Below are positions 1-45,964 of a DNA stretch of 45,964 nt, in pieces. The translations under genes were made by a program, and so were the position numbers. The DNA comes from an uncultured Fidelibacterota bacterium. GTDB lineage: Bacteria > Fidelibacterota > Marinisomatia > Marinisomatales > Marinisomataceae. Under the pieces are notes generated by a model. It worked only from the letters and a program-made list of their open reading frames with translations. It did not search any database and was not told the DNA's origin. The stretch lies in NCBI GenBank assembly GCA_902624575.1, contig CACNXV010000004.1:1-45964 (forward strand), written 5' to 3'. The first letter of the stretch is position 1. Every line of letters starts with the position of its first letter.

Positions 1-1245
1 CCTTTATCTGAGAAAGTTTCAACTTCAAAACAAATGATAAAATATCATAATACTCTCGAAGAAAATCGTGAAAAAATTGATTATGAAATTGATGGTACTG
101 TTATAAAGGTTGATGATTATGCATTAAGAAAAATTCTAGGATTAAGATCTCGATCACCAAGATGGGCTGTTGCAGCAAAGTTCAAGTCAAAAAAAGCTGA
201 GACGCAGATATTGGATATTGAAATTCAGGTAGGTAGAACAGGTGTTATAACACCTGTAGCAAAAGTTAAAGAAGTTGATTTATCTGGAGCCTTGATTACA
301 AGTGCAACATTACATAATCAGGATGAAATAGATAAAAAGGATATTAGGATAAAAGATTTCGTATTTATTGAAAGATCAGGTGATGTTATACCAAAAATTT
401 CAACAGTTATTCTTAGTAAGAGACCTTCCAATACAAGTAAATATAATATATCAGATAATAATTGTCCTTCATGTAAAGGTGTCATTAGAAGAATCGAAGA
501 TGAAGCTGCTTATAGATGTCTAAATAATGATTGCAGTTCAAGGAAAAAGGGTGTTCTCCAACATTTCTGCTCAAAAAATGCAATGAACATAGAAGGATTA
601 GGCCCACAAATTATCCAACAGCTAATTGATGAGTCACTTTTGGATAAAATTGATGATATTTTCAAATTAAATTATCCTCAAGTCGTTGATTTAGATAGAT
701 TTCAAGATAAATCCGCAAATAACCTTATAGACTCAATTGAAAAGTCTAAAAAAACTACATTTTCTAGGTTTATATTTGGATTAGGTATCCCCCATGTAGG
801 ACAACACATTGCAACGATTCTCGACCGAGAGTGCAATTCATCTTTTGACAATCTCAGAAAACTAAGTCAGGATGAACTAGAAAATATTGATGGTATTGGT
901 AAAATAGTAGCCAAAGCTATAATAGAATATTTTGAAGACGATAAAAAATTGGCCATAATTAAAAATTGTTTTTCATTGGGCGTTACAATTGAATTAACCA
1001 ACAATAAAGAAAGAACTGATTCATTAAAGAATTTAACTTTTGTCATTACTGGAAGTTTTAAAGGGTTAACTAGGCAGGAATTAAAAGAAATTATTGAAAA
1101 TAATGGCGGAAAAGTCACTAATGCCATATCAAAGAAAACGTCATATCTGATTGCAGGTGAAAATCCAGGCTCAAAATTAACTAAAGCAAATGATAGCAAA
1201 GTTAGAATAATAGACCAAAAAAGCTTAATGGAAATGATTAAGTGA
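1..1245 (+). CDS. ligA: NAD-dependent DNA ligase LigA, C-terminal part (5' truncated by window edge)
   Basis: Frame is open from base 1 (PLSEKVSTSKQMIKY...). Shows the DGTVIKVDD adenylation/OB region, a Cys4 zinc finger (CPSC..CLNNDCSS), HhH motifs and a C-terminal BRCT domain (LTFVITGSFKGLTRQELKEIIENNGGKV). Confidence 0.95.
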   Translation, partial: PLSEKVSTSKQMIKYHNTLEENREKIDYEIDGTVIKVDDYALRKILGLRSRSPRWAVAAKFKSKKAETQILDIEIQVGRTGVITPVAKVKEVDLSGALITSATLHNQDEIDKKDIRIKDFVFIERSGDVIPKISTVILSKRPSNTSKYNISDNNCPSCKGVIRRIEDEAAYRCLNNDCSSRKKGVLQHFCSKNAMNIEGLGPQIIQQLIDESLLDKIDDIFKLNYPQVVDLDRFQDKSANNLIDSIEKSKKTTFSRFIFGLGIPHVGQHIATILDRECNSSFDNLRKLSQDELENIDGIGKIVAKAIIEYFEDDKKLAIIKNCFSLGVTIELTNNKERTDSLKNLTFVITGSFKGLTRQELKEIIENNGGKVTNAISKKTSYLIAGENPGSKLTKANDSKVRIIDQKSLMEMIK

Positions 1246-2411
1246 AGTATAAAGCACTATTACTTTGTTTTATCTCGTTAATATTTGCAAATAATAATCT
1301 TGGTATTTCTTTAAAAGAAGTTGCTAAAGATTTTGATCGTCCAATCCTAGTTACATTCCAACCTGATAACAATTCGATGTATGTTGTAGAGCAAAAAGGA
1401 AAAATTAAAATCGTTAAATCAAATTCTATTGAAACGTTTCTCGATATTTCTGATAAAGTTAAATCAGGACCAGTGCCAGATGAAAGAGGCTTGCTTGGCA
1501 TGGCATTTGATAAGGAATTTTCATCGAACGGAATTTTTTATATTTCATACATTGATTTAGATAATTTTTCAGTTGTATCAAGGTTTATATATGACCATAA
1601 AAAAAAATTGGTTCAACTTAGTTCGGAGGAGCGAATTATTTATTTCAAACAACCATATAATAATCATAATGGAGGGCATTTAGGTTTTAGCCCAGTTGAT
1701 AATTACCTATATGTTGCTTTTGGGGATGGGGGATCGGCTGGCGATCCACAAAATAATGCACAAAATTTATCTAACTTCATGGGTAAAATCTTAAGATTAG
1801 ATGTTTCAAAAAGTAAGGGGTATACAATTCCTTTTGACAATCCATTCTATAACAGTAATGATGCTAAAAAAGAAATTTGGGCATACGGATTAAGAAATCC
1901 TTGGAGATTTTCATTTGACAGAGAAAATGGTGATTTATTTGTAGGTGATGTTGGTCAGTATCTTTGGGAAGAAATAAATAAAATATCATTTAATCAGTCC
2001 GGTGTTAATTTTGGTTGGAAAATAATGGAGGGCAATCACTGTTACGATTCAGAAGAATGCGATAAAAAAGGACTTACTAATCCTATTTTTAATTATCCTA
2101 GTGATGCATCATATGCATTTTCACTTATGGGTATAAAGCAGAAAGATGTTTATGGATGTTCTGTTACGGGCGGTTACCTTTACCGAGGAGATAAAATAAA
2201 TAGATTAAAAAATTTATATTTATTTTCAGACTTTTGTTCTGGAAAGGTTTGGGCTCTCAACCAAGATAATCTAAATGTTTTGGACGTTACCGAAGAATTG
2301 TTTTTTGACACAAAAAATATGATATCATCTTTTGGACAAGATATAAATGGAGAATTATATATAGTGGAATTTTCAGGAACTATTTATAAAATCATAACTT
2401 CAAATGAATAA
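1242..2411 (+). CDS. PQQ-dependent sugar dehydrogenase-like secreted beta-propeller protein (glucose/sorbosone dehydrogenase family)
   Basis: GTG start overlaps the ligA stop (GTGA). N-terminal signal peptide, then LVTFQPDNNSMYVVEQKGKI..., HNGGHLGFSP, GDGGSAGDPQNNAQN, WAYGLRNPWRFSFD, typical of the family. Confidence 0.85.
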   Translation: MKYKALLLCFISLIFANNNLGISLKEVAKDFDRPILVTFQPDNNSMYVVEQKGKIKIVKSNSIETFLDISDKVKSGPVPDERGLLGMAFDKEFSSNGIFYISYIDLDNFSVVSRFIYDHKKKLVQLSSEERIIYFKQPYNNHNGGHLGFSPVDNYLYVAFGDGGSAGDPQNNAQNLSNFMGKILRLDVSKSKGYTIPFDNPFYNSNDAKKEIWAYGLRNPWRFSFDRENGDLFVGDVGQYLWEEINKISFNQSGVNFGWKIMEGNHCYDSEECDKKGLTNPIFNYPSDASYAFSLMGIKQKDVYGCSVTGGYLYRGDKINRLKNLYLFSDFCSGKVWALNQDNLNVLDVTEELFFDTKNMISSFGQDINGELYIVEFSGTIYKIITSNE

Positions 2412-3330
2412 AAAATTAGCAATTGAAATAACCAATCTTAACAAATCATATGATGATGTTGAAGCTGTTAGGGGTATTGACCTAAAAATTAACAAAGGTG
2501 AGTTTTATGGTCTGCTTGGACCTAACGGAGCAGGAAAGTCTACGACTATTAATTCTATTACCAGTCTTGTAAAGCCATCAAAAGGAAATATTAAAATTTT
2601 TGAAAAAGATATTGAAGAAAACTTTAGATTTGCTCGCTCTAAAGTAGGTATTGCACAACAAGAGGTTAGTCAAGACTGGTTTTTTCCTTTAGAGCAGCTG
2701 CTATATTTTCAAGCTGGTTTTTATGGCGTAACAAGGCCAAATGCTAAAGAAAGAATTGATTATATCTTAGATAAATTAGGTTTAAGTGCACATAAAAATA
2801 AAAAAATGAGAGAACTTTCAGGCGGCATGAAAAGAAGGTTGCAAATAGCAAAGGCATTAGTACATGATCCTGAAATAATTATTCTTGATGAGCCAACAGC
2901 AGGTGTAGACGTTGAATTAAGACATGATCTTTGGACTTATCTTCAGGAGCTACACAGAGATGGAAAAACTATTCTTTTGACAACTCACTACATTGATGAA
3001 GCTGAATTATTGTGTGAGAGAGTAGGAATAATTGATAATGGAAAATTGATTGTTGAAGACTCAGTAGATAATCTTAAAAAACTTGTCAATAAGTCATCAA
3101 TAGTCATTCATTTAAAAAATGATATTTATGATATAAATTTTTTGGGAGGCTTCGACTATCATATATCAGAAAAGAAAGTCTATATACAAACAGAATCACC
3201 AAATCTAGATTTGCCAAAAATAATTCTAAAATTTTCAGAAGCCTCAATTAACATTGAAGATGTGCATATACCTCAAACATCTTTAGAAGATGTATTCTTG
3301 GATCTTACAGGGAGAAAAATTAATGATTAA
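2404..3330 (+). CDS. ABC transporter ATP-binding protein (ABC-2 type exporter)
   Basis: Walker A GPNGAGKST, signature LSGGMKRRL, Walker B IIILDEPTAGVD, H-loop TTHY. Confidence 0.93.
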   Translation: MNKKLAIEITNLNKSYDDVEAVRGIDLKINKGEFYGLLGPNGAGKSTTINSITSLVKPSKGNIKIFEKDIEENFRFARSKVGIAQQEVSQDWFFPLEQLLYFQAGFYGVTRPNAKERIDYILDKLGLSAHKNKKMRELSGGMKRRLQIAKALVHDPEIIILDEPTAGVDVELRHDLWTYLQELHRDGKTILLTTHYIDEAELLCERVGIIDNGKLIVEDSVDNLKKLVNKSSIVIHLKNDIYDINFLGGFDYHISEKKVYIQTESPNLDLPKIILKFSEASINIEDVHIPQTSLEDVFLDLTGRKIND

Positions 3331-4087
3331 GAATTGGGTAGGTTTTTATACACTTTCGTCGAGAGAAATCATGCGTTTTTTTTCGGTGTGGAGGCAAACA
3401 ATCATTCCAGGTATTATCACTACTCTTCTTTATATTTTTGTATTTGGTGTGGCCTTAGAAAATAGGATTTCTGAAATTAATGGGGTATCATATAAAATTT
3501 ATATCCTTCCTGGTTTGTTGATGATGAATGTAATAACAAATGCAACTGCCAATTCAGCCTCATCAATGCTTCAAATGAAATTATTACAAACTCTTCCCGA
3601 ACTTTTAATAACTCCATTATCAAGCTTAGAGCTTTCATTATCTTTTATAATAGGAGGAACAATAAGAGGTTTTGTTAATGGAGCTTTAATTTTATTAATT
3701 TGCTGGATGGCTGGAATGCCTATAGTCAATTTACCGTTAACTTTGCTATTTATATTTTTAGTCTCATGGTCGTTTTCTAGTTTAGGTTTGTTTGTTGGTC
3801 AGCTTTCTGACTCATGGGACCAGTTGGCATTAATACAAAATTTTGTTATCACACCATTTAGTTTTTTAGGAGGAATTTTTTATTCAATTAAAATGTTACC
3901 AGCTTGGGCTATGACTTTGAGCCAGGTTAATCCAATTTACTACGCAATATGTGCACTTAGGGAATCCACACTAGGCGTTTCAGATACATCGCTAATAATT
4001 TCTTCGACGTTTTTAGTATTCTTTACAATATCTACAACAATATTAGCTGTACAGTTAATGGCAACTGGCAGAAAAATTAGGTTTTAA
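3323..4087 (+). CDS. ABC-2 type transporter permease
   Basis: Start at MIKNWVGFYTLSSREI, overlapping the ATPase stop (ATGATTAA). Six-TM hydrophobic pattern and an ABC2-like C-terminus (NPIYYAICALREST). Confidence 0.85.
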   Translation: MIKNWVGFYTLSSREIMRFFSVWRQTIIPGIITTLLYIFVFGVALENRISEINGVSYKIYILPGLLMMNVITNATANSASSMLQMKLLQTLPELLITPLSSLELSLSFIIGGTIRGFVNGALILLICWMAGMPIVNLPLTLLFIFLVSWSFSSLGLFVGQLSDSWDQLALIQNFVITPFSFLGGIFYSIKMLPAWAMTLSQVNPIYYAICALRESTLGVSDTSLIISSTFLVFFTISTTILAVQLMATGRKIRF

Positions 4088-4115
4088 TTTTCTTTTTATG
4101 GAGCTAAAATAGGCC

Positions 4116-5210
4116 ATGCAAAAAACAAAAAAAGCTATCCTATATTTAGAGGATGGCTTTTTTTTTATCGGTAAAAGTTTAGGTTTATCTGGAGAAACAT
4201 TTGGTGAGGTCTGTTTTAATACCGGTATGACAGGTTACCAAGAAATTCTTACAGACCCATCTTATGCAAAACAAATGATTGTAATGAGTAGTCCACACAT
4301 TGGTAATTATGGTACAAATAATGAGGATATTGAATCAAATGAGATCCATGCAACTGGATTTATAATTAAAAGTGAATCAATTGCACCGTCAAACTGGAGA
4401 TCTCAAGATTCATTAAGTTCATTTTTAATTCAAAATAAAATAGTTGGTATACAAGATATTGATACTCGGGCTTTAACTATTCATTTACGAAACAATGGAG
4501 CTATGAGGGGCATTATTTCTACTGAAGATTTTTCAAAAGAAAGTTTATCAAAAAAAATGAAAGATGTTCCTAAGATGGAAGGGCAAGACCTTTCAATTGA
4601 GGTAACAAGAAGTAAAAAAACAACTTTATGTAAAAGAGAAAAACCACAGTTCAAAATCGCTGCAATTGACTTTGGTATGAAGAGTAATATTTATGATATC
4701 ATGTTAAACAACGGAGCAGAAGTTACAATATACCCTGCTATTGTAGAGGCAAATGAAGTTCTTTCAAATAATCCTGATGGAATATTTCTTTCGAATGGCC
4801 CAGGTGATCCAGCAGCTATTGATTACGCAATCGAAACAGTTAAAAAACTTATTGGTAAAAAACCAATTTTTGGAATTTGTCTTGGACATCAGATACTTGC
4901 TTTGGCAATGGGTGCTAAAACTTTTAAAATGAAATTTGGACATAGAGGTATAAATCAGCCTGTCAAAAATCTAAAAACTTCTAAAATAGAAATTACATCT
5001 CAAAATCATGGATTTGCTGTTGAAGAAGATTCTTTACCTAGAGATGTAGTTGTGACACACAAGCACTTAAATGATGATACAGTAGCTGGAATTGAGTGTA
5101 AAAATTACATGGCTTATTCAGTTCAATATCATCCAGAGTCTAGTCCGGGTCCACATGATTCACGATATGTCTTTAAACGATTTTTTCAAATGATGGAAGA
5201 AAATGCCTAG
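4116..5210 (+). CDS. carA: Carbamoyl-phosphate synthase small subunit
   Basis: [49 protein letters not shown] (glutaminase Cys), [13 protein letters not shown]. Confidence 0.97.
4127..4166 (+). terminator. Terminator-like hairpin plus T9 tract inside the 5' end of carA
   Basis: AAAAAAAGCTATCCT (4127-4141) pairs with AGGATGGCTTTTTTT (4150-4164): 15 bp including one G-T, 8-nt loop ATATTTAG, followed by the rest of a T9 run (4158-4166). Confidence 0.55.
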
Positions 5211-8200
5211 AAGAGATGATTTAGAAACAATTTTAGTTATTGGTGCAGGACCAATTGTAATTGGCCAAGGATGTGAATTTGATTATTCTGGTACACAGGC
5301 CATTAAAGCTTTAAAAGAGGAAGGCTACAGAGTGGTTTTGATAAACTCTAATCCTGCTACAATAATGACAGATCCACAATTTTCTGACAAAACTTATATT
5401 GAACCTATATCTACAGATTATGTTGAAGAAATTATTATAAAAGAAAAGCCTGATGCTATTTTACCAACTGTTGGAGGACAAACTGCCCTTAATGTAGCTA
5501 TGGATTTGGACGAAAAAGGTATTTTAAAAAAGCATGGTGTAGAACTCATTGGTGCAAACCGATCTGCAATAGAAACGGCAGAGAGCAGAGAAATGTTTAA
5601 AGAGGCAATGATAGATATTGGCTTAGACTTACCATATGGCTATACAGTTCAGTCTTTAGAGGAAGCAAAAGAACTTCTTGAAAAAATTTCTTTACCTGCT
5701 ATTATTAGGCCATCATTCACTCTAGGTGGATCAGGTGGTTCAGTAGCTTTTAATGAAAGTGAGTTCGAATCTTCTGTAAATAAAGGTCTTAAAGAAAGTC
5801 CAACAGGCCAGGTTCTTGTAGAAGAATACCTGAACGGCTGGAAGGAATATGAGCTTGAATTAATCAGGGATATGAATGATAACGTAATTATTATTTGCTC
5901 TATAGAAAATATTGATCCAATGGGAATTCATACAGGAGATTCAATTACAATTGCACCAGCAATGACATTAACAGATAAAGAATTCCAAAATATGAGAAAT
6001 TCAGCTATAAAATGTATTCGAAAAATTGGAGTTGATACTGGTGGGTCCAATGTACAATTTGCAGTTAACCCTAATGATGGAAGAATGGTCATTATTGAAA
6101 TGAATCCAAGAGTTAGTCGTTCTTCAGCACTTGCATCAAAGGCAACTGGATTTCCTATAGCCAAGATTGCAGCAAAATTAGCGGTGGGTTACTCATTGGA
6201 TGAGCTAAAAAATGATATAACTAATCAAACATTAGCAGCATTTGAGCCAACAATAGACTATATCGTAACTAAGCTCCCTAGGTTTGATTTTGAAAAGTTT
6301 TCTTCAGCATCTGGTAAGCTTGGTGTTCAAATGCAATCCGTTGGTGAAGCAATGGCAATAGGCAGAACTTTCCGTGAATCATTTCAAAAAGCTTTTAGAT
6401 CTTTAGAATTAAACCTCCCAGGATTTGAAACTAAAGATCCTAGGGACGAAGATGAAGATATTAAGCGTTTTAGAGAGCTTGATATCAAATCATTAAATGA
6501 TGGAAGCGCTTTTAGAATGTTAAAAGTTAAAGAAGCAATAAAACAGAAATTTTCTATTGATGAAATAAATAAAAACACCGGAATTGATCCATGGTTTTTA
6601 AGAGAAATTGAAGAGATAGTTAATATTGAAAAATCATTTAAAGAAAGTAATAGTTTATTAGAGCTTAAAAAAAATGGCTTTTCTGATTTACAAATTTCAC
6701 AATTAGAAGGTTCAACAGAAAAAGAAGTTAGAAAAAAAAGAATCTCAAATAATATCACACCTGTTTATAAAGTCGTTGATACTTGTGCAGGAGAATTTAG
6801 AGCTGAAACACCTTATTCATATTCAACATATGAAACATCACATGATATTAAACCACTTGAGGGTAAAAAAATTATGATACTTGGAGGTGGTCCTAATAGA
6901 ATCGGACAGGGTATTGAATTTGACTATTGCTGTGTTCAGGCAGTTTTTGGCTTAAGAGAGGCAGGGTTTAAATCAATTATGGTCAATTGTAACCCTGAAA
7001 CTGTGTCAACTGACTTTGACTTAGCTGACAGATTATATTTTGAACCAATTACATTCGAAGATATAATGAACATTGTTGATTTTGAAAAACCGGACGGTGT
7101 ATTGGTACAATTTGGTGGCCAAACGCCTTTAAAGATCGCAAACCAGCTTACTGAGGCAGGCGTAAAAATTTACGGTACATCAGCACATAGTATTAATTTA
7201 GCAGAAAACAGGGAAGAATTTGCTAAGATTATAAATCGTTTAAAAATTAGGACTCCAGATTATTGCATTGCTAAAAATTATGACGATATATATAATTTTT
7301 CTGAAAAAGCACAATTCCCAGTACTTGTTAGGCCTAGTTTTGTTTTAGGAGGTAGAGCAATGCAAATTGTTTATTCAAAAGAGCAGTTAGTAGATTACGT
7401 ATTCCGTTCAGCTGAAGCGACTAATGATCATCCAATATTAATAGATCAATTTATTGAAAGTGCATATGAATTTGATGTTGATGCACTTTGTGACGGTGAG
7501 GAAGTTTTTATTGGCGGCATTATGCAGCATATTGAAGAAGCAGGAGTTCATTCTGGTGACTCTTCATGCGTGATTCCTCCGTATGAAATGAATGATTCAG
7601 TAAAAAAAGATATAGAAGAAACCACTAAAAAACTTGCACTAGAATTAAAGGTAATTGGACTAATAAACTTACAATTTGCTGTCAAAGATAATAAAGTTTA
7701 TGTATTAGAAGTTAATCCAAGATCAAGTAGAACAGTACCTTTTGTAAGTAAATATAGTAATATACCACTGGCTAATATAGCTGCACAACTATCTGCAGGG
7801 TTAAAGCTACGAGATTTTAATCTTATTAATAATAGCTTTGGTCACGTTGCAGTAAAAAAAGCAGTACTACCATTTAAAAAGTTTAAAGACGAAAAAGTAT
7901 TCTTGGGTCCAGAGATGAAATCAACTGGAGAAGTGATGGGAATAGATAATATGCCAGGTAATGCTTTTTTAAAAGCAATGAGATCGGACGGTTATACAGT
8001 ACCAAAAAATGGAACTGCTTTTTTATCAGTCAATGATTCAGACAAGAAGCGTATGGTAGAAATAGCAAGAGATCTTAGTGAGTTAGGATTTAAGCTAATT
8101 GCAACACAAGGAACGTGTGACTTTCTTTTGAAAAATAATATACCTTGTGAAGTAATATTCAAAGTTGGAGAAGGAAGACCCAATATTGTTGATGAAATTT

Positions 8201-8397
8201 TAAATGATAATATACAGATAGTTATCAATTCTCCTGAAGGACCGCAGTCTAGATTCGATGAAGAAGCTATTGGTAAAACATCTGTTATGAAAAATATATT
8301 AACAATTACAACTATTGCAGGTGCAAAAGCAGCTATAGATTCAATGAAGTTTCTTAATCAAGTAAACGTAAAGGCTCTTCAAGAATATTTTGAATGA
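5203..8397 (+). CDS. carB: Carbamoyl-phosphate synthase large subunit
   Basis: 1064 aa with two duplicated ATP-grasp halves ([38 protein letters not shown]) and an MGS-like C-terminus. Start overlaps the carA end. Confidence 0.98.
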
Positions 8398-11217
8398 TTA
8401 ATCTTTGTAGCTGTCGATATCAGGACAAACACAGAAGAAATTTCTATCGCCAAAAGCATTATCAATTCTAGAAACATAAGGCCAAAATTTATTTTCCTTT
8501 ACCCAGCTTGTTGGGAAAACAGCTTGTTCTTTTGAATATGGATGAGACCAATCTTCGCAGAGATCTTTAACTGTGTGAGGTGAGTTAACAAGAACATTGT
8601 CCTCTTTAGATACCTTCTCAATTTCTATATCTTTTATTTCATTTCTTATAGATATCATTGCATCACAAAATTTATCTAATTCTGATTTTGATTCACTTTC
8701 AGTTGGTTCAATCATCAAAGTACCTGGTATGGGCCATGACATTGTGGGGGCATGAAAACCGTAGTCTACTAATCTTTTAGCAATATCCTCATTTGTGATA
8801 TTAGCCGAGTTTTTAAACTCTCTACAATCAACTATAAATTCATGAGCATTCAAACCGCTATTACCTTTGTATAAAATTGAGTAATCATTTTCAAGTCTCT
8901 TGGCCATATAATTTGCACTCAATATTGCAACCTGAGATGCTTTTAAAAGTCCTTTTGCAGCCATTAATTTCATATAAATGTAGGATATTAGTAGGATGCT
9001 TGCACTTCCAAATGGAGATGAGGAAACGGAATAAGTATAGTCTTTATCTATAAATTTATGTTTTGGAAGGTGAGGTTTCAATTTTTCATTTACACATATG
9101 GGACCCATTCCTGGACCACCTCCACCATGTGGAATACAAAATGTTTTATGTAAATTTATGTGCATTACATCAGCACCAAATTTACCAGGCTTGCAAACTC
9201 CAACCATCGCATTAAGATTTGCACCATCCATGTAAACTAATCCACCGTTGTCGTGAATTAATTCACATATTTCATCAATATTATGTTCAAAAACTCCATG
9301 AGTAGACGGATAAGTAACCATTAGTGAAGATAGTTTTTCACCAGCTTCTAATACTTTATTGTTTAAATCGTTAAAATCAATGTTACCTTTGTCATCACAT
9401 TTAACTATAACGACCTTCAATCCCGCCATTATAGCGCTGGCAGGATTAGTACCATGAGCAGATTCAGGTATTAAGCAAATATTTCTATTTGAATCATTAG
9501 CTTTATGATATTCTCTAATACTTAATAAGCCTGCATACTCTCCTTGGGCTCCAGAATTTGGTTGAAATGAAACAGCATCAAAACCTGTTACCTTATATAA
9601 CATTTCTTCAAGTTCATTAATTATTTTTATATACCCGTCGGCTTGCTCAATCGGAGCAAATGGATGAATTGAATTGAATTCTGGCCAACTAATAGGAATC
9701 ATTTCAACTGTTGCATTAAGTTTCATAGTACAAGACCCTAAAGGAATCATGCTATAATTAAGTGATAGATCTCTTTTCTCAAGCTTATTAATATATCTTA
9801 ACATCTCAGTTTCAGAATTAATGCTATTAAAAATTGGATGTTTTAAAACCGAACCAAGTCGATTTGGTGGAAAAATATTATTTCTAAAATCATTTTGATG
9901 ATTTGTTTTAAAAATTTCCGCAATTTCATTTATCTCATTTGAATCAGTTTTCTCATCAAGAGATATACCAATCATTTCATTTTCGTGGTACATAAAATTA
10001 TATTTTTTATCGACTGCACGTTTTTTTAGTTCCTCAACATTAATATTTTTAGTTTTTATGAAAAGTGTATCAAAGAAAGAGTTATTATCATTCCTAACTT
10101 CATGTCCATATTTTCCAATCTTTTCTGCTAAATCTTTTGTTTGATGATGGATTCTATCTGCAATTGTTTTGAGTCCCTTAGGACCATGGAATAAAGCATA
10201 CATTCCCGATATTATTGCTAATAGAACTTGGGCCGTACAAATATTTGAAGTTGCTTTTTCTCTTCTGATGTGCTGTTCCCTTGTCTGCAATGTTAATCTA
10301 TATGCTTGATCACCTTTGCGATCCTGTGATACACCTACAATTCTACCTGGTATATCGCGCTTAAATTCTTCACTTGTACACATAAATGCTGCATGAGGAC
10401 CACCATAACCCAATGGTACTCCAAAGCGTTGACTATTTCCAACAGCGATATCCCCCCCAAATGATCCAGGTGTACTAAAAAGTTGTAAACACATTAAATC
10501 GGTTGCAAAAATAACCTTACAACCTTCTTTGTGAGCTCTGTCTGTAATTTTTTTATATTCTTCTGGTTGTGCAATATGACCAAATCTGTTTGGATATTGA
10601 ACAATACATCCAAACGCATTTTTATAATCAAAATTTTTGAAGGATGTTATTTCAATCTCAATATTTAATGGTTCAGCTCTTGAAACTATAACATCAATTG
10701 TTTGTTTGAAGCAGGATTCGTCAACTAAAAACTTATTTGAGTCTGTTTTATTTTTCCTGTAAAGCATAAGCATTGCTTCGCTTGCTGCAGTACCTTCATC
10801 TAAAAGAGAAGCGTTTGCAATAGGAAGATCACAAATTTCAGTTATCATTGTTTGATAATTAAGCAATGCTTCTAATCTGCCCTGGGAAATTTCAGGTTGA
10901 TATGGCGTATATTGAGTATACCACCCTGGATTCTCAAGAATATTTCTTAATATTACATTCGGGGTTATCGTGTCGTAATAGCCTTGACCAATGAGAGATC
11001 TAAAAATAGAGTTTTTTGCACCTACTTTTTTTACATGATCTAATATTTCTTTTTCAGAAAAAATTTCGTTTCCTATAGAAGTTTCATCTATATCTAAAAT
11101 ATTTTTTGGTACGATTTTTGTAAGCAAATCATTGAGATCTTTACAGTCAAGGAATTTGAGCATTTGCTCAATTTCTTTTGAGGAAGGTCCTATATGTTTA
11201 TTATGAAATTCTGACAT
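8398..11217 (-). CDS. gcvP: Glycine dehydrogenase (aminomethyl-transferring), P protein, single-chain form
   Basis: MSEFHNKHIGPSSKEIEQML start. GSCTMKLNAT, PLP-lysine region INLHKTFCIPHGGGGPGMGPI. The listed ORF start at 11301 extends into the tRNA and is rejected. Confidence 0.97.
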   Translation of the reverse strand: MSEFHNKHIGPSSKEIEQMLKFLDCKDLNDLLTKIVPKNILDIDETSIGNEIFSEKEILDHVKKVGAKNSIFRSLIGQGYYDTITPNVILRNILENPGWYTQYTPYQPEISQGRLEALLNYQTMITEICDLPIANASLLDEGTAASEAMLMLYRKNKTDSNKFLVDESCFKQTIDVIVSRAEPLNIEIEITSFKNFDYKNAFGCIVQYPNRFGHIAQPEEYKKITDRAHKEGCKVIFATDLMCLQLFSTPGSFGGDIAVGNSQRFGVPLGYGGPHAAFMCTSEEFKRDIPGRIVGVSQDRKGDQAYRLTLQTREQHIRREKATSNICTAQVLLAIISGMYALFHGPKGLKTIADRIHHQTKDLAEKIGKYGHEVRNDNNSFFDTLFIKTKNINVEELKKRAVDKKYNFMYHENEMIGISLDEKTDSNEINEIAEIFKTNHQNDFRNNIFPPNRLGSVLKHPIFNSINSETEMLRYINKLEKRDLSLNYSMIPLGSCTMKLNATVEMIPISWPEFNSIHPFAPIEQADGYIKIINELEEMLYKVTGFDAVSFQPNSGAQGEYAGLLSIREYHKANDSNRNICLIPESAHGTNPASAIMAGLKVVIVKCDDKGNIDFNDLNNKVLEAGEKLSSLMVTYPSTHGVFEHNIDEICELIHDNGGLVYMDGANLNAMVGVCKPGKFGADVMHINLHKTFCIPHGGGGPGMGPICVNEKLKPHLPKHKFIDKDYTYSVSSSPFGSASILLISYIYMKLMAAKGLLKASQVAILSANYMAKRLENDYSILYKGNSGLNAHEFIVDCREFKNSANITNEDIAKRLVDYGFHAPTMSWPIPGTLMIEPTESESKSELDKFCDAMISIRNEIKDIEIEKVSKEDNVLVNSPHTVKDLCEDWSHPYSKEQAVFPTSWVKENKFWPYVSRIDNAFGDRNFFCVCPDIDSYKD

Positions 11218-11243
11218 TTTATGAACTATTTTTAAAAATATTG

Positions 11244-11315
11244 TACCCCCGGAAGGACTCGAACCTACAACCAAGGGCTTAAAAGGCCCCTGCTCTACCA
11301 TTGAGCTACGGAGGC
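11244..11315 (-). tRNA. tRNA-Lys (anticodon TTT)
   Basis: Reverse strand GCCTCCGTAGCTCAATGGTAGAGCAGGGGCCTTTTAAGCCCTTGGTTGTAGGTTCGAGTCCTTCCGGGGGTA folds as a cloverleaf. Anticodon loop CTTTTAA, TTCGAGT T-loop; CCA not encoded. Confidence 0.93.
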
Positions 11316-11326
11316 AAAACTAGGCA

Positions 11327-11334
11327 CAAATATA
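11327..11334 (-). promoter_or_regulatory. Possible Bacteroidetes-type -7 element (TANNTTTG) for tRNA-Lys
   Basis: Reverse strand reads TATATTTG, 11 nt upstream of the tRNA 5' end. No clear -33 TTTG seen. Confidence 0.35.
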
Positions 11335-11439
11335 ACTCACGAAAATTTAATTTAATACTCTAAAAAAAGCATTTTTAAAATTTTTTTTTTAAAAAAAGCA
11401 TAAAAATATTGACCAATTATAAAAATTTATATTACTTTG

Positions 11440-11521
11440 GATGAGTCTAAAATTAGATTATTGTAAGCAAATACAAGCAAATCGAAAAGGCTCTGGGGTT
11501 GGCGCTGCAGAGCCTTTTTTG
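11440..11521 (+). ncRNA. Candidate orphan small RNA (about 75-80 nt) ending in an intrinsic terminator
   Basis: TTGACC (11409-11414) and TTACTTTG (11432-11439) promoter-like motif; direct repeat AAGCAAAT x2; terminator hairpin and T6 at 11485-11520; no upstream + strand gene between here and carB. Confidence 0.4.
11485..11520 (+). terminator. Intrinsic terminator (AAAAGGCTCTG-12nt-CAGAGCCTTTTTT)
   Basis: 11-bp perfect stem (11485-11495 / 11508-11518) followed by T-tract. Roughly symmetric, so it may also act on the minus strand. Confidence 0.75.
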
Positions 11522-11561
11522 TTTATAGAATTTGTTGTATCTTCTCTAATATTTGAAAATT

Positions 11562-11905
11562 GGGGGCGACCGGTTTCGACATTTTAGAATGAAATCTTAG
11601 GTTGCATGTAGAGCTTAGTAACTCTTTAAACTTCTTACCTGTATTAAGTGCCGATAATGGCCAAATGGCTTTCGCTTAATTGCTAAAGTCCATCACCAGT
11701 AGACGTTTCTCATCGTTCGCTGATTGATGTCATAAAAATGAGATAGCTTATTTTTCTGCTTCGGTTAAATGAGCGAAATTTAGAAGATTGCTATGTATCT
11801 GTTTGTTCTTGTACAGCTGCTTAGTGAAACTCGATCAAGATACTAAACATGTAGATATCTATTATTCCACTATTTTGGACGGGAGTTCGAATCTCCCCGC
11901 CTCCA
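11562..11905 (+). ncRNA. ssrA: Transfer-messenger RNA (tmRNA), one-piece
   Basis: 5' GGGGGCGACCGGTTTCGAC and 3' GGGAGTTCGAATCTCCCCGCCTCCA form the tRNA-like domain. 7-bp acceptor pairing GGGGGCG/CGCCTCC. Internal tag ORF GCC GAT AAT GGC CAA ATG GCT TTC GCT TAA at 11650-11679. Confidence 0.95.
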
Positions 11906-11912
11906 CTTAATA

Positions 11913-12620
11913 TCAAATTTGATCAGGGTAATCTGAAATAACTCCATCTACATTTAACTTTCGCATAAAATTAATATCATCTTTGTTGTTAACAGTCCAA
12001 GTATAAATTTTAAATCCATTTTTTTTAATTTTTTCAACCGTCCCTTCATTTAACATTCTATAATCAGGGTGTATAGACTGTGCTTTAATAGTTTTACCAA
12101 ATTGAATAGCTTCGTTAATGTTTCTAAATCTATCTAAAAGAATTCCAACCGCAATATTGGTATTAATTAATCTAAATTTTTTTAATTCATCCCAATTAAA
12201 ACTTGAAACAATAAAATTTTCTTTTTTCCATAAAGTTCTTCCAGAAAAATCTTCAATAATTTTTGATGTAGATTCTGCTGCACCTGAACCTTTAAGTTCT
12301 ATATTTATCAAAAGTGGATTTTTAATTTTTTCTAAAACATCCTTTAAAGTTGGGATTTTATATTTTCCTAAAACCAGATATTTTTCAAGATCATTGATCG
12401 TTAAATCTTCTATTTTACCAGATCTTCCTGTTAGTTTTTTAAGATTTTTATCGTGAAATAATACTAACTCACCACTTAAACATTTAAAAACATCGATTTC
12501 AACTCCATCAACATTTAATTCTACTGCCATATTTATAGATTCAAGTGTATTCTCAGCAATATATCCTTTTGCTCCTCGATGGCCAATACTTAAGATTTTA
12601 CGTTCTGAAAATGAAGTCAT
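11913..12620 (-). CDS. Glycerophosphodiester phosphodiesterase family protein
   Basis: SIGHRGAKGYIAENTLESI, VDGVEIDVFKCLSGELVLFHD, C-terminal TWTVNNKDDINFMRKLNVDGVISDYPD. Confidence 0.9.
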   Translation of the reverse strand: MTSFSERKILSIGHRGAKGYIAENTLESINMAVELNVDGVEIDVFKCLSGELVLFHDKNLKKLTGRSGKIEDLTINDLEKYLVLGKYKIPTLKDVLEKIKNPLLINIELKGSGAAESTSKIIEDFSGRTLWKKENFIVSSFNWDELKKFRLINTNIAVGILLDRFRNINEAIQFGKTIKAQSIHPDYRMLNEGTVEKIKKNGFKIYTWTVNNKDDINFMRKLNVDGVISDYPDQI

Positions 12621-12676
12621 AATTATTAAAGATAAAAAAATTGATAAGAATAAAGAAATTTTTAAATAACACTGGG

Positions 12677-13903
12677 TTAATTTTTATTTTTTATTTCAGA
12701 TGCTGCACGCAATCCAGAAAATAAGGCGCCCTGCATCCAACCTCGATCATTGGATGAATGTTCTCCAGCAAAATGGATTCGACCTTCGACCTGCGAGATA
12801 CTTTCATTTAAATTTTCATTTTGAGAGCTTGTAGGGGACGCCCATGCACCTTTTGACCATTCATCAGTAGACCAAGATTTTGATATTCCTTTATCAAAGT
12901 TATTTGATGATCCTTCAAAAATGTTTTCCCATCTACTAAGAACTGCATTATTACGCTGACTGTCATTTAAGATATCCATGTCTTCAGCAGCAGTCCATCT
13001 CAAATAAGACATCAAAATACCTGTATCACCTGACATATCCCATGATGGTTGCCAAATTTCTTCAGGGTGATCAGTGTTACCCCACCCATTTAGAGACTCA
13101 TTCTCCCAAAATCTATTTTTAAATTGAAGATATATTCTTGTTGCTGGAGCATATCTAAATCCACCATTCATTGCAGTTTGTTTTCCAGCTGATAATGATG
13201 GAGAAAAGTTTATTTTATTTAAAACAGGTAGGGGAACAGTACACAGAACTCTATCAGCTTGAAATTGACTTGAACCTGTGTCAACAGTTACATTTTCATC
13301 ATTTTGAGTTATTGATGTAACAGGGCTATTTAAAAATATTTTATTAGAAAGTTCGTTTGAGCTAGCAAAAGCATTTGTAAGCTGATCTGAACCACCACGA
13401 ATTTTAAGATAATCTTTTCTTAAGGCAGAACCGTAAGATGTGTTGAGATAAGTATTATTGTCAATTACCGTTCTATTTCCATTAGTAAAATTTACGTAGC
13501 CTCCACTTGTAGCATAAAAAGGATCTAGTATTAAATTAAAGTGATTTGCATAAGCAATAGTTAGATCGTGGTCAGGCTTTATTCTTGCAGCCCCTCCTTC
13601 AACATAATGATTATTAGAAAAGGGCGATCTTATTGTTAAAACGCGACCTCCAATTCTATTTCTTGCTTCCAGAATTTTTACGTCATAACCTGCAATTGAT
13701 AAATCATATCCTGCTACTAATCCTGATATTCCTGCTCCAATAATAATAACTCTATTATTTTCGTTATTGCCTGCTTCACCATCTGGATCCGTTGAATTTG
13801 TACTATCTAACATATCGTTATCTTCGCATGATATGATATAGGATGCACCTAAGGATAGTAAAATACTTTTTTTAATAAATTTTCGTCTGGAAAAATCAGA
13901 CAT
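12677..13903 (-). CDS. Flavin monoamine oxidase family protein, Tat-type/lipobox N-terminus
   Basis: SRRKFIKKSILLSLGASYIISC leader; FAD motif RVIIIGAGISGLVAGYDLSIAGYDVKILEARNRIGGR; C-terminal GRIHFAGEHSSNDRGWMQGALFSGLRAASEI. Confidence 0.88.
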   Translation of the reverse strand: MSDFSRRKFIKKSILLSLGASYIISCEDNDMLDSTNSTDPDGEAGNNENNRVIIIGAGISGLVAGYDLSIAGYDVKILEARNRIGGRVLTIRSPFSNNHYVEGGAARIKPDHDLTIAYANHFNLILDPFYATSGGYVNFTNGNRTVIDNNTYLNTSYGSALRKDYLKIRGGSDQLTNAFASSNELSNKIFLNSPVTSITQNDENVTVDTGSSQFQADRVLCTVPLPVLNKINFSPSLSAGKQTAMNGGFRYAPATRIYLQFKNRFWENESLNGWGNTDHPEEIWQPSWDMSGDTGILMSYLRWTAAEDMDILNDSQRNNAVLSRWENIFEGSSNNFDKGISKSWSTDEWSKGAWASPTSSQNENLNESISQVEGRIHFAGEHSSNDRGWMQGALFSGLRAASEIKNKN

Positions 13904-13905
13904 TT

Positions 13906-15528
13906 TTACATTCTTTCAGGGGCACTTATTCCGAGAATTGATAAACCATTTTTTAAAATGATTTTTGTGGCTTCGCATAATTTTTTTCTAGCAAAAGATA
14001 AATTGAGATCTTCCAAATTTATAACTTTGTGATTACCATAAAATTTATGATATGCTCCAGCAACATCTTCTAAATAAGTTGCTATTTTTCTAGGTTCAAG
14101 AGAATGTGAAACTTCTTCCATTTTATTTGGAAATTCTGATAATAGTTTGATTAAGGCAATCTCGTCTTTTTCTTTTAAAAGTGTATAATCAATTTCTTCA
14201 TCACCAGAAATTTCTTTATCATACCTCTTCAGTAAATTTGAAATTCTTGCATTAGCATATTGTAAGTAATAAACAGGGTTTTTTTCAGATTCATCTTTTG
14301 CTAAATCTAAATCAAAATCTAGATGGCTATTTGCACCTCTCATGATAAAGAAATATCTAATTATATCCGAGCTCAGCTCATCATTAAGCTCATCTAAAGT
14401 TATAAAGTTTGCCTTTCTTGTCGACATTTTTACTATCTCTCCACCTTTTTTAATTGTCACGAATTGGTGAATTATGACTTTAATGTGATCAGTTTTTTTA
14501 TCAAGGCATTTTAGCCCCAATATTACATCAGGGTATGTATCAATATGGTCCGCGCCAAAAATATCGACTATTAAATCAAAACCTCTATCAACTTTATCTG
14601 CATGATAAGCTATATCTGGCAACCTATATGTTGGTTCGCCAGTGCTTTTTACTAAAACTTTATCTTCATCCTTATCTAAGCTTGAAGTCTTAAACCATAC
14701 AGCACCATCTTTTTCATACGAAAGATCTTTTTCTTTTAATATTTCAAGAACATTTTTAATAGCACCATTTTTATAAAAAGTTCCTTCTTTAGTAAAAACA
14801 TCAAATTTGATACCAATACTATCAAGAGTACTTTCTATATTTGTGAAAATTTCTTTCTCTGTGAAATCTCTAAAAACAGAATTATTATCTTTTAAGTCCT
14901 TACCATATCTATCAACAATTTTTTTTGCGATTTCATCTAAATATTTTCCTACGTATCCATTTTCAGGTATTTCAACATCTCTACCAATCAGTTGTGCGTA
15001 TTTAGCATAGCATGATTCTGCCAATACCCTCATTTGTTTTCCAGCGTCGTTGTAGTAATATTCTCTTGTCACATCATATCCATTCCACGTTAATATATTC
15101 GAAACCATATCTCCAAGAATTGCTTGTCTTCCGTGCCCAACTGTTAAAGGGCCAGTAGGATTACTACTTACAAACTCTACATTGGCTGATTTATTCAATT
15201 TTTTCTTTTTACCAAAATTTTCTGCTTCATTAATAATTTGATCTAAAATTTCTTGGTAATAAATATCAGAGATATGAAAATTGACAAAGCCGGGTAGAGA
15301 TGCGCTTATAGTAAAAATATTTTTTGTTGTATTTTGGTGATCGGCAATTTTTTTTGCTATTTCAATTGGAGATTTTTTTAATATTTTTGCTAGTTTAAGC
15401 GCAATATTAGATGAATAGTCTCCATAACCCTCTTTATTATTAACACTTATATTCCAATCTCTAAACTCAATTTTCTCTTTATTAAGAAAATCCTGTAAAA
15501 AATTGTTCATAAGCTGCTTAAGCTTCAT
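13906..15528 (-). CDS. argS: Arginyl-tRNA synthetase
   Basis: VEFVSSNPTGPLTVGHGRQAILGD (HIGH-like), KMSTRKANFITLDEL, DALR C-terminal domain. Confidence 0.96.
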   Translation of the reverse strand: MKLKQLMNNFLQDFLNKEKIEFRDWNISVNNKEGYGDYSSNIALKLAKILKKSPIEIAKKIADHQNTTKNIFTISASLPGFVNFHISDIYYQEILDQIINEAENFGKKKKLNKSANVEFVSSNPTGPLTVGHGRQAILGDMVSNILTWNGYDVTREYYYNDAGKQMRVLAESCYAKYAQLIGRDVEIPENGYVGKYLDEIAKKIVDRYGKDLKDNNSVFRDFTEKEIFTNIESTLDSIGIKFDVFTKEGTFYKNGAIKNVLEILKEKDLSYEKDGAVWFKTSSLDKDEDKVLVKSTGEPTYRLPDIAYHADKVDRGFDLIVDIFGADHIDTYPDVILGLKCLDKKTDHIKVIIHQFVTIKKGGEIVKMSTRKANFITLDELNDELSSDIIRYFFIMRGANSHLDFDLDLAKDESEKNPVYYLQYANARISNLLKRYDKEISGDEEIDYTLLKEKDEIALIKLLSEFPNKMEEVSHSLEPRKIATYLEDVAGAYHKFYGNHKVINLEDLNLSFARKKLCEATKIILKNGLSILGISAPERM

Positions 15529-15854
15529 ACTTTGATCACCTTTGCATCAAACCAAATCTTTTCTAAATCATAATAATGACGGGTTTCCTCAAAAAAAATA
15601 TGAACCACTATATCAACATAGTCTAGTATAATCCAAGTTCCATTCTCATATCCTTCTGTCCTCCACGGATTTTCTTCAATATTATCTTTGATGTTATCTG
15701 CTATCGCTTTTACTTGGATTAAATTTTTTGCTGAACAGATAACAAAAAATTCTGATAAGGATGTAATTTTCGAAACGTTCATAGCAACTATATTTTCTGC
15801 TTTTTTATCTTCTGCAAGAGATATAATTTTATTGAGTATTTTTTTAGAGCTCAT
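15525..15854 (-). CDS. rsfS: Ribosome silencing factor RsfS
   Basis: FVICSAKNLIQVKAIADNI, PWRTEGYENGTWIILDYVDIVVHIFFEETRHYYDLEKIW. Confidence 0.93.
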   Translation of the reverse strand: MSSKKILNKIISLAEDKKAENIVAMNVSKITSLSEFFVICSAKNLIQVKAIADNIKDNIEENPWRTEGYENGTWIILDYVDIVVHIFFEETRHYYDLEKIWFDAKVIKV

Positions 15855-16327
15855 TTATTCAAGTTTAGAAAGTCTTGGTAGTCTTTACCAATAATTATTT
15901 GAATATCTTCAGATGGACTAATTCTAGTATCAAACTGTACATTACCAGCATTTATATTTGTTCCAAGTAATGTTAGTAGATTATCGATTTCATTATTTTT
16001 TTCTGTAAGTATAACAATTGTTGTCATATCATAATTAAAATTATCAGCATTTTCGATTCGAGAAATTTTCAGACCATAATTTTTCGATAATAAATTTCCA
16101 AAAGAATTTCCAACACCACTAACACCACAACCGTTTAATACAGCAACTCTGATGGCTTCAGAAGAGTAGTTTTCAAATAATTTAATTTTATTGTTTGATT
16201 CAGTTGGACTTATCTGATTTAAATTTCCTCTTGGTGATTCTTGTTTCAAATACAAATTAAATGACCAAGCAAATCCTAAAATGACAAAAATCAAAAAACC
16301 AATCACTATATTTAAAAAGTAATTCAA
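15851..16327 (-). CDS. LytR C-terminal domain-containing membrane-anchored protein
   Basis: N-terminal TM; IRVAVLNGCGVSGVGNSFGNLLSKNYGLKISRIENADNFNYDMTTIV is typical of LytR_C. Confidence 0.75.
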   Translation of the reverse strand: MNYFLNIVIGFLIFVILGFAWSFNLYLKQESPRGNLNQISPTESNNKIKLFENYSSEAIRVAVLNGCGVSGVGNSFGNLLSKNYGLKISRIENADNFNYDMTTIVILTEKNNEIDNLLTLLGTNINAGNVQFDTRISPSEDIQIIIGKDYQDFLNLNK

Positions 16328-17049
16328 GATTCAAGCTCTTCTAGCTGATCAGCTGTGTTAACACCTATTACTTCGTCCGAATTTAAGATCTTAATAGCCT
16401 CAATTTTCATATTTGCTTGTTGTGCTAAAGCAATTGCATCAGTAAGATAGTATTCTTTTGACGCATTGTTCGTTTTAATATTATTTAAAAGTTTGAAAAT
16501 TTCTGGAATTTTAAAAATGTATATACCTGGATTCCATTCTTTAATTTTTTTCTCTTCATCATTACAATCTTTATCTTCAACTATTTTTAATAGGCTACCA
16601 TTTTCATCTCTAATAATTCGACCATATCCTGTTGGATCATTTATCTCTGCTGTAATTAAAGTTAGTCCTCGATTGTTTGTAATATGATCATGGATAATTG
16701 GTTTTAGTGTTGATGCTTTTATATTTGGAACATCCCCATAGAGAATTAATATATGACCTTTTTTGTTTGTTAATAATTCTTCAGTTTGTAAGACAGCATG
16801 CCCTGTTCCAAGCTGCTCCGTTTGAGTTACGTATTTGAGATTATTTCTATTATTCGTGTGTGAGATAACTTTATTCTTCTTGAATCCTACCACGAGAATT
16901 ATTTCTGTAGGATTTAAAGCTTCACTTTCATTGAGAACATAATCAATAAGAGATTTACCATGTAATTGGTGTAATACTTTTGGTAAATCGGAATTCATCC
17001 TAGTACCTTTTCCCGCTGCTAAAATAACAACTCTTAGTTCATTATCCAT
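16324..17049 (-). CDS. NTP transferase, GlmU N-terminal (UDP-GlcNAc pyrophosphorylase) type, without left-handed beta-helix domain
   Basis: VVILAAGKGTRMNSDLPKVLHQLHGK, TEQLGTGHAV, LYGDVPNI, GVNTADQL. Ends at 241 aa with no hexapeptide repeats. Confidence 0.85.
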   Translation of the reverse strand: MDNELRVVILAAGKGTRMNSDLPKVLHQLHGKSLIDYVLNESEALNPTEIILVVGFKKNKVISHTNNRNNLKYVTQTEQLGTGHAVLQTEELLTNKKGHILILYGDVPNIKASTLKPIIHDHITNNRGLTLITAEINDPTGYGRIIRDENGSLLKIVEDKDCNDEEKKIKEWNPGIYIFKIPEIFKLLNNIKTNNASKEYYLTDAIALAQQANMKIEAIKILNSDEVIGVNTADQLEELES

Positions 17050-18154
17050 TTATTTCTTCTCCTAAAAAGGGTACATTTCTCTTTCGAATTATTCCACCAC
17101 CAATGCACACATCATTTTTATCATACAACACAATAGATTGACCACATGTAATTGCTTTAATTTTATTATCAAATTTAACATAACATCCATTCTCATTTAA
17201 TGATAATATTTTACATGAATGATCAACATCACGATACCTAACTTTTGCATTACATTTTAATTGAAATATTTTGTCACTATCTATATTCCAAAACATATTA
17301 TCTGCTATTAGTTCATCTGAAAAAAGTGCTGGATGCTCAGATCCCTGAGCAACATATACAATATTTTTTTCTATATCTTTCTTGAAAACATACCAAGGTT
17401 TATCAAATGCAGAATTCTTAGCGCCAATTCCTAAACCCTTTCTTTGTCCAACGGTAAAATACATGTGCCCATTATGTATACCAATATTTTCTCCATCCAC
17501 ACTTATAATTTTACCTTTTTTTGATTTAAAGAATTGACCAACAAAATCATTATACTTTCTTTCTCCTATAAAGCATATTCCAGTACTGTCTTTTTTTTCA
17601 AATGTAGCTAATGAGTTTTCTTCAGCAATTTTTCTTACATCATCCTTGTTGATTTCGCCAAGCGGTAATTCTAGATTCTTAATAATTTCACCATCTAGCT
17701 GATAAAGAAAATATGATTGATCTTTGTTTTTGTCTTTAGCTTTCTTTATGAAGTATGAATTATTTTGTTTTACAACTCTTGCATAATGTCCAGACGCTAT
17801 CTTGTCCGCACCAATTTCTTTTGCATAGTTTCTAAAGACATCAAATTTGATTTCCCTATTACATAAAACATCCGGATTAGGAGTAAAACCTTCGACATGG
17901 TCTTGAATAAATTTATTGAATACTCTGTTTTTATATTCTTTTGTATAATTTATTTTTTTTAGTTTTATATCAAGAGCTTTACAAACAGAGCTTGCATCTG
18001 CAAAGTCATCTTCTGAATTACAGATAGCATGTTTATCATCCCAATTTTTCATAAAAATAGCATGAACATCATATCCTTTTTCTTTTAAAAGAAGTGCAGC
18101 GACAGAACTATCAACACCACCACTCATTCCTAAAACTATTTTTTCTTTTTTCAT
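17042..18154 (-). CDS. mnmA: tRNA 2-thiouridine(34) synthase MnmA
   Basis: VLGMSGGVDSSVAALLLKEKGYDV, GHYARV, KDQSYFLYQL, STGICFIGERKYNDF, GQRKGLGIG. Confidence 0.97.
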   Translation of the reverse strand: MKKEKIVLGMSGGVDSSVAALLLKEKGYDVHAIFMKNWDDKHAICNSEDDFADASSVCKALDIKLKKINYTKEYKNRVFNKFIQDHVEGFTPNPDVLCNREIKFDVFRNYAKEIGADKIASGHYARVVKQNNSYFIKKAKDKNKDQSYFLYQLDGEIIKNLELPLGEINKDDVRKIAEENSLATFEKKDSTGICFIGERKYNDFVGQFFKSKKGKIISVDGENIGIHNGHMYFTVGQRKGLGIGAKNSAFDKPWYVFKKDIEKNIVYVAQGSEHPALFSDELIADNMFWNIDSDKIFQLKCNAKVRYRDVDHSCKILSLNENGCYVKFDNKIKAITCGQSIVLYDKNDVCIGGGIIRKRNVPFLGEEING

Positions 18155-18187
18155 TTATTTTACATTGGTATCTTAATAAATAATTCT

Positions 18188-19093
18188 ATGAGTTCAAATC
18201 AATCACACAGTGCAATCATCTTCGGTTCAATAAGCATTGATCGTATAGAAAATATACATGGTTCTTTTAATAAAGTTCTTGGAGGTTCAGCCGCGTATGC
18301 GCTTTTGGCTAATCCAAAGAAAACCTGTGAATTAGTTGGGGTTGTAGGAAACGATTTTTCTGATAATCATTTTAAAATGCTTAATGATCATTCCATCTCA
18401 ACTGAAAGTTTGACGCAAATAAAAGGTAACACATTTTGCTGGGGTGGAAAATATGAAGATGATTTCTCAAGACGTAAAACCCTTTATGTTGATCCAGGAG
18501 TATCTGATTTATATATACCAAAACTTTCAGACAATTCTAAAAATTGCTCATATATCCTTCTCGGGAATACTGCACCTCATCTACAAATGAACCTATTGAA
18601 TCAAATGAATTCAAAGCCTTTTGTAATGTTGGATACATTTCAATTATATATTGATATAGCAAATAAAGAGCTTAAAGATCTAATAAAACTTACTGATTTA
18701 TTATGCATTAATTTTAACGAAGCAATATCTTTATCTGAATTAAATAGTCCAACAATTGATGAAATGGCCAAGAAAATTCTAGACTTGGGACCAAAAAACT
18801 TAATCATAAAAGATGGAGAAAATGGTTCTAGCTTTTTTAATGCTAAGGAGAAATTTTCAATAAAAGCCTACCCAATAAAAAAAGTTATAGATACTACTGG
18901 AGCAGGGGACTCTTATATAGGTGGAGTTTTACTTGGAATGTCTCGTGGTATGAATATTTTTGAATCAATGAAAATGGGAGCCGTTATGGCATCATTTTGT
19001 ATTGAAGGTATTGGAACTGAAGGCTTAGCGAATATAAATGAAGAAGATATTGCACTTAGAAAAGAGTGGATGGACAAAAACCATACTTCTTGA
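18188..19093 (+). CDS. PfkB family carbohydrate/nucleoside kinase
   Basis: FGSISIDRIENIHGSFNKVLGGSAAYA...VGVVGNDF; DTTGAGDSYIGGVLLGM. Confidence 0.88.
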   Translation: MSSNQSHSAIIFGSISIDRIENIHGSFNKVLGGSAAYALLANPKKTCELVGVVGNDFSDNHFKMLNDHSISTESLTQIKGNTFCWGGKYEDDFSRRKTLYVDPGVSDLYIPKLSDNSKNCSYILLGNTAPHLQMNLLNQMNSKPFVMLDTFQLYIDIANKELKDLIKLTDLLCINFNEAISLSELNSPTIDEMAKKILDLGPKNLIIKDGENGSSFFNAKEKFSIKAYPIKKVIDTTGAGDSYIGGVLLGMSRGMNIFESMKMGAVMASFCIEGIGTEGLANINEEDIALRKEWMDKNHTS

Positions 19094-19145
19094 TAACTCA
19101 TTATAATAATACTAACTTGCTTAGCAAAACATGGGAGACAATTTT

Positions 19146-20252
19146 ATGAATTTTTTTAAGAATTTAACAGCAGCATTAATCTTTTCAACTTTTGTTTTTG
19201 CTGGACAAGATTTAGAGTCTGCAAAGATTAGACTTAAAGATAAAGAATGGGGAAAAGCAGAAGAGTATCTTCTTAAAGCGCTTGACCATCCTAAAGATAA
19301 ATGGGAAGCTGCATTCCATCTTGGTGATAAAATATACCCAAGAAAGCAAGATTGGATTTCGGTTAAAAAATATATGGATATAGCATCAACTGCTCCAAGT
19401 AATTTAAAGATTCGTCCTACAAGAAATGATAGAAAAATTGCTATTAGTCAAGCAATAACTGCATCCTTAACAAAAAGCTATAATCTTATATATTTTAAAG
19501 CTTCTGGATATTTACCTCTATTGAACAGGGCAGCATCAATAGAGCAAAGAGATGCTCTTGTGGAGCAAGCTATAAAAACATCTATGGACGCTAAAGATCT
19601 TGATCCAGCTCAACCAGGTGCATATGCTTTAGTAGCACTTTATTCATCCGTTAAAGGTGATAAAGAAGCGACGATTAAATATTTAGATATGGGTTTGGCA
19701 TTGGAAGATATTCCAACAGATACAAGAATTGCATTATTAGTGAGCGCAGGTCAAAGTGTTGTTCGTCTCGGAGAATATGATAAGGGTTTAGAATATTATG
19801 AACAAGCATTATCTATTGATCCCAATGAACCTACCGCATTAAAAAGTCTAGGAGCACTCTACTTAGCAAAAGATGATTTTGATTCAGCTTTGAAAAACCT
19901 AGATATGGCAATTGAAAAAACTGATGATGATAAAGAGCTTGTTGATTTATTTTTCAACAGAGGTTTAGTTTATTTAAAAATGGAAAATTTTGAAGAAGCA
20001 GAATATAACTTTGAAGAAGCATATTTCTTAGCTCCTGATGATGTAGAAGCATTATTAGGTTTAGCAAAAGCTCTAGAACAAGCTGAAAGATGGAGAAAAT
20101 CTAGGAACTACTATATGGAGTTAATTGATAAAGATCCTAGTGATTCACAATACTATTATGGTGTATACAGAACATATTTCGGCGAAGGTAGACTAGAAGA
20201 TGCTCAAGAATATTTACAAAAAGCAACCCAGTTGCGAAATAGCGGAAATTAA
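19146..20252 (+). CDS. Secreted/periplasmic tetratricopeptide repeat protein
   Basis: Signal peptide MNFFKNLTAALIFSTFVFAGQ followed by several TPR units (KGLEYYEQALSIDPNEPTALKSLGALYLAKDDFDSALKNLDMAIE...). Confidence 0.88.
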   Translation: MNFFKNLTAALIFSTFVFAGQDLESAKIRLKDKEWGKAEEYLLKALDHPKDKWEAAFHLGDKIYPRKQDWISVKKYMDIASTAPSNLKIRPTRNDRKIAISQAITASLTKSYNLIYFKASGYLPLLNRAASIEQRDALVEQAIKTSMDAKDLDPAQPGAYALVALYSSVKGDKEATIKYLDMGLALEDIPTDTRIALLVSAGQSVVRLGEYDKGLEYYEQALSIDPNEPTALKSLGALYLAKDDFDSALKNLDMAIEKTDDDKELVDLFFNRGLVYLKMENFEEAEYNFEEAYFLAPDDVEALLGLAKALEQAERWRKSRNYYMELIDKDPSDSQYYYGVYRTYFGEGRLEDAQEYLQKATQLRNSGN

Positions 20253-21208
20253 TAAATAGACATTCCTGTTGTATCTGAATAGAAGCCGCTTAAAGCGCTA
20301 ACAAGCATCTTACCTAACGCAAGATATGCGTAAGGACTATCTCTATGATTTAAGTAAGGCGTAGACAAGTCAATCGCTCCAATCTGAGATGTCGAATTAT
20401 GACTACCATAAGTAGAAATTGTATATCCACCTGAACTATAGTTTTCATCGCTTGGTACTGGAAAGTCAGGACTAGGTGTTACATCAAAAGTATAGTAAAT
20501 AGGCTTACAACAATTTTGATCCATAATTCTTTTACCAATACTATCAAATCCTCTTACTAGCTCATGAAAAGATGAAGAAGCTATTGATGATATATAAGAG
20601 ATACTTGACTGTGATTGAGAATTATCTAAAATATTATCTGAAGAATTCAATTCTTGTTTAGATACATTAAAACCCATCTCAATAATTTGATTACTATCAT
20701 CATGACTGACAAGATTTAATAAAATTCCAGTATCATAATTTGCTTCAATTGAATCAATTGCAACACCAATATAGGTATGATATCTATTAAAATAAGATGT
20801 AGCAAAAGAGTTTTCTGCTCCAACAGAAGGAGGAGAGTCTGGATCCATTCTTGATCTATCAATATTGTTTAGGATAATATGAGGGAATAGGCCATTTGAT
20901 TCATCTATGAATCCATTATAAAAATACTGTGCAATGCCTTGCGTATTTTCCGCTCTAGTGCCGTCTCCACTTCTGGGAGGAATCGTATTAGGTATACTAG
21001 TACCATCATGTGGAACTGTTATAATAATTGGAGTATTGCCAACATAATATTGTACAAAACCGTCAACATCCGATATAACTTCACCTGGAGTAAAAGTTAC
21101 TACTGGAGTAGGCAGTGTCGACTGATCTATTCTGTTATTATCAGAACAATTGAACAAAATTATTGATATAAAAATATATAGATTAATATGTAATAGCTTC
21201 TTTACCAT
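20249..21208 (-). CDS. N-formylglutamate amidohydrolase-like lipoprotein
   Basis: Start MVKKLLHINLYIFISIILFNCS (lipobox-like); PIIITVPHDGTSIP, NNIDRSRMDPD, YNRYHTYI-like motifs. Confidence 0.6.
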   Translation of the reverse strand: MVKKLLHINLYIFISIILFNCSDNNRIDQSTLPTPVVTFTPGEVISDVDGFVQYYVGNTPIIITVPHDGTSIPNTIPPRSGDGTRAENTQGIAQYFYNGFIDESNGLFPHIILNNIDRSRMDPDSPPSVGAENSFATSYFNRYHTYIGVAIDSIEANYDTGILLNLVSHDDSNQIIEMGFNVSKQELNSSDNILDNSQSQSSISYISSIASSSFHELVRGFDSIGKRIMDQNCCKPIYYTFDVTPSPDFPVPSDENYSSGGYTISTYGSHNSTSQIGAIDLSTPYLNHRDSPYAYLALGKMLVSALSGFYSDTTGMSIY

Positions 21209-22958
21209 TATATTCTCCCCTTTTATCAGCACCGGTTATAAAGATACCATTTTTCTTTTGAATACCGTGAGCTCTTGCAAGATACGTTGTTTGATTATAA
21301 AAATTATGCTTTAAATCTTTTAATTGCTTAATAGTTTTTGAACTTAGTGATTTTTCTTCATGAAAAATTAAATCTGGAACCCATTGTGAATGAGTTCTTG
21401 GATGATCAATTGCTTTCTGAAGACTTAATTCGTGGTCCACAACACTTAAAATTATTTGAAGAACAGTGGTAATTATTCGTGAACCTCCAGCTGCACCAAG
21501 AGTTAATATTGTTTCACCTTTTTCATCAATTACTAATGTAGGGGACATTGAACTAAGCGGCCTTTTATATGGTTCAATAGCGTTTGCTTTATCTCCAACC
21601 AAACCAAAAGCATTTGGAACATTTGGTTTAGCTGAAAAATCATCCATTTCATTATTTAATAAAAATCCTGCACCATCAACAATTTTTTTATTCCCATAAC
21701 TAAAATTGATAGTTGTAGTAATACCCGCTGTATTACCATACTTATCCATAACTGAGTAGTGTGTTGTTTCGTTGCTCTCTGCAAATTGATGTCCAGCAGC
21801 TATTTCAGAGCTAGGTGTTGCTTGCTCTAAAGATATTAAATTTAATCTTTCCTTTGCATATCTCTTCGAAATTAATATTTCAACAGGATTATCCCAAAAA
21901 TCAGGATCCCCTAAATGAATTGATCTGTCAGCATAAGCTAATCTCTGAACTTCAGTTAATAAGTGAACATATTCAGTAGAGTTCCTTTTCATATCAGCAA
22001 TATTAAAATTTTCTAGCATATTCAACATCTGAACTAGGAGAGTACCACCAGAGCTGGGTGGGCCCATAGATGCAATTATATAATTTTTATATGTTCCGAT
22101 AATAGGAACTCTATATTCTGAATTATATTTTAACAAATCATCTTTGGAAATTAATCCGCCATTTTTTTTCATTTCTTCTACAATTAAATCTGCAGTTTCA
22201 CCTTTATAAAAACCATCTCTGCCATTCATAGCTATTCTTTTCAAAGTGTTTGACAAATCTTGCTGAACAAAGATATCACCTTCTTTCCAAATATCTATTT
22301 CATCCAAGGTCCTTTTAAAGTCTTCTTCTGAAATTTGTTTATCTTTGAATTGATTATTAATCGATAAAACTTCTTTATTATTTTTTATAAAAATATCTGT
22401 TGAACCTGAATCTTTTAAAAAGTCAAATTTGTAATTATCGAAGCTAAATGCCGCAGCTTCTTCTAGTTTAAATCCATTTTCTGCAAGTTCTATAGCAGGT
22501 TCAATAATTTGTTGTAGACTAAATTTTCCTGAACCATAATCTTCAAATATTCTTATTAATCCTTCTACTGTTCCAGGTACACCTGATGACTTGTGTGAAA
22601 ACCATGCAATATCTTTATCATAATTTTGTTGATCATCTAAAAACATTTTTTCAAAAGATGATTTAGGCGCTTTTTCTCTAAAGTCTAGGCTAATAATTTC
22701 GCCTGAGGAAGTTCGTGCGACTAAAAAACCACCACCACCTAAATTTCCATTAGCTGGAGATGTAACAGCTAATGCAAAACCAGTAGCTACAAGTGCATCG
22801 AAAGCATTTCCACCTTGTTTAAGAATATCAATTCCAACTTGTGATGCTATTTTAGATGTACTTGAAACTGCACCATTTTGATTGGCAGTATTTTTAGTAC
22901 AGCTGCCTAAAAAAATTATAAAACAGACCAAGATATTTAATAGTGTATTTTTCTTCAT
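21183..22958 (-). CDS. ggt: Gamma-glutamyltransferase, lipoprotein
   Basis: Lipobox CFIIFLGSC; NAFDALVATGFALAVTSPANGNLGGGGFLV; catalytic Thr region NETTHYSVMDKYGNTAGITTTINFSYG; PLSSMSPT. Confidence 0.95.
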   Translation of the reverse strand: MKKNTLLNILVCFIIFLGSCTKNTANQNGAVSSTSKIASQVGIDILKQGGNAFDALVATGFALAVTSPANGNLGGGGFLVARTSSGEIISLDFREKAPKSSFEKMFLDDQQNYDKDIAWFSHKSSGVPGTVEGLIRIFEDYGSGKFSLQQIIEPAIELAENGFKLEEAAAFSFDNYKFDFLKDSGSTDIFIKNNKEVLSINNQFKDKQISEEDFKRTLDEIDIWKEGDIFVQQDLSNTLKRIAMNGRDGFYKGETADLIVEEMKKNGGLISKDDLLKYNSEYRVPIIGTYKNYIIASMGPPSSGGTLLVQMLNMLENFNIADMKRNSTEYVHLLTEVQRLAYADRSIHLGDPDFWDNPVEILISKRYAKERLNLISLEQATPSSEIAAGHQFAESNETTHYSVMDKYGNTAGITTTINFSYGNKKIVDGAGFLLNNEMDDFSAKPNVPNAFGLVGDKANAIEPYKRPLSSMSPTLVIDEKGETILTLGAAGGSRIITTVLQIILSVVDHELSLQKAIDHPRTHSQWVPDLIFHEEKSLSSKTIKQLKDLKHNFYNQTTYLARAHGIQKKNGIFITGADKRGEYNGKEAITY

Positions 22959-22982
22959 TACATTTAAAACATTTAAAGGTAA

Positions 22983-23016
22983 TAAAAAGCCTCTACAAAA
23001 AGTAGAGGCTTTTTAT
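22983..23016 (-). terminator. Intrinsic terminator downstream of the TonB-receptor gene (bidirectional type)
   Basis: AAAAAGCCTCTAC-loop-GTAGAGGCTTTTT, perfect stem with flanking A/T tracts. Confidence 0.85.
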
Positions 23017-23043
23017 ATAAATAAGATATCTAAAAATTATATC

Positions 23044-25836
23044 TTAAAGCGCCATGTCTAAACGTGTGTAAACATAACGTCCATTAAATCCAAAAGGACT
23101 ATATCCTGAGTGCTGGAAAATTCCATTAAAACTGTTTCTTTTAACAGTTTTGTCAGGATAAACATCAAATAAGTTATTAGCACCAATTGCCATTCTTACT
23201 TGACTGTTTAACTGGAATGCATATTCCATATCCATTGTCCATTTTGAACTTAGTGTTTGGTCTCTTGCTTCAGAACTTGCAGGAATTCCTACTTCACCCC
23301 ATCTAGTCATTTTAGCGACTAATGTAGATGTTGGCTTCTGCAATGTAGCTGAGAACTGGAAATTGCTCTTTGGTGATGCAACTTCATATCTCATTGTATT
23401 AGCACGTCCTTGAAGTAAACTTGAAGTATATGCTGCTAACTCAGCTGGTGTTCCTACTTCATCTTCATTTGTTATTTCTGTCTCATTGAAGTTCATTGCT
23501 GCTTTAAGAAGTAATGAACCGCCTGCTACATCTTCTCTCATTGTAGCAACGATGTCAAGACCATTGGTTTCTGTATCAATACCATTAAAGAAGTATCTAC
23601 CTGCCGCAGCTGGTACACCTCTTTCAGCAAAGAAAGTAACCATATCTGAAGATGTTCCTGAGCCTCTAAAAGTTTCACTCATACTAATACGATCTTCAAC
23701 AGTAATCATATATGCATCAATAGATAATGAAAATCTATCATCCTTATATGTCATACCAGCAGAAAGATTAGTAGAAGTTTCTGGTTCAAGATCTTGTGCT
23801 CCAAGAGCTCTAGCTGCTTCAGTATCAACAGGGAAAGTTCCAACTTCTAGAGGAACTCCATCAATAAAGTTTGTTGCAATTGATGAGAAGTATGCTTCTT
23901 GAAGTGCTGGTGCTCTAAATCCTGTACTGAAAGAACCTCTAGCAGCAACCCCGTCTTGAATTTCATATCTCATTGCAACTTTACCATTTGTTGTTGAACC
24001 AAAATCACTATAATTTTCAGTTCTTAGTGCAACATCAAGTAGTAAATCATCTCTTAAATTACCACTCATTTCTGCATAAACACTGAAAGCGTCTCTGTCG
24101 CGATCTTGTTCGTTAGCAGGAGCTAATCCTGGTAAACACTGACAACCTACAGCTGCAGAAGCACCCGCATTTGGTCCATCTAATACATCAAAACCAAAAT
24201 CTGCGTAACCAGCTTCTTCACCTGCCTCAATTGTATAGTTTTCCATACGCATTTCAGCACCCATAGCAACATTTACAGGACCTTGAAAACCTTGTAGATC
24301 CATTGTTGTACTAACATCATAATTAACAGTAGTTTGTGAGTAACCTAAAGTACCTAAGTCAAATTCTGATTGTTGATACTGACTTGTACCAGCAGTTGCA
24401 TTATGACTATTTTGCATACCCCAAGCAAATTCATTACTACCTGTTGTAACACTTACATCGTAAGCCATTCCATTATTCATTAAACCTTTCATACCAACAG
24501 CCATAGAAGTGTCAGTTAATTCAGGACTAATAAGTGGTAAGAAGCCATCAGGATACCATGCACGTAGTGTACGATTATCTTGTGCTCTTCTGTAGTAACA
24601 TCCACTTTCACCATCACGTGTGTTCATTCCACCAAATGTGTAAAATGTACCACGCTCAGTTGGGAAACTACCATTCCACATTAAGCTTACTTGTTCGAAT
24701 GCTCCAGCACCAATACGGTGATTTTCTCTATCGAACGCTTTTTCTTTTTCATCCATACCAGCGAAGTACTGTCTACGTGGGTCAAGACCAGCACGATTTG
24801 TACGGCCACCATCACGAAATTGTCCGCTAATATAAAGATTACCACCAAAGAGACTTAATCCATTACCAGCATGAACAATTAAGTTTCTACCGTCTGTCTT
24901 ATCAACAGTCTCTACACCTGGACGAGCCCAGCCTCTTGCAGCAGTATATGGAAGATATCCAACACCATTGTCAGAAGCATTCTCGTCTAAATCCCAACCA
25001 TAAGTTGAGTCGTCTTGACCATCAATAAAGCCTTCTCCAGCTTTGTAACCTCTTTCAAATTCTGATAGGTTTTGACCATAAGTAACACTTAAGTCAGCAC
25101 CACCAGTTTCTTTTAATATAATATTAATAACCCCTGCAACAGCGTCTGAACCGTACTGAGCGGCAGCACCATCACGAAGCACTTCGATTTTCTCGATAGC
25201 ACTTGCTGGGATTGCATTTAAGTCTACTTGAGTTGAACCACGTCCTACAGAACCATTAACGTGAACTAAAGCACCTTGATGACGTCTTTTACCATTTACT
25301 AGTACAAGAGTCTGATTAGGAGCCATACCTCTTAATGTTGCAGGTCTCATATGGTCTGAACCATCAGTAATGTATCCACGTGGAGCATTATAAGATGGAA
25401 TCAAACTTTGCAGCAATTCATTAGTTTCAGTGAAACCAGCTGCACGAATTTCAAGCTCAGTAATAACTTCTACTGGGACTGCTTGATCATCAACATTTCT
25501 TGCGAAACGTGAACCAAGAACAGAAACTGCATTACCAGAAACTGCACTTGATGCTAATGAAAAATTAGCAGTAGCAGTACCATCTACACTTACAGAAACA
25601 CTTGCAGATTCATATCCAATGTATGAAGCAGTAACTGTGTAAGTTCCGCTCGCAACACCGTCGACTGAATATGATCCATCAGCTCCTGTTGCAGCACCAG
25701 ATGAAGTACCTTCTACAGTAACATTTGCTCCAAATAGTGCATTACCATCTGAATCAGTAACGGTACCTGAAACTGATTGAGCAAACATTAAACTAGAAAA
25801 TAATACTAGTGCTATCATGTTATATAGCTTTCTCAT
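23044..25836 (-). CDS. TonB-dependent receptor with N-terminal carboxypeptidase-regulatory-like domain
   Basis: Start MRKLYNMIALVLFSSLMFAQSVSGTVTDSDGNALFGANV with SD-like AAAGGA; plug domain (EVLRDGAAAQYGSDAVAGVINIILKE); beta-barrel ending GRYVYTRLDMAL. Confidence 0.93.
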   Translation of the reverse strand: MRKLYNMIALVLFSSLMFAQSVSGTVTDSDGNALFGANVTVEGTSSGAATGADGSYSVDGVASGTYTVTASYIGYESASVSVSVDGTATANFSLASSAVSGNAVSVLGSRFARNVDDQAVPVEVITELEIRAAGFTETNELLQSLIPSYNAPRGYITDGSDHMRPATLRGMAPNQTLVLVNGKRRHQGALVHVNGSVGRGSTQVDLNAIPASAIEKIEVLRDGAAAQYGSDAVAGVINIILKETGGADLSVTYGQNLSEFERGYKAGEGFIDGQDDSTYGWDLDENASDNGVGYLPYTAARGWARPGVETVDKTDGRNLIVHAGNGLSLFGGNLYISGQFRDGGRTNRAGLDPRRQYFAGMDEKEKAFDRENHRIGAGAFEQVSLMWNGSFPTERGTFYTFGGMNTRDGESGCYYRRAQDNRTLRAWYPDGFLPLISPELTDTSMAVGMKGLMNNGMAYDVSVTTGSNEFAWGMQNSHNATAGTSQYQQSEFDLGTLGYSQTTVNYDVSTTMDLQGFQGPVNVAMGAEMRMENYTIEAGEEAGYADFGFDVLDGPNAGASAAVGCQCLPGLAPANEQDRDRDAFSVYAEMSGNLRDDLLLDVALRTENYSDFGSTTNGKVAMRYEIQDGVAARGSFSTGFRAPALQEAYFSSIATNFIDGVPLEVGTFPVDTEAARALGAQDLEPETSTNLSAGMTYKDDRFSLSIDAYMITVEDRISMSETFRGSGTSSDMVTFFAERGVPAAAGRYFFNGIDTETNGLDIVATMREDVAGGSLLLKAAMNFNETEITNEDEVGTPAELAAYTSSLLQGRANTMRYEVASPKSNFQFSATLQKPTSTLVAKMTRWGEVGIPASSEARDQTLSSKWTMDMEYAFQLNSQVRMAIGANNLFDVYPDKTVKRNSFNGIFQHSGYSPFGFNGRYVYTRLDMAL

Positions 25837-25916
25837 TGTTTTTCCTTTGTTTATGTACATATTAAATCATTGGTACGTACCTCTATAAGAAGGTACAATA
25901 TACCCTTAGTTGGCAT

Positions 25917-25945
25917 AATCTAGGAGAAAGTGTTCTTTATGTCAA
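25917..25945 (-). promoter_or_regulatory. Sigma70-like promoter of the TonB-receptor gene
   Basis: Reverse strand TTGACA (25945-25940), 17-nt spacer, TAGATT (25922-25917). Confidence 0.65.
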
Positions 25946-25967
25946 TCTTTTAAAGAGGAGGGTGTAG

Positions 25968-26696
25968 TTATCGACGACTTCTTAATTTCATTAATAAATT
26001 AAGAATTTCAACATAAAGCCAAATAAGAGTTATCATGAGTCCAAAAGCACCGTACCACTCCATATATTTTGGAGCTCCTTGTTCAGCTCCAGTCTCGATA
26101 AAGTCAAAATCTAATACCAAATTCATTGAAGCAATACCTACAACAAATAAAGAAAATAGAATTCCCGTAAGTCCATTTCCAAATAAAGGACCCATAAAAG
26201 AAACTCCAAAAAAGGAAAGTATTAGATTTAATACATAAACAATAAGAATTCCAAAAGTTGCTGAAAAAACGCCTAGTCTGAAGTTTTCAGTAGCTGCAAT
26301 TAAATTACTTTTATATAAAAATAGTAGAGCAGCTAAGATTCCAAAAGTTAATGCAATAGCTTGATTAGCAATACCAGGATACATTGAATCAACAATAGCA
26401 GATATTGCTCCAAGAACAGCTCCTTCTGCTAAACAATAAAGAGGAACAGTAAAAGGAGCAGCTTTTTTGTTAAATATTGTAATAAGTAAAAGAATAAACG
26501 TAAAAATAGTTACTGGCCAAAATAATGCAAGACCAATTTGAGGATTGTTCCATGTATAAATTGCCGAAGTCATTAAAAATAAAAGACTCAAAGCTGTTTT
26601 ATTGACTGTTCCATCAATAGTCATGCTGCTTTCACCGGATGCGCGGCGAGCGTTTCTGAAAGTATTTTTATTAAGTGCTGGATTTGCTGATCTCAT
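25968..26696 (-). CDS. Bax inhibitor-1/YccA family membrane protein
   Basis: Seven-TM pattern; QAIALTFGILAALLFLY, LVLDFDFIETGAEQGAPKYMEWYGAFGLMITLIWLYVEIL. Confidence 0.92.
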   Translation of the reverse strand: MRSANPALNKNTFRNARRASGESSMTIDGTVNKTALSLLFLMTSAIYTWNNPQIGLALFWPVTIFTFILLLITIFNKKAAPFTVPLYCLAEGAVLGAISAIVDSMYPGIANQAIALTFGILAALLFLYKSNLIAATENFRLGVFSATFGILIVYVLNLILSFFGVSFMGPLFGNGLTGILFSLFVVGIASMNLVLDFDFIETGAEQGAPKYMEWYGAFGLMITLIWLYVEILNLLMKLRSRR

Positions 26697-26699
26697 AAA

Positions 26700-28136
26700 T
26701 TATTTATTTCCATCAATGAATTCTAAAATTTTATCTATACTTAATCTATGTTGCTTCATAGAATCTCTTTCTCTAATTGTTACCGTATCATTTTCCAATG
26801 TTTCATGATCTATAGTAATCCCAAAAGGAGTTCCAGCTTCATCTTGCCTGTAGTATCTTTTACCAATTGATCCTTGTTCGTCGTAAATAGATTTATATTT
26901 GTTATTAATTAGTTTAAATATCTCTTTAGCTTTTTCAGGAAGACCGTCTTTTTTAACCAACGGGCAAATAACTGTTTTAATTGGAGATAAATCAAAAGGA
27001 AGTCTTAAAACAACTCGATTATTCTCATTATCTTCATAGTAGGATTCACATAAAACCATAAGAAATTGTCGATTTAAACCTGTAGATGTTTCTATAATAA
27101 ATGGATGATATTTTTCATTTTTTAATGCATCAAAATACATCATATTTTTCCCAGACATTTTTTCATGTTCTTTTATATCGAAGTTTGTTCTATTGTGAAT
27201 TCCTTCAATTTCACCCCATCCAAATGGAAAGTTATATTCAATATCGAACGCCTCTTTAGCGTAATGAGCTAATGAATCATCTGAATGTTGATGAAACTTA
27301 AGATTTTCCTTTTTAATACCTAATTCTTCAATATAAAAATTCATTCTTTGTTCTTTCCAAAAATCCATTGATTCTTGATCATTTTCAGGATGAACAAAGT
27401 ACTGCATTTCCATTTGTTCAAATTCTCTAGTCCTAAATATGAAGTTTCTTGCAACAATTTCATTTCGAAATGCTTTTCCTATTTGAGCGATACCAAATGG
27501 AACCTTTAGTCTCATAGCATTTTGTACCAGTAGATAATTAATATATATTCCTTGCGCTGTCTCAGGACGAAGAAAAATACTTTTACCTGTTTTTTCAGAG
27601 GGTCCAGAATTTGTTTTGAACATAAGATTGAATTGTGAAGGTGTAGTCCATTTACCTACATTACCTGAAAAAGGATCAATGACTCCAGATTTTTCTAAAA
27701 CACCATCATGCTTTTCATTTGATTCTAAAAGTTCTTTGCAAATTATATCAATTATTTCATTCTGATCAAAATCGAGCGACATATTTTCACAGAGCAATTT
27801 TAAAACTTTTATTTTTTGTTGTGCAAGAAGGTCATCGATCCTATATCTTTTTTTATTATCTTTATTATCGACAAGAGGATCATTAAAATTTGAAATATGT
27901 CCGCTAGCTTCCCAAACATCTGGATGTACCATAATAGAACTATCAAGACCAACAATATTCTCATGGTGATGCGTCATTTTTTTCCACCATTTTTCAGAAA
28001 TAGATTTTTTTAATTCAACACCAAGTGGTCCATAGTCATAAGATGCCTTAAGGCCTCCATAAATTTCTGAATTTGGAAAGACAAAGCCTTTTCGTTTACA
28101 AAGTGAAATAATTTTTTCTAGATGCTTTTCGCTCAT
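26700..28136 (-). CDS. glyS: Glycyl-tRNA synthetase, homodimeric type
   Basis: ICKRKGFVFPNSEIYGGLKASYDYGPLGVELK, FLRPETAQGIYINY, RTREFEQMEMQYFVHP. Confidence 0.96.
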   Translation of the reverse strand: MSEKHLEKIISLCKRKGFVFPNSEIYGGLKASYDYGPLGVELKKSISEKWWKKMTHHHENIVGLDSSIMVHPDVWEASGHISNFNDPLVDNKDNKKRYRIDDLLAQQKIKVLKLLCENMSLDFDQNEIIDIICKELLESNEKHDGVLEKSGVIDPFSGNVGKWTTPSQFNLMFKTNSGPSEKTGKSIFLRPETAQGIYINYLLVQNAMRLKVPFGIAQIGKAFRNEIVARNFIFRTREFEQMEMQYFVHPENDQESMDFWKEQRMNFYIEELGIKKENLKFHQHSDDSLAHYAKEAFDIEYNFPFGWGEIEGIHNRTNFDIKEHEKMSGKNMMYFDALKNEKYHPFIIETSTGLNRQFLMVLCESYYEDNENNRVVLRLPFDLSPIKTVICPLVKKDGLPEKAKEIFKLINNKYKSIYDEQGSIGKRYYRQDEAGTPFGITIDHETLENDTVTIRERDSMKQHRLSIDKILEFIDGNK

Positions 28137-28148
28137 TATCAGTAGAGT

Positions 28149-28508
28149 TTAAGAAAAAAAATATCGGTACAGAAAAACTATTCCAAAAAAACCAAAAATT
28201 AGGGGAGCTAACCATACTAGCGTATCGAAACCTTTTTTTGGTGGATTTGCAAGAATTTCAATTCCATATTTTAGAACATAATAATCTTTAATTTGTTGAT
28301 CAGACAGTCCTTGAACTACTAATCTTTTTATTTCGTCTTTCATTTCCAATGCAGCTTTAGCTTGAGACTGTTCAAGAGTTAAGCCATCACAAACAGGGCA
28401 CATTAGTTCCCTATTTAAAGTATAAAGTCTTTCATCAACAGATTCTTGAAATCCTAATAAACAGATTGCACTGAGAATTACTAATAATAAAGTATTTCTA
28501 TAAATCAT
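28149..28508 (-). CDS. CcmH/CycL/NrfF-family cytochrome c biogenesis protein
   Basis: LNRELMCPVCDGLTLEQSQAKAALEMKDEIKRLVVQGLSDQQIKDYYVLKYGIEILANPPKKGFDTLVWLAPL. Confidence 0.88.
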   Translation of the reverse strand: MIYRNTLLLVILSAICLLGFQESVDERLYTLNRELMCPVCDGLTLEQSQAKAALEMKDEIKRLVVQGLSDQQIKDYYVLKYGIEILANPPKKGFDTLVWLAPLIFGFFGIVFLYRYFFS

Positions 28509-30934
28509 TTGTCATCAATTAGTTTTACAGCTTGATCTAAAGTTACTTCATCTAGAACAAAACCTTTAAGAGAAACATTTTTTTTCCCATCAGTAACGTA
28601 TGGTCCAAATCTACCTCTTTTAATTGAAATTTCTTTTTTTGACTTAGGATGTTCTCCAAGCACTTTTGGTTCAAATTTTAATTTCCTATCTTTAATAAGC
28701 TTTAAAGCTTCTTCAAGCGAAATTGTTAAAGGGCTTTCGTCAGCTTTCATCGATGCATTGATTTTTCCGCATTTTACATATGGGCCATAGGGTCCAAAAT
28801 CAGCAAGTACGTCCTCATCTGTATCAGGATTTTTTCCTAAATTTTTTGGCATACTAAGAAGATCAATTGCAATCGCTTCAGTTAGATTTTCAACTCCAAT
28901 ACTTTTAAGGACAGATTTTCTTTTTTTGCTTTCCTCTAATTCTACATATGGACCGTATCTTCCAATTTTTAATAATATATTTTCACCATTAGTATGTTTA
29001 CCTATAATATTATCTTCTTTTTGCATGCCATCAAGCTCATCAAGCTTTCTTTTATTTAAATCTCCTAAGAAAAGATCTTCCGGTATGGTAGTATTTTTAC
29101 CTTCTTTTTCAACATATGGCCCAAACTTTCCAATTTTAATATCTAAATTATTTTCAATATTTATAGTACATGCTTTGGCAATATCTATTTCTTCATCAAG
29201 CAATTTAAGTACGCCTTTATAATCATCTTTACCGTAATAAAACTCTTTTAAAACATCTAAGTAGGAATTTTCTGAGCGCGATATTGCGTCTAATCTATCT
29301 TCCATATCAGCTGTAAAACGTTCATTAAAAAGAGCTCTATAGTGATTTTCAAGCAACTGTGTTACTGCAATTCCAACAAATGTAGGAATTAAAATTTTAT
29401 TATTTTTTACTACATATTCTTTTTGGGAAAGCTTCTCAATAATTGCAGAGTATGTCGAAGGTCTTCCTATACCTCTAACTTCCATTTCTTTTACAAGCAT
29501 AGCTTCTGAAAATCTTCTTGGTGGTGTGGTTGTTTTTTGATCAGAGATAATTTCTTTACAAGATACTTTTGAATTTTTTTCTAAAGGCGGTAAAGATTCA
29601 ATTTTATTTTTATCTTTTCTTGTAAGGGCTTGCTCATAGGCCGCCGTATAACCTTTAAAAACTGTTACATTACCACTGCTTCTAAAAATACATTTACCAT
29701 TTGAAATTTTAATATTAGTTCTTATGTACTTTGCAGGATTCATTTGAGATGCAATAGTTCTATTTAAAATTAATTCATAAAGTTTTGCTTCATCATTTCC
29801 AACTTTTTTTACCTCTTCTACAGTATTAAAATTACTACCTGCTGGCCTAATAGCTTCATGAGCTTCCTGTGCATTTGCTACTTTACTCTTGTAAAAATTT
29901 GTTTTTTCCGAAAGATATTTTTCACCAAAATTTTTGTTTATATAATTTTTAGTCGCATTGAGGGCTTCAGAAGAAAGGTTGGTAGAATCTGTTCTCATGT
30001 ATGTAATAAGTCCTCTTTCATATAATTTTTGTGCTACCACCATGGTTCTTTTCGGAGAAAAGTTAAATCTTCTTGAAGCATCTTGTTGTAAGGTGCTTGT
30101 GGTAAAAGGAGGAGCAGGTGAACTAGAGGTTGGTTTGCTTTCAATATCTAATATTGACCAACTATTAGCTTTACATTCTTCAACTAATTTCTTTGATAAT
30201 TTTTCATCAATTTGAATGATGTTGTCTTTTTTAAGTCCTAATTCGAACTTTCCAAAATCATCACTTTTAGCAACTGGTTTACTGTCGTATGATATAAGTT
30301 GTGCTTTAAAATTTTCAGTAGTTTTATCATCAATTAATGTTGCTTCTAGTGCGTAAAACTTATTTTCTATAAACTTATTTCTTTCTTTTTCTCTATCAAC
30401 AAGTAATTTTAGGGCTACAGATTGAACCCTTCCGGCAGATAAGCCTTTATTTTTTAATGATCTAAGTGTTTTCCATAATACTGGAGAAAATGTAAACCCA
30501 ACAATTCTATCAATCGCTCTTCTTGCTCTTTGAGCATCAACTAAATCATAATTAATTTTACGTGCGTTATCTATTGCATGTAACACAGCTTTTTTGGTTA
30601 TTTCTGTAAACTCAACTCTTTCAATATCACCTTTTATTTCAGATGCAATATCCGCTGCAATTGCCTCGCCTTCTCTATCTGGATCAGTAGCTATTAAGAT
30701 TCTGTCAGCAATTTTTACTTCTTTTTTTAACTGAGTAATAAATTTCTTTTTATCTGCCATTCCTTCAATCTTCATTGCAAAGTCATTATCAATATCAATA
30801 CCCATTTCTTTTTTTGGTAAATCTTTGAAATGGCCAATGCTTGCAATGACAGATGCATTCTCAACATATTTTGAGATTGTCTTTGTCTTTGAAGGGGACT
30901 CAACAATAATTAGTAGCTTTTCTTGTTCTGTCAT
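28505..30934 (-). CDS. topA: DNA topoisomerase I
   Basis: LLIIVESPSKTKTISKYV, ATDPDREGEAIA, LSAGRVQSVALKLLVDRE, LITYMRTDST, and C-terminal topo C-repeats (GRFGPYVTDGKKNVSL). Confidence 0.97.
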   Translation of the reverse strand: MTEQEKLLIIVESPSKTKTISKYVENASVIASIGHFKDLPKKEMGIDIDNDFAMKIEGMADKKKFITQLKKEVKIADRILIATDPDREGEAIAADIASEIKGDIERVEFTEITKKAVLHAIDNARKINYDLVDAQRARRAIDRIVGFTFSPVLWKTLRSLKNKGLSAGRVQSVALKLLVDREKERNKFIENKFYALEATLIDDKTTENFKAQLISYDSKPVAKSDDFGKFELGLKKDNIIQIDEKLSKKLVEECKANSWSILDIESKPTSSSPAPPFTTSTLQQDASRRFNFSPKRTMVVAQKLYERGLITYMRTDSTNLSSEALNATKNYINKNFGEKYLSEKTNFYKSKVANAQEAHEAIRPAGSNFNTVEEVKKVGNDEAKLYELILNRTIASQMNPAKYIRTNIKISNGKCIFRSSGNVTVFKGYTAAYEQALTRKDKNKIESLPPLEKNSKVSCKEIISDQKTTTPPRRFSEAMLVKEMEVRGIGRPSTYSAIIEKLSQKEYVVKNNKILIPTFVGIAVTQLLENHYRALFNERFTADMEDRLDAISRSENSYLDVLKEFYYGKDDYKGVLKLLDEEIDIAKACTINIENNLDIKIGKFGPYVEKEGKNTTIPEDLFLGDLNKRKLDELDGMQKEDNIIGKHTNGENILLKIGRYGPYVELEESKKRKSVLKSIGVENLTEAIAIDLLSMPKNLGKNPDTDEDVLADFGPYGPYVKCGKINASMKADESPLTISLEEALKLIKDRKLKFEPKVLGEHPKSKKEISIKRGRFGPYVTDGKKNVSLKGFVLDEVTLDQAVKLIDDK

Positions 30935-31019
30935 ATTTGGATGGCAACTTACATAGATTGATAAGTAATTGTCAAAAATTTATATTTTTTTATTAAAATA
31001 TAAATTATTGTTTCTTGAA

Positions 31020-32240
31020 CTAAATGATTTTTTGTAGATCTTGGTAGGTTTTTATTTCAAACTCTTTTTTGTTGCTAAGATTTTTTAAAATAATCTTGTC
31101 ACTAAATCTAATGAAATAATTAGCATTTAACTTCAGAGCAGTCTTTAATTGATTTTTTTCATTTTTTAAAGAAGTATCAATTTTGATATTATAATTATCA
31201 TCAACTAACTTGTTGGAGAAGCTTAATGCTGCCATCGAATGTTCATCTTCAAATCCAATAAAAAAATCAATTCGAAGCTGGTCATTTTTAAGTGAAGATT
31301 CTATAATAAGTCTTTCAATGCCAGCCGCAAATCCAACAGCAGGTGTTGAAGGCCCTCCCATACTTTCAACAAGAAAATCATATCGTCCACCTCCTAAAAG
31401 TGCGTTCTGTGATTTACCCGATGAGTTTACAACCTCAAAAATAGTATCATTATAATAATCTAGACCGCGAACAAGATGATTATTTTTAATATATTTTATA
31501 TTTAACGCATCCAAGTGCTTTAAAATTGAAGCAAATTCTTCTTTACTTTTCAAAGATAAAAAATCATTAATTAATGGTGCATTCTTAATAAGATCTATAT
31601 CTTCTGATTCTTTGCTATCTAAAATCCTAATTGGATTTTTATCTAAACGATTTTTAGAAACAGGCGATAGTTTTTTAATATTATCTTTGAAATATGATGA
31701 AAGAGTGAATTCAAATTTTTGTCTAGACTCTGGGTCGCCTATATTATTAATATGTAGAATCGTATCTCTAATATCTAGTTTACATAAAATTTTATTTGCT
31801 AGAAGTATTATTTCAACATCTTGCTCAATTGATGATGACCCAAAAGCTTCAACACCAAACTGATGAAATTGCCTTTGTCTACCTTTTTGAGGTTTTTCTC
31901 TTCTAAAAAAAGCATCAATATAAAATAATTTACAAAGCGGTTTACTTCTAAATAGACCACTTTCAATAAAAGCTCGTACCACTGGCGCTGTCATTTCTGG
32001 CTTTAAAACAATGTGGTTATTTGTTTGATCTTCCCATGAAAACATTTCTTTTGAAACGTCTGTCTCATATCCAAGATTTTGTTTGAAGAGATTTAAATCC
32101 TCAATTGTAGGGGTATAAACTTTTTCAAATCCAAACTTTATACTTAAGTCTGATAAGATATCAATGACTTTGTCCCAAGAGAAGCTTTCGGGAGGTAAGA
32201 TATCATAAGTTCCTTTAATTTTTTGAAATTTTGATTTCAT
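31020..32240 (-). CDS. hisS: Histidyl-tRNA synthetase
   Basis: KIKGTYDILPPESFSW, LKPEMTAPVVRAFIE, FRREKPQKGRQRQFHQFGVEAFG, LVRGLDYYNDTIFE. Confidence 0.96.
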   Translation of the reverse strand: MKSKFQKIKGTYDILPPESFSWDKVIDILSDLSIKFGFEKVYTPTIEDLNLFKQNLGYETDVSKEMFSWEDQTNNHIVLKPEMTAPVVRAFIESGLFRSKPLCKLFYIDAFFRREKPQKGRQRQFHQFGVEAFGSSSIEQDVEIILLANKILCKLDIRDTILHINNIGDPESRQKFEFTLSSYFKDNIKKLSPVSKNRLDKNPIRILDSKESEDIDLIKNAPLINDFLSLKSKEEFASILKHLDALNIKYIKNNHLVRGLDYYNDTIFEVVNSSGKSQNALLGGGRYDFLVESMGGPSTPAVGFAAGIERLIIESSLKNDQLRIDFFIGFEDEHSMAALSFSNKLVDDNYNIKIDTSLKNEKNQLKTALKLNANYFIRFSDKIILKNLSNKKEFEIKTYQDLQKII

Positions 32241-32275
32241 AAAACAACATTAATAATTTTTTTAAGTAATAACAC

Positions 32276-35200
32276 CTAAAAACTTGAGCGAGTAGTATAG
32301 ATACCAGTTTTTTGTTCAATCTTAAGATCTCTTAAAATATCTGACTTAAGGTTCAGTCTGAAATATAAACCTTTGGCATAACCGTTTGGAGTCCAATCTA
32401 CAAAAAATTCCCAACAATCTATTTCACGATAAAGAGTTAAATTGTGACGTACAATATCTTTTTCTAAAACATTAAATCGTGCATTATAGTTAAGCTTCCA
32501 ATTATTTGTGACATTAATACTTGTATTTGTATTGAGCCAAAAATTTTCAATTTTGTTTTGTGGATTTATTTTATTTAAGGTATAACTAACCCCAACTCTT
32601 GTTGTCCAGTTGTTTGATGAAAGTTGGTTAATAAATTCTTTTGTATTTTCTGAATAATCTTGCTTTTCAGAATCATATTCTTTTTCTTTTCCTCTTAGAA
32701 CAAAGTTTGTTGAAAATCTAATTCCAGTTAATCGAGGAAATGAATTAAGTTCATCCTCTCTTTTATTTTCTATTTCATTATATTTGTAAAAATCATGAGT
32801 AAGATTTATGTCAATATTACTCCCATTTTTTAGTCTACTTCTTATCGAAGTATTTAAATTTGATAACTTAAATTCCTCTTTATTTATATCGTAACCCGTA
32901 TTCATTTTTAATGAAAAAAGATTAATTTTTTCTTCCTTTTCATCAACTAAACTTTTGGCCTGAAAAACATTTCCTAATGATAGATTAATTTTCCTACTAC
33001 TTGATCTGGAGGTTCCGCCAATTAAAGAACCTGAAAAGTAATCATAATATTCATCATTAAATTCCTGAAAGTAATTATCATTATTTAAATAGTTAGGTGA
33101 GTAAATTAATCCAATAGAAGGTGTTAAAACATGCCTCACTGATTGTATTTTTCCAAAATTGATTGGAAGAATACCATAAATTTTTGTGTTCATTGATAGT
33201 GAGATATTTCCAGTAGTCCTATTCTTGAATTTATCTACATCGTTAAATTTAATTTCACCACCTTCCCCTAAATACGCTTCTTGATATCTATTTATAAAGT
33301 CAGAGTTAAAATTAATATTTGGATTTATAGCAATATAATTGAAGATGGTAAAAGGAGCATTGATACTAAATTTATTTTTAAACATTGCATCGGTTTGATT
33401 TGATGTTACTGGATTACCATTATTATCTTGTTTCCATTGGTAGCTGATAATATCGTCATCATCTTGAATCAATTCACTTTGATAAAAATTTTTAGAGCTA
33501 TTTAGTATTCTTGAGCTATAATCCCACTGTATATTATTTAAAAATACAAATCGACTATTATCAAATAAATTTCTTCTACCAGCTCTAAAATTCACAGAAG
33601 GGAGTGTACTTGTATTGCTTGTAATTGATGAATTTATGTTTGTTGGATTTTGATAAAAGGAAGAGTTTGAGTTGACTTTGCTCTTTGACATTAAATCTTG
33701 TTTATTAGAAACATTAATACTCAATGATAGATTGCTTTTTTTCCATCTTTTCGAATATGTTGTGTTCGAAATAGCCTGCTGATTAAGTCTTTTTATAGGG
33801 TCAATACTCGTTTCTCTGTTATACTCCCCATTACTATAATAGCTCACATTTGATCTTAAAGACTGATCGTTCCGTAAAATTTGATTATGGTTCCAATTAA
33901 GAGAAAAATCACTTTTGTTATTTGCTCCTAATTTTGCTATATCTTGTTCATCGGAGTTTAAATGCTTACGCACTTCAAGGTTAAAGTTTCCATTAAACTT
34001 ATAGCGATTTTTATAGATATTTTTTGATTTTAAAATAACACCTTGCCTATCCGCAAAAATCAAAGAATTTTCAGAACCTAAGTAATCATTTGGAGCAAAA
34101 TAGTACCCTAAACCATCGATGTAATTTCCTCTATTGTCAGAAGAACCAAATGAAGGCATTATCCATCCAGATCTTCTTTCGTCAGATGAATGTGGAAAAA
34201 TTGCCATTGGAATTCCAAAAATAGGCACTCCTCCAATAACAATATTCAATGGTTTTGCTATAACTTTGTCACCATAAATAATTTTAACTTGTTTGCTGCC
34301 AAGATAAAATTTTGAGGGATCACATGATGTAAATATACAATCATCAATATAAAATGTGCTATCTGTAACACTCGTAATTTGGCTACCCATATACATATTA
34401 TTTTGAACACTAGTTGATCCGCCTATAACTTTACCAGTACGATTTTTGATATTATAAACAATAGACTTCCCAGTGATTGGTTCTCTTTTATTTTCAATCA
34501 AAATGGGTTGAAATTTTTCATCTTTGTCGAATGGATTTTCATCAAAAGCTTCTAAAATGTTATCATCCCAATTAATATTTATTTGAGAGGCAGTAAGGTC
34601 AATTCCTTCTTGGTGTATGTTGGCTTTCCCAAACATTTTTGATTGATTTGCTCTAGTATCAAATTCAACAATTTCACCCTTATAATTAATTTTTTGTTGG
34701 TTTGAAGTATTTGATTTAGATGGAATAAATTTTCCAATGACTCCACCTGAAGAGTTAAGCGTTGTTGCATTTTTATTATCAATATTTATAATAATTTTAT
34801 CACCGCTAACTTCATTTATTCCTTGATATAACGAGTCCTGATATAAATGAATAAGGCTTGAAGCCATTTCAATAAGCTCAATTTTTGAATCACTATCATT
34901 CTTCAAATCTATTCTAATAGTCTTAGCCTTTAAGATATCAATATTGTTAACTGGTATTTTGATTTCATTTTCTTTTTCAAAACCGTCATTGGAAGAAAAA
35001 ATGATTCCATTTTCTAAAACTTGAAGAGATTTTATTGATTTATTTTCAAATGATACTTCAAATAAGTCTCCAACAATTTTTTGATTTTGATCAATAATTT
35101 CACAATTATCTTTTAAAATCATTTTATTTCCATTGTTGATAATTTTCCCTGTATTTGCGGAAATAGACTGCTCAAGATCAACTATTTTTACATTACCAAT

Positions 35201-35536
35201 TAGATCAATATTTCCATTATCGGAATTATATGATAATGAGTCACAAAAAATTGTCATATCATCATCTTTTATACTAACGTTTTTTGATAACTGTACAACT
35301 CCAGAACTATTTGATTGAATTGCTTTATCGCCAAAAAGCAGCTTTGAATCTTTTTTGAAAATTATATTACCCTTGAGAACTGTAACACTTTCGTTATTAA
35401 TGTTTTTTGAGGACAATGAGTCTGCTTGTTTTAATTGGAGGGTTTCTTGCCCATTACTAAAACATAGAAAAATTAATAAAACACATACATTTTTAATCAC
35501 AGTATTACTAACGTATTTAGTTGATTTATGTTTCAT
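32276..35536 (-). CDS. lptD: LPS-assembly protein LptD / OstA-like outer-membrane protein
   Basis: Start MKHKSTKYVSNTVIKNVCVLLIFLCFSNGQE; OstA-like N-terminus (VTVLKGNIIFKKDSKLLFGDKAIQ, GNVKIVD); IVIGGVPIFGIPMAIFPHSSDERRSGWIMPSFGSSDNRGNYIDGLGYYFAPNDY. Confidence 0.88.
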   Translation of the reverse strand: MKHKSTKYVSNTVIKNVCVLLIFLCFSNGQETLQLKQADSLSSKNINNESVTVLKGNIIFKKDSKLLFGDKAIQSNSSGVVQLSKNVSIKDDDMTIFCDSLSYNSDNGNIDLIGNVKIVDLEQSISANTGKIINNGNKMILKDNCEIIDQNQKIVGDLFEVSFENKSIKSLQVLENGIIFSSNDGFEKENEIKIPVNNIDILKAKTIRIDLKNDSDSKIELIEMASSLIHLYQDSLYQGINEVSGDKIIINIDNKNATTLNSSGGVIGKFIPSKSNTSNQQKINYKGEIVEFDTRANQSKMFGKANIHQEGIDLTASQININWDDNILEAFDENPFDKDEKFQPILIENKREPITGKSIVYNIKNRTGKVIGGSTSVQNNMYMGSQITSVTDSTFYIDDCIFTSCDPSKFYLGSKQVKIIYGDKVIAKPLNIVIGGVPIFGIPMAIFPHSSDERRSGWIMPSFGSSDNRGNYIDGLGYYFAPNDYLGSENSLIFADRQGVILKSKNIYKNRYKFNGNFNLEVRKHLNSDEQDIAKLGANNKSDFSLNWNHNQILRNDQSLRSNVSYYSNGEYNRETSIDPIKRLNQQAISNTTYSKRWKKSNLSLSINVSNKQDLMSKSKVNSNSSFYQNPTNINSSITSNTSTLPSVNFRAGRRNLFDNSRFVFLNNIQWDYSSRILNSSKNFYQSELIQDDDDIISYQWKQDNNGNPVTSNQTDAMFKNKFSINAPFTIFNYIAINPNINFNSDFINRYQEAYLGEGGEIKFNDVDKFKNRTTGNISLSMNTKIYGILPINFGKIQSVRHVLTPSIGLIYSPNYLNNDNYFQEFNDEYYDYFSGSLIGGTSRSSSRKINLSLGNVFQAKSLVDEKEEKINLFSLKMNTGYDINKEEFKLSNLNTSIRSRLKNGSNIDINLTHDFYKYNEIENKREDELNSFPRLTGIRFSTNFVLRGKEKEYDSEKQDYSENTKEFINQLSSNNWTTRVGVSYTLNKINPQNKIENFWLNTNTSINVTNNWKLNYNARFNVLEKDIVRHNLTLYREIDCWEFFVDWTPNGYAKGLYFRLNLKSDILRDLKIEQKTGIYTTRSSF

Positions 35537-35573
35537 CTTTGTAAAGTAGAAATGTAATGTATAAATTGATATA

Positions 35574-35885
35574 ATGTTAGAAAATCTATTAAATAGCATT
35601 TTGGATAACCCAGCTTACCTTGCTGTAACAATTGTACTTATTACAATGATAATATACAGTGTTATAAAAAAATTATTCAAAATTGTTACATTAGGCATAA
35701 CATTATTTATCATATATTGCGTTTATTTGCTTTTCACTAATCAACCATTACCAGATATGGATGAACTAAAGATACAGCTTCAAAAAGGTGAAGATAAGGT
35801 TAGCGAAGTGATTAAAGATTCTGTCATTGACCCACTTCAAGAAAAATCCGAAACAATAAAAAATAATTTGGACGCTTTAAAATAA
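35574..35885 (+). CDS. Small membrane protein of unknown function
   Basis: 103 aa; two hydrophobic segments followed by a charged amphipathic tail. Divergent from lptD. Confidence 0.6.
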   Translation: MLENLLNSILDNPAYLAVTIVLITMIIYSVIKKLFKIVTLGITLFIIYCVYLLFTNQPLPDMDELKIQLQKGEDKVSEVIKDSVIDPLQEKSETIKNNLDALK

Positions 35886-35901
35886 AAAAGGAGTTACAAA
35901 A

Positions 35902-36750
35902 ATGTTTAAAGATAATCTGCTTGAAAATAAAACAATTGTCATTACTGGTGGAGGAACAGGACTAGGAAAAAGTATGGCGAGAAGATTTGGTGAGCTTGGT
36001 GCCAATATTGTCATTAGTGGAAGAAGAAAAGAAGTGCTGGAAGAAACAGCACAAGAATTCTCAGAAAAAGGAATAAATGTATTGACGTGTCCAGGAGATG
36101 TAAGAAAAATTGAAGACGTTGAATTGATGTCAAAGCAAGCAGTAGAAAAATTTGGGACAATTAATGCACTGTTAAATAATGCAGCTGGAAATTTTATTTC
36201 ACCAACGGAAATGTTAAGTCATAATGCATTTAAAGCAGTAATAGATATTGTTTTAATGGGTACATGGAATTGTACCAGTACAATTGGAAAAGAAATGATA
36301 AAAAACAAAAGCGGAAATATACTTAGTATTGTTACAACATATGCATGGACCGGTTCACCTTTCGTTGTACCTTCAGCTGCTGCCAAAGCAGGAGTTTTAG
36401 CAATGACAAGATCGCTTGCAGTTGAGTGGGGAAGACACAATATTAGATTTAATGCAATTGCACCGGGACCATTTCCAACAAAAGGTGCATGGTCAAGATT
36501 AATGCCCCCTGGTTTTGAAGATTTTGAAGATAATATGAAAAATAAAATTCCTATGAAAAGGTTTGGTGAAAGACATGAATTGGAAAATCTTGCTTCATAT
36601 TTGATGAGTAATGAATCAGGATATATTAATGGAGAAGTTATTACAATTGACGGTGGCGAATGGATAGCAGGTGCTGGAGAATTCTCAGAACTCACTAAAA
36701 TTCCAGAATCAATGTGGAAAGCAATGGCTGAAAGAAGGAAGAAAAAGTAA
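35902..36750 (+). CDS. SDR family oxidoreductase (2,4-dienoyl-CoA reductase-like)
   Basis: SD GGAG upstream; TIVITGGGTGLGKSMARRFGELGANIVISGRR; NNAAGNFISPTEMLS; final INGEVITIDGGEW. Confidence 0.85.
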   Translation: MFKDNLLENKTIVITGGGTGLGKSMARRFGELGANIVISGRRKEVLEETAQEFSEKGINVLTCPGDVRKIEDVELMSKQAVEKFGTINALLNNAAGNFISPTEMLSHNAFKAVIDIVLMGTWNCTSTIGKEMIKNKSGNILSIVTTYAWTGSPFVVPSAAAKAGVLAMTRSLAVEWGRHNIRFNAIAPGPFPTKGAWSRLMPPGFEDFEDNMKNKIPMKRFGERHELENLASYLMSNESGYINGEVITIDGGEWIAGAGEFSELTKIPESMWKAMAERRKKK

Positions 36751-37503
36751 ATGTTTAATTTAGAAAATAAGACCGCAATAATTTCAGGAGGATCCAAGGG
36801 GATTGGAAAAGCTATTGCATTAAAATTAGCAGAGGCTGGAGCTAATATTGTAGTGTGTAGCAGAAAAATTGAAAATCTTGAAAACTGCCATAAGGAAGCT
36901 GTTGAAAATGGTTATGAAATCGATATAGTAGAATGCAATACCAGCGATAAAGAATCAATTAAAAAAGTGGTAGACTTCACTATTGAAAAATTTTCAAAAA
37001 TTGATATTCTAATTAATAATGCTGCAACAAATCCATATTATGGGCCCATTTTAGATTCTGAAGATTCTCATTGGGATAAAATCCTTGATGTTAATATTAA
37101 AGGGTATTTTAATTTTGCAAAAATATGCAGTGATTCAATGATAGAAAATAAAAGTGGAAAAATAATAAATGTATCATCGATTGCTGCAAAGACACCTTTA
37201 GAAGGATTAGGTGTTTATAATATTAGTAAGGCAGCAGTGGTAATGTTGACAAAAGTTCTAGCTAAAGAAATGGCCAAAGATAATATTCAAGTAAATACTC
37301 TTGCACCTGGATTGATAAAAACAGACTTTAGTAAAGCATTATGGGACAACGATGAAATTTATAATAAAATAGTTAAAACAATCCCACAAGGAAGAATGGG
37401 GGAACCAGAGGATATAGCTGGTATGGCACTTTATTTATCATCAAACGCCTCTGATTTTATTACAGGATCGCTATTTACAGTAGATGGTGGTTTAACAACC
37501 TAA
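36751..37503 (+). CDS. SDR family oxidoreductase
   Basis: TAIISGGSKGIGKAIALKLAEAGANIVVCSRK; NNAATNPYYGPI; YNISKAAVVMLTK; ITGSLFTVDGGLTT. Start follows directly on the previous stop (TAAATG). Confidence 0.9.
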   Translation: MFNLENKTAIISGGSKGIGKAIALKLAEAGANIVVCSRKIENLENCHKEAVENGYEIDIVECNTSDKESIKKVVDFTIEKFSKIDILINNAATNPYYGPILDSEDSHWDKILDVNIKGYFNFAKICSDSMIENKSGKIINVSSIAAKTPLEGLGVYNISKAAVVMLTKVLAKEMAKDNIQVNTLAPGLIKTDFSKALWDNDEIYNKIVKTIPQGRMGEPEDIAGMALYLSSNASDFITGSLFTVDGGLTT

Positions 37504-38144
37504 TTTGTTAGCCAAGTATAGAAAGATTTGATATTCGGAAAAGTTTCAGATCCTGTTGCCATAAGTCTTTCCATGTTATTGTGTCCATTATAAATCAGAG
37601 CACAATCAATACCCAGGCTTTGAGATACACTAAAGTCTAACATACTGTCACCAACAATAATTGTTTCCTCTTTAGGAATCAACACATTCAAAAGTAATTC
37701 TTTTCCTTCATATTCTTTTCCAAAACCAGAAGGAGTATTACTAATACCAACTATATTATTAAGAAAAGCATCGAGGCCAAAATATTTTACCTGATCAACT
37801 AACTTTCTTTGAACTGTTGCTGAAAGAATACTTTGGGTAACCTTTTTTTCATTTAATTTTTTTATTGAAGAAAGTGCATCTGGTTGGAGAGCTAGCTTTT
37901 TAAAATTTTTTTCAAAACCAGAATGGAATTCTTCATTTGTTATTTCAAATGGTTCGTGAGCAAAATCAAAGCCTACTGACTCGTAAAATGTTTTTATTGG
38001 GAATAAAAATTTTCTTCTGTATTCATTAACAGATATTGGTTTTAGATTTCTTTTTTCTAGAGAGTTATTGAGCATTTCAACACACAGTGCTGTATCGTTC
38101 AACAAAGTTCCATTCCAATCCCAAATTATGTGCTTATATTTCAT
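37500..38144 (-). CDS. HAD family hydrolase (phosphoglycolate phosphatase-like)
   Basis: HIIWDWNGTLLNDT motif I; LSATVQRKLVDQV; IVGDSMLDFSVSQSLGID. Confidence 0.87.
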   Translation of the reverse strand: MKYKHIIWDWNGTLLNDTALCVEMLNNSLEKRNLKPISVNEYRRKFLFPIKTFYESVGFDFAHEPFEITNEEFHSGFEKNFKKLALQPDALSSIKKLNEKKVTQSILSATVQRKLVDQVKYFGLDAFLNNIVGISNTPSGFGKEYEGKELLLNVLIPKEETIIVGDSMLDFSVSQSLGIDCALIYNGHNNMERLMATGSETFPNIKSFYTWLTN

Positions 38145-38784
38145 GGATTTGAAAGTAGATAAAAAAATTACATTAATAAAGGAAAGACTTAGTGATAAGT
38201 CATTTCTAGGAGGATGGAGTAGCCAAAAAAAAATGGCAGTGATTCCAATAAATTCTTTTACAGAGAAAGCGTTTATTGCTCCTGAAAATGCGAAGCAAGC
38301 GAGTGTAGCAATTATCTTATTCGAAGAAAAAAATGATCTTTATTTTTATTTGACCAAGAGAACATCTGAAGTAGAACATCATAAAGGTCAGGTATCTTTA
38401 CCGGGTGGTGCTATTGATAAAAACGAAACTCCTGTTGATGCGTCTATAAGAGAAAGCTATGAAGAAATTGGCGTTGATGGATCATACCTTGAATTGCTCG
38501 GAAAATTATCAAATTTTTATACACCAGTATCATACTTTAACATCCATCCGTTTATTTGGTATTCCAAAAGTAAGCCCAAGATAAATATTAATTTTCAAGA
38601 AGTAGAAGAAGTATACAAAGTTAGTGTTAGTGATTTAGTAAATGAAAAAAATCTTAAGACGAAAAATGTAGAAAAATCTGGTGTAAACTTTAAAGTACCA
38701 TCATTCAATTTCAATGATTGTGTTTGTTGGGGGGCAACAGCAATGATCTTATCTGAACTCAAAGATTTAATTTTAGATTTATAA
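38143..38784 (+). CDS. NUDIX hydrolase, CoA pyrophosphatase type
   Basis: KGQVSLPGGAIDKNETPVDASIRESYEEIGV Nudix box. Listed ORF begins at 38068, but the most likely start is MDLKVDKK at 38143. Confidence 0.85.
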   Translation: MDLKVDKKITLIKERLSDKSFLGGWSSQKKMAVIPINSFTEKAFIAPENAKQASVAIILFEEKNDLYFYLTKRTSEVEHHKGQVSLPGGAIDKNETPVDASIRESYEEIGVDGSYLELLGKLSNFYTPVSYFNIHPFIWYSKSKPKININFQEVEEVYKVSVSDLVNEKNLKTKNVEKSGVNFKVPSFNFNDCVCWGATAMILSELKDLILDL

Positions 38785-39435
38785 TTATACTTCTACTAAT
38801 TTGCCAGACTGAAGATTAAAGCACTTATCAGCCAATGCTCTAACTTCGTTTAAATCATGAGTAACCATTAGGGAGGTAATTTTATTATCTTGAAGAATTG
38901 ATTTTATTACTGGATATATTTTTGTTTTCAGTTTTTTATCTAAACCTGTAAATGGTTCATCTAACATTAGTACTTTAGGAGTCATAATAATACTTCTTCC
39001 TAAAGCAACCCTCTGTGATTCACCGCCGGATAATTCGTGAGGATATTTTTTTGCCAAATCTGAAATATTAAGTTTTTCCATGATTTCATTACTTAAATCT
39101 TCCTTGCTATTCTTTTTTGATATTCCGAATTCGATATTTTTTCTTACATCGAGGTGTGGAAAGAGAACTTTTTCTTGAATGACAAGGCCTATATTTCTTT
39201 TTTCAGTTGGAACAGAAATTTTATCATTAAATAAAGTTTGAGTATCAAGTATTATCTCACCATTGCTAGGGGATTCTAGTCCACATATAACTCTTAAAAG
39301 ACTTGTCTTTCCTGAGCCAGATTCTCCTGTGATAGCAACCACACTTCCCTTTTCAATTTCAAGATTTAAACCATTTAAAATCTTTTCCTTACCAAAGTAT
39401 AAATCAATATTTTTTACTTTTAAAAAATCTTTCAT
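38785..39435 (-). CDS. Fe(III)-type ABC transporter ATP-binding protein
   Basis: Walker A ITGESGSGKTSLLR, signature LSGGESQRVALGR, Walker B VLMLDEPFTGLD. Confidence 0.9.
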   Translation of the reverse strand: MKDFLKVKNIDLYFGKEKILNGLNLEIEKGSVVAITGESGSGKTSLLRVICGLESPSNGEIILDTQTLFNDKISVPTEKRNIGLVIQEKVLFPHLDVRKNIEFGISKKNSKEDLSNEIMEKLNISDLAKKYPHELSGGESQRVALGRSIIMTPKVLMLDEPFTGLDKKLKTKIYPVIKSILQDNKITSLMVTHDLNEVRALADKCFNLQSGKLVEV

Positions 39436-39436
39436 T

Positions 39437-41035
39437 CTATTTATTGTTACTTAGAATTAGGTTATTTAAAAAATAGATTGGAATCAAACCAAAAATAATA
39501 ATCACTAATCCAGGAAAAGCAGCTTCAAACATTCTCTCCTCCGAAGCTAGTAAATAAACTGATACTGATAATGTATCAAAATTAAATGGTCTAAGAATTA
39601 AAGTCGCAGGCAATTCTTTTATCAGTTCACCCATTACCAATAAAAAAGCCGTAATTAATCCTGTTCTCAGCAATGGTACATGTATATTTTTCAACAGACT
39701 TAACCTATTCGATCCTAAGGTTTGTGCTGACTCATCAAGCGCAATTGGTATAGATGTAAATGAGGAGTTAAGTACATTATTAGAAATAGCATATGATTTT
39801 ATAATGTAAGCAAGAATCAAACCAAAAATACTTCCTGTAATAAATATATCCAAATTACTTGAAAGAGTATCAATATTAGTGAACATTTTTGTAATGCCAA
39901 CAGCCAATATAAGACCTGGTACTGCATAGCCAGCAGATAATAAATCATTAATAGTTTGAGGTAAGCCAAATGATCTTACTGCAAAATTTATTAATAGAGC
40001 TATAAGACATGTTAACATAGCTGCAGTAAAAGATATGTAAAGGGTATTTTTTGCAGCAATAATTGTTTTTGTCGAAATAAGAGTATCAACTTGACTAGAC
40101 CAATTTAAAAGTTCAAAAACTGGAAGAAAGAATCCAATGAATACAGGTAAAAAACACACTACAAAAGCAATAGCATTATTGAATTTTTTCAATTGAACTG
40201 GTTTGAATGAATTATTTGTTGTAGCAGAATTAGCATATCTAATTTTATTTCGACTCCCTCTTTCAAGTGTCAAAAAAATAAATATGACTAATAGTAGAAT
40301 AGTGGATAGCTGTAAAGCTGTTGTTAAATCATATAGGCCAGTCCAAGTTCTAAAGATTCCTGTTGTAAATGTAGGTATCGCGAAATGTTGAACTGCACCA
40401 AAATCTGCTAAAGTTTCCATGGCAACTAGAGTAATACCAGCAATTATTGCTGGTCTAATTAGAGGAATTGATAGATTAAATAACGTAGATATTGAATTTT
40501 TACCTAAAAGTAATGAAGCTTCAATCACAGATGAAGGTATGTTCATAAAAGCAACTCTAGAAACCATATATACGTAAGGGTAAAGCGTAAAGCCAAATAC
40601 CACAATAGCTCCAAAAATTGTTCTTATGTTAGGAAAAAAGATAACACTACGTTCAGCATCTAATATGTTTCTTAATATATTGTTAGCTGTTCCAGAGTGA
40701 TCAAAGAATTCAGTAAAAACATAGGCTAGTAAGTACGAAGGAACTGCCAGCGGAAGAATAAGAGACCATTGGAAAAAATTTCTTCCATAAAAATTAAAGA
40801 AAGTAACTAACCAAGCTGTTGAAACTCCTATCAAGGTTACTAGGAAAGAAACGCCCAATACCAAGTAAAGAGAATTTAAAGAGTACTCTAATAATAGATT
40901 ATCATATAAATGATAAAAATTGTCAGAAAATCCAGAAAAAATACTTCCTACAATAAAAAGTAATGGCATTAAGAAAATACCAGCAATTAACAGTATTAAA
41001 AAATGCCAAAGACTAAAATTTTTAATTTTAATCAA
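39437..41035 (-). CDS. Fe(III)-type ABC transporter permease (FbpB-like, fused double permease)
   Basis: 532 aa, about 12 TM, two EAA-like regions (IEASLLLGKNSISTLFNLSIPLIRPAI; DESAQTLGSNRLSLLKNIHVPLLRTGL). Confidence 0.9.
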   Translation of the reverse strand: MIKIKNFSLWHFLILLIAGIFLMPLLFIVGSIFSGFSDNFYHLYDNLLLEYSLNSLYLVLGVSFLVTLIGVSTAWLVTFFNFYGRNFFQWSLILPLAVPSYLLAYVFTEFFDHSGTANNILRNILDAERSVIFFPNIRTIFGAIVVFGFTLYPYVYMVSRVAFMNIPSSVIEASLLLGKNSISTLFNLSIPLIRPAIIAGITLVAMETLADFGAVQHFAIPTFTTGIFRTWTGLYDLTTALQLSTILLLVIFIFLTLERGSRNKIRYANSATTNNSFKPVQLKKFNNAIAFVVCFLPVFIGFFLPVFELLNWSSQVDTLISTKTIIAAKNTLYISFTAAMLTCLIALLINFAVRSFGLPQTINDLLSAGYAVPGLILAVGITKMFTNIDTLSSNLDIFITGSIFGLILAYIIKSYAISNNVLNSSFTSIPIALDESAQTLGSNRLSLLKNIHVPLLRTGLITAFLLVMGELIKELPATLILRPFNFDTLSVSVYLLASEERMFEAAFPGLVIIIFGLIPIYFLNNLILSNNK

Positions 41036-41038
41036 GTT

Positions 41039-42109
41039 TTACTGCCAATTTACTCTATCCATCAATTTTACTGCTTCAGGGTTATATTTACCAAAATCAG
41101 CTACAGATGTTTTATCCATTTTAAAAGTACCAAAATTATCAATTAGTGGATGGGGTTTAACTGATTCTAAAACAGGATATTCAAAAGTATTATTAACAAT
41201 GTGATTTTGTGCTTTTTCACTTAACAGAAACGCCAGAAATTTTTCAGCATTCTCTCTGTTTGGTGCATATCTCAAAACTCCACCACCGCTTATATTAATA
41301 TGAGCTCCTCTATTATCTTGATTAGGAAAAGCTATTTTAACTTTCTTAGCAGCGTTCAATTGTTCGTTTCCACCTTTTCCTGATAACATTATCCCGATGT
41401 AGTATGTATTAGCAATTGCAATAGAGGCTTCTTCATTTGCAACTGCCATTATTTGAGATCTATCATTTCCTTGGGGTTTTCTTGCAAAATTAGATACAAG
41501 ACCTTTAGCCCATTCTTCTGTTTTTTCAGCACCTAAATTTGAAATAAGAGATGAAACTAAAGATTGGTTATACATGTTTGAAGAGCTCCTAATCACTACT
41601 CGACCTTCCCAATTTTTATCAGCTAGATCTTCATAATCTATGTTATTAATTTCTTCTTGAGACACCAATGCTGGGTTGTAGAAAATAACTCTTGCTCTTT
41701 TGGCCACAGCTACCCATTCATTATTTTCCCCTCTAAGTTCGGAAGGCACAGTTTGAATTATAGCTTTAGATTGAATGGGTTGTAAGAACCCTTGCTTTTG
41801 AAAATTTGCTAAATTTCCAGCATCAACTGTAAAAAAAATATCTCCAGGAGAATTAACGCCTTCAGCTTTTAATCTTTCTATTAAAGCGCTTCCTTTACCT
41901 GAAATTATATTTACTTTTATACCAGTTTCTTTTGTGAACTCTTCGTAAAGTAAATCATCAGCATCGTAATGACGAGATGTATAAACATTGACCTCTTGAT
42001 TCTTCGGTTCTTCGTTTTTTTGATTTAAAAGTATTGCAATTGGAACTAAAAGAAATATTAGTATTAAGAATTTATTTTTTTTGAACAAACGATATAGAAA
42101 GTCTCCCAT
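41039..42109 (-). CDS. Fe(III) ABC transporter substrate-binding protein (FutA/FbpA-like), N-terminal TM anchor
   Basis: VNVYTSRHYDADDLLYEEFTKETGIKVNII, GDIFFTVDAGNL, ANTYYIGIM tyrosine pair. N-terminus hydrophobic without a lipobox Cys. Confidence 0.9.
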   Translation of the reverse strand: MGDFLYRLFKKNKFLILIFLLVPIAILLNQKNEEPKNQEVNVYTSRHYDADDLLYEEFTKETGIKVNIISGKGSALIERLKAEGVNSPGDIFFTVDAGNLANFQKQGFLQPIQSKAIIQTVPSELRGENNEWVAVAKRARVIFYNPALVSQEEINNIDYEDLADKNWEGRVVIRSSSNMYNQSLVSSLISNLGAEKTEEWAKGLVSNFARKPQGNDRSQIMAVANEEASIAIANTYYIGIMLSGKGGNEQLNAAKKVKIAFPNQDNRGAHINISGGGVLRYAPNRENAEKFLAFLLSEKAQNHIVNNTFEYPVLESVKPHPLIDNFGTFKMDKTSVADFGKYNPEAVKLMDRVNWQ

Positions 42110-42121
42110 TTTTACCCCCTT

Positions 42122-42180
42122 TTGAGATATAATCTCAATGTTGATTTGGTAAATATAGAGAGAATTTCTATATCATTCAA
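42122..42180 (-). promoter_or_regulatory. Promoter/operator region of the Fe ABC operon
   Basis: Reverse strand TTGAAT (42180-42175)-17 nt-TATATT (42157-42152). Dyad ATATAGA-7-TCTATAT (42153-42173) over the spacer/-10. Dyad TTGAGAT-ATA-ATCTCAA (42122-42138) downstream. Confidence 0.6.
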
Positions 42181-42199
42181 TAGTGTATAAAAACTAGTA

Positions 42200-42643
42200 C
42201 TACTCAACAATCATATAGCCACGCATTGACATCGCATGTGCTATATAAGTGCAAACGTACAAGTATTTACCTGGTTTTTTTGGTGCAGTAAATTCTATTG
42301 ATGTCTCTCCACCTTTATCAACTAGTTCAGAAAAAACTAAAATTCTCCCGTCTGGATATGGATCACCTCCATTACCTTCAGCGAGCTTAATAATCTGAGC
42401 TGATGCTGATTCATCTTTAAAAATGACAATATTATGTTGCATTTCACCCATGTAGTCTAACGGTGTATTATTTTTTAATACGATTTTTACATTAGATCCA
42501 GCTTTTACAGTGAACTCTTCAACATCATATTTCATTTCAGCTCCTAAAGAGCCAATATTTACTACTTGAGTTTCTTGTGATGAACCACCTCCACAAGAAA
42601 GAATTAAAAATACAGATAGTGTTAACAATAGTTTGTTATACAT
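42200..42643 (-). CDS. Azurin/auracyanin-like blue copper lipoprotein
   Basis: Lipobox LILSCGGG; MQHNIVIF and YVCTYIAHAMSMRGYMIV give a His...Cys-x4-His-x3-Met type-1 Cu ligand pattern. Confidence 0.85.
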   Translation of the reverse strand: MYNKLLLTLSVFLILSCGGGSSQETQVVNIGSLGAEMKYDVEEFTVKAGSNVKIVLKNNTPLDYMGEMQHNIVIFKDESASAQIIKLAEGNGGDPYPDGRILVFSELVDKGGETSIEFTAPKKPGKYLYVCTYIAHAMSMRGYMIVE

Positions 42644-42652
42644 TTCCCCTCC

Positions 42653-43507
42653 TTATTTGAATTTAGGAAACAGTGAATTTGACTGTTTCATATACTCTTT
42701 GTATTCTGGCCTACTCTTTATCATTGCTTGATCAAGAATAGGGCCAGTAATATAATAAAAAATCATTCCCATAATCAATGGACTTAATGAAGATCCCAAA
42801 ATTATTAAAATATTATTACTTGATATGCTAAAAGTAAAAATGCTAGTCCAGACTACAAGGTCGCCAAAATAGTTTGGATGTCTTGAATATTTCCAGAGTC
42901 CAGCCTTGCAAATTTTTCCTTTATTTTTTGGATCTTTTCTAAATTTTTTTAATTGAATGTCGCTTATGGATTCCCATGCAATACCAATAAAAAATAATGT
43001 GCTACCAAAAAATACTTCAATATAAGATAGAGGGTTTTCATTTAAGTATCCAAAATAGATAGATACACCAACTAAAGTAGCTAAAGCTCCTTGAAGTGAA
43101 AAAACTCTAAAAAAACTAAACCACCAATAATTTGATCCACCTTCTTTTCTCCATTCTACATATCTGAAATCTTCACCATGTCCAATATTTCTAATACCCA
43201 AATGAATAGCAAGCCGCATTCCCCATAGAATCACTAAAAATAGAATCATTAGAGCGCGCTCAGAATAAACTTTATCCATAATCATAATTAGTGAGCTTCC
43301 TAAAACAATAAAAGAAGGACCCCAAAAGATATCTATAATACTAGCATCCTTTAATACAATACTAACTAACCAAAGTATTGTTAAAAAAGATATCACTACA
43401 CCGAAGCCTTGAAGAAGATGTTCACTTGATCCTCCTTCAACAGGAATGTAGGATACACCAAGAATCATTGTAAAAAAAACTATGTTCATTAAAAATATTT
43501 TTTTCAT
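42653..43507 (-). CDS. DUF1295 / steroid 5-alpha-reductase C-terminal-like membrane protein
   Basis: GLWKYSRHPNYFGDLVVWTSIF and SIIDIFWGPSFI are hallmarks of the family. Confidence 0.9.
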   Translation of the reverse strand: MKKIFLMNIVFFTMILGVSYIPVEGGSSEHLLQGFGVVISFLTILWLVSIVLKDASIIDIFWGPSFIVLGSSLIMIMDKVYSERALMILFLVILWGMRLAIHLGIRNIGHGEDFRYVEWRKEGGSNYWWFSFFRVFSLQGALATLVGVSIYFGYLNENPLSYIEVFFGSTLFFIGIAWESISDIQLKKFRKDPKNKGKICKAGLWKYSRHPNYFGDLVVWTSIFTFSISSNNILIILGSSLSPLIMGMIFYYITGPILDQAMIKSRPEYKEYMKQSNSLFPKFK

Positions 43508-43508
43508 A

Positions 43509-43802
43509 TTAATACCTCAATATTTCAATATTATTACCAGTTCTGTCTTTTATATAGACAGAAACGGAGCCATCTCTGTGCTTAACGGGTTCACCATAAT
43601 CTTCAACATTATCTTTCAATATTGCAAAATGAAAAGGGTGCTGATCTGGTAAAACAAGTGCAAGTTTGACATTATTAAACTCAAGCATTGCCCATGTTTC
43701 ATCTTCATATAATATGCTGCAACTGAAATTTTCAGTATACCAATTGACAGATTTTTTTATGTTATCTGTACAAATAGCAATGTGATCAATAGTATCTTTC
43801 AT
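43509..43802 (-). CDS. VOC (glyoxalase/bleomycin resistance) family protein
   Basis: IDHIAICTDNIKKSVNWYTENFSCSILYEDETWAMLEFNNVKLALVLPDQHPFHFAI. Confidence 0.85.
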   Translation of the reverse strand: MKDTIDHIAICTDNIKKSVNWYTENFSCSILYEDETWAMLEFNNVKLALVLPDQHPFHFAILKDNVEDYGEPVKHRDGSVSVYIKDRTGNNIEILRY

Positions 43803-43879
43803 GATTTTTTCCTTTAAAAATTAATTTTTCGAATTTTGATAGTGAAAATTAACAAAACAATATGTATTTTGATAATATA

Positions 43880-44494
43880 ATGAATGATAAAATTCCAATT
43901 TTTCCACTACCACTAGTTCTCCTTCCAGGAGAGAAAATTCCTTTGCATATTTTTGAATCAAAATATAAAAAAATGGTAGAGTTTTGTTTGAAATACAATA
44001 AAAAATTCGGAATTGTAAATTCAAAAAACAATGATACTTTATCAATAGGATGTACTGCAGAAATAACCCAGGTTGTTGGCTCAGAAGCTGAAACAGGTGA
44101 GTATGATATTGTTGTTACTGGTATTGAAAGGTTCATTGTAAAAAGCTACAACTTTTCAAAAGATTACAAGCAAGCATATGTTAAAACATGGCAAGACATT
44201 GATGATTCAGTTGATCAAGCATTATTGCAAGAAACTAATATTTTTCTCTATGAAGTTTTAATGAAACTAGGAGCACCATCAAAAATTGCTCAAATAAACA
44301 TGCCAAAAGGGGCTTTTGAAATTGCCTCTATGCTTGATATTGACAAAAGAGCAAAAAAAATGCTATTGAAAAGTCAATCAGAGAAAGATCGCCTAATCAT
44401 TCTTAAAAGAATTCTTAAAAAAGCTATTGTAAAAATTGATTATGATGATCCAGCAAAAATCGGATATCACAATTTCTCTAATTTTGAAGCTTAA
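43880..44494 (+). CDS. LON peptidase N-terminal (substrate-binding) domain protein
   Basis: IPIFPLPLVLLPGEKIPLHIFESKYKKMVEFC, GCTAEITQV. No ATPase or protease domain. Upstream ATG at 43862 is also possible. Confidence 0.87.
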   Translation: MNDKIPIFPLPLVLLPGEKIPLHIFESKYKKMVEFCLKYNKKFGIVNSKNNDTLSIGCTAEITQVVGSEAETGEYDIVVTGIERFIVKSYNFSKDYKQAYVKTWQDIDDSVDQALLQETNIFLYEVLMKLGAPSKIAQINMPKGAFEIASMLDIDKRAKKMLLKSQSEKDRLIILKRILKKAIVKIDYDDPAKIGYHNFSNFEA

Positions 44495-45964
44495 TTTCTT
44501 TTTGGTCTAGAAATTAAATTTATAAAATCATCTATAACTACATATGATACTGGTACTAGCAAAAGAATAACAAATGTAGCAAAAAGAATTCCTACGCCCA
44601 GCGAAATAGCCATAGGTTTCAAAAACAATACCTGCGTTGATTGATTGAAAAGCAATGGAGCAATTCCTAAGAAAGTTGTTAAAGATGTGAGAATAACTGG
44701 TCTAAATCTAGTCCTCACTGCATCAATAACGGCTGGTAGTGTTTCAACGCCTTTTTCTTTTTCCCTGTTAACAAAGACTACTAATAAAAGACTATCATTT
44801 ACAACCACACCTGATAAAGCGACAACACCAAGAAGAGAAAGAACTGACATTGGTTGAAAGAGTATTAGGTGGCCAAGAATAGCACCAACAAATCCAAATG
44901 GAATAGCAGCAAGTATAATAAGAGGTTTGAAATACGATTTAAGTGGTATAGCCAATAGTACAAAAATTGTAAAAATTGCTAAACCAAATTTGACAAAAAT
45001 ATCGTTTAGCTGTTCTGATTGCTCAGCTGGCTCACCCGCCAAGTCAAAACCAATACCTTCTCTTTGCTCAATAATGTCATCAAGCTTTCTCATAGGTTTA
45101 CCTTCAGGATCAATAATTGTAGAAAGAATCATTGCAGCTGTATTTTTACTAACATCAACATCTGATGTAATTTCAACTACTCTTTTTCCATCTATTCTAG
45201 TAATTGCAGATTTACCTGAAACCTCTTTTACTTTAGCAACAGCATATAATGGAATCTGTATTCCAGAATTAGTTCTTATTCTTAAGTTTTCTAAAGTTCT
45301 TGCATTATCTCTTTCTTCTTTTGTGAGCTTTAGCATAACCTTAATATCGTCATCACCTCTTTGAATTCTTTGAACTTCTTCACCGTAAAACGCTTGTCTA
45401 ACTTGCTTAGCAATATCAGCAGTAGTTAAACCATAGGACTCAGCGGACGGAAGTAGTTCAACTTGCAGTTCATTCTTTCCAATCTTATCAGAGTCATTTA
45501 AATCATAAATACCGCTAAATGTCTTTAAAAGTTGTTTTGTATCAGAAACTACTGCATTTAATTCTCCAAAATTGTCTCCAGTAAATTGAAAATGAATAGG
45601 TTTACCAGCACTAAAAATATTCGCACTAAAGTTTAATCTTTCAACTCCTGGTATAATCCCGACCCTATCTCTAAGAATTGTTATAATATCATAGGCGCCA
45701 GTTAAACCCCATCTCGAATCAGCAGGAGTCAATACAACCACAACCTCACCTTTATGTGGAGTAGATATGGATTGAACAGTAGGGCCTGTTGGACTATTTT
45801 CTGCTTCTTGATCACTAAAGTATTGTGCACCAACTGTTGTTAAAACATGAGCGATTATTGTTTTACCGCTTTCAGAGTTTAGCTCATCCATAAGTTTCAA
45901 AGCTTCATTTTCAATAATTTTTGTAACCTTTGAAGTTTCCGAAATAAGTGTTCCTTCGGGTAAA
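44491..45964 (-). CDS. Efflux RND transporter permease subunit (AcrB/MexF-like), C-terminal part, truncated by window edge
   Basis: RSYF/KPLIILAAIPFGFVGAILGHLILFQPMSVLSLLGVVALSGVVVNDSLLLVVFVNREKEKG; TRFRPVILTSLTTFLGIAPLLF. Frame stays open to the window end. Confidence 0.92.
   Translation of the reverse strand, partial: LPEGTLISETSKVTKIIENEALKLMDELNSESGKTIIAHVLTTVGAQYFSDQEAENSPTGPTVQSISTPHKGEVVVVLTPADSRWGLTGAYDIITILRDRVGIIPGVERLNFSANIFSAGKPIHFQFTGDNFGELNAVVSDTKQLLKTFSGIYDLNDSDKIGKNELQVELLPSAESYGLTTADIAKQVRQAFYGEEVQRIQRGDDDIKVMLKLTKEERDNARTLENLRIRTNSGIQIPLYAVAKVKEVSGKSAITRIDGKRVVEITSDVDVSKNTAAMILSTIIDPEGKPMRKLDDIIEQREGIGFDLAGEPAEQSEQLNDIFVKFGLAIFTIFVLLAIPLKSYFKPLIILAAIPFGFVGAILGHLILFQPMSVLSLLGVVALSGVVVNDSLLLVVFVNREKEKGVETLPAVIDAVRTRFRPVILTSLTTFLGIAPLLFNQSTQVLFLKPMAISLGVGILFATFVILLLVPVSYVVIDDFINLISRPKRN

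Follow-up and report, generated by a model that had tools for sequence, protein, structure and literature searches.

CsrB and RsmZ RNAs titrate a protein through a repeated short GGA motif and end in an intrinsic terminator. 6S RNA is one long bubbled hairpin, and the 6S-Flavo family (RF01685, 108 positions) is a small structured RNA gene. The small RNAs reported from Bacteroides and Flavobacteria (e.g. GibS of B. thetaiotaomicron; PMC7366714) are stand-alone genes with TAnnTTTG-type promoters, and the Bacteroides promoter consensus is TTTG (-33)/TAnnTTTG (-7) (PMC7366714). The locus described here is likewise a predicted stand-alone unit with a promoter of this type, and it shares with the GibS-type RNAs a size of about 80-130 nt and a lineage without recognisable Hfq. 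Unlike them it is fixed beside the tmRNA gene and carried by phages, and no sequence relation between the two is known. With 6S-Flavo it shares a similar length, and with CsrB/RsmZ a short motif repeated in unpaired or loop positions and an intrinsic terminator; the motif is however UUGGC rather than GGA, and it occurs in two copies only and not in all families.

The window (the whole stretch of DNA that was analysed, 45,964 nt) is from a member of Marinimicrobia (SAR406), a phylum that is abundant in the ocean and has hardly any cultivated members, and the genomes of its genus are 0.4-1.0 Mb in size. No RNA specific to SAR406 has been described in Rfam or in the literature searched. A small RNA here would offer a compact and testable way into post-transcriptional control in the absence of Hfq, and also into the capture of host regulatory RNAs by phages. 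An earlier note made from the sequence had proposed a candidate sRNA with its own promoter and terminator between tRNA-Lys and tmRNA, and comparison of the promoter, helices, linker and terminator across genomes supports this prediction. The feature is almost certainly a real small-RNA gene. We give a probability of roughly 0.45 to the full reading, i.e. a small-RNA gene of an order-wide family that phages have picked up and that acts in trans, independently of Hfq, by pairing with mRNAs. The transcription unit (11409-11521, plus strand) and its surroundings are as follows (all positions are window coordinates; f1 is our label for the family of the window, and f3-f11 likewise label other families).

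11243-11315, minus strand: tRNA-Lys
11409-11414, plus strand: -33 element TTGACC, with TTG(C/A) locked in position across the order
11432-11439, plus strand: -7 element TTACTTTG, TAnnTTTG type with one mismatch
11444-11459, plus strand: 5' hairpin AGUCUA-AAAU-UAGAUU in the computed fold, shortened relative to the 5' hairpin seen in the other families
11460-11483, plus strand: single-stranded A-rich linker containing GCAAAUA (other families have UUGGCAAGUGAAA here)
11484-11519, plus strand: terminator hairpin GAAAAGGCUCUG...CAGAGCCUUUUU, 12 pairs in the fold, with compensatory changes in the genus and the order
11497-11506, plus strand: apical terminator loop GGUUGGCGCU
11515-11520, plus strand: U-tail of the intrinsic terminator (six T)
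11532-11555, plus strand: separate tmRNA promoter (TTG...TATTTG), conserved in the genus
11562-11906, plus strand: tmRNA (ssrA) with tag ADNGQMAFA, identified by an Rfam match, the constant downstream neighbour

The two promoter boxes are separated by 20 nt, exactly as the earlier note had read them, including the single mismatch to TAnnTTTG; its distance of about 45 nt upstream of the stem holds for the -7 box, not for the -33 box TTGACC. Since a match to the consensus is weak evidence taken alone, the case for a real promoter lies in the conservation of the boxes: sequence identity within the genus reaches 91% in the -33 box and 79% in the -7 box, compared with about 70% in the flanking and intervening spacer, and TTG(C/A) is found at -32/-33 from the start of the RNA model in about 63 of 68 copies from the order. 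The consensus itself comes from Bacteroides, and from this conservation we infer that it is also used in the SAR406 phylum. Transcription would be expected to start near 11444-11447, and the layout from promoter to terminator predicts an RNA of about 77 nt (11445-11521), in line with the 75-80 nt foreseen before, consisting of a short hairpin, a single-stranded linker and an intrinsic terminator. An 82-nt segment from 11441 folds at -27.1 kcal/mol (z = -3.8), and none of 200 shuffled sequences folds as well, so that the hairpin and its six T stand up as the strong orphan terminator that had been claimed. There is indeed no plus-strand gene between carB, which ends at 8397, and this terminator, as gcvP and tRNA-Lys are minus-strand genes. 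A 48-aa ORF (11441-11587) was considered as a gene and rejected, because linker indels of 1-2 nt break its frame between sister species. We also considered that the hairpin might terminate minus-strand transcription only, the case against itself that the note had named; three findings exclude this: the promoter points along the plus strand, 84 of 87 host copies have a U-rich tail on that strand (at least 5 T of 8), and phages carry copies, as described below. We infer from these elements that the small RNA is transcribed.

Conservation in sister genomes, which the note had proposed as a check, is extensive. A DNA search recovered a 201-nt stretch over most of its length, with the whole unit, in 18 of the 24 genomes searched from the genus. 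Identity within the genus is 70% in the spacer before the promoter, 70% in the gap between the promoter boxes, 72% in the first 20 nt of the RNA, 93% in the linker, 88-96% in the terminator arms, 97% in the loop, 78% in the spacer after the terminator and 92% in the 5' end of tmRNA. The predicted RNA is thus conserved to the same degree as tmRNA, and the neighbouring spacers less; conservation outside the terminator is clear from the linker, which matches the tmRNA 5' end. The stems vary by compensatory changes while the loop GGUUGGCGCU stays unchanged: the terminator stem GGCUCUG/CAGAGCC becomes GACUCUG/CAGAGUC in L016 and GGUUCCG/CGGAGCC in L017, and the 5' stem AGUCU/AGAUU becomes AGUCU/AGACU in L017/L018. 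Two loci (L019 of G003 and L225 of G118) retain tRNA-Lys and tmRNA but have lost the small RNA in between, which shows that some genomes can do without it.

Beyond the genus, 88 of the order's 130 genomes match a pattern for the terminator loop, and 2 match a reversed control pattern. Thirty sequences from other families, none of them from the genus of the window, were used to build a covariance model, R1. R1 also matches 88 of the 130 genomes, with one copy per genome in 10 families, and finds the RNA of the window at E = 3.6e-5. In the remaining phylum, R1 found the small RNA in none of 115 genomes, and a filter-off scan of 20 tmRNA-upstream stretches from other orders found none either. Counterparts in f3 and f5 were recognised by eye upstream of tmRNA (promoter, 5' hairpin and GUUGG(C/U)A(A/G)GUG), with a terminator hairpin that differs. 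Outside the genus of the window the RNA is longer, with a 5' hairpin containing an internal loop, then UUGGCAAGUGAAA, an optional hairpin and the terminator, and the linker has diverged in f7 and in the genus of the window. Outside the genus the most conserved element is the terminator loop, which hardly varies from GGUUGGCG(C/U)U: UUGGC is identical in all 68 aligned copies while the stem of the loop varies. The copy in f11 (loop UUUUGGCGAU) was found by the model and missed by the loop pattern, so the true loop core is UUGGCG. Pattern matches in Alphaproteobacteria, Fermentibacteria and others were dismissed as chance, the model matching there the hairpin alone.

Covariation supports the structure. 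In the 68-copy alignment 88.3% of cells are paired (34-64% when slid), and double-sided changes are seen in 131 cells, compared with 44 +/- 8 after shuffling. The structure guided this alignment, but 30 sequences aligned with MAFFT without structural information give the same picture (51 vs 20). The structure is conserved beyond the terminator, with two-sided changes in 5' helices 1 and 2 above shuffles and slides. The unit hence has the features of a stand-alone sRNA as far as they can be read from sequence: a predicted promoter of its own, an intrinsic terminator and structure beyond the terminator.

Comparison with Rfam, another check proposed earlier, gave only tRNA-Lys and tmRNA in the window at the gathering score, with nothing credible below it. 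With Rfam 15, searches of 12 loci, of 6 loci (E up to 1) and of the phage loci returned only tRNA, tmRNA and chance matches. The impression that the RNA belongs to no recognisable family was therefore right, as no Rfam family matches it; a literature search, with most subscription journals outside it, found no paper on it. At the Rfam thresholds used, the putative RNA is most fittingly placed in a new family of its own. We weighed the idea that it is a divergent 6S RNA, because near-threshold 6S matches occur only in f4, f5 and f8, where the model finds no small RNA. This apparent mutual exclusion is broken by f5, which holds both a 6S candidate and a small-RNA counterpart. The small RNA has two hairpins and a linker, is too short for 6S (as the note had judged) and has no long bubbled hairpin, and neither RF00013 nor RF01685 matches it, RF00013 having matches only elsewhere in G026, G027 and G030; a 6S identity is highly improbable. 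6S-Flavo was found in none of 61 genomes, which is weak for absence elsewhere as the control genomes also gave no match. The 6S candidates themselves (L212, L213 and L214, in G030, G026 and G027 of f8, f4 and f5, respectively) score 38-45 bits (cut-off: 46.4), and that of G030 adjoins an hflX-like GTPase gene. We also note that SRP RNA (RF00169) was recovered from 12 of 15 genomes of other families but from none of the 24 genomes of the genus, where it is either lost or too diverged.

The neighbourhood is constant on one side only. For every copy found by both the pattern and the model and with tmRNA on the contig, tmRNA (RF00023) lies 50-240 nt downstream on the same strand, whereas the genes upstream of the RNA vary widely and are drawn from many gene families; downstream of tmRNA there is often argS or a MarC-like gene (named by reading). 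The constant place of the small RNA before tmRNA, in the same orientation, and its terminator would also suit a cis-acting leader (attenuator or riboswitch) whose terminator sets read-through into ssrA. We consider this very unlikely: tmRNA keeps its own promoter and differs from its neighbour in its separate promoter and predicted separate transcript, a similar TTTTTGA-like box precedes tmRNA in most of the 20 stretches from other orders, all without the small RNA, the spacer varies from 50 to 240 nt, and antiterminator pairing was not seen by eye. Phages, moreover, carry the small RNA without tmRNA; neither an ssrA lacking another promoter nor an obligatory link of the RNA to ssrA was thus observed.

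Antisense regulation of tmRNA, with the loop pairing to the tag start UGCCGAUU, has some appeal: the loop is able to mask the first codons of the tag, and 8-10 pairs (including G-U) are possible in many species. When tmRNAs were swapped between species, however, own pairs were no better: the linker gave -10.99 kcal/mol with its own tmRNA vs -10.94 and -10.90 with those of other species, and the loop -12.21 vs -12.20 and -12.34. Nor, in f7, do the C/U base of the loop and tmRNA covary. We therefore set these striking single duplexes aside, and an antisense role is scarcely credible. As a side observation, four near-complete f8 genomes (G030, G042, G049 and G060) have no full-length tmRNA match, nor a match to the permuted tmRNA model, and sister genera (G055, G061 and G062) do have a full-length match.

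Action in trans is favoured because phage copies occur far from tmRNA, because tmRNA has its own promoter, and because the small RNA has a stand-alone promoter and terminator. The 5' hairpin would protect the 5' end, the linker and terminator loop would present UUGGC-containing sequence, and this sequence may pair with target mRNAs in trans without Hfq. Hfq was found in none of 46 genomes (controls positive), which leaves the locus outside the Hfq-dependent sRNAs. Base pairing with mRNAs, rather than protein binding, is our first choice for the mode of action because both main conserved elements are unpaired. A k-mer search for targets near start codons in three genomes gave no strong signal and no specific mRNA target. 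CCAACC, the complement of GGUUGG, occurs there 11 times vs about 4 expected and ranks top of 15 permutations, a weak and small signal (about 1.1 Mb of the three genomes, crude gene caller) that would suit chance.

Protein binding ranks close behind base pairing. In this possible alternative the RNA would be a sequestering or scaffold RNA of the CsrB kind, in which a protein recognises the linker and the UUGGC loop and the phage copy captures that protein. Primary sequence is conserved in two unpaired elements, GGUUGGC occurs twice (linker and loop) in most families, and the phage copy retains exactly linker and loop and drops the inner part of the 5' hairpin; the doubling of GGUUGGC is lost, however, in f7 (linker GGAUGACA) and in the genus of the window. 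Conservation over at least 25 nt exceeds a usual seed and would fit protein binding equally. A wider and more doubtful interpretation is that a lineage RNA tied to tmRNA acts on the core gene-expression machinery (ribosome, RNA-binding protein or RNase), and that phages use a trimmed linker and loop copy to seize it.

A further reading is a minigene, in which GAGG, 7 nt, GUG or AUG and a stop after 2-3 codons would act as a ribosome-binding decoy or a translated leader. RTG is found at the same place of the alignment in 54 of 68 copies, often with an immediate stop (VKK*, MN*), and AUG AAA AAG UGA is kept in some phage copies. Against this, the genus of the window and several f9 species lack the start codon, copies differ in frame and length, and the SD-like GAGG is paired within the 5' hairpin, all of which makes this reading unlikely.

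Among viral sequences, at least 5 contigs of a phage clade carry the small RNA (E = 9e-14 to 1e-6), which suggests that the RNA has a function of its own. Three viral contigs with the strict loop pattern were all confirmed (E = 9e-14, 3e-10 and 2e-9), a fourth copy was found via the linker pattern and a fifth via a search for the neighbouring gene (E = 1e-6); a sixth contig (L448) has a degenerate form seen by eye. tmRNA is absent from the stretches of the first three contigs, and annotated phage records contain no match. Different members encode a RusA-like resolvase, a DnaB-like helicase/primase, a Mu Gam-like protein, a Sak4-like protein and an integrase, and the small RNA is always placed after the RusA-like resolvase gene and before a small ORF. 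The phage form is reduced to a short 5' hairpin, the linker and the loop hairpin, with the inner part of the 5' hairpin lost, and its core reaches 96% identity with host copies (f9). With a start codon 15-25 nt after the RNA, and a weaker U-tail, a role in cis is possible in the phages.

For viral contigs found with a wide linker pattern, a rescan for loop and linker gave only the known phage copies among the matches listed. Two viral loci (L307, 4144-4224, and L309, 3451-3531) have the linker GGGGUGGCAAGUGAAAAAGUGUAC without the loop hairpin (E = 0.28) and may be chance matches or a further variant. In five phage loci (L189, L190, L191, L448 and L449) the gap after the resolvase gene that holds the RNA also contains another structured element, GGGAGCU...AGCUCCC, some 60-130 nt before the RNA; Rfam matches to it are absent in L189-L191. 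The element has inner arms and looks like a three-way junction. L189 and L191 have in addition an extra hairpin, GUAACCU/AGGUUAC, changing to CGACCU/AGGUCG.
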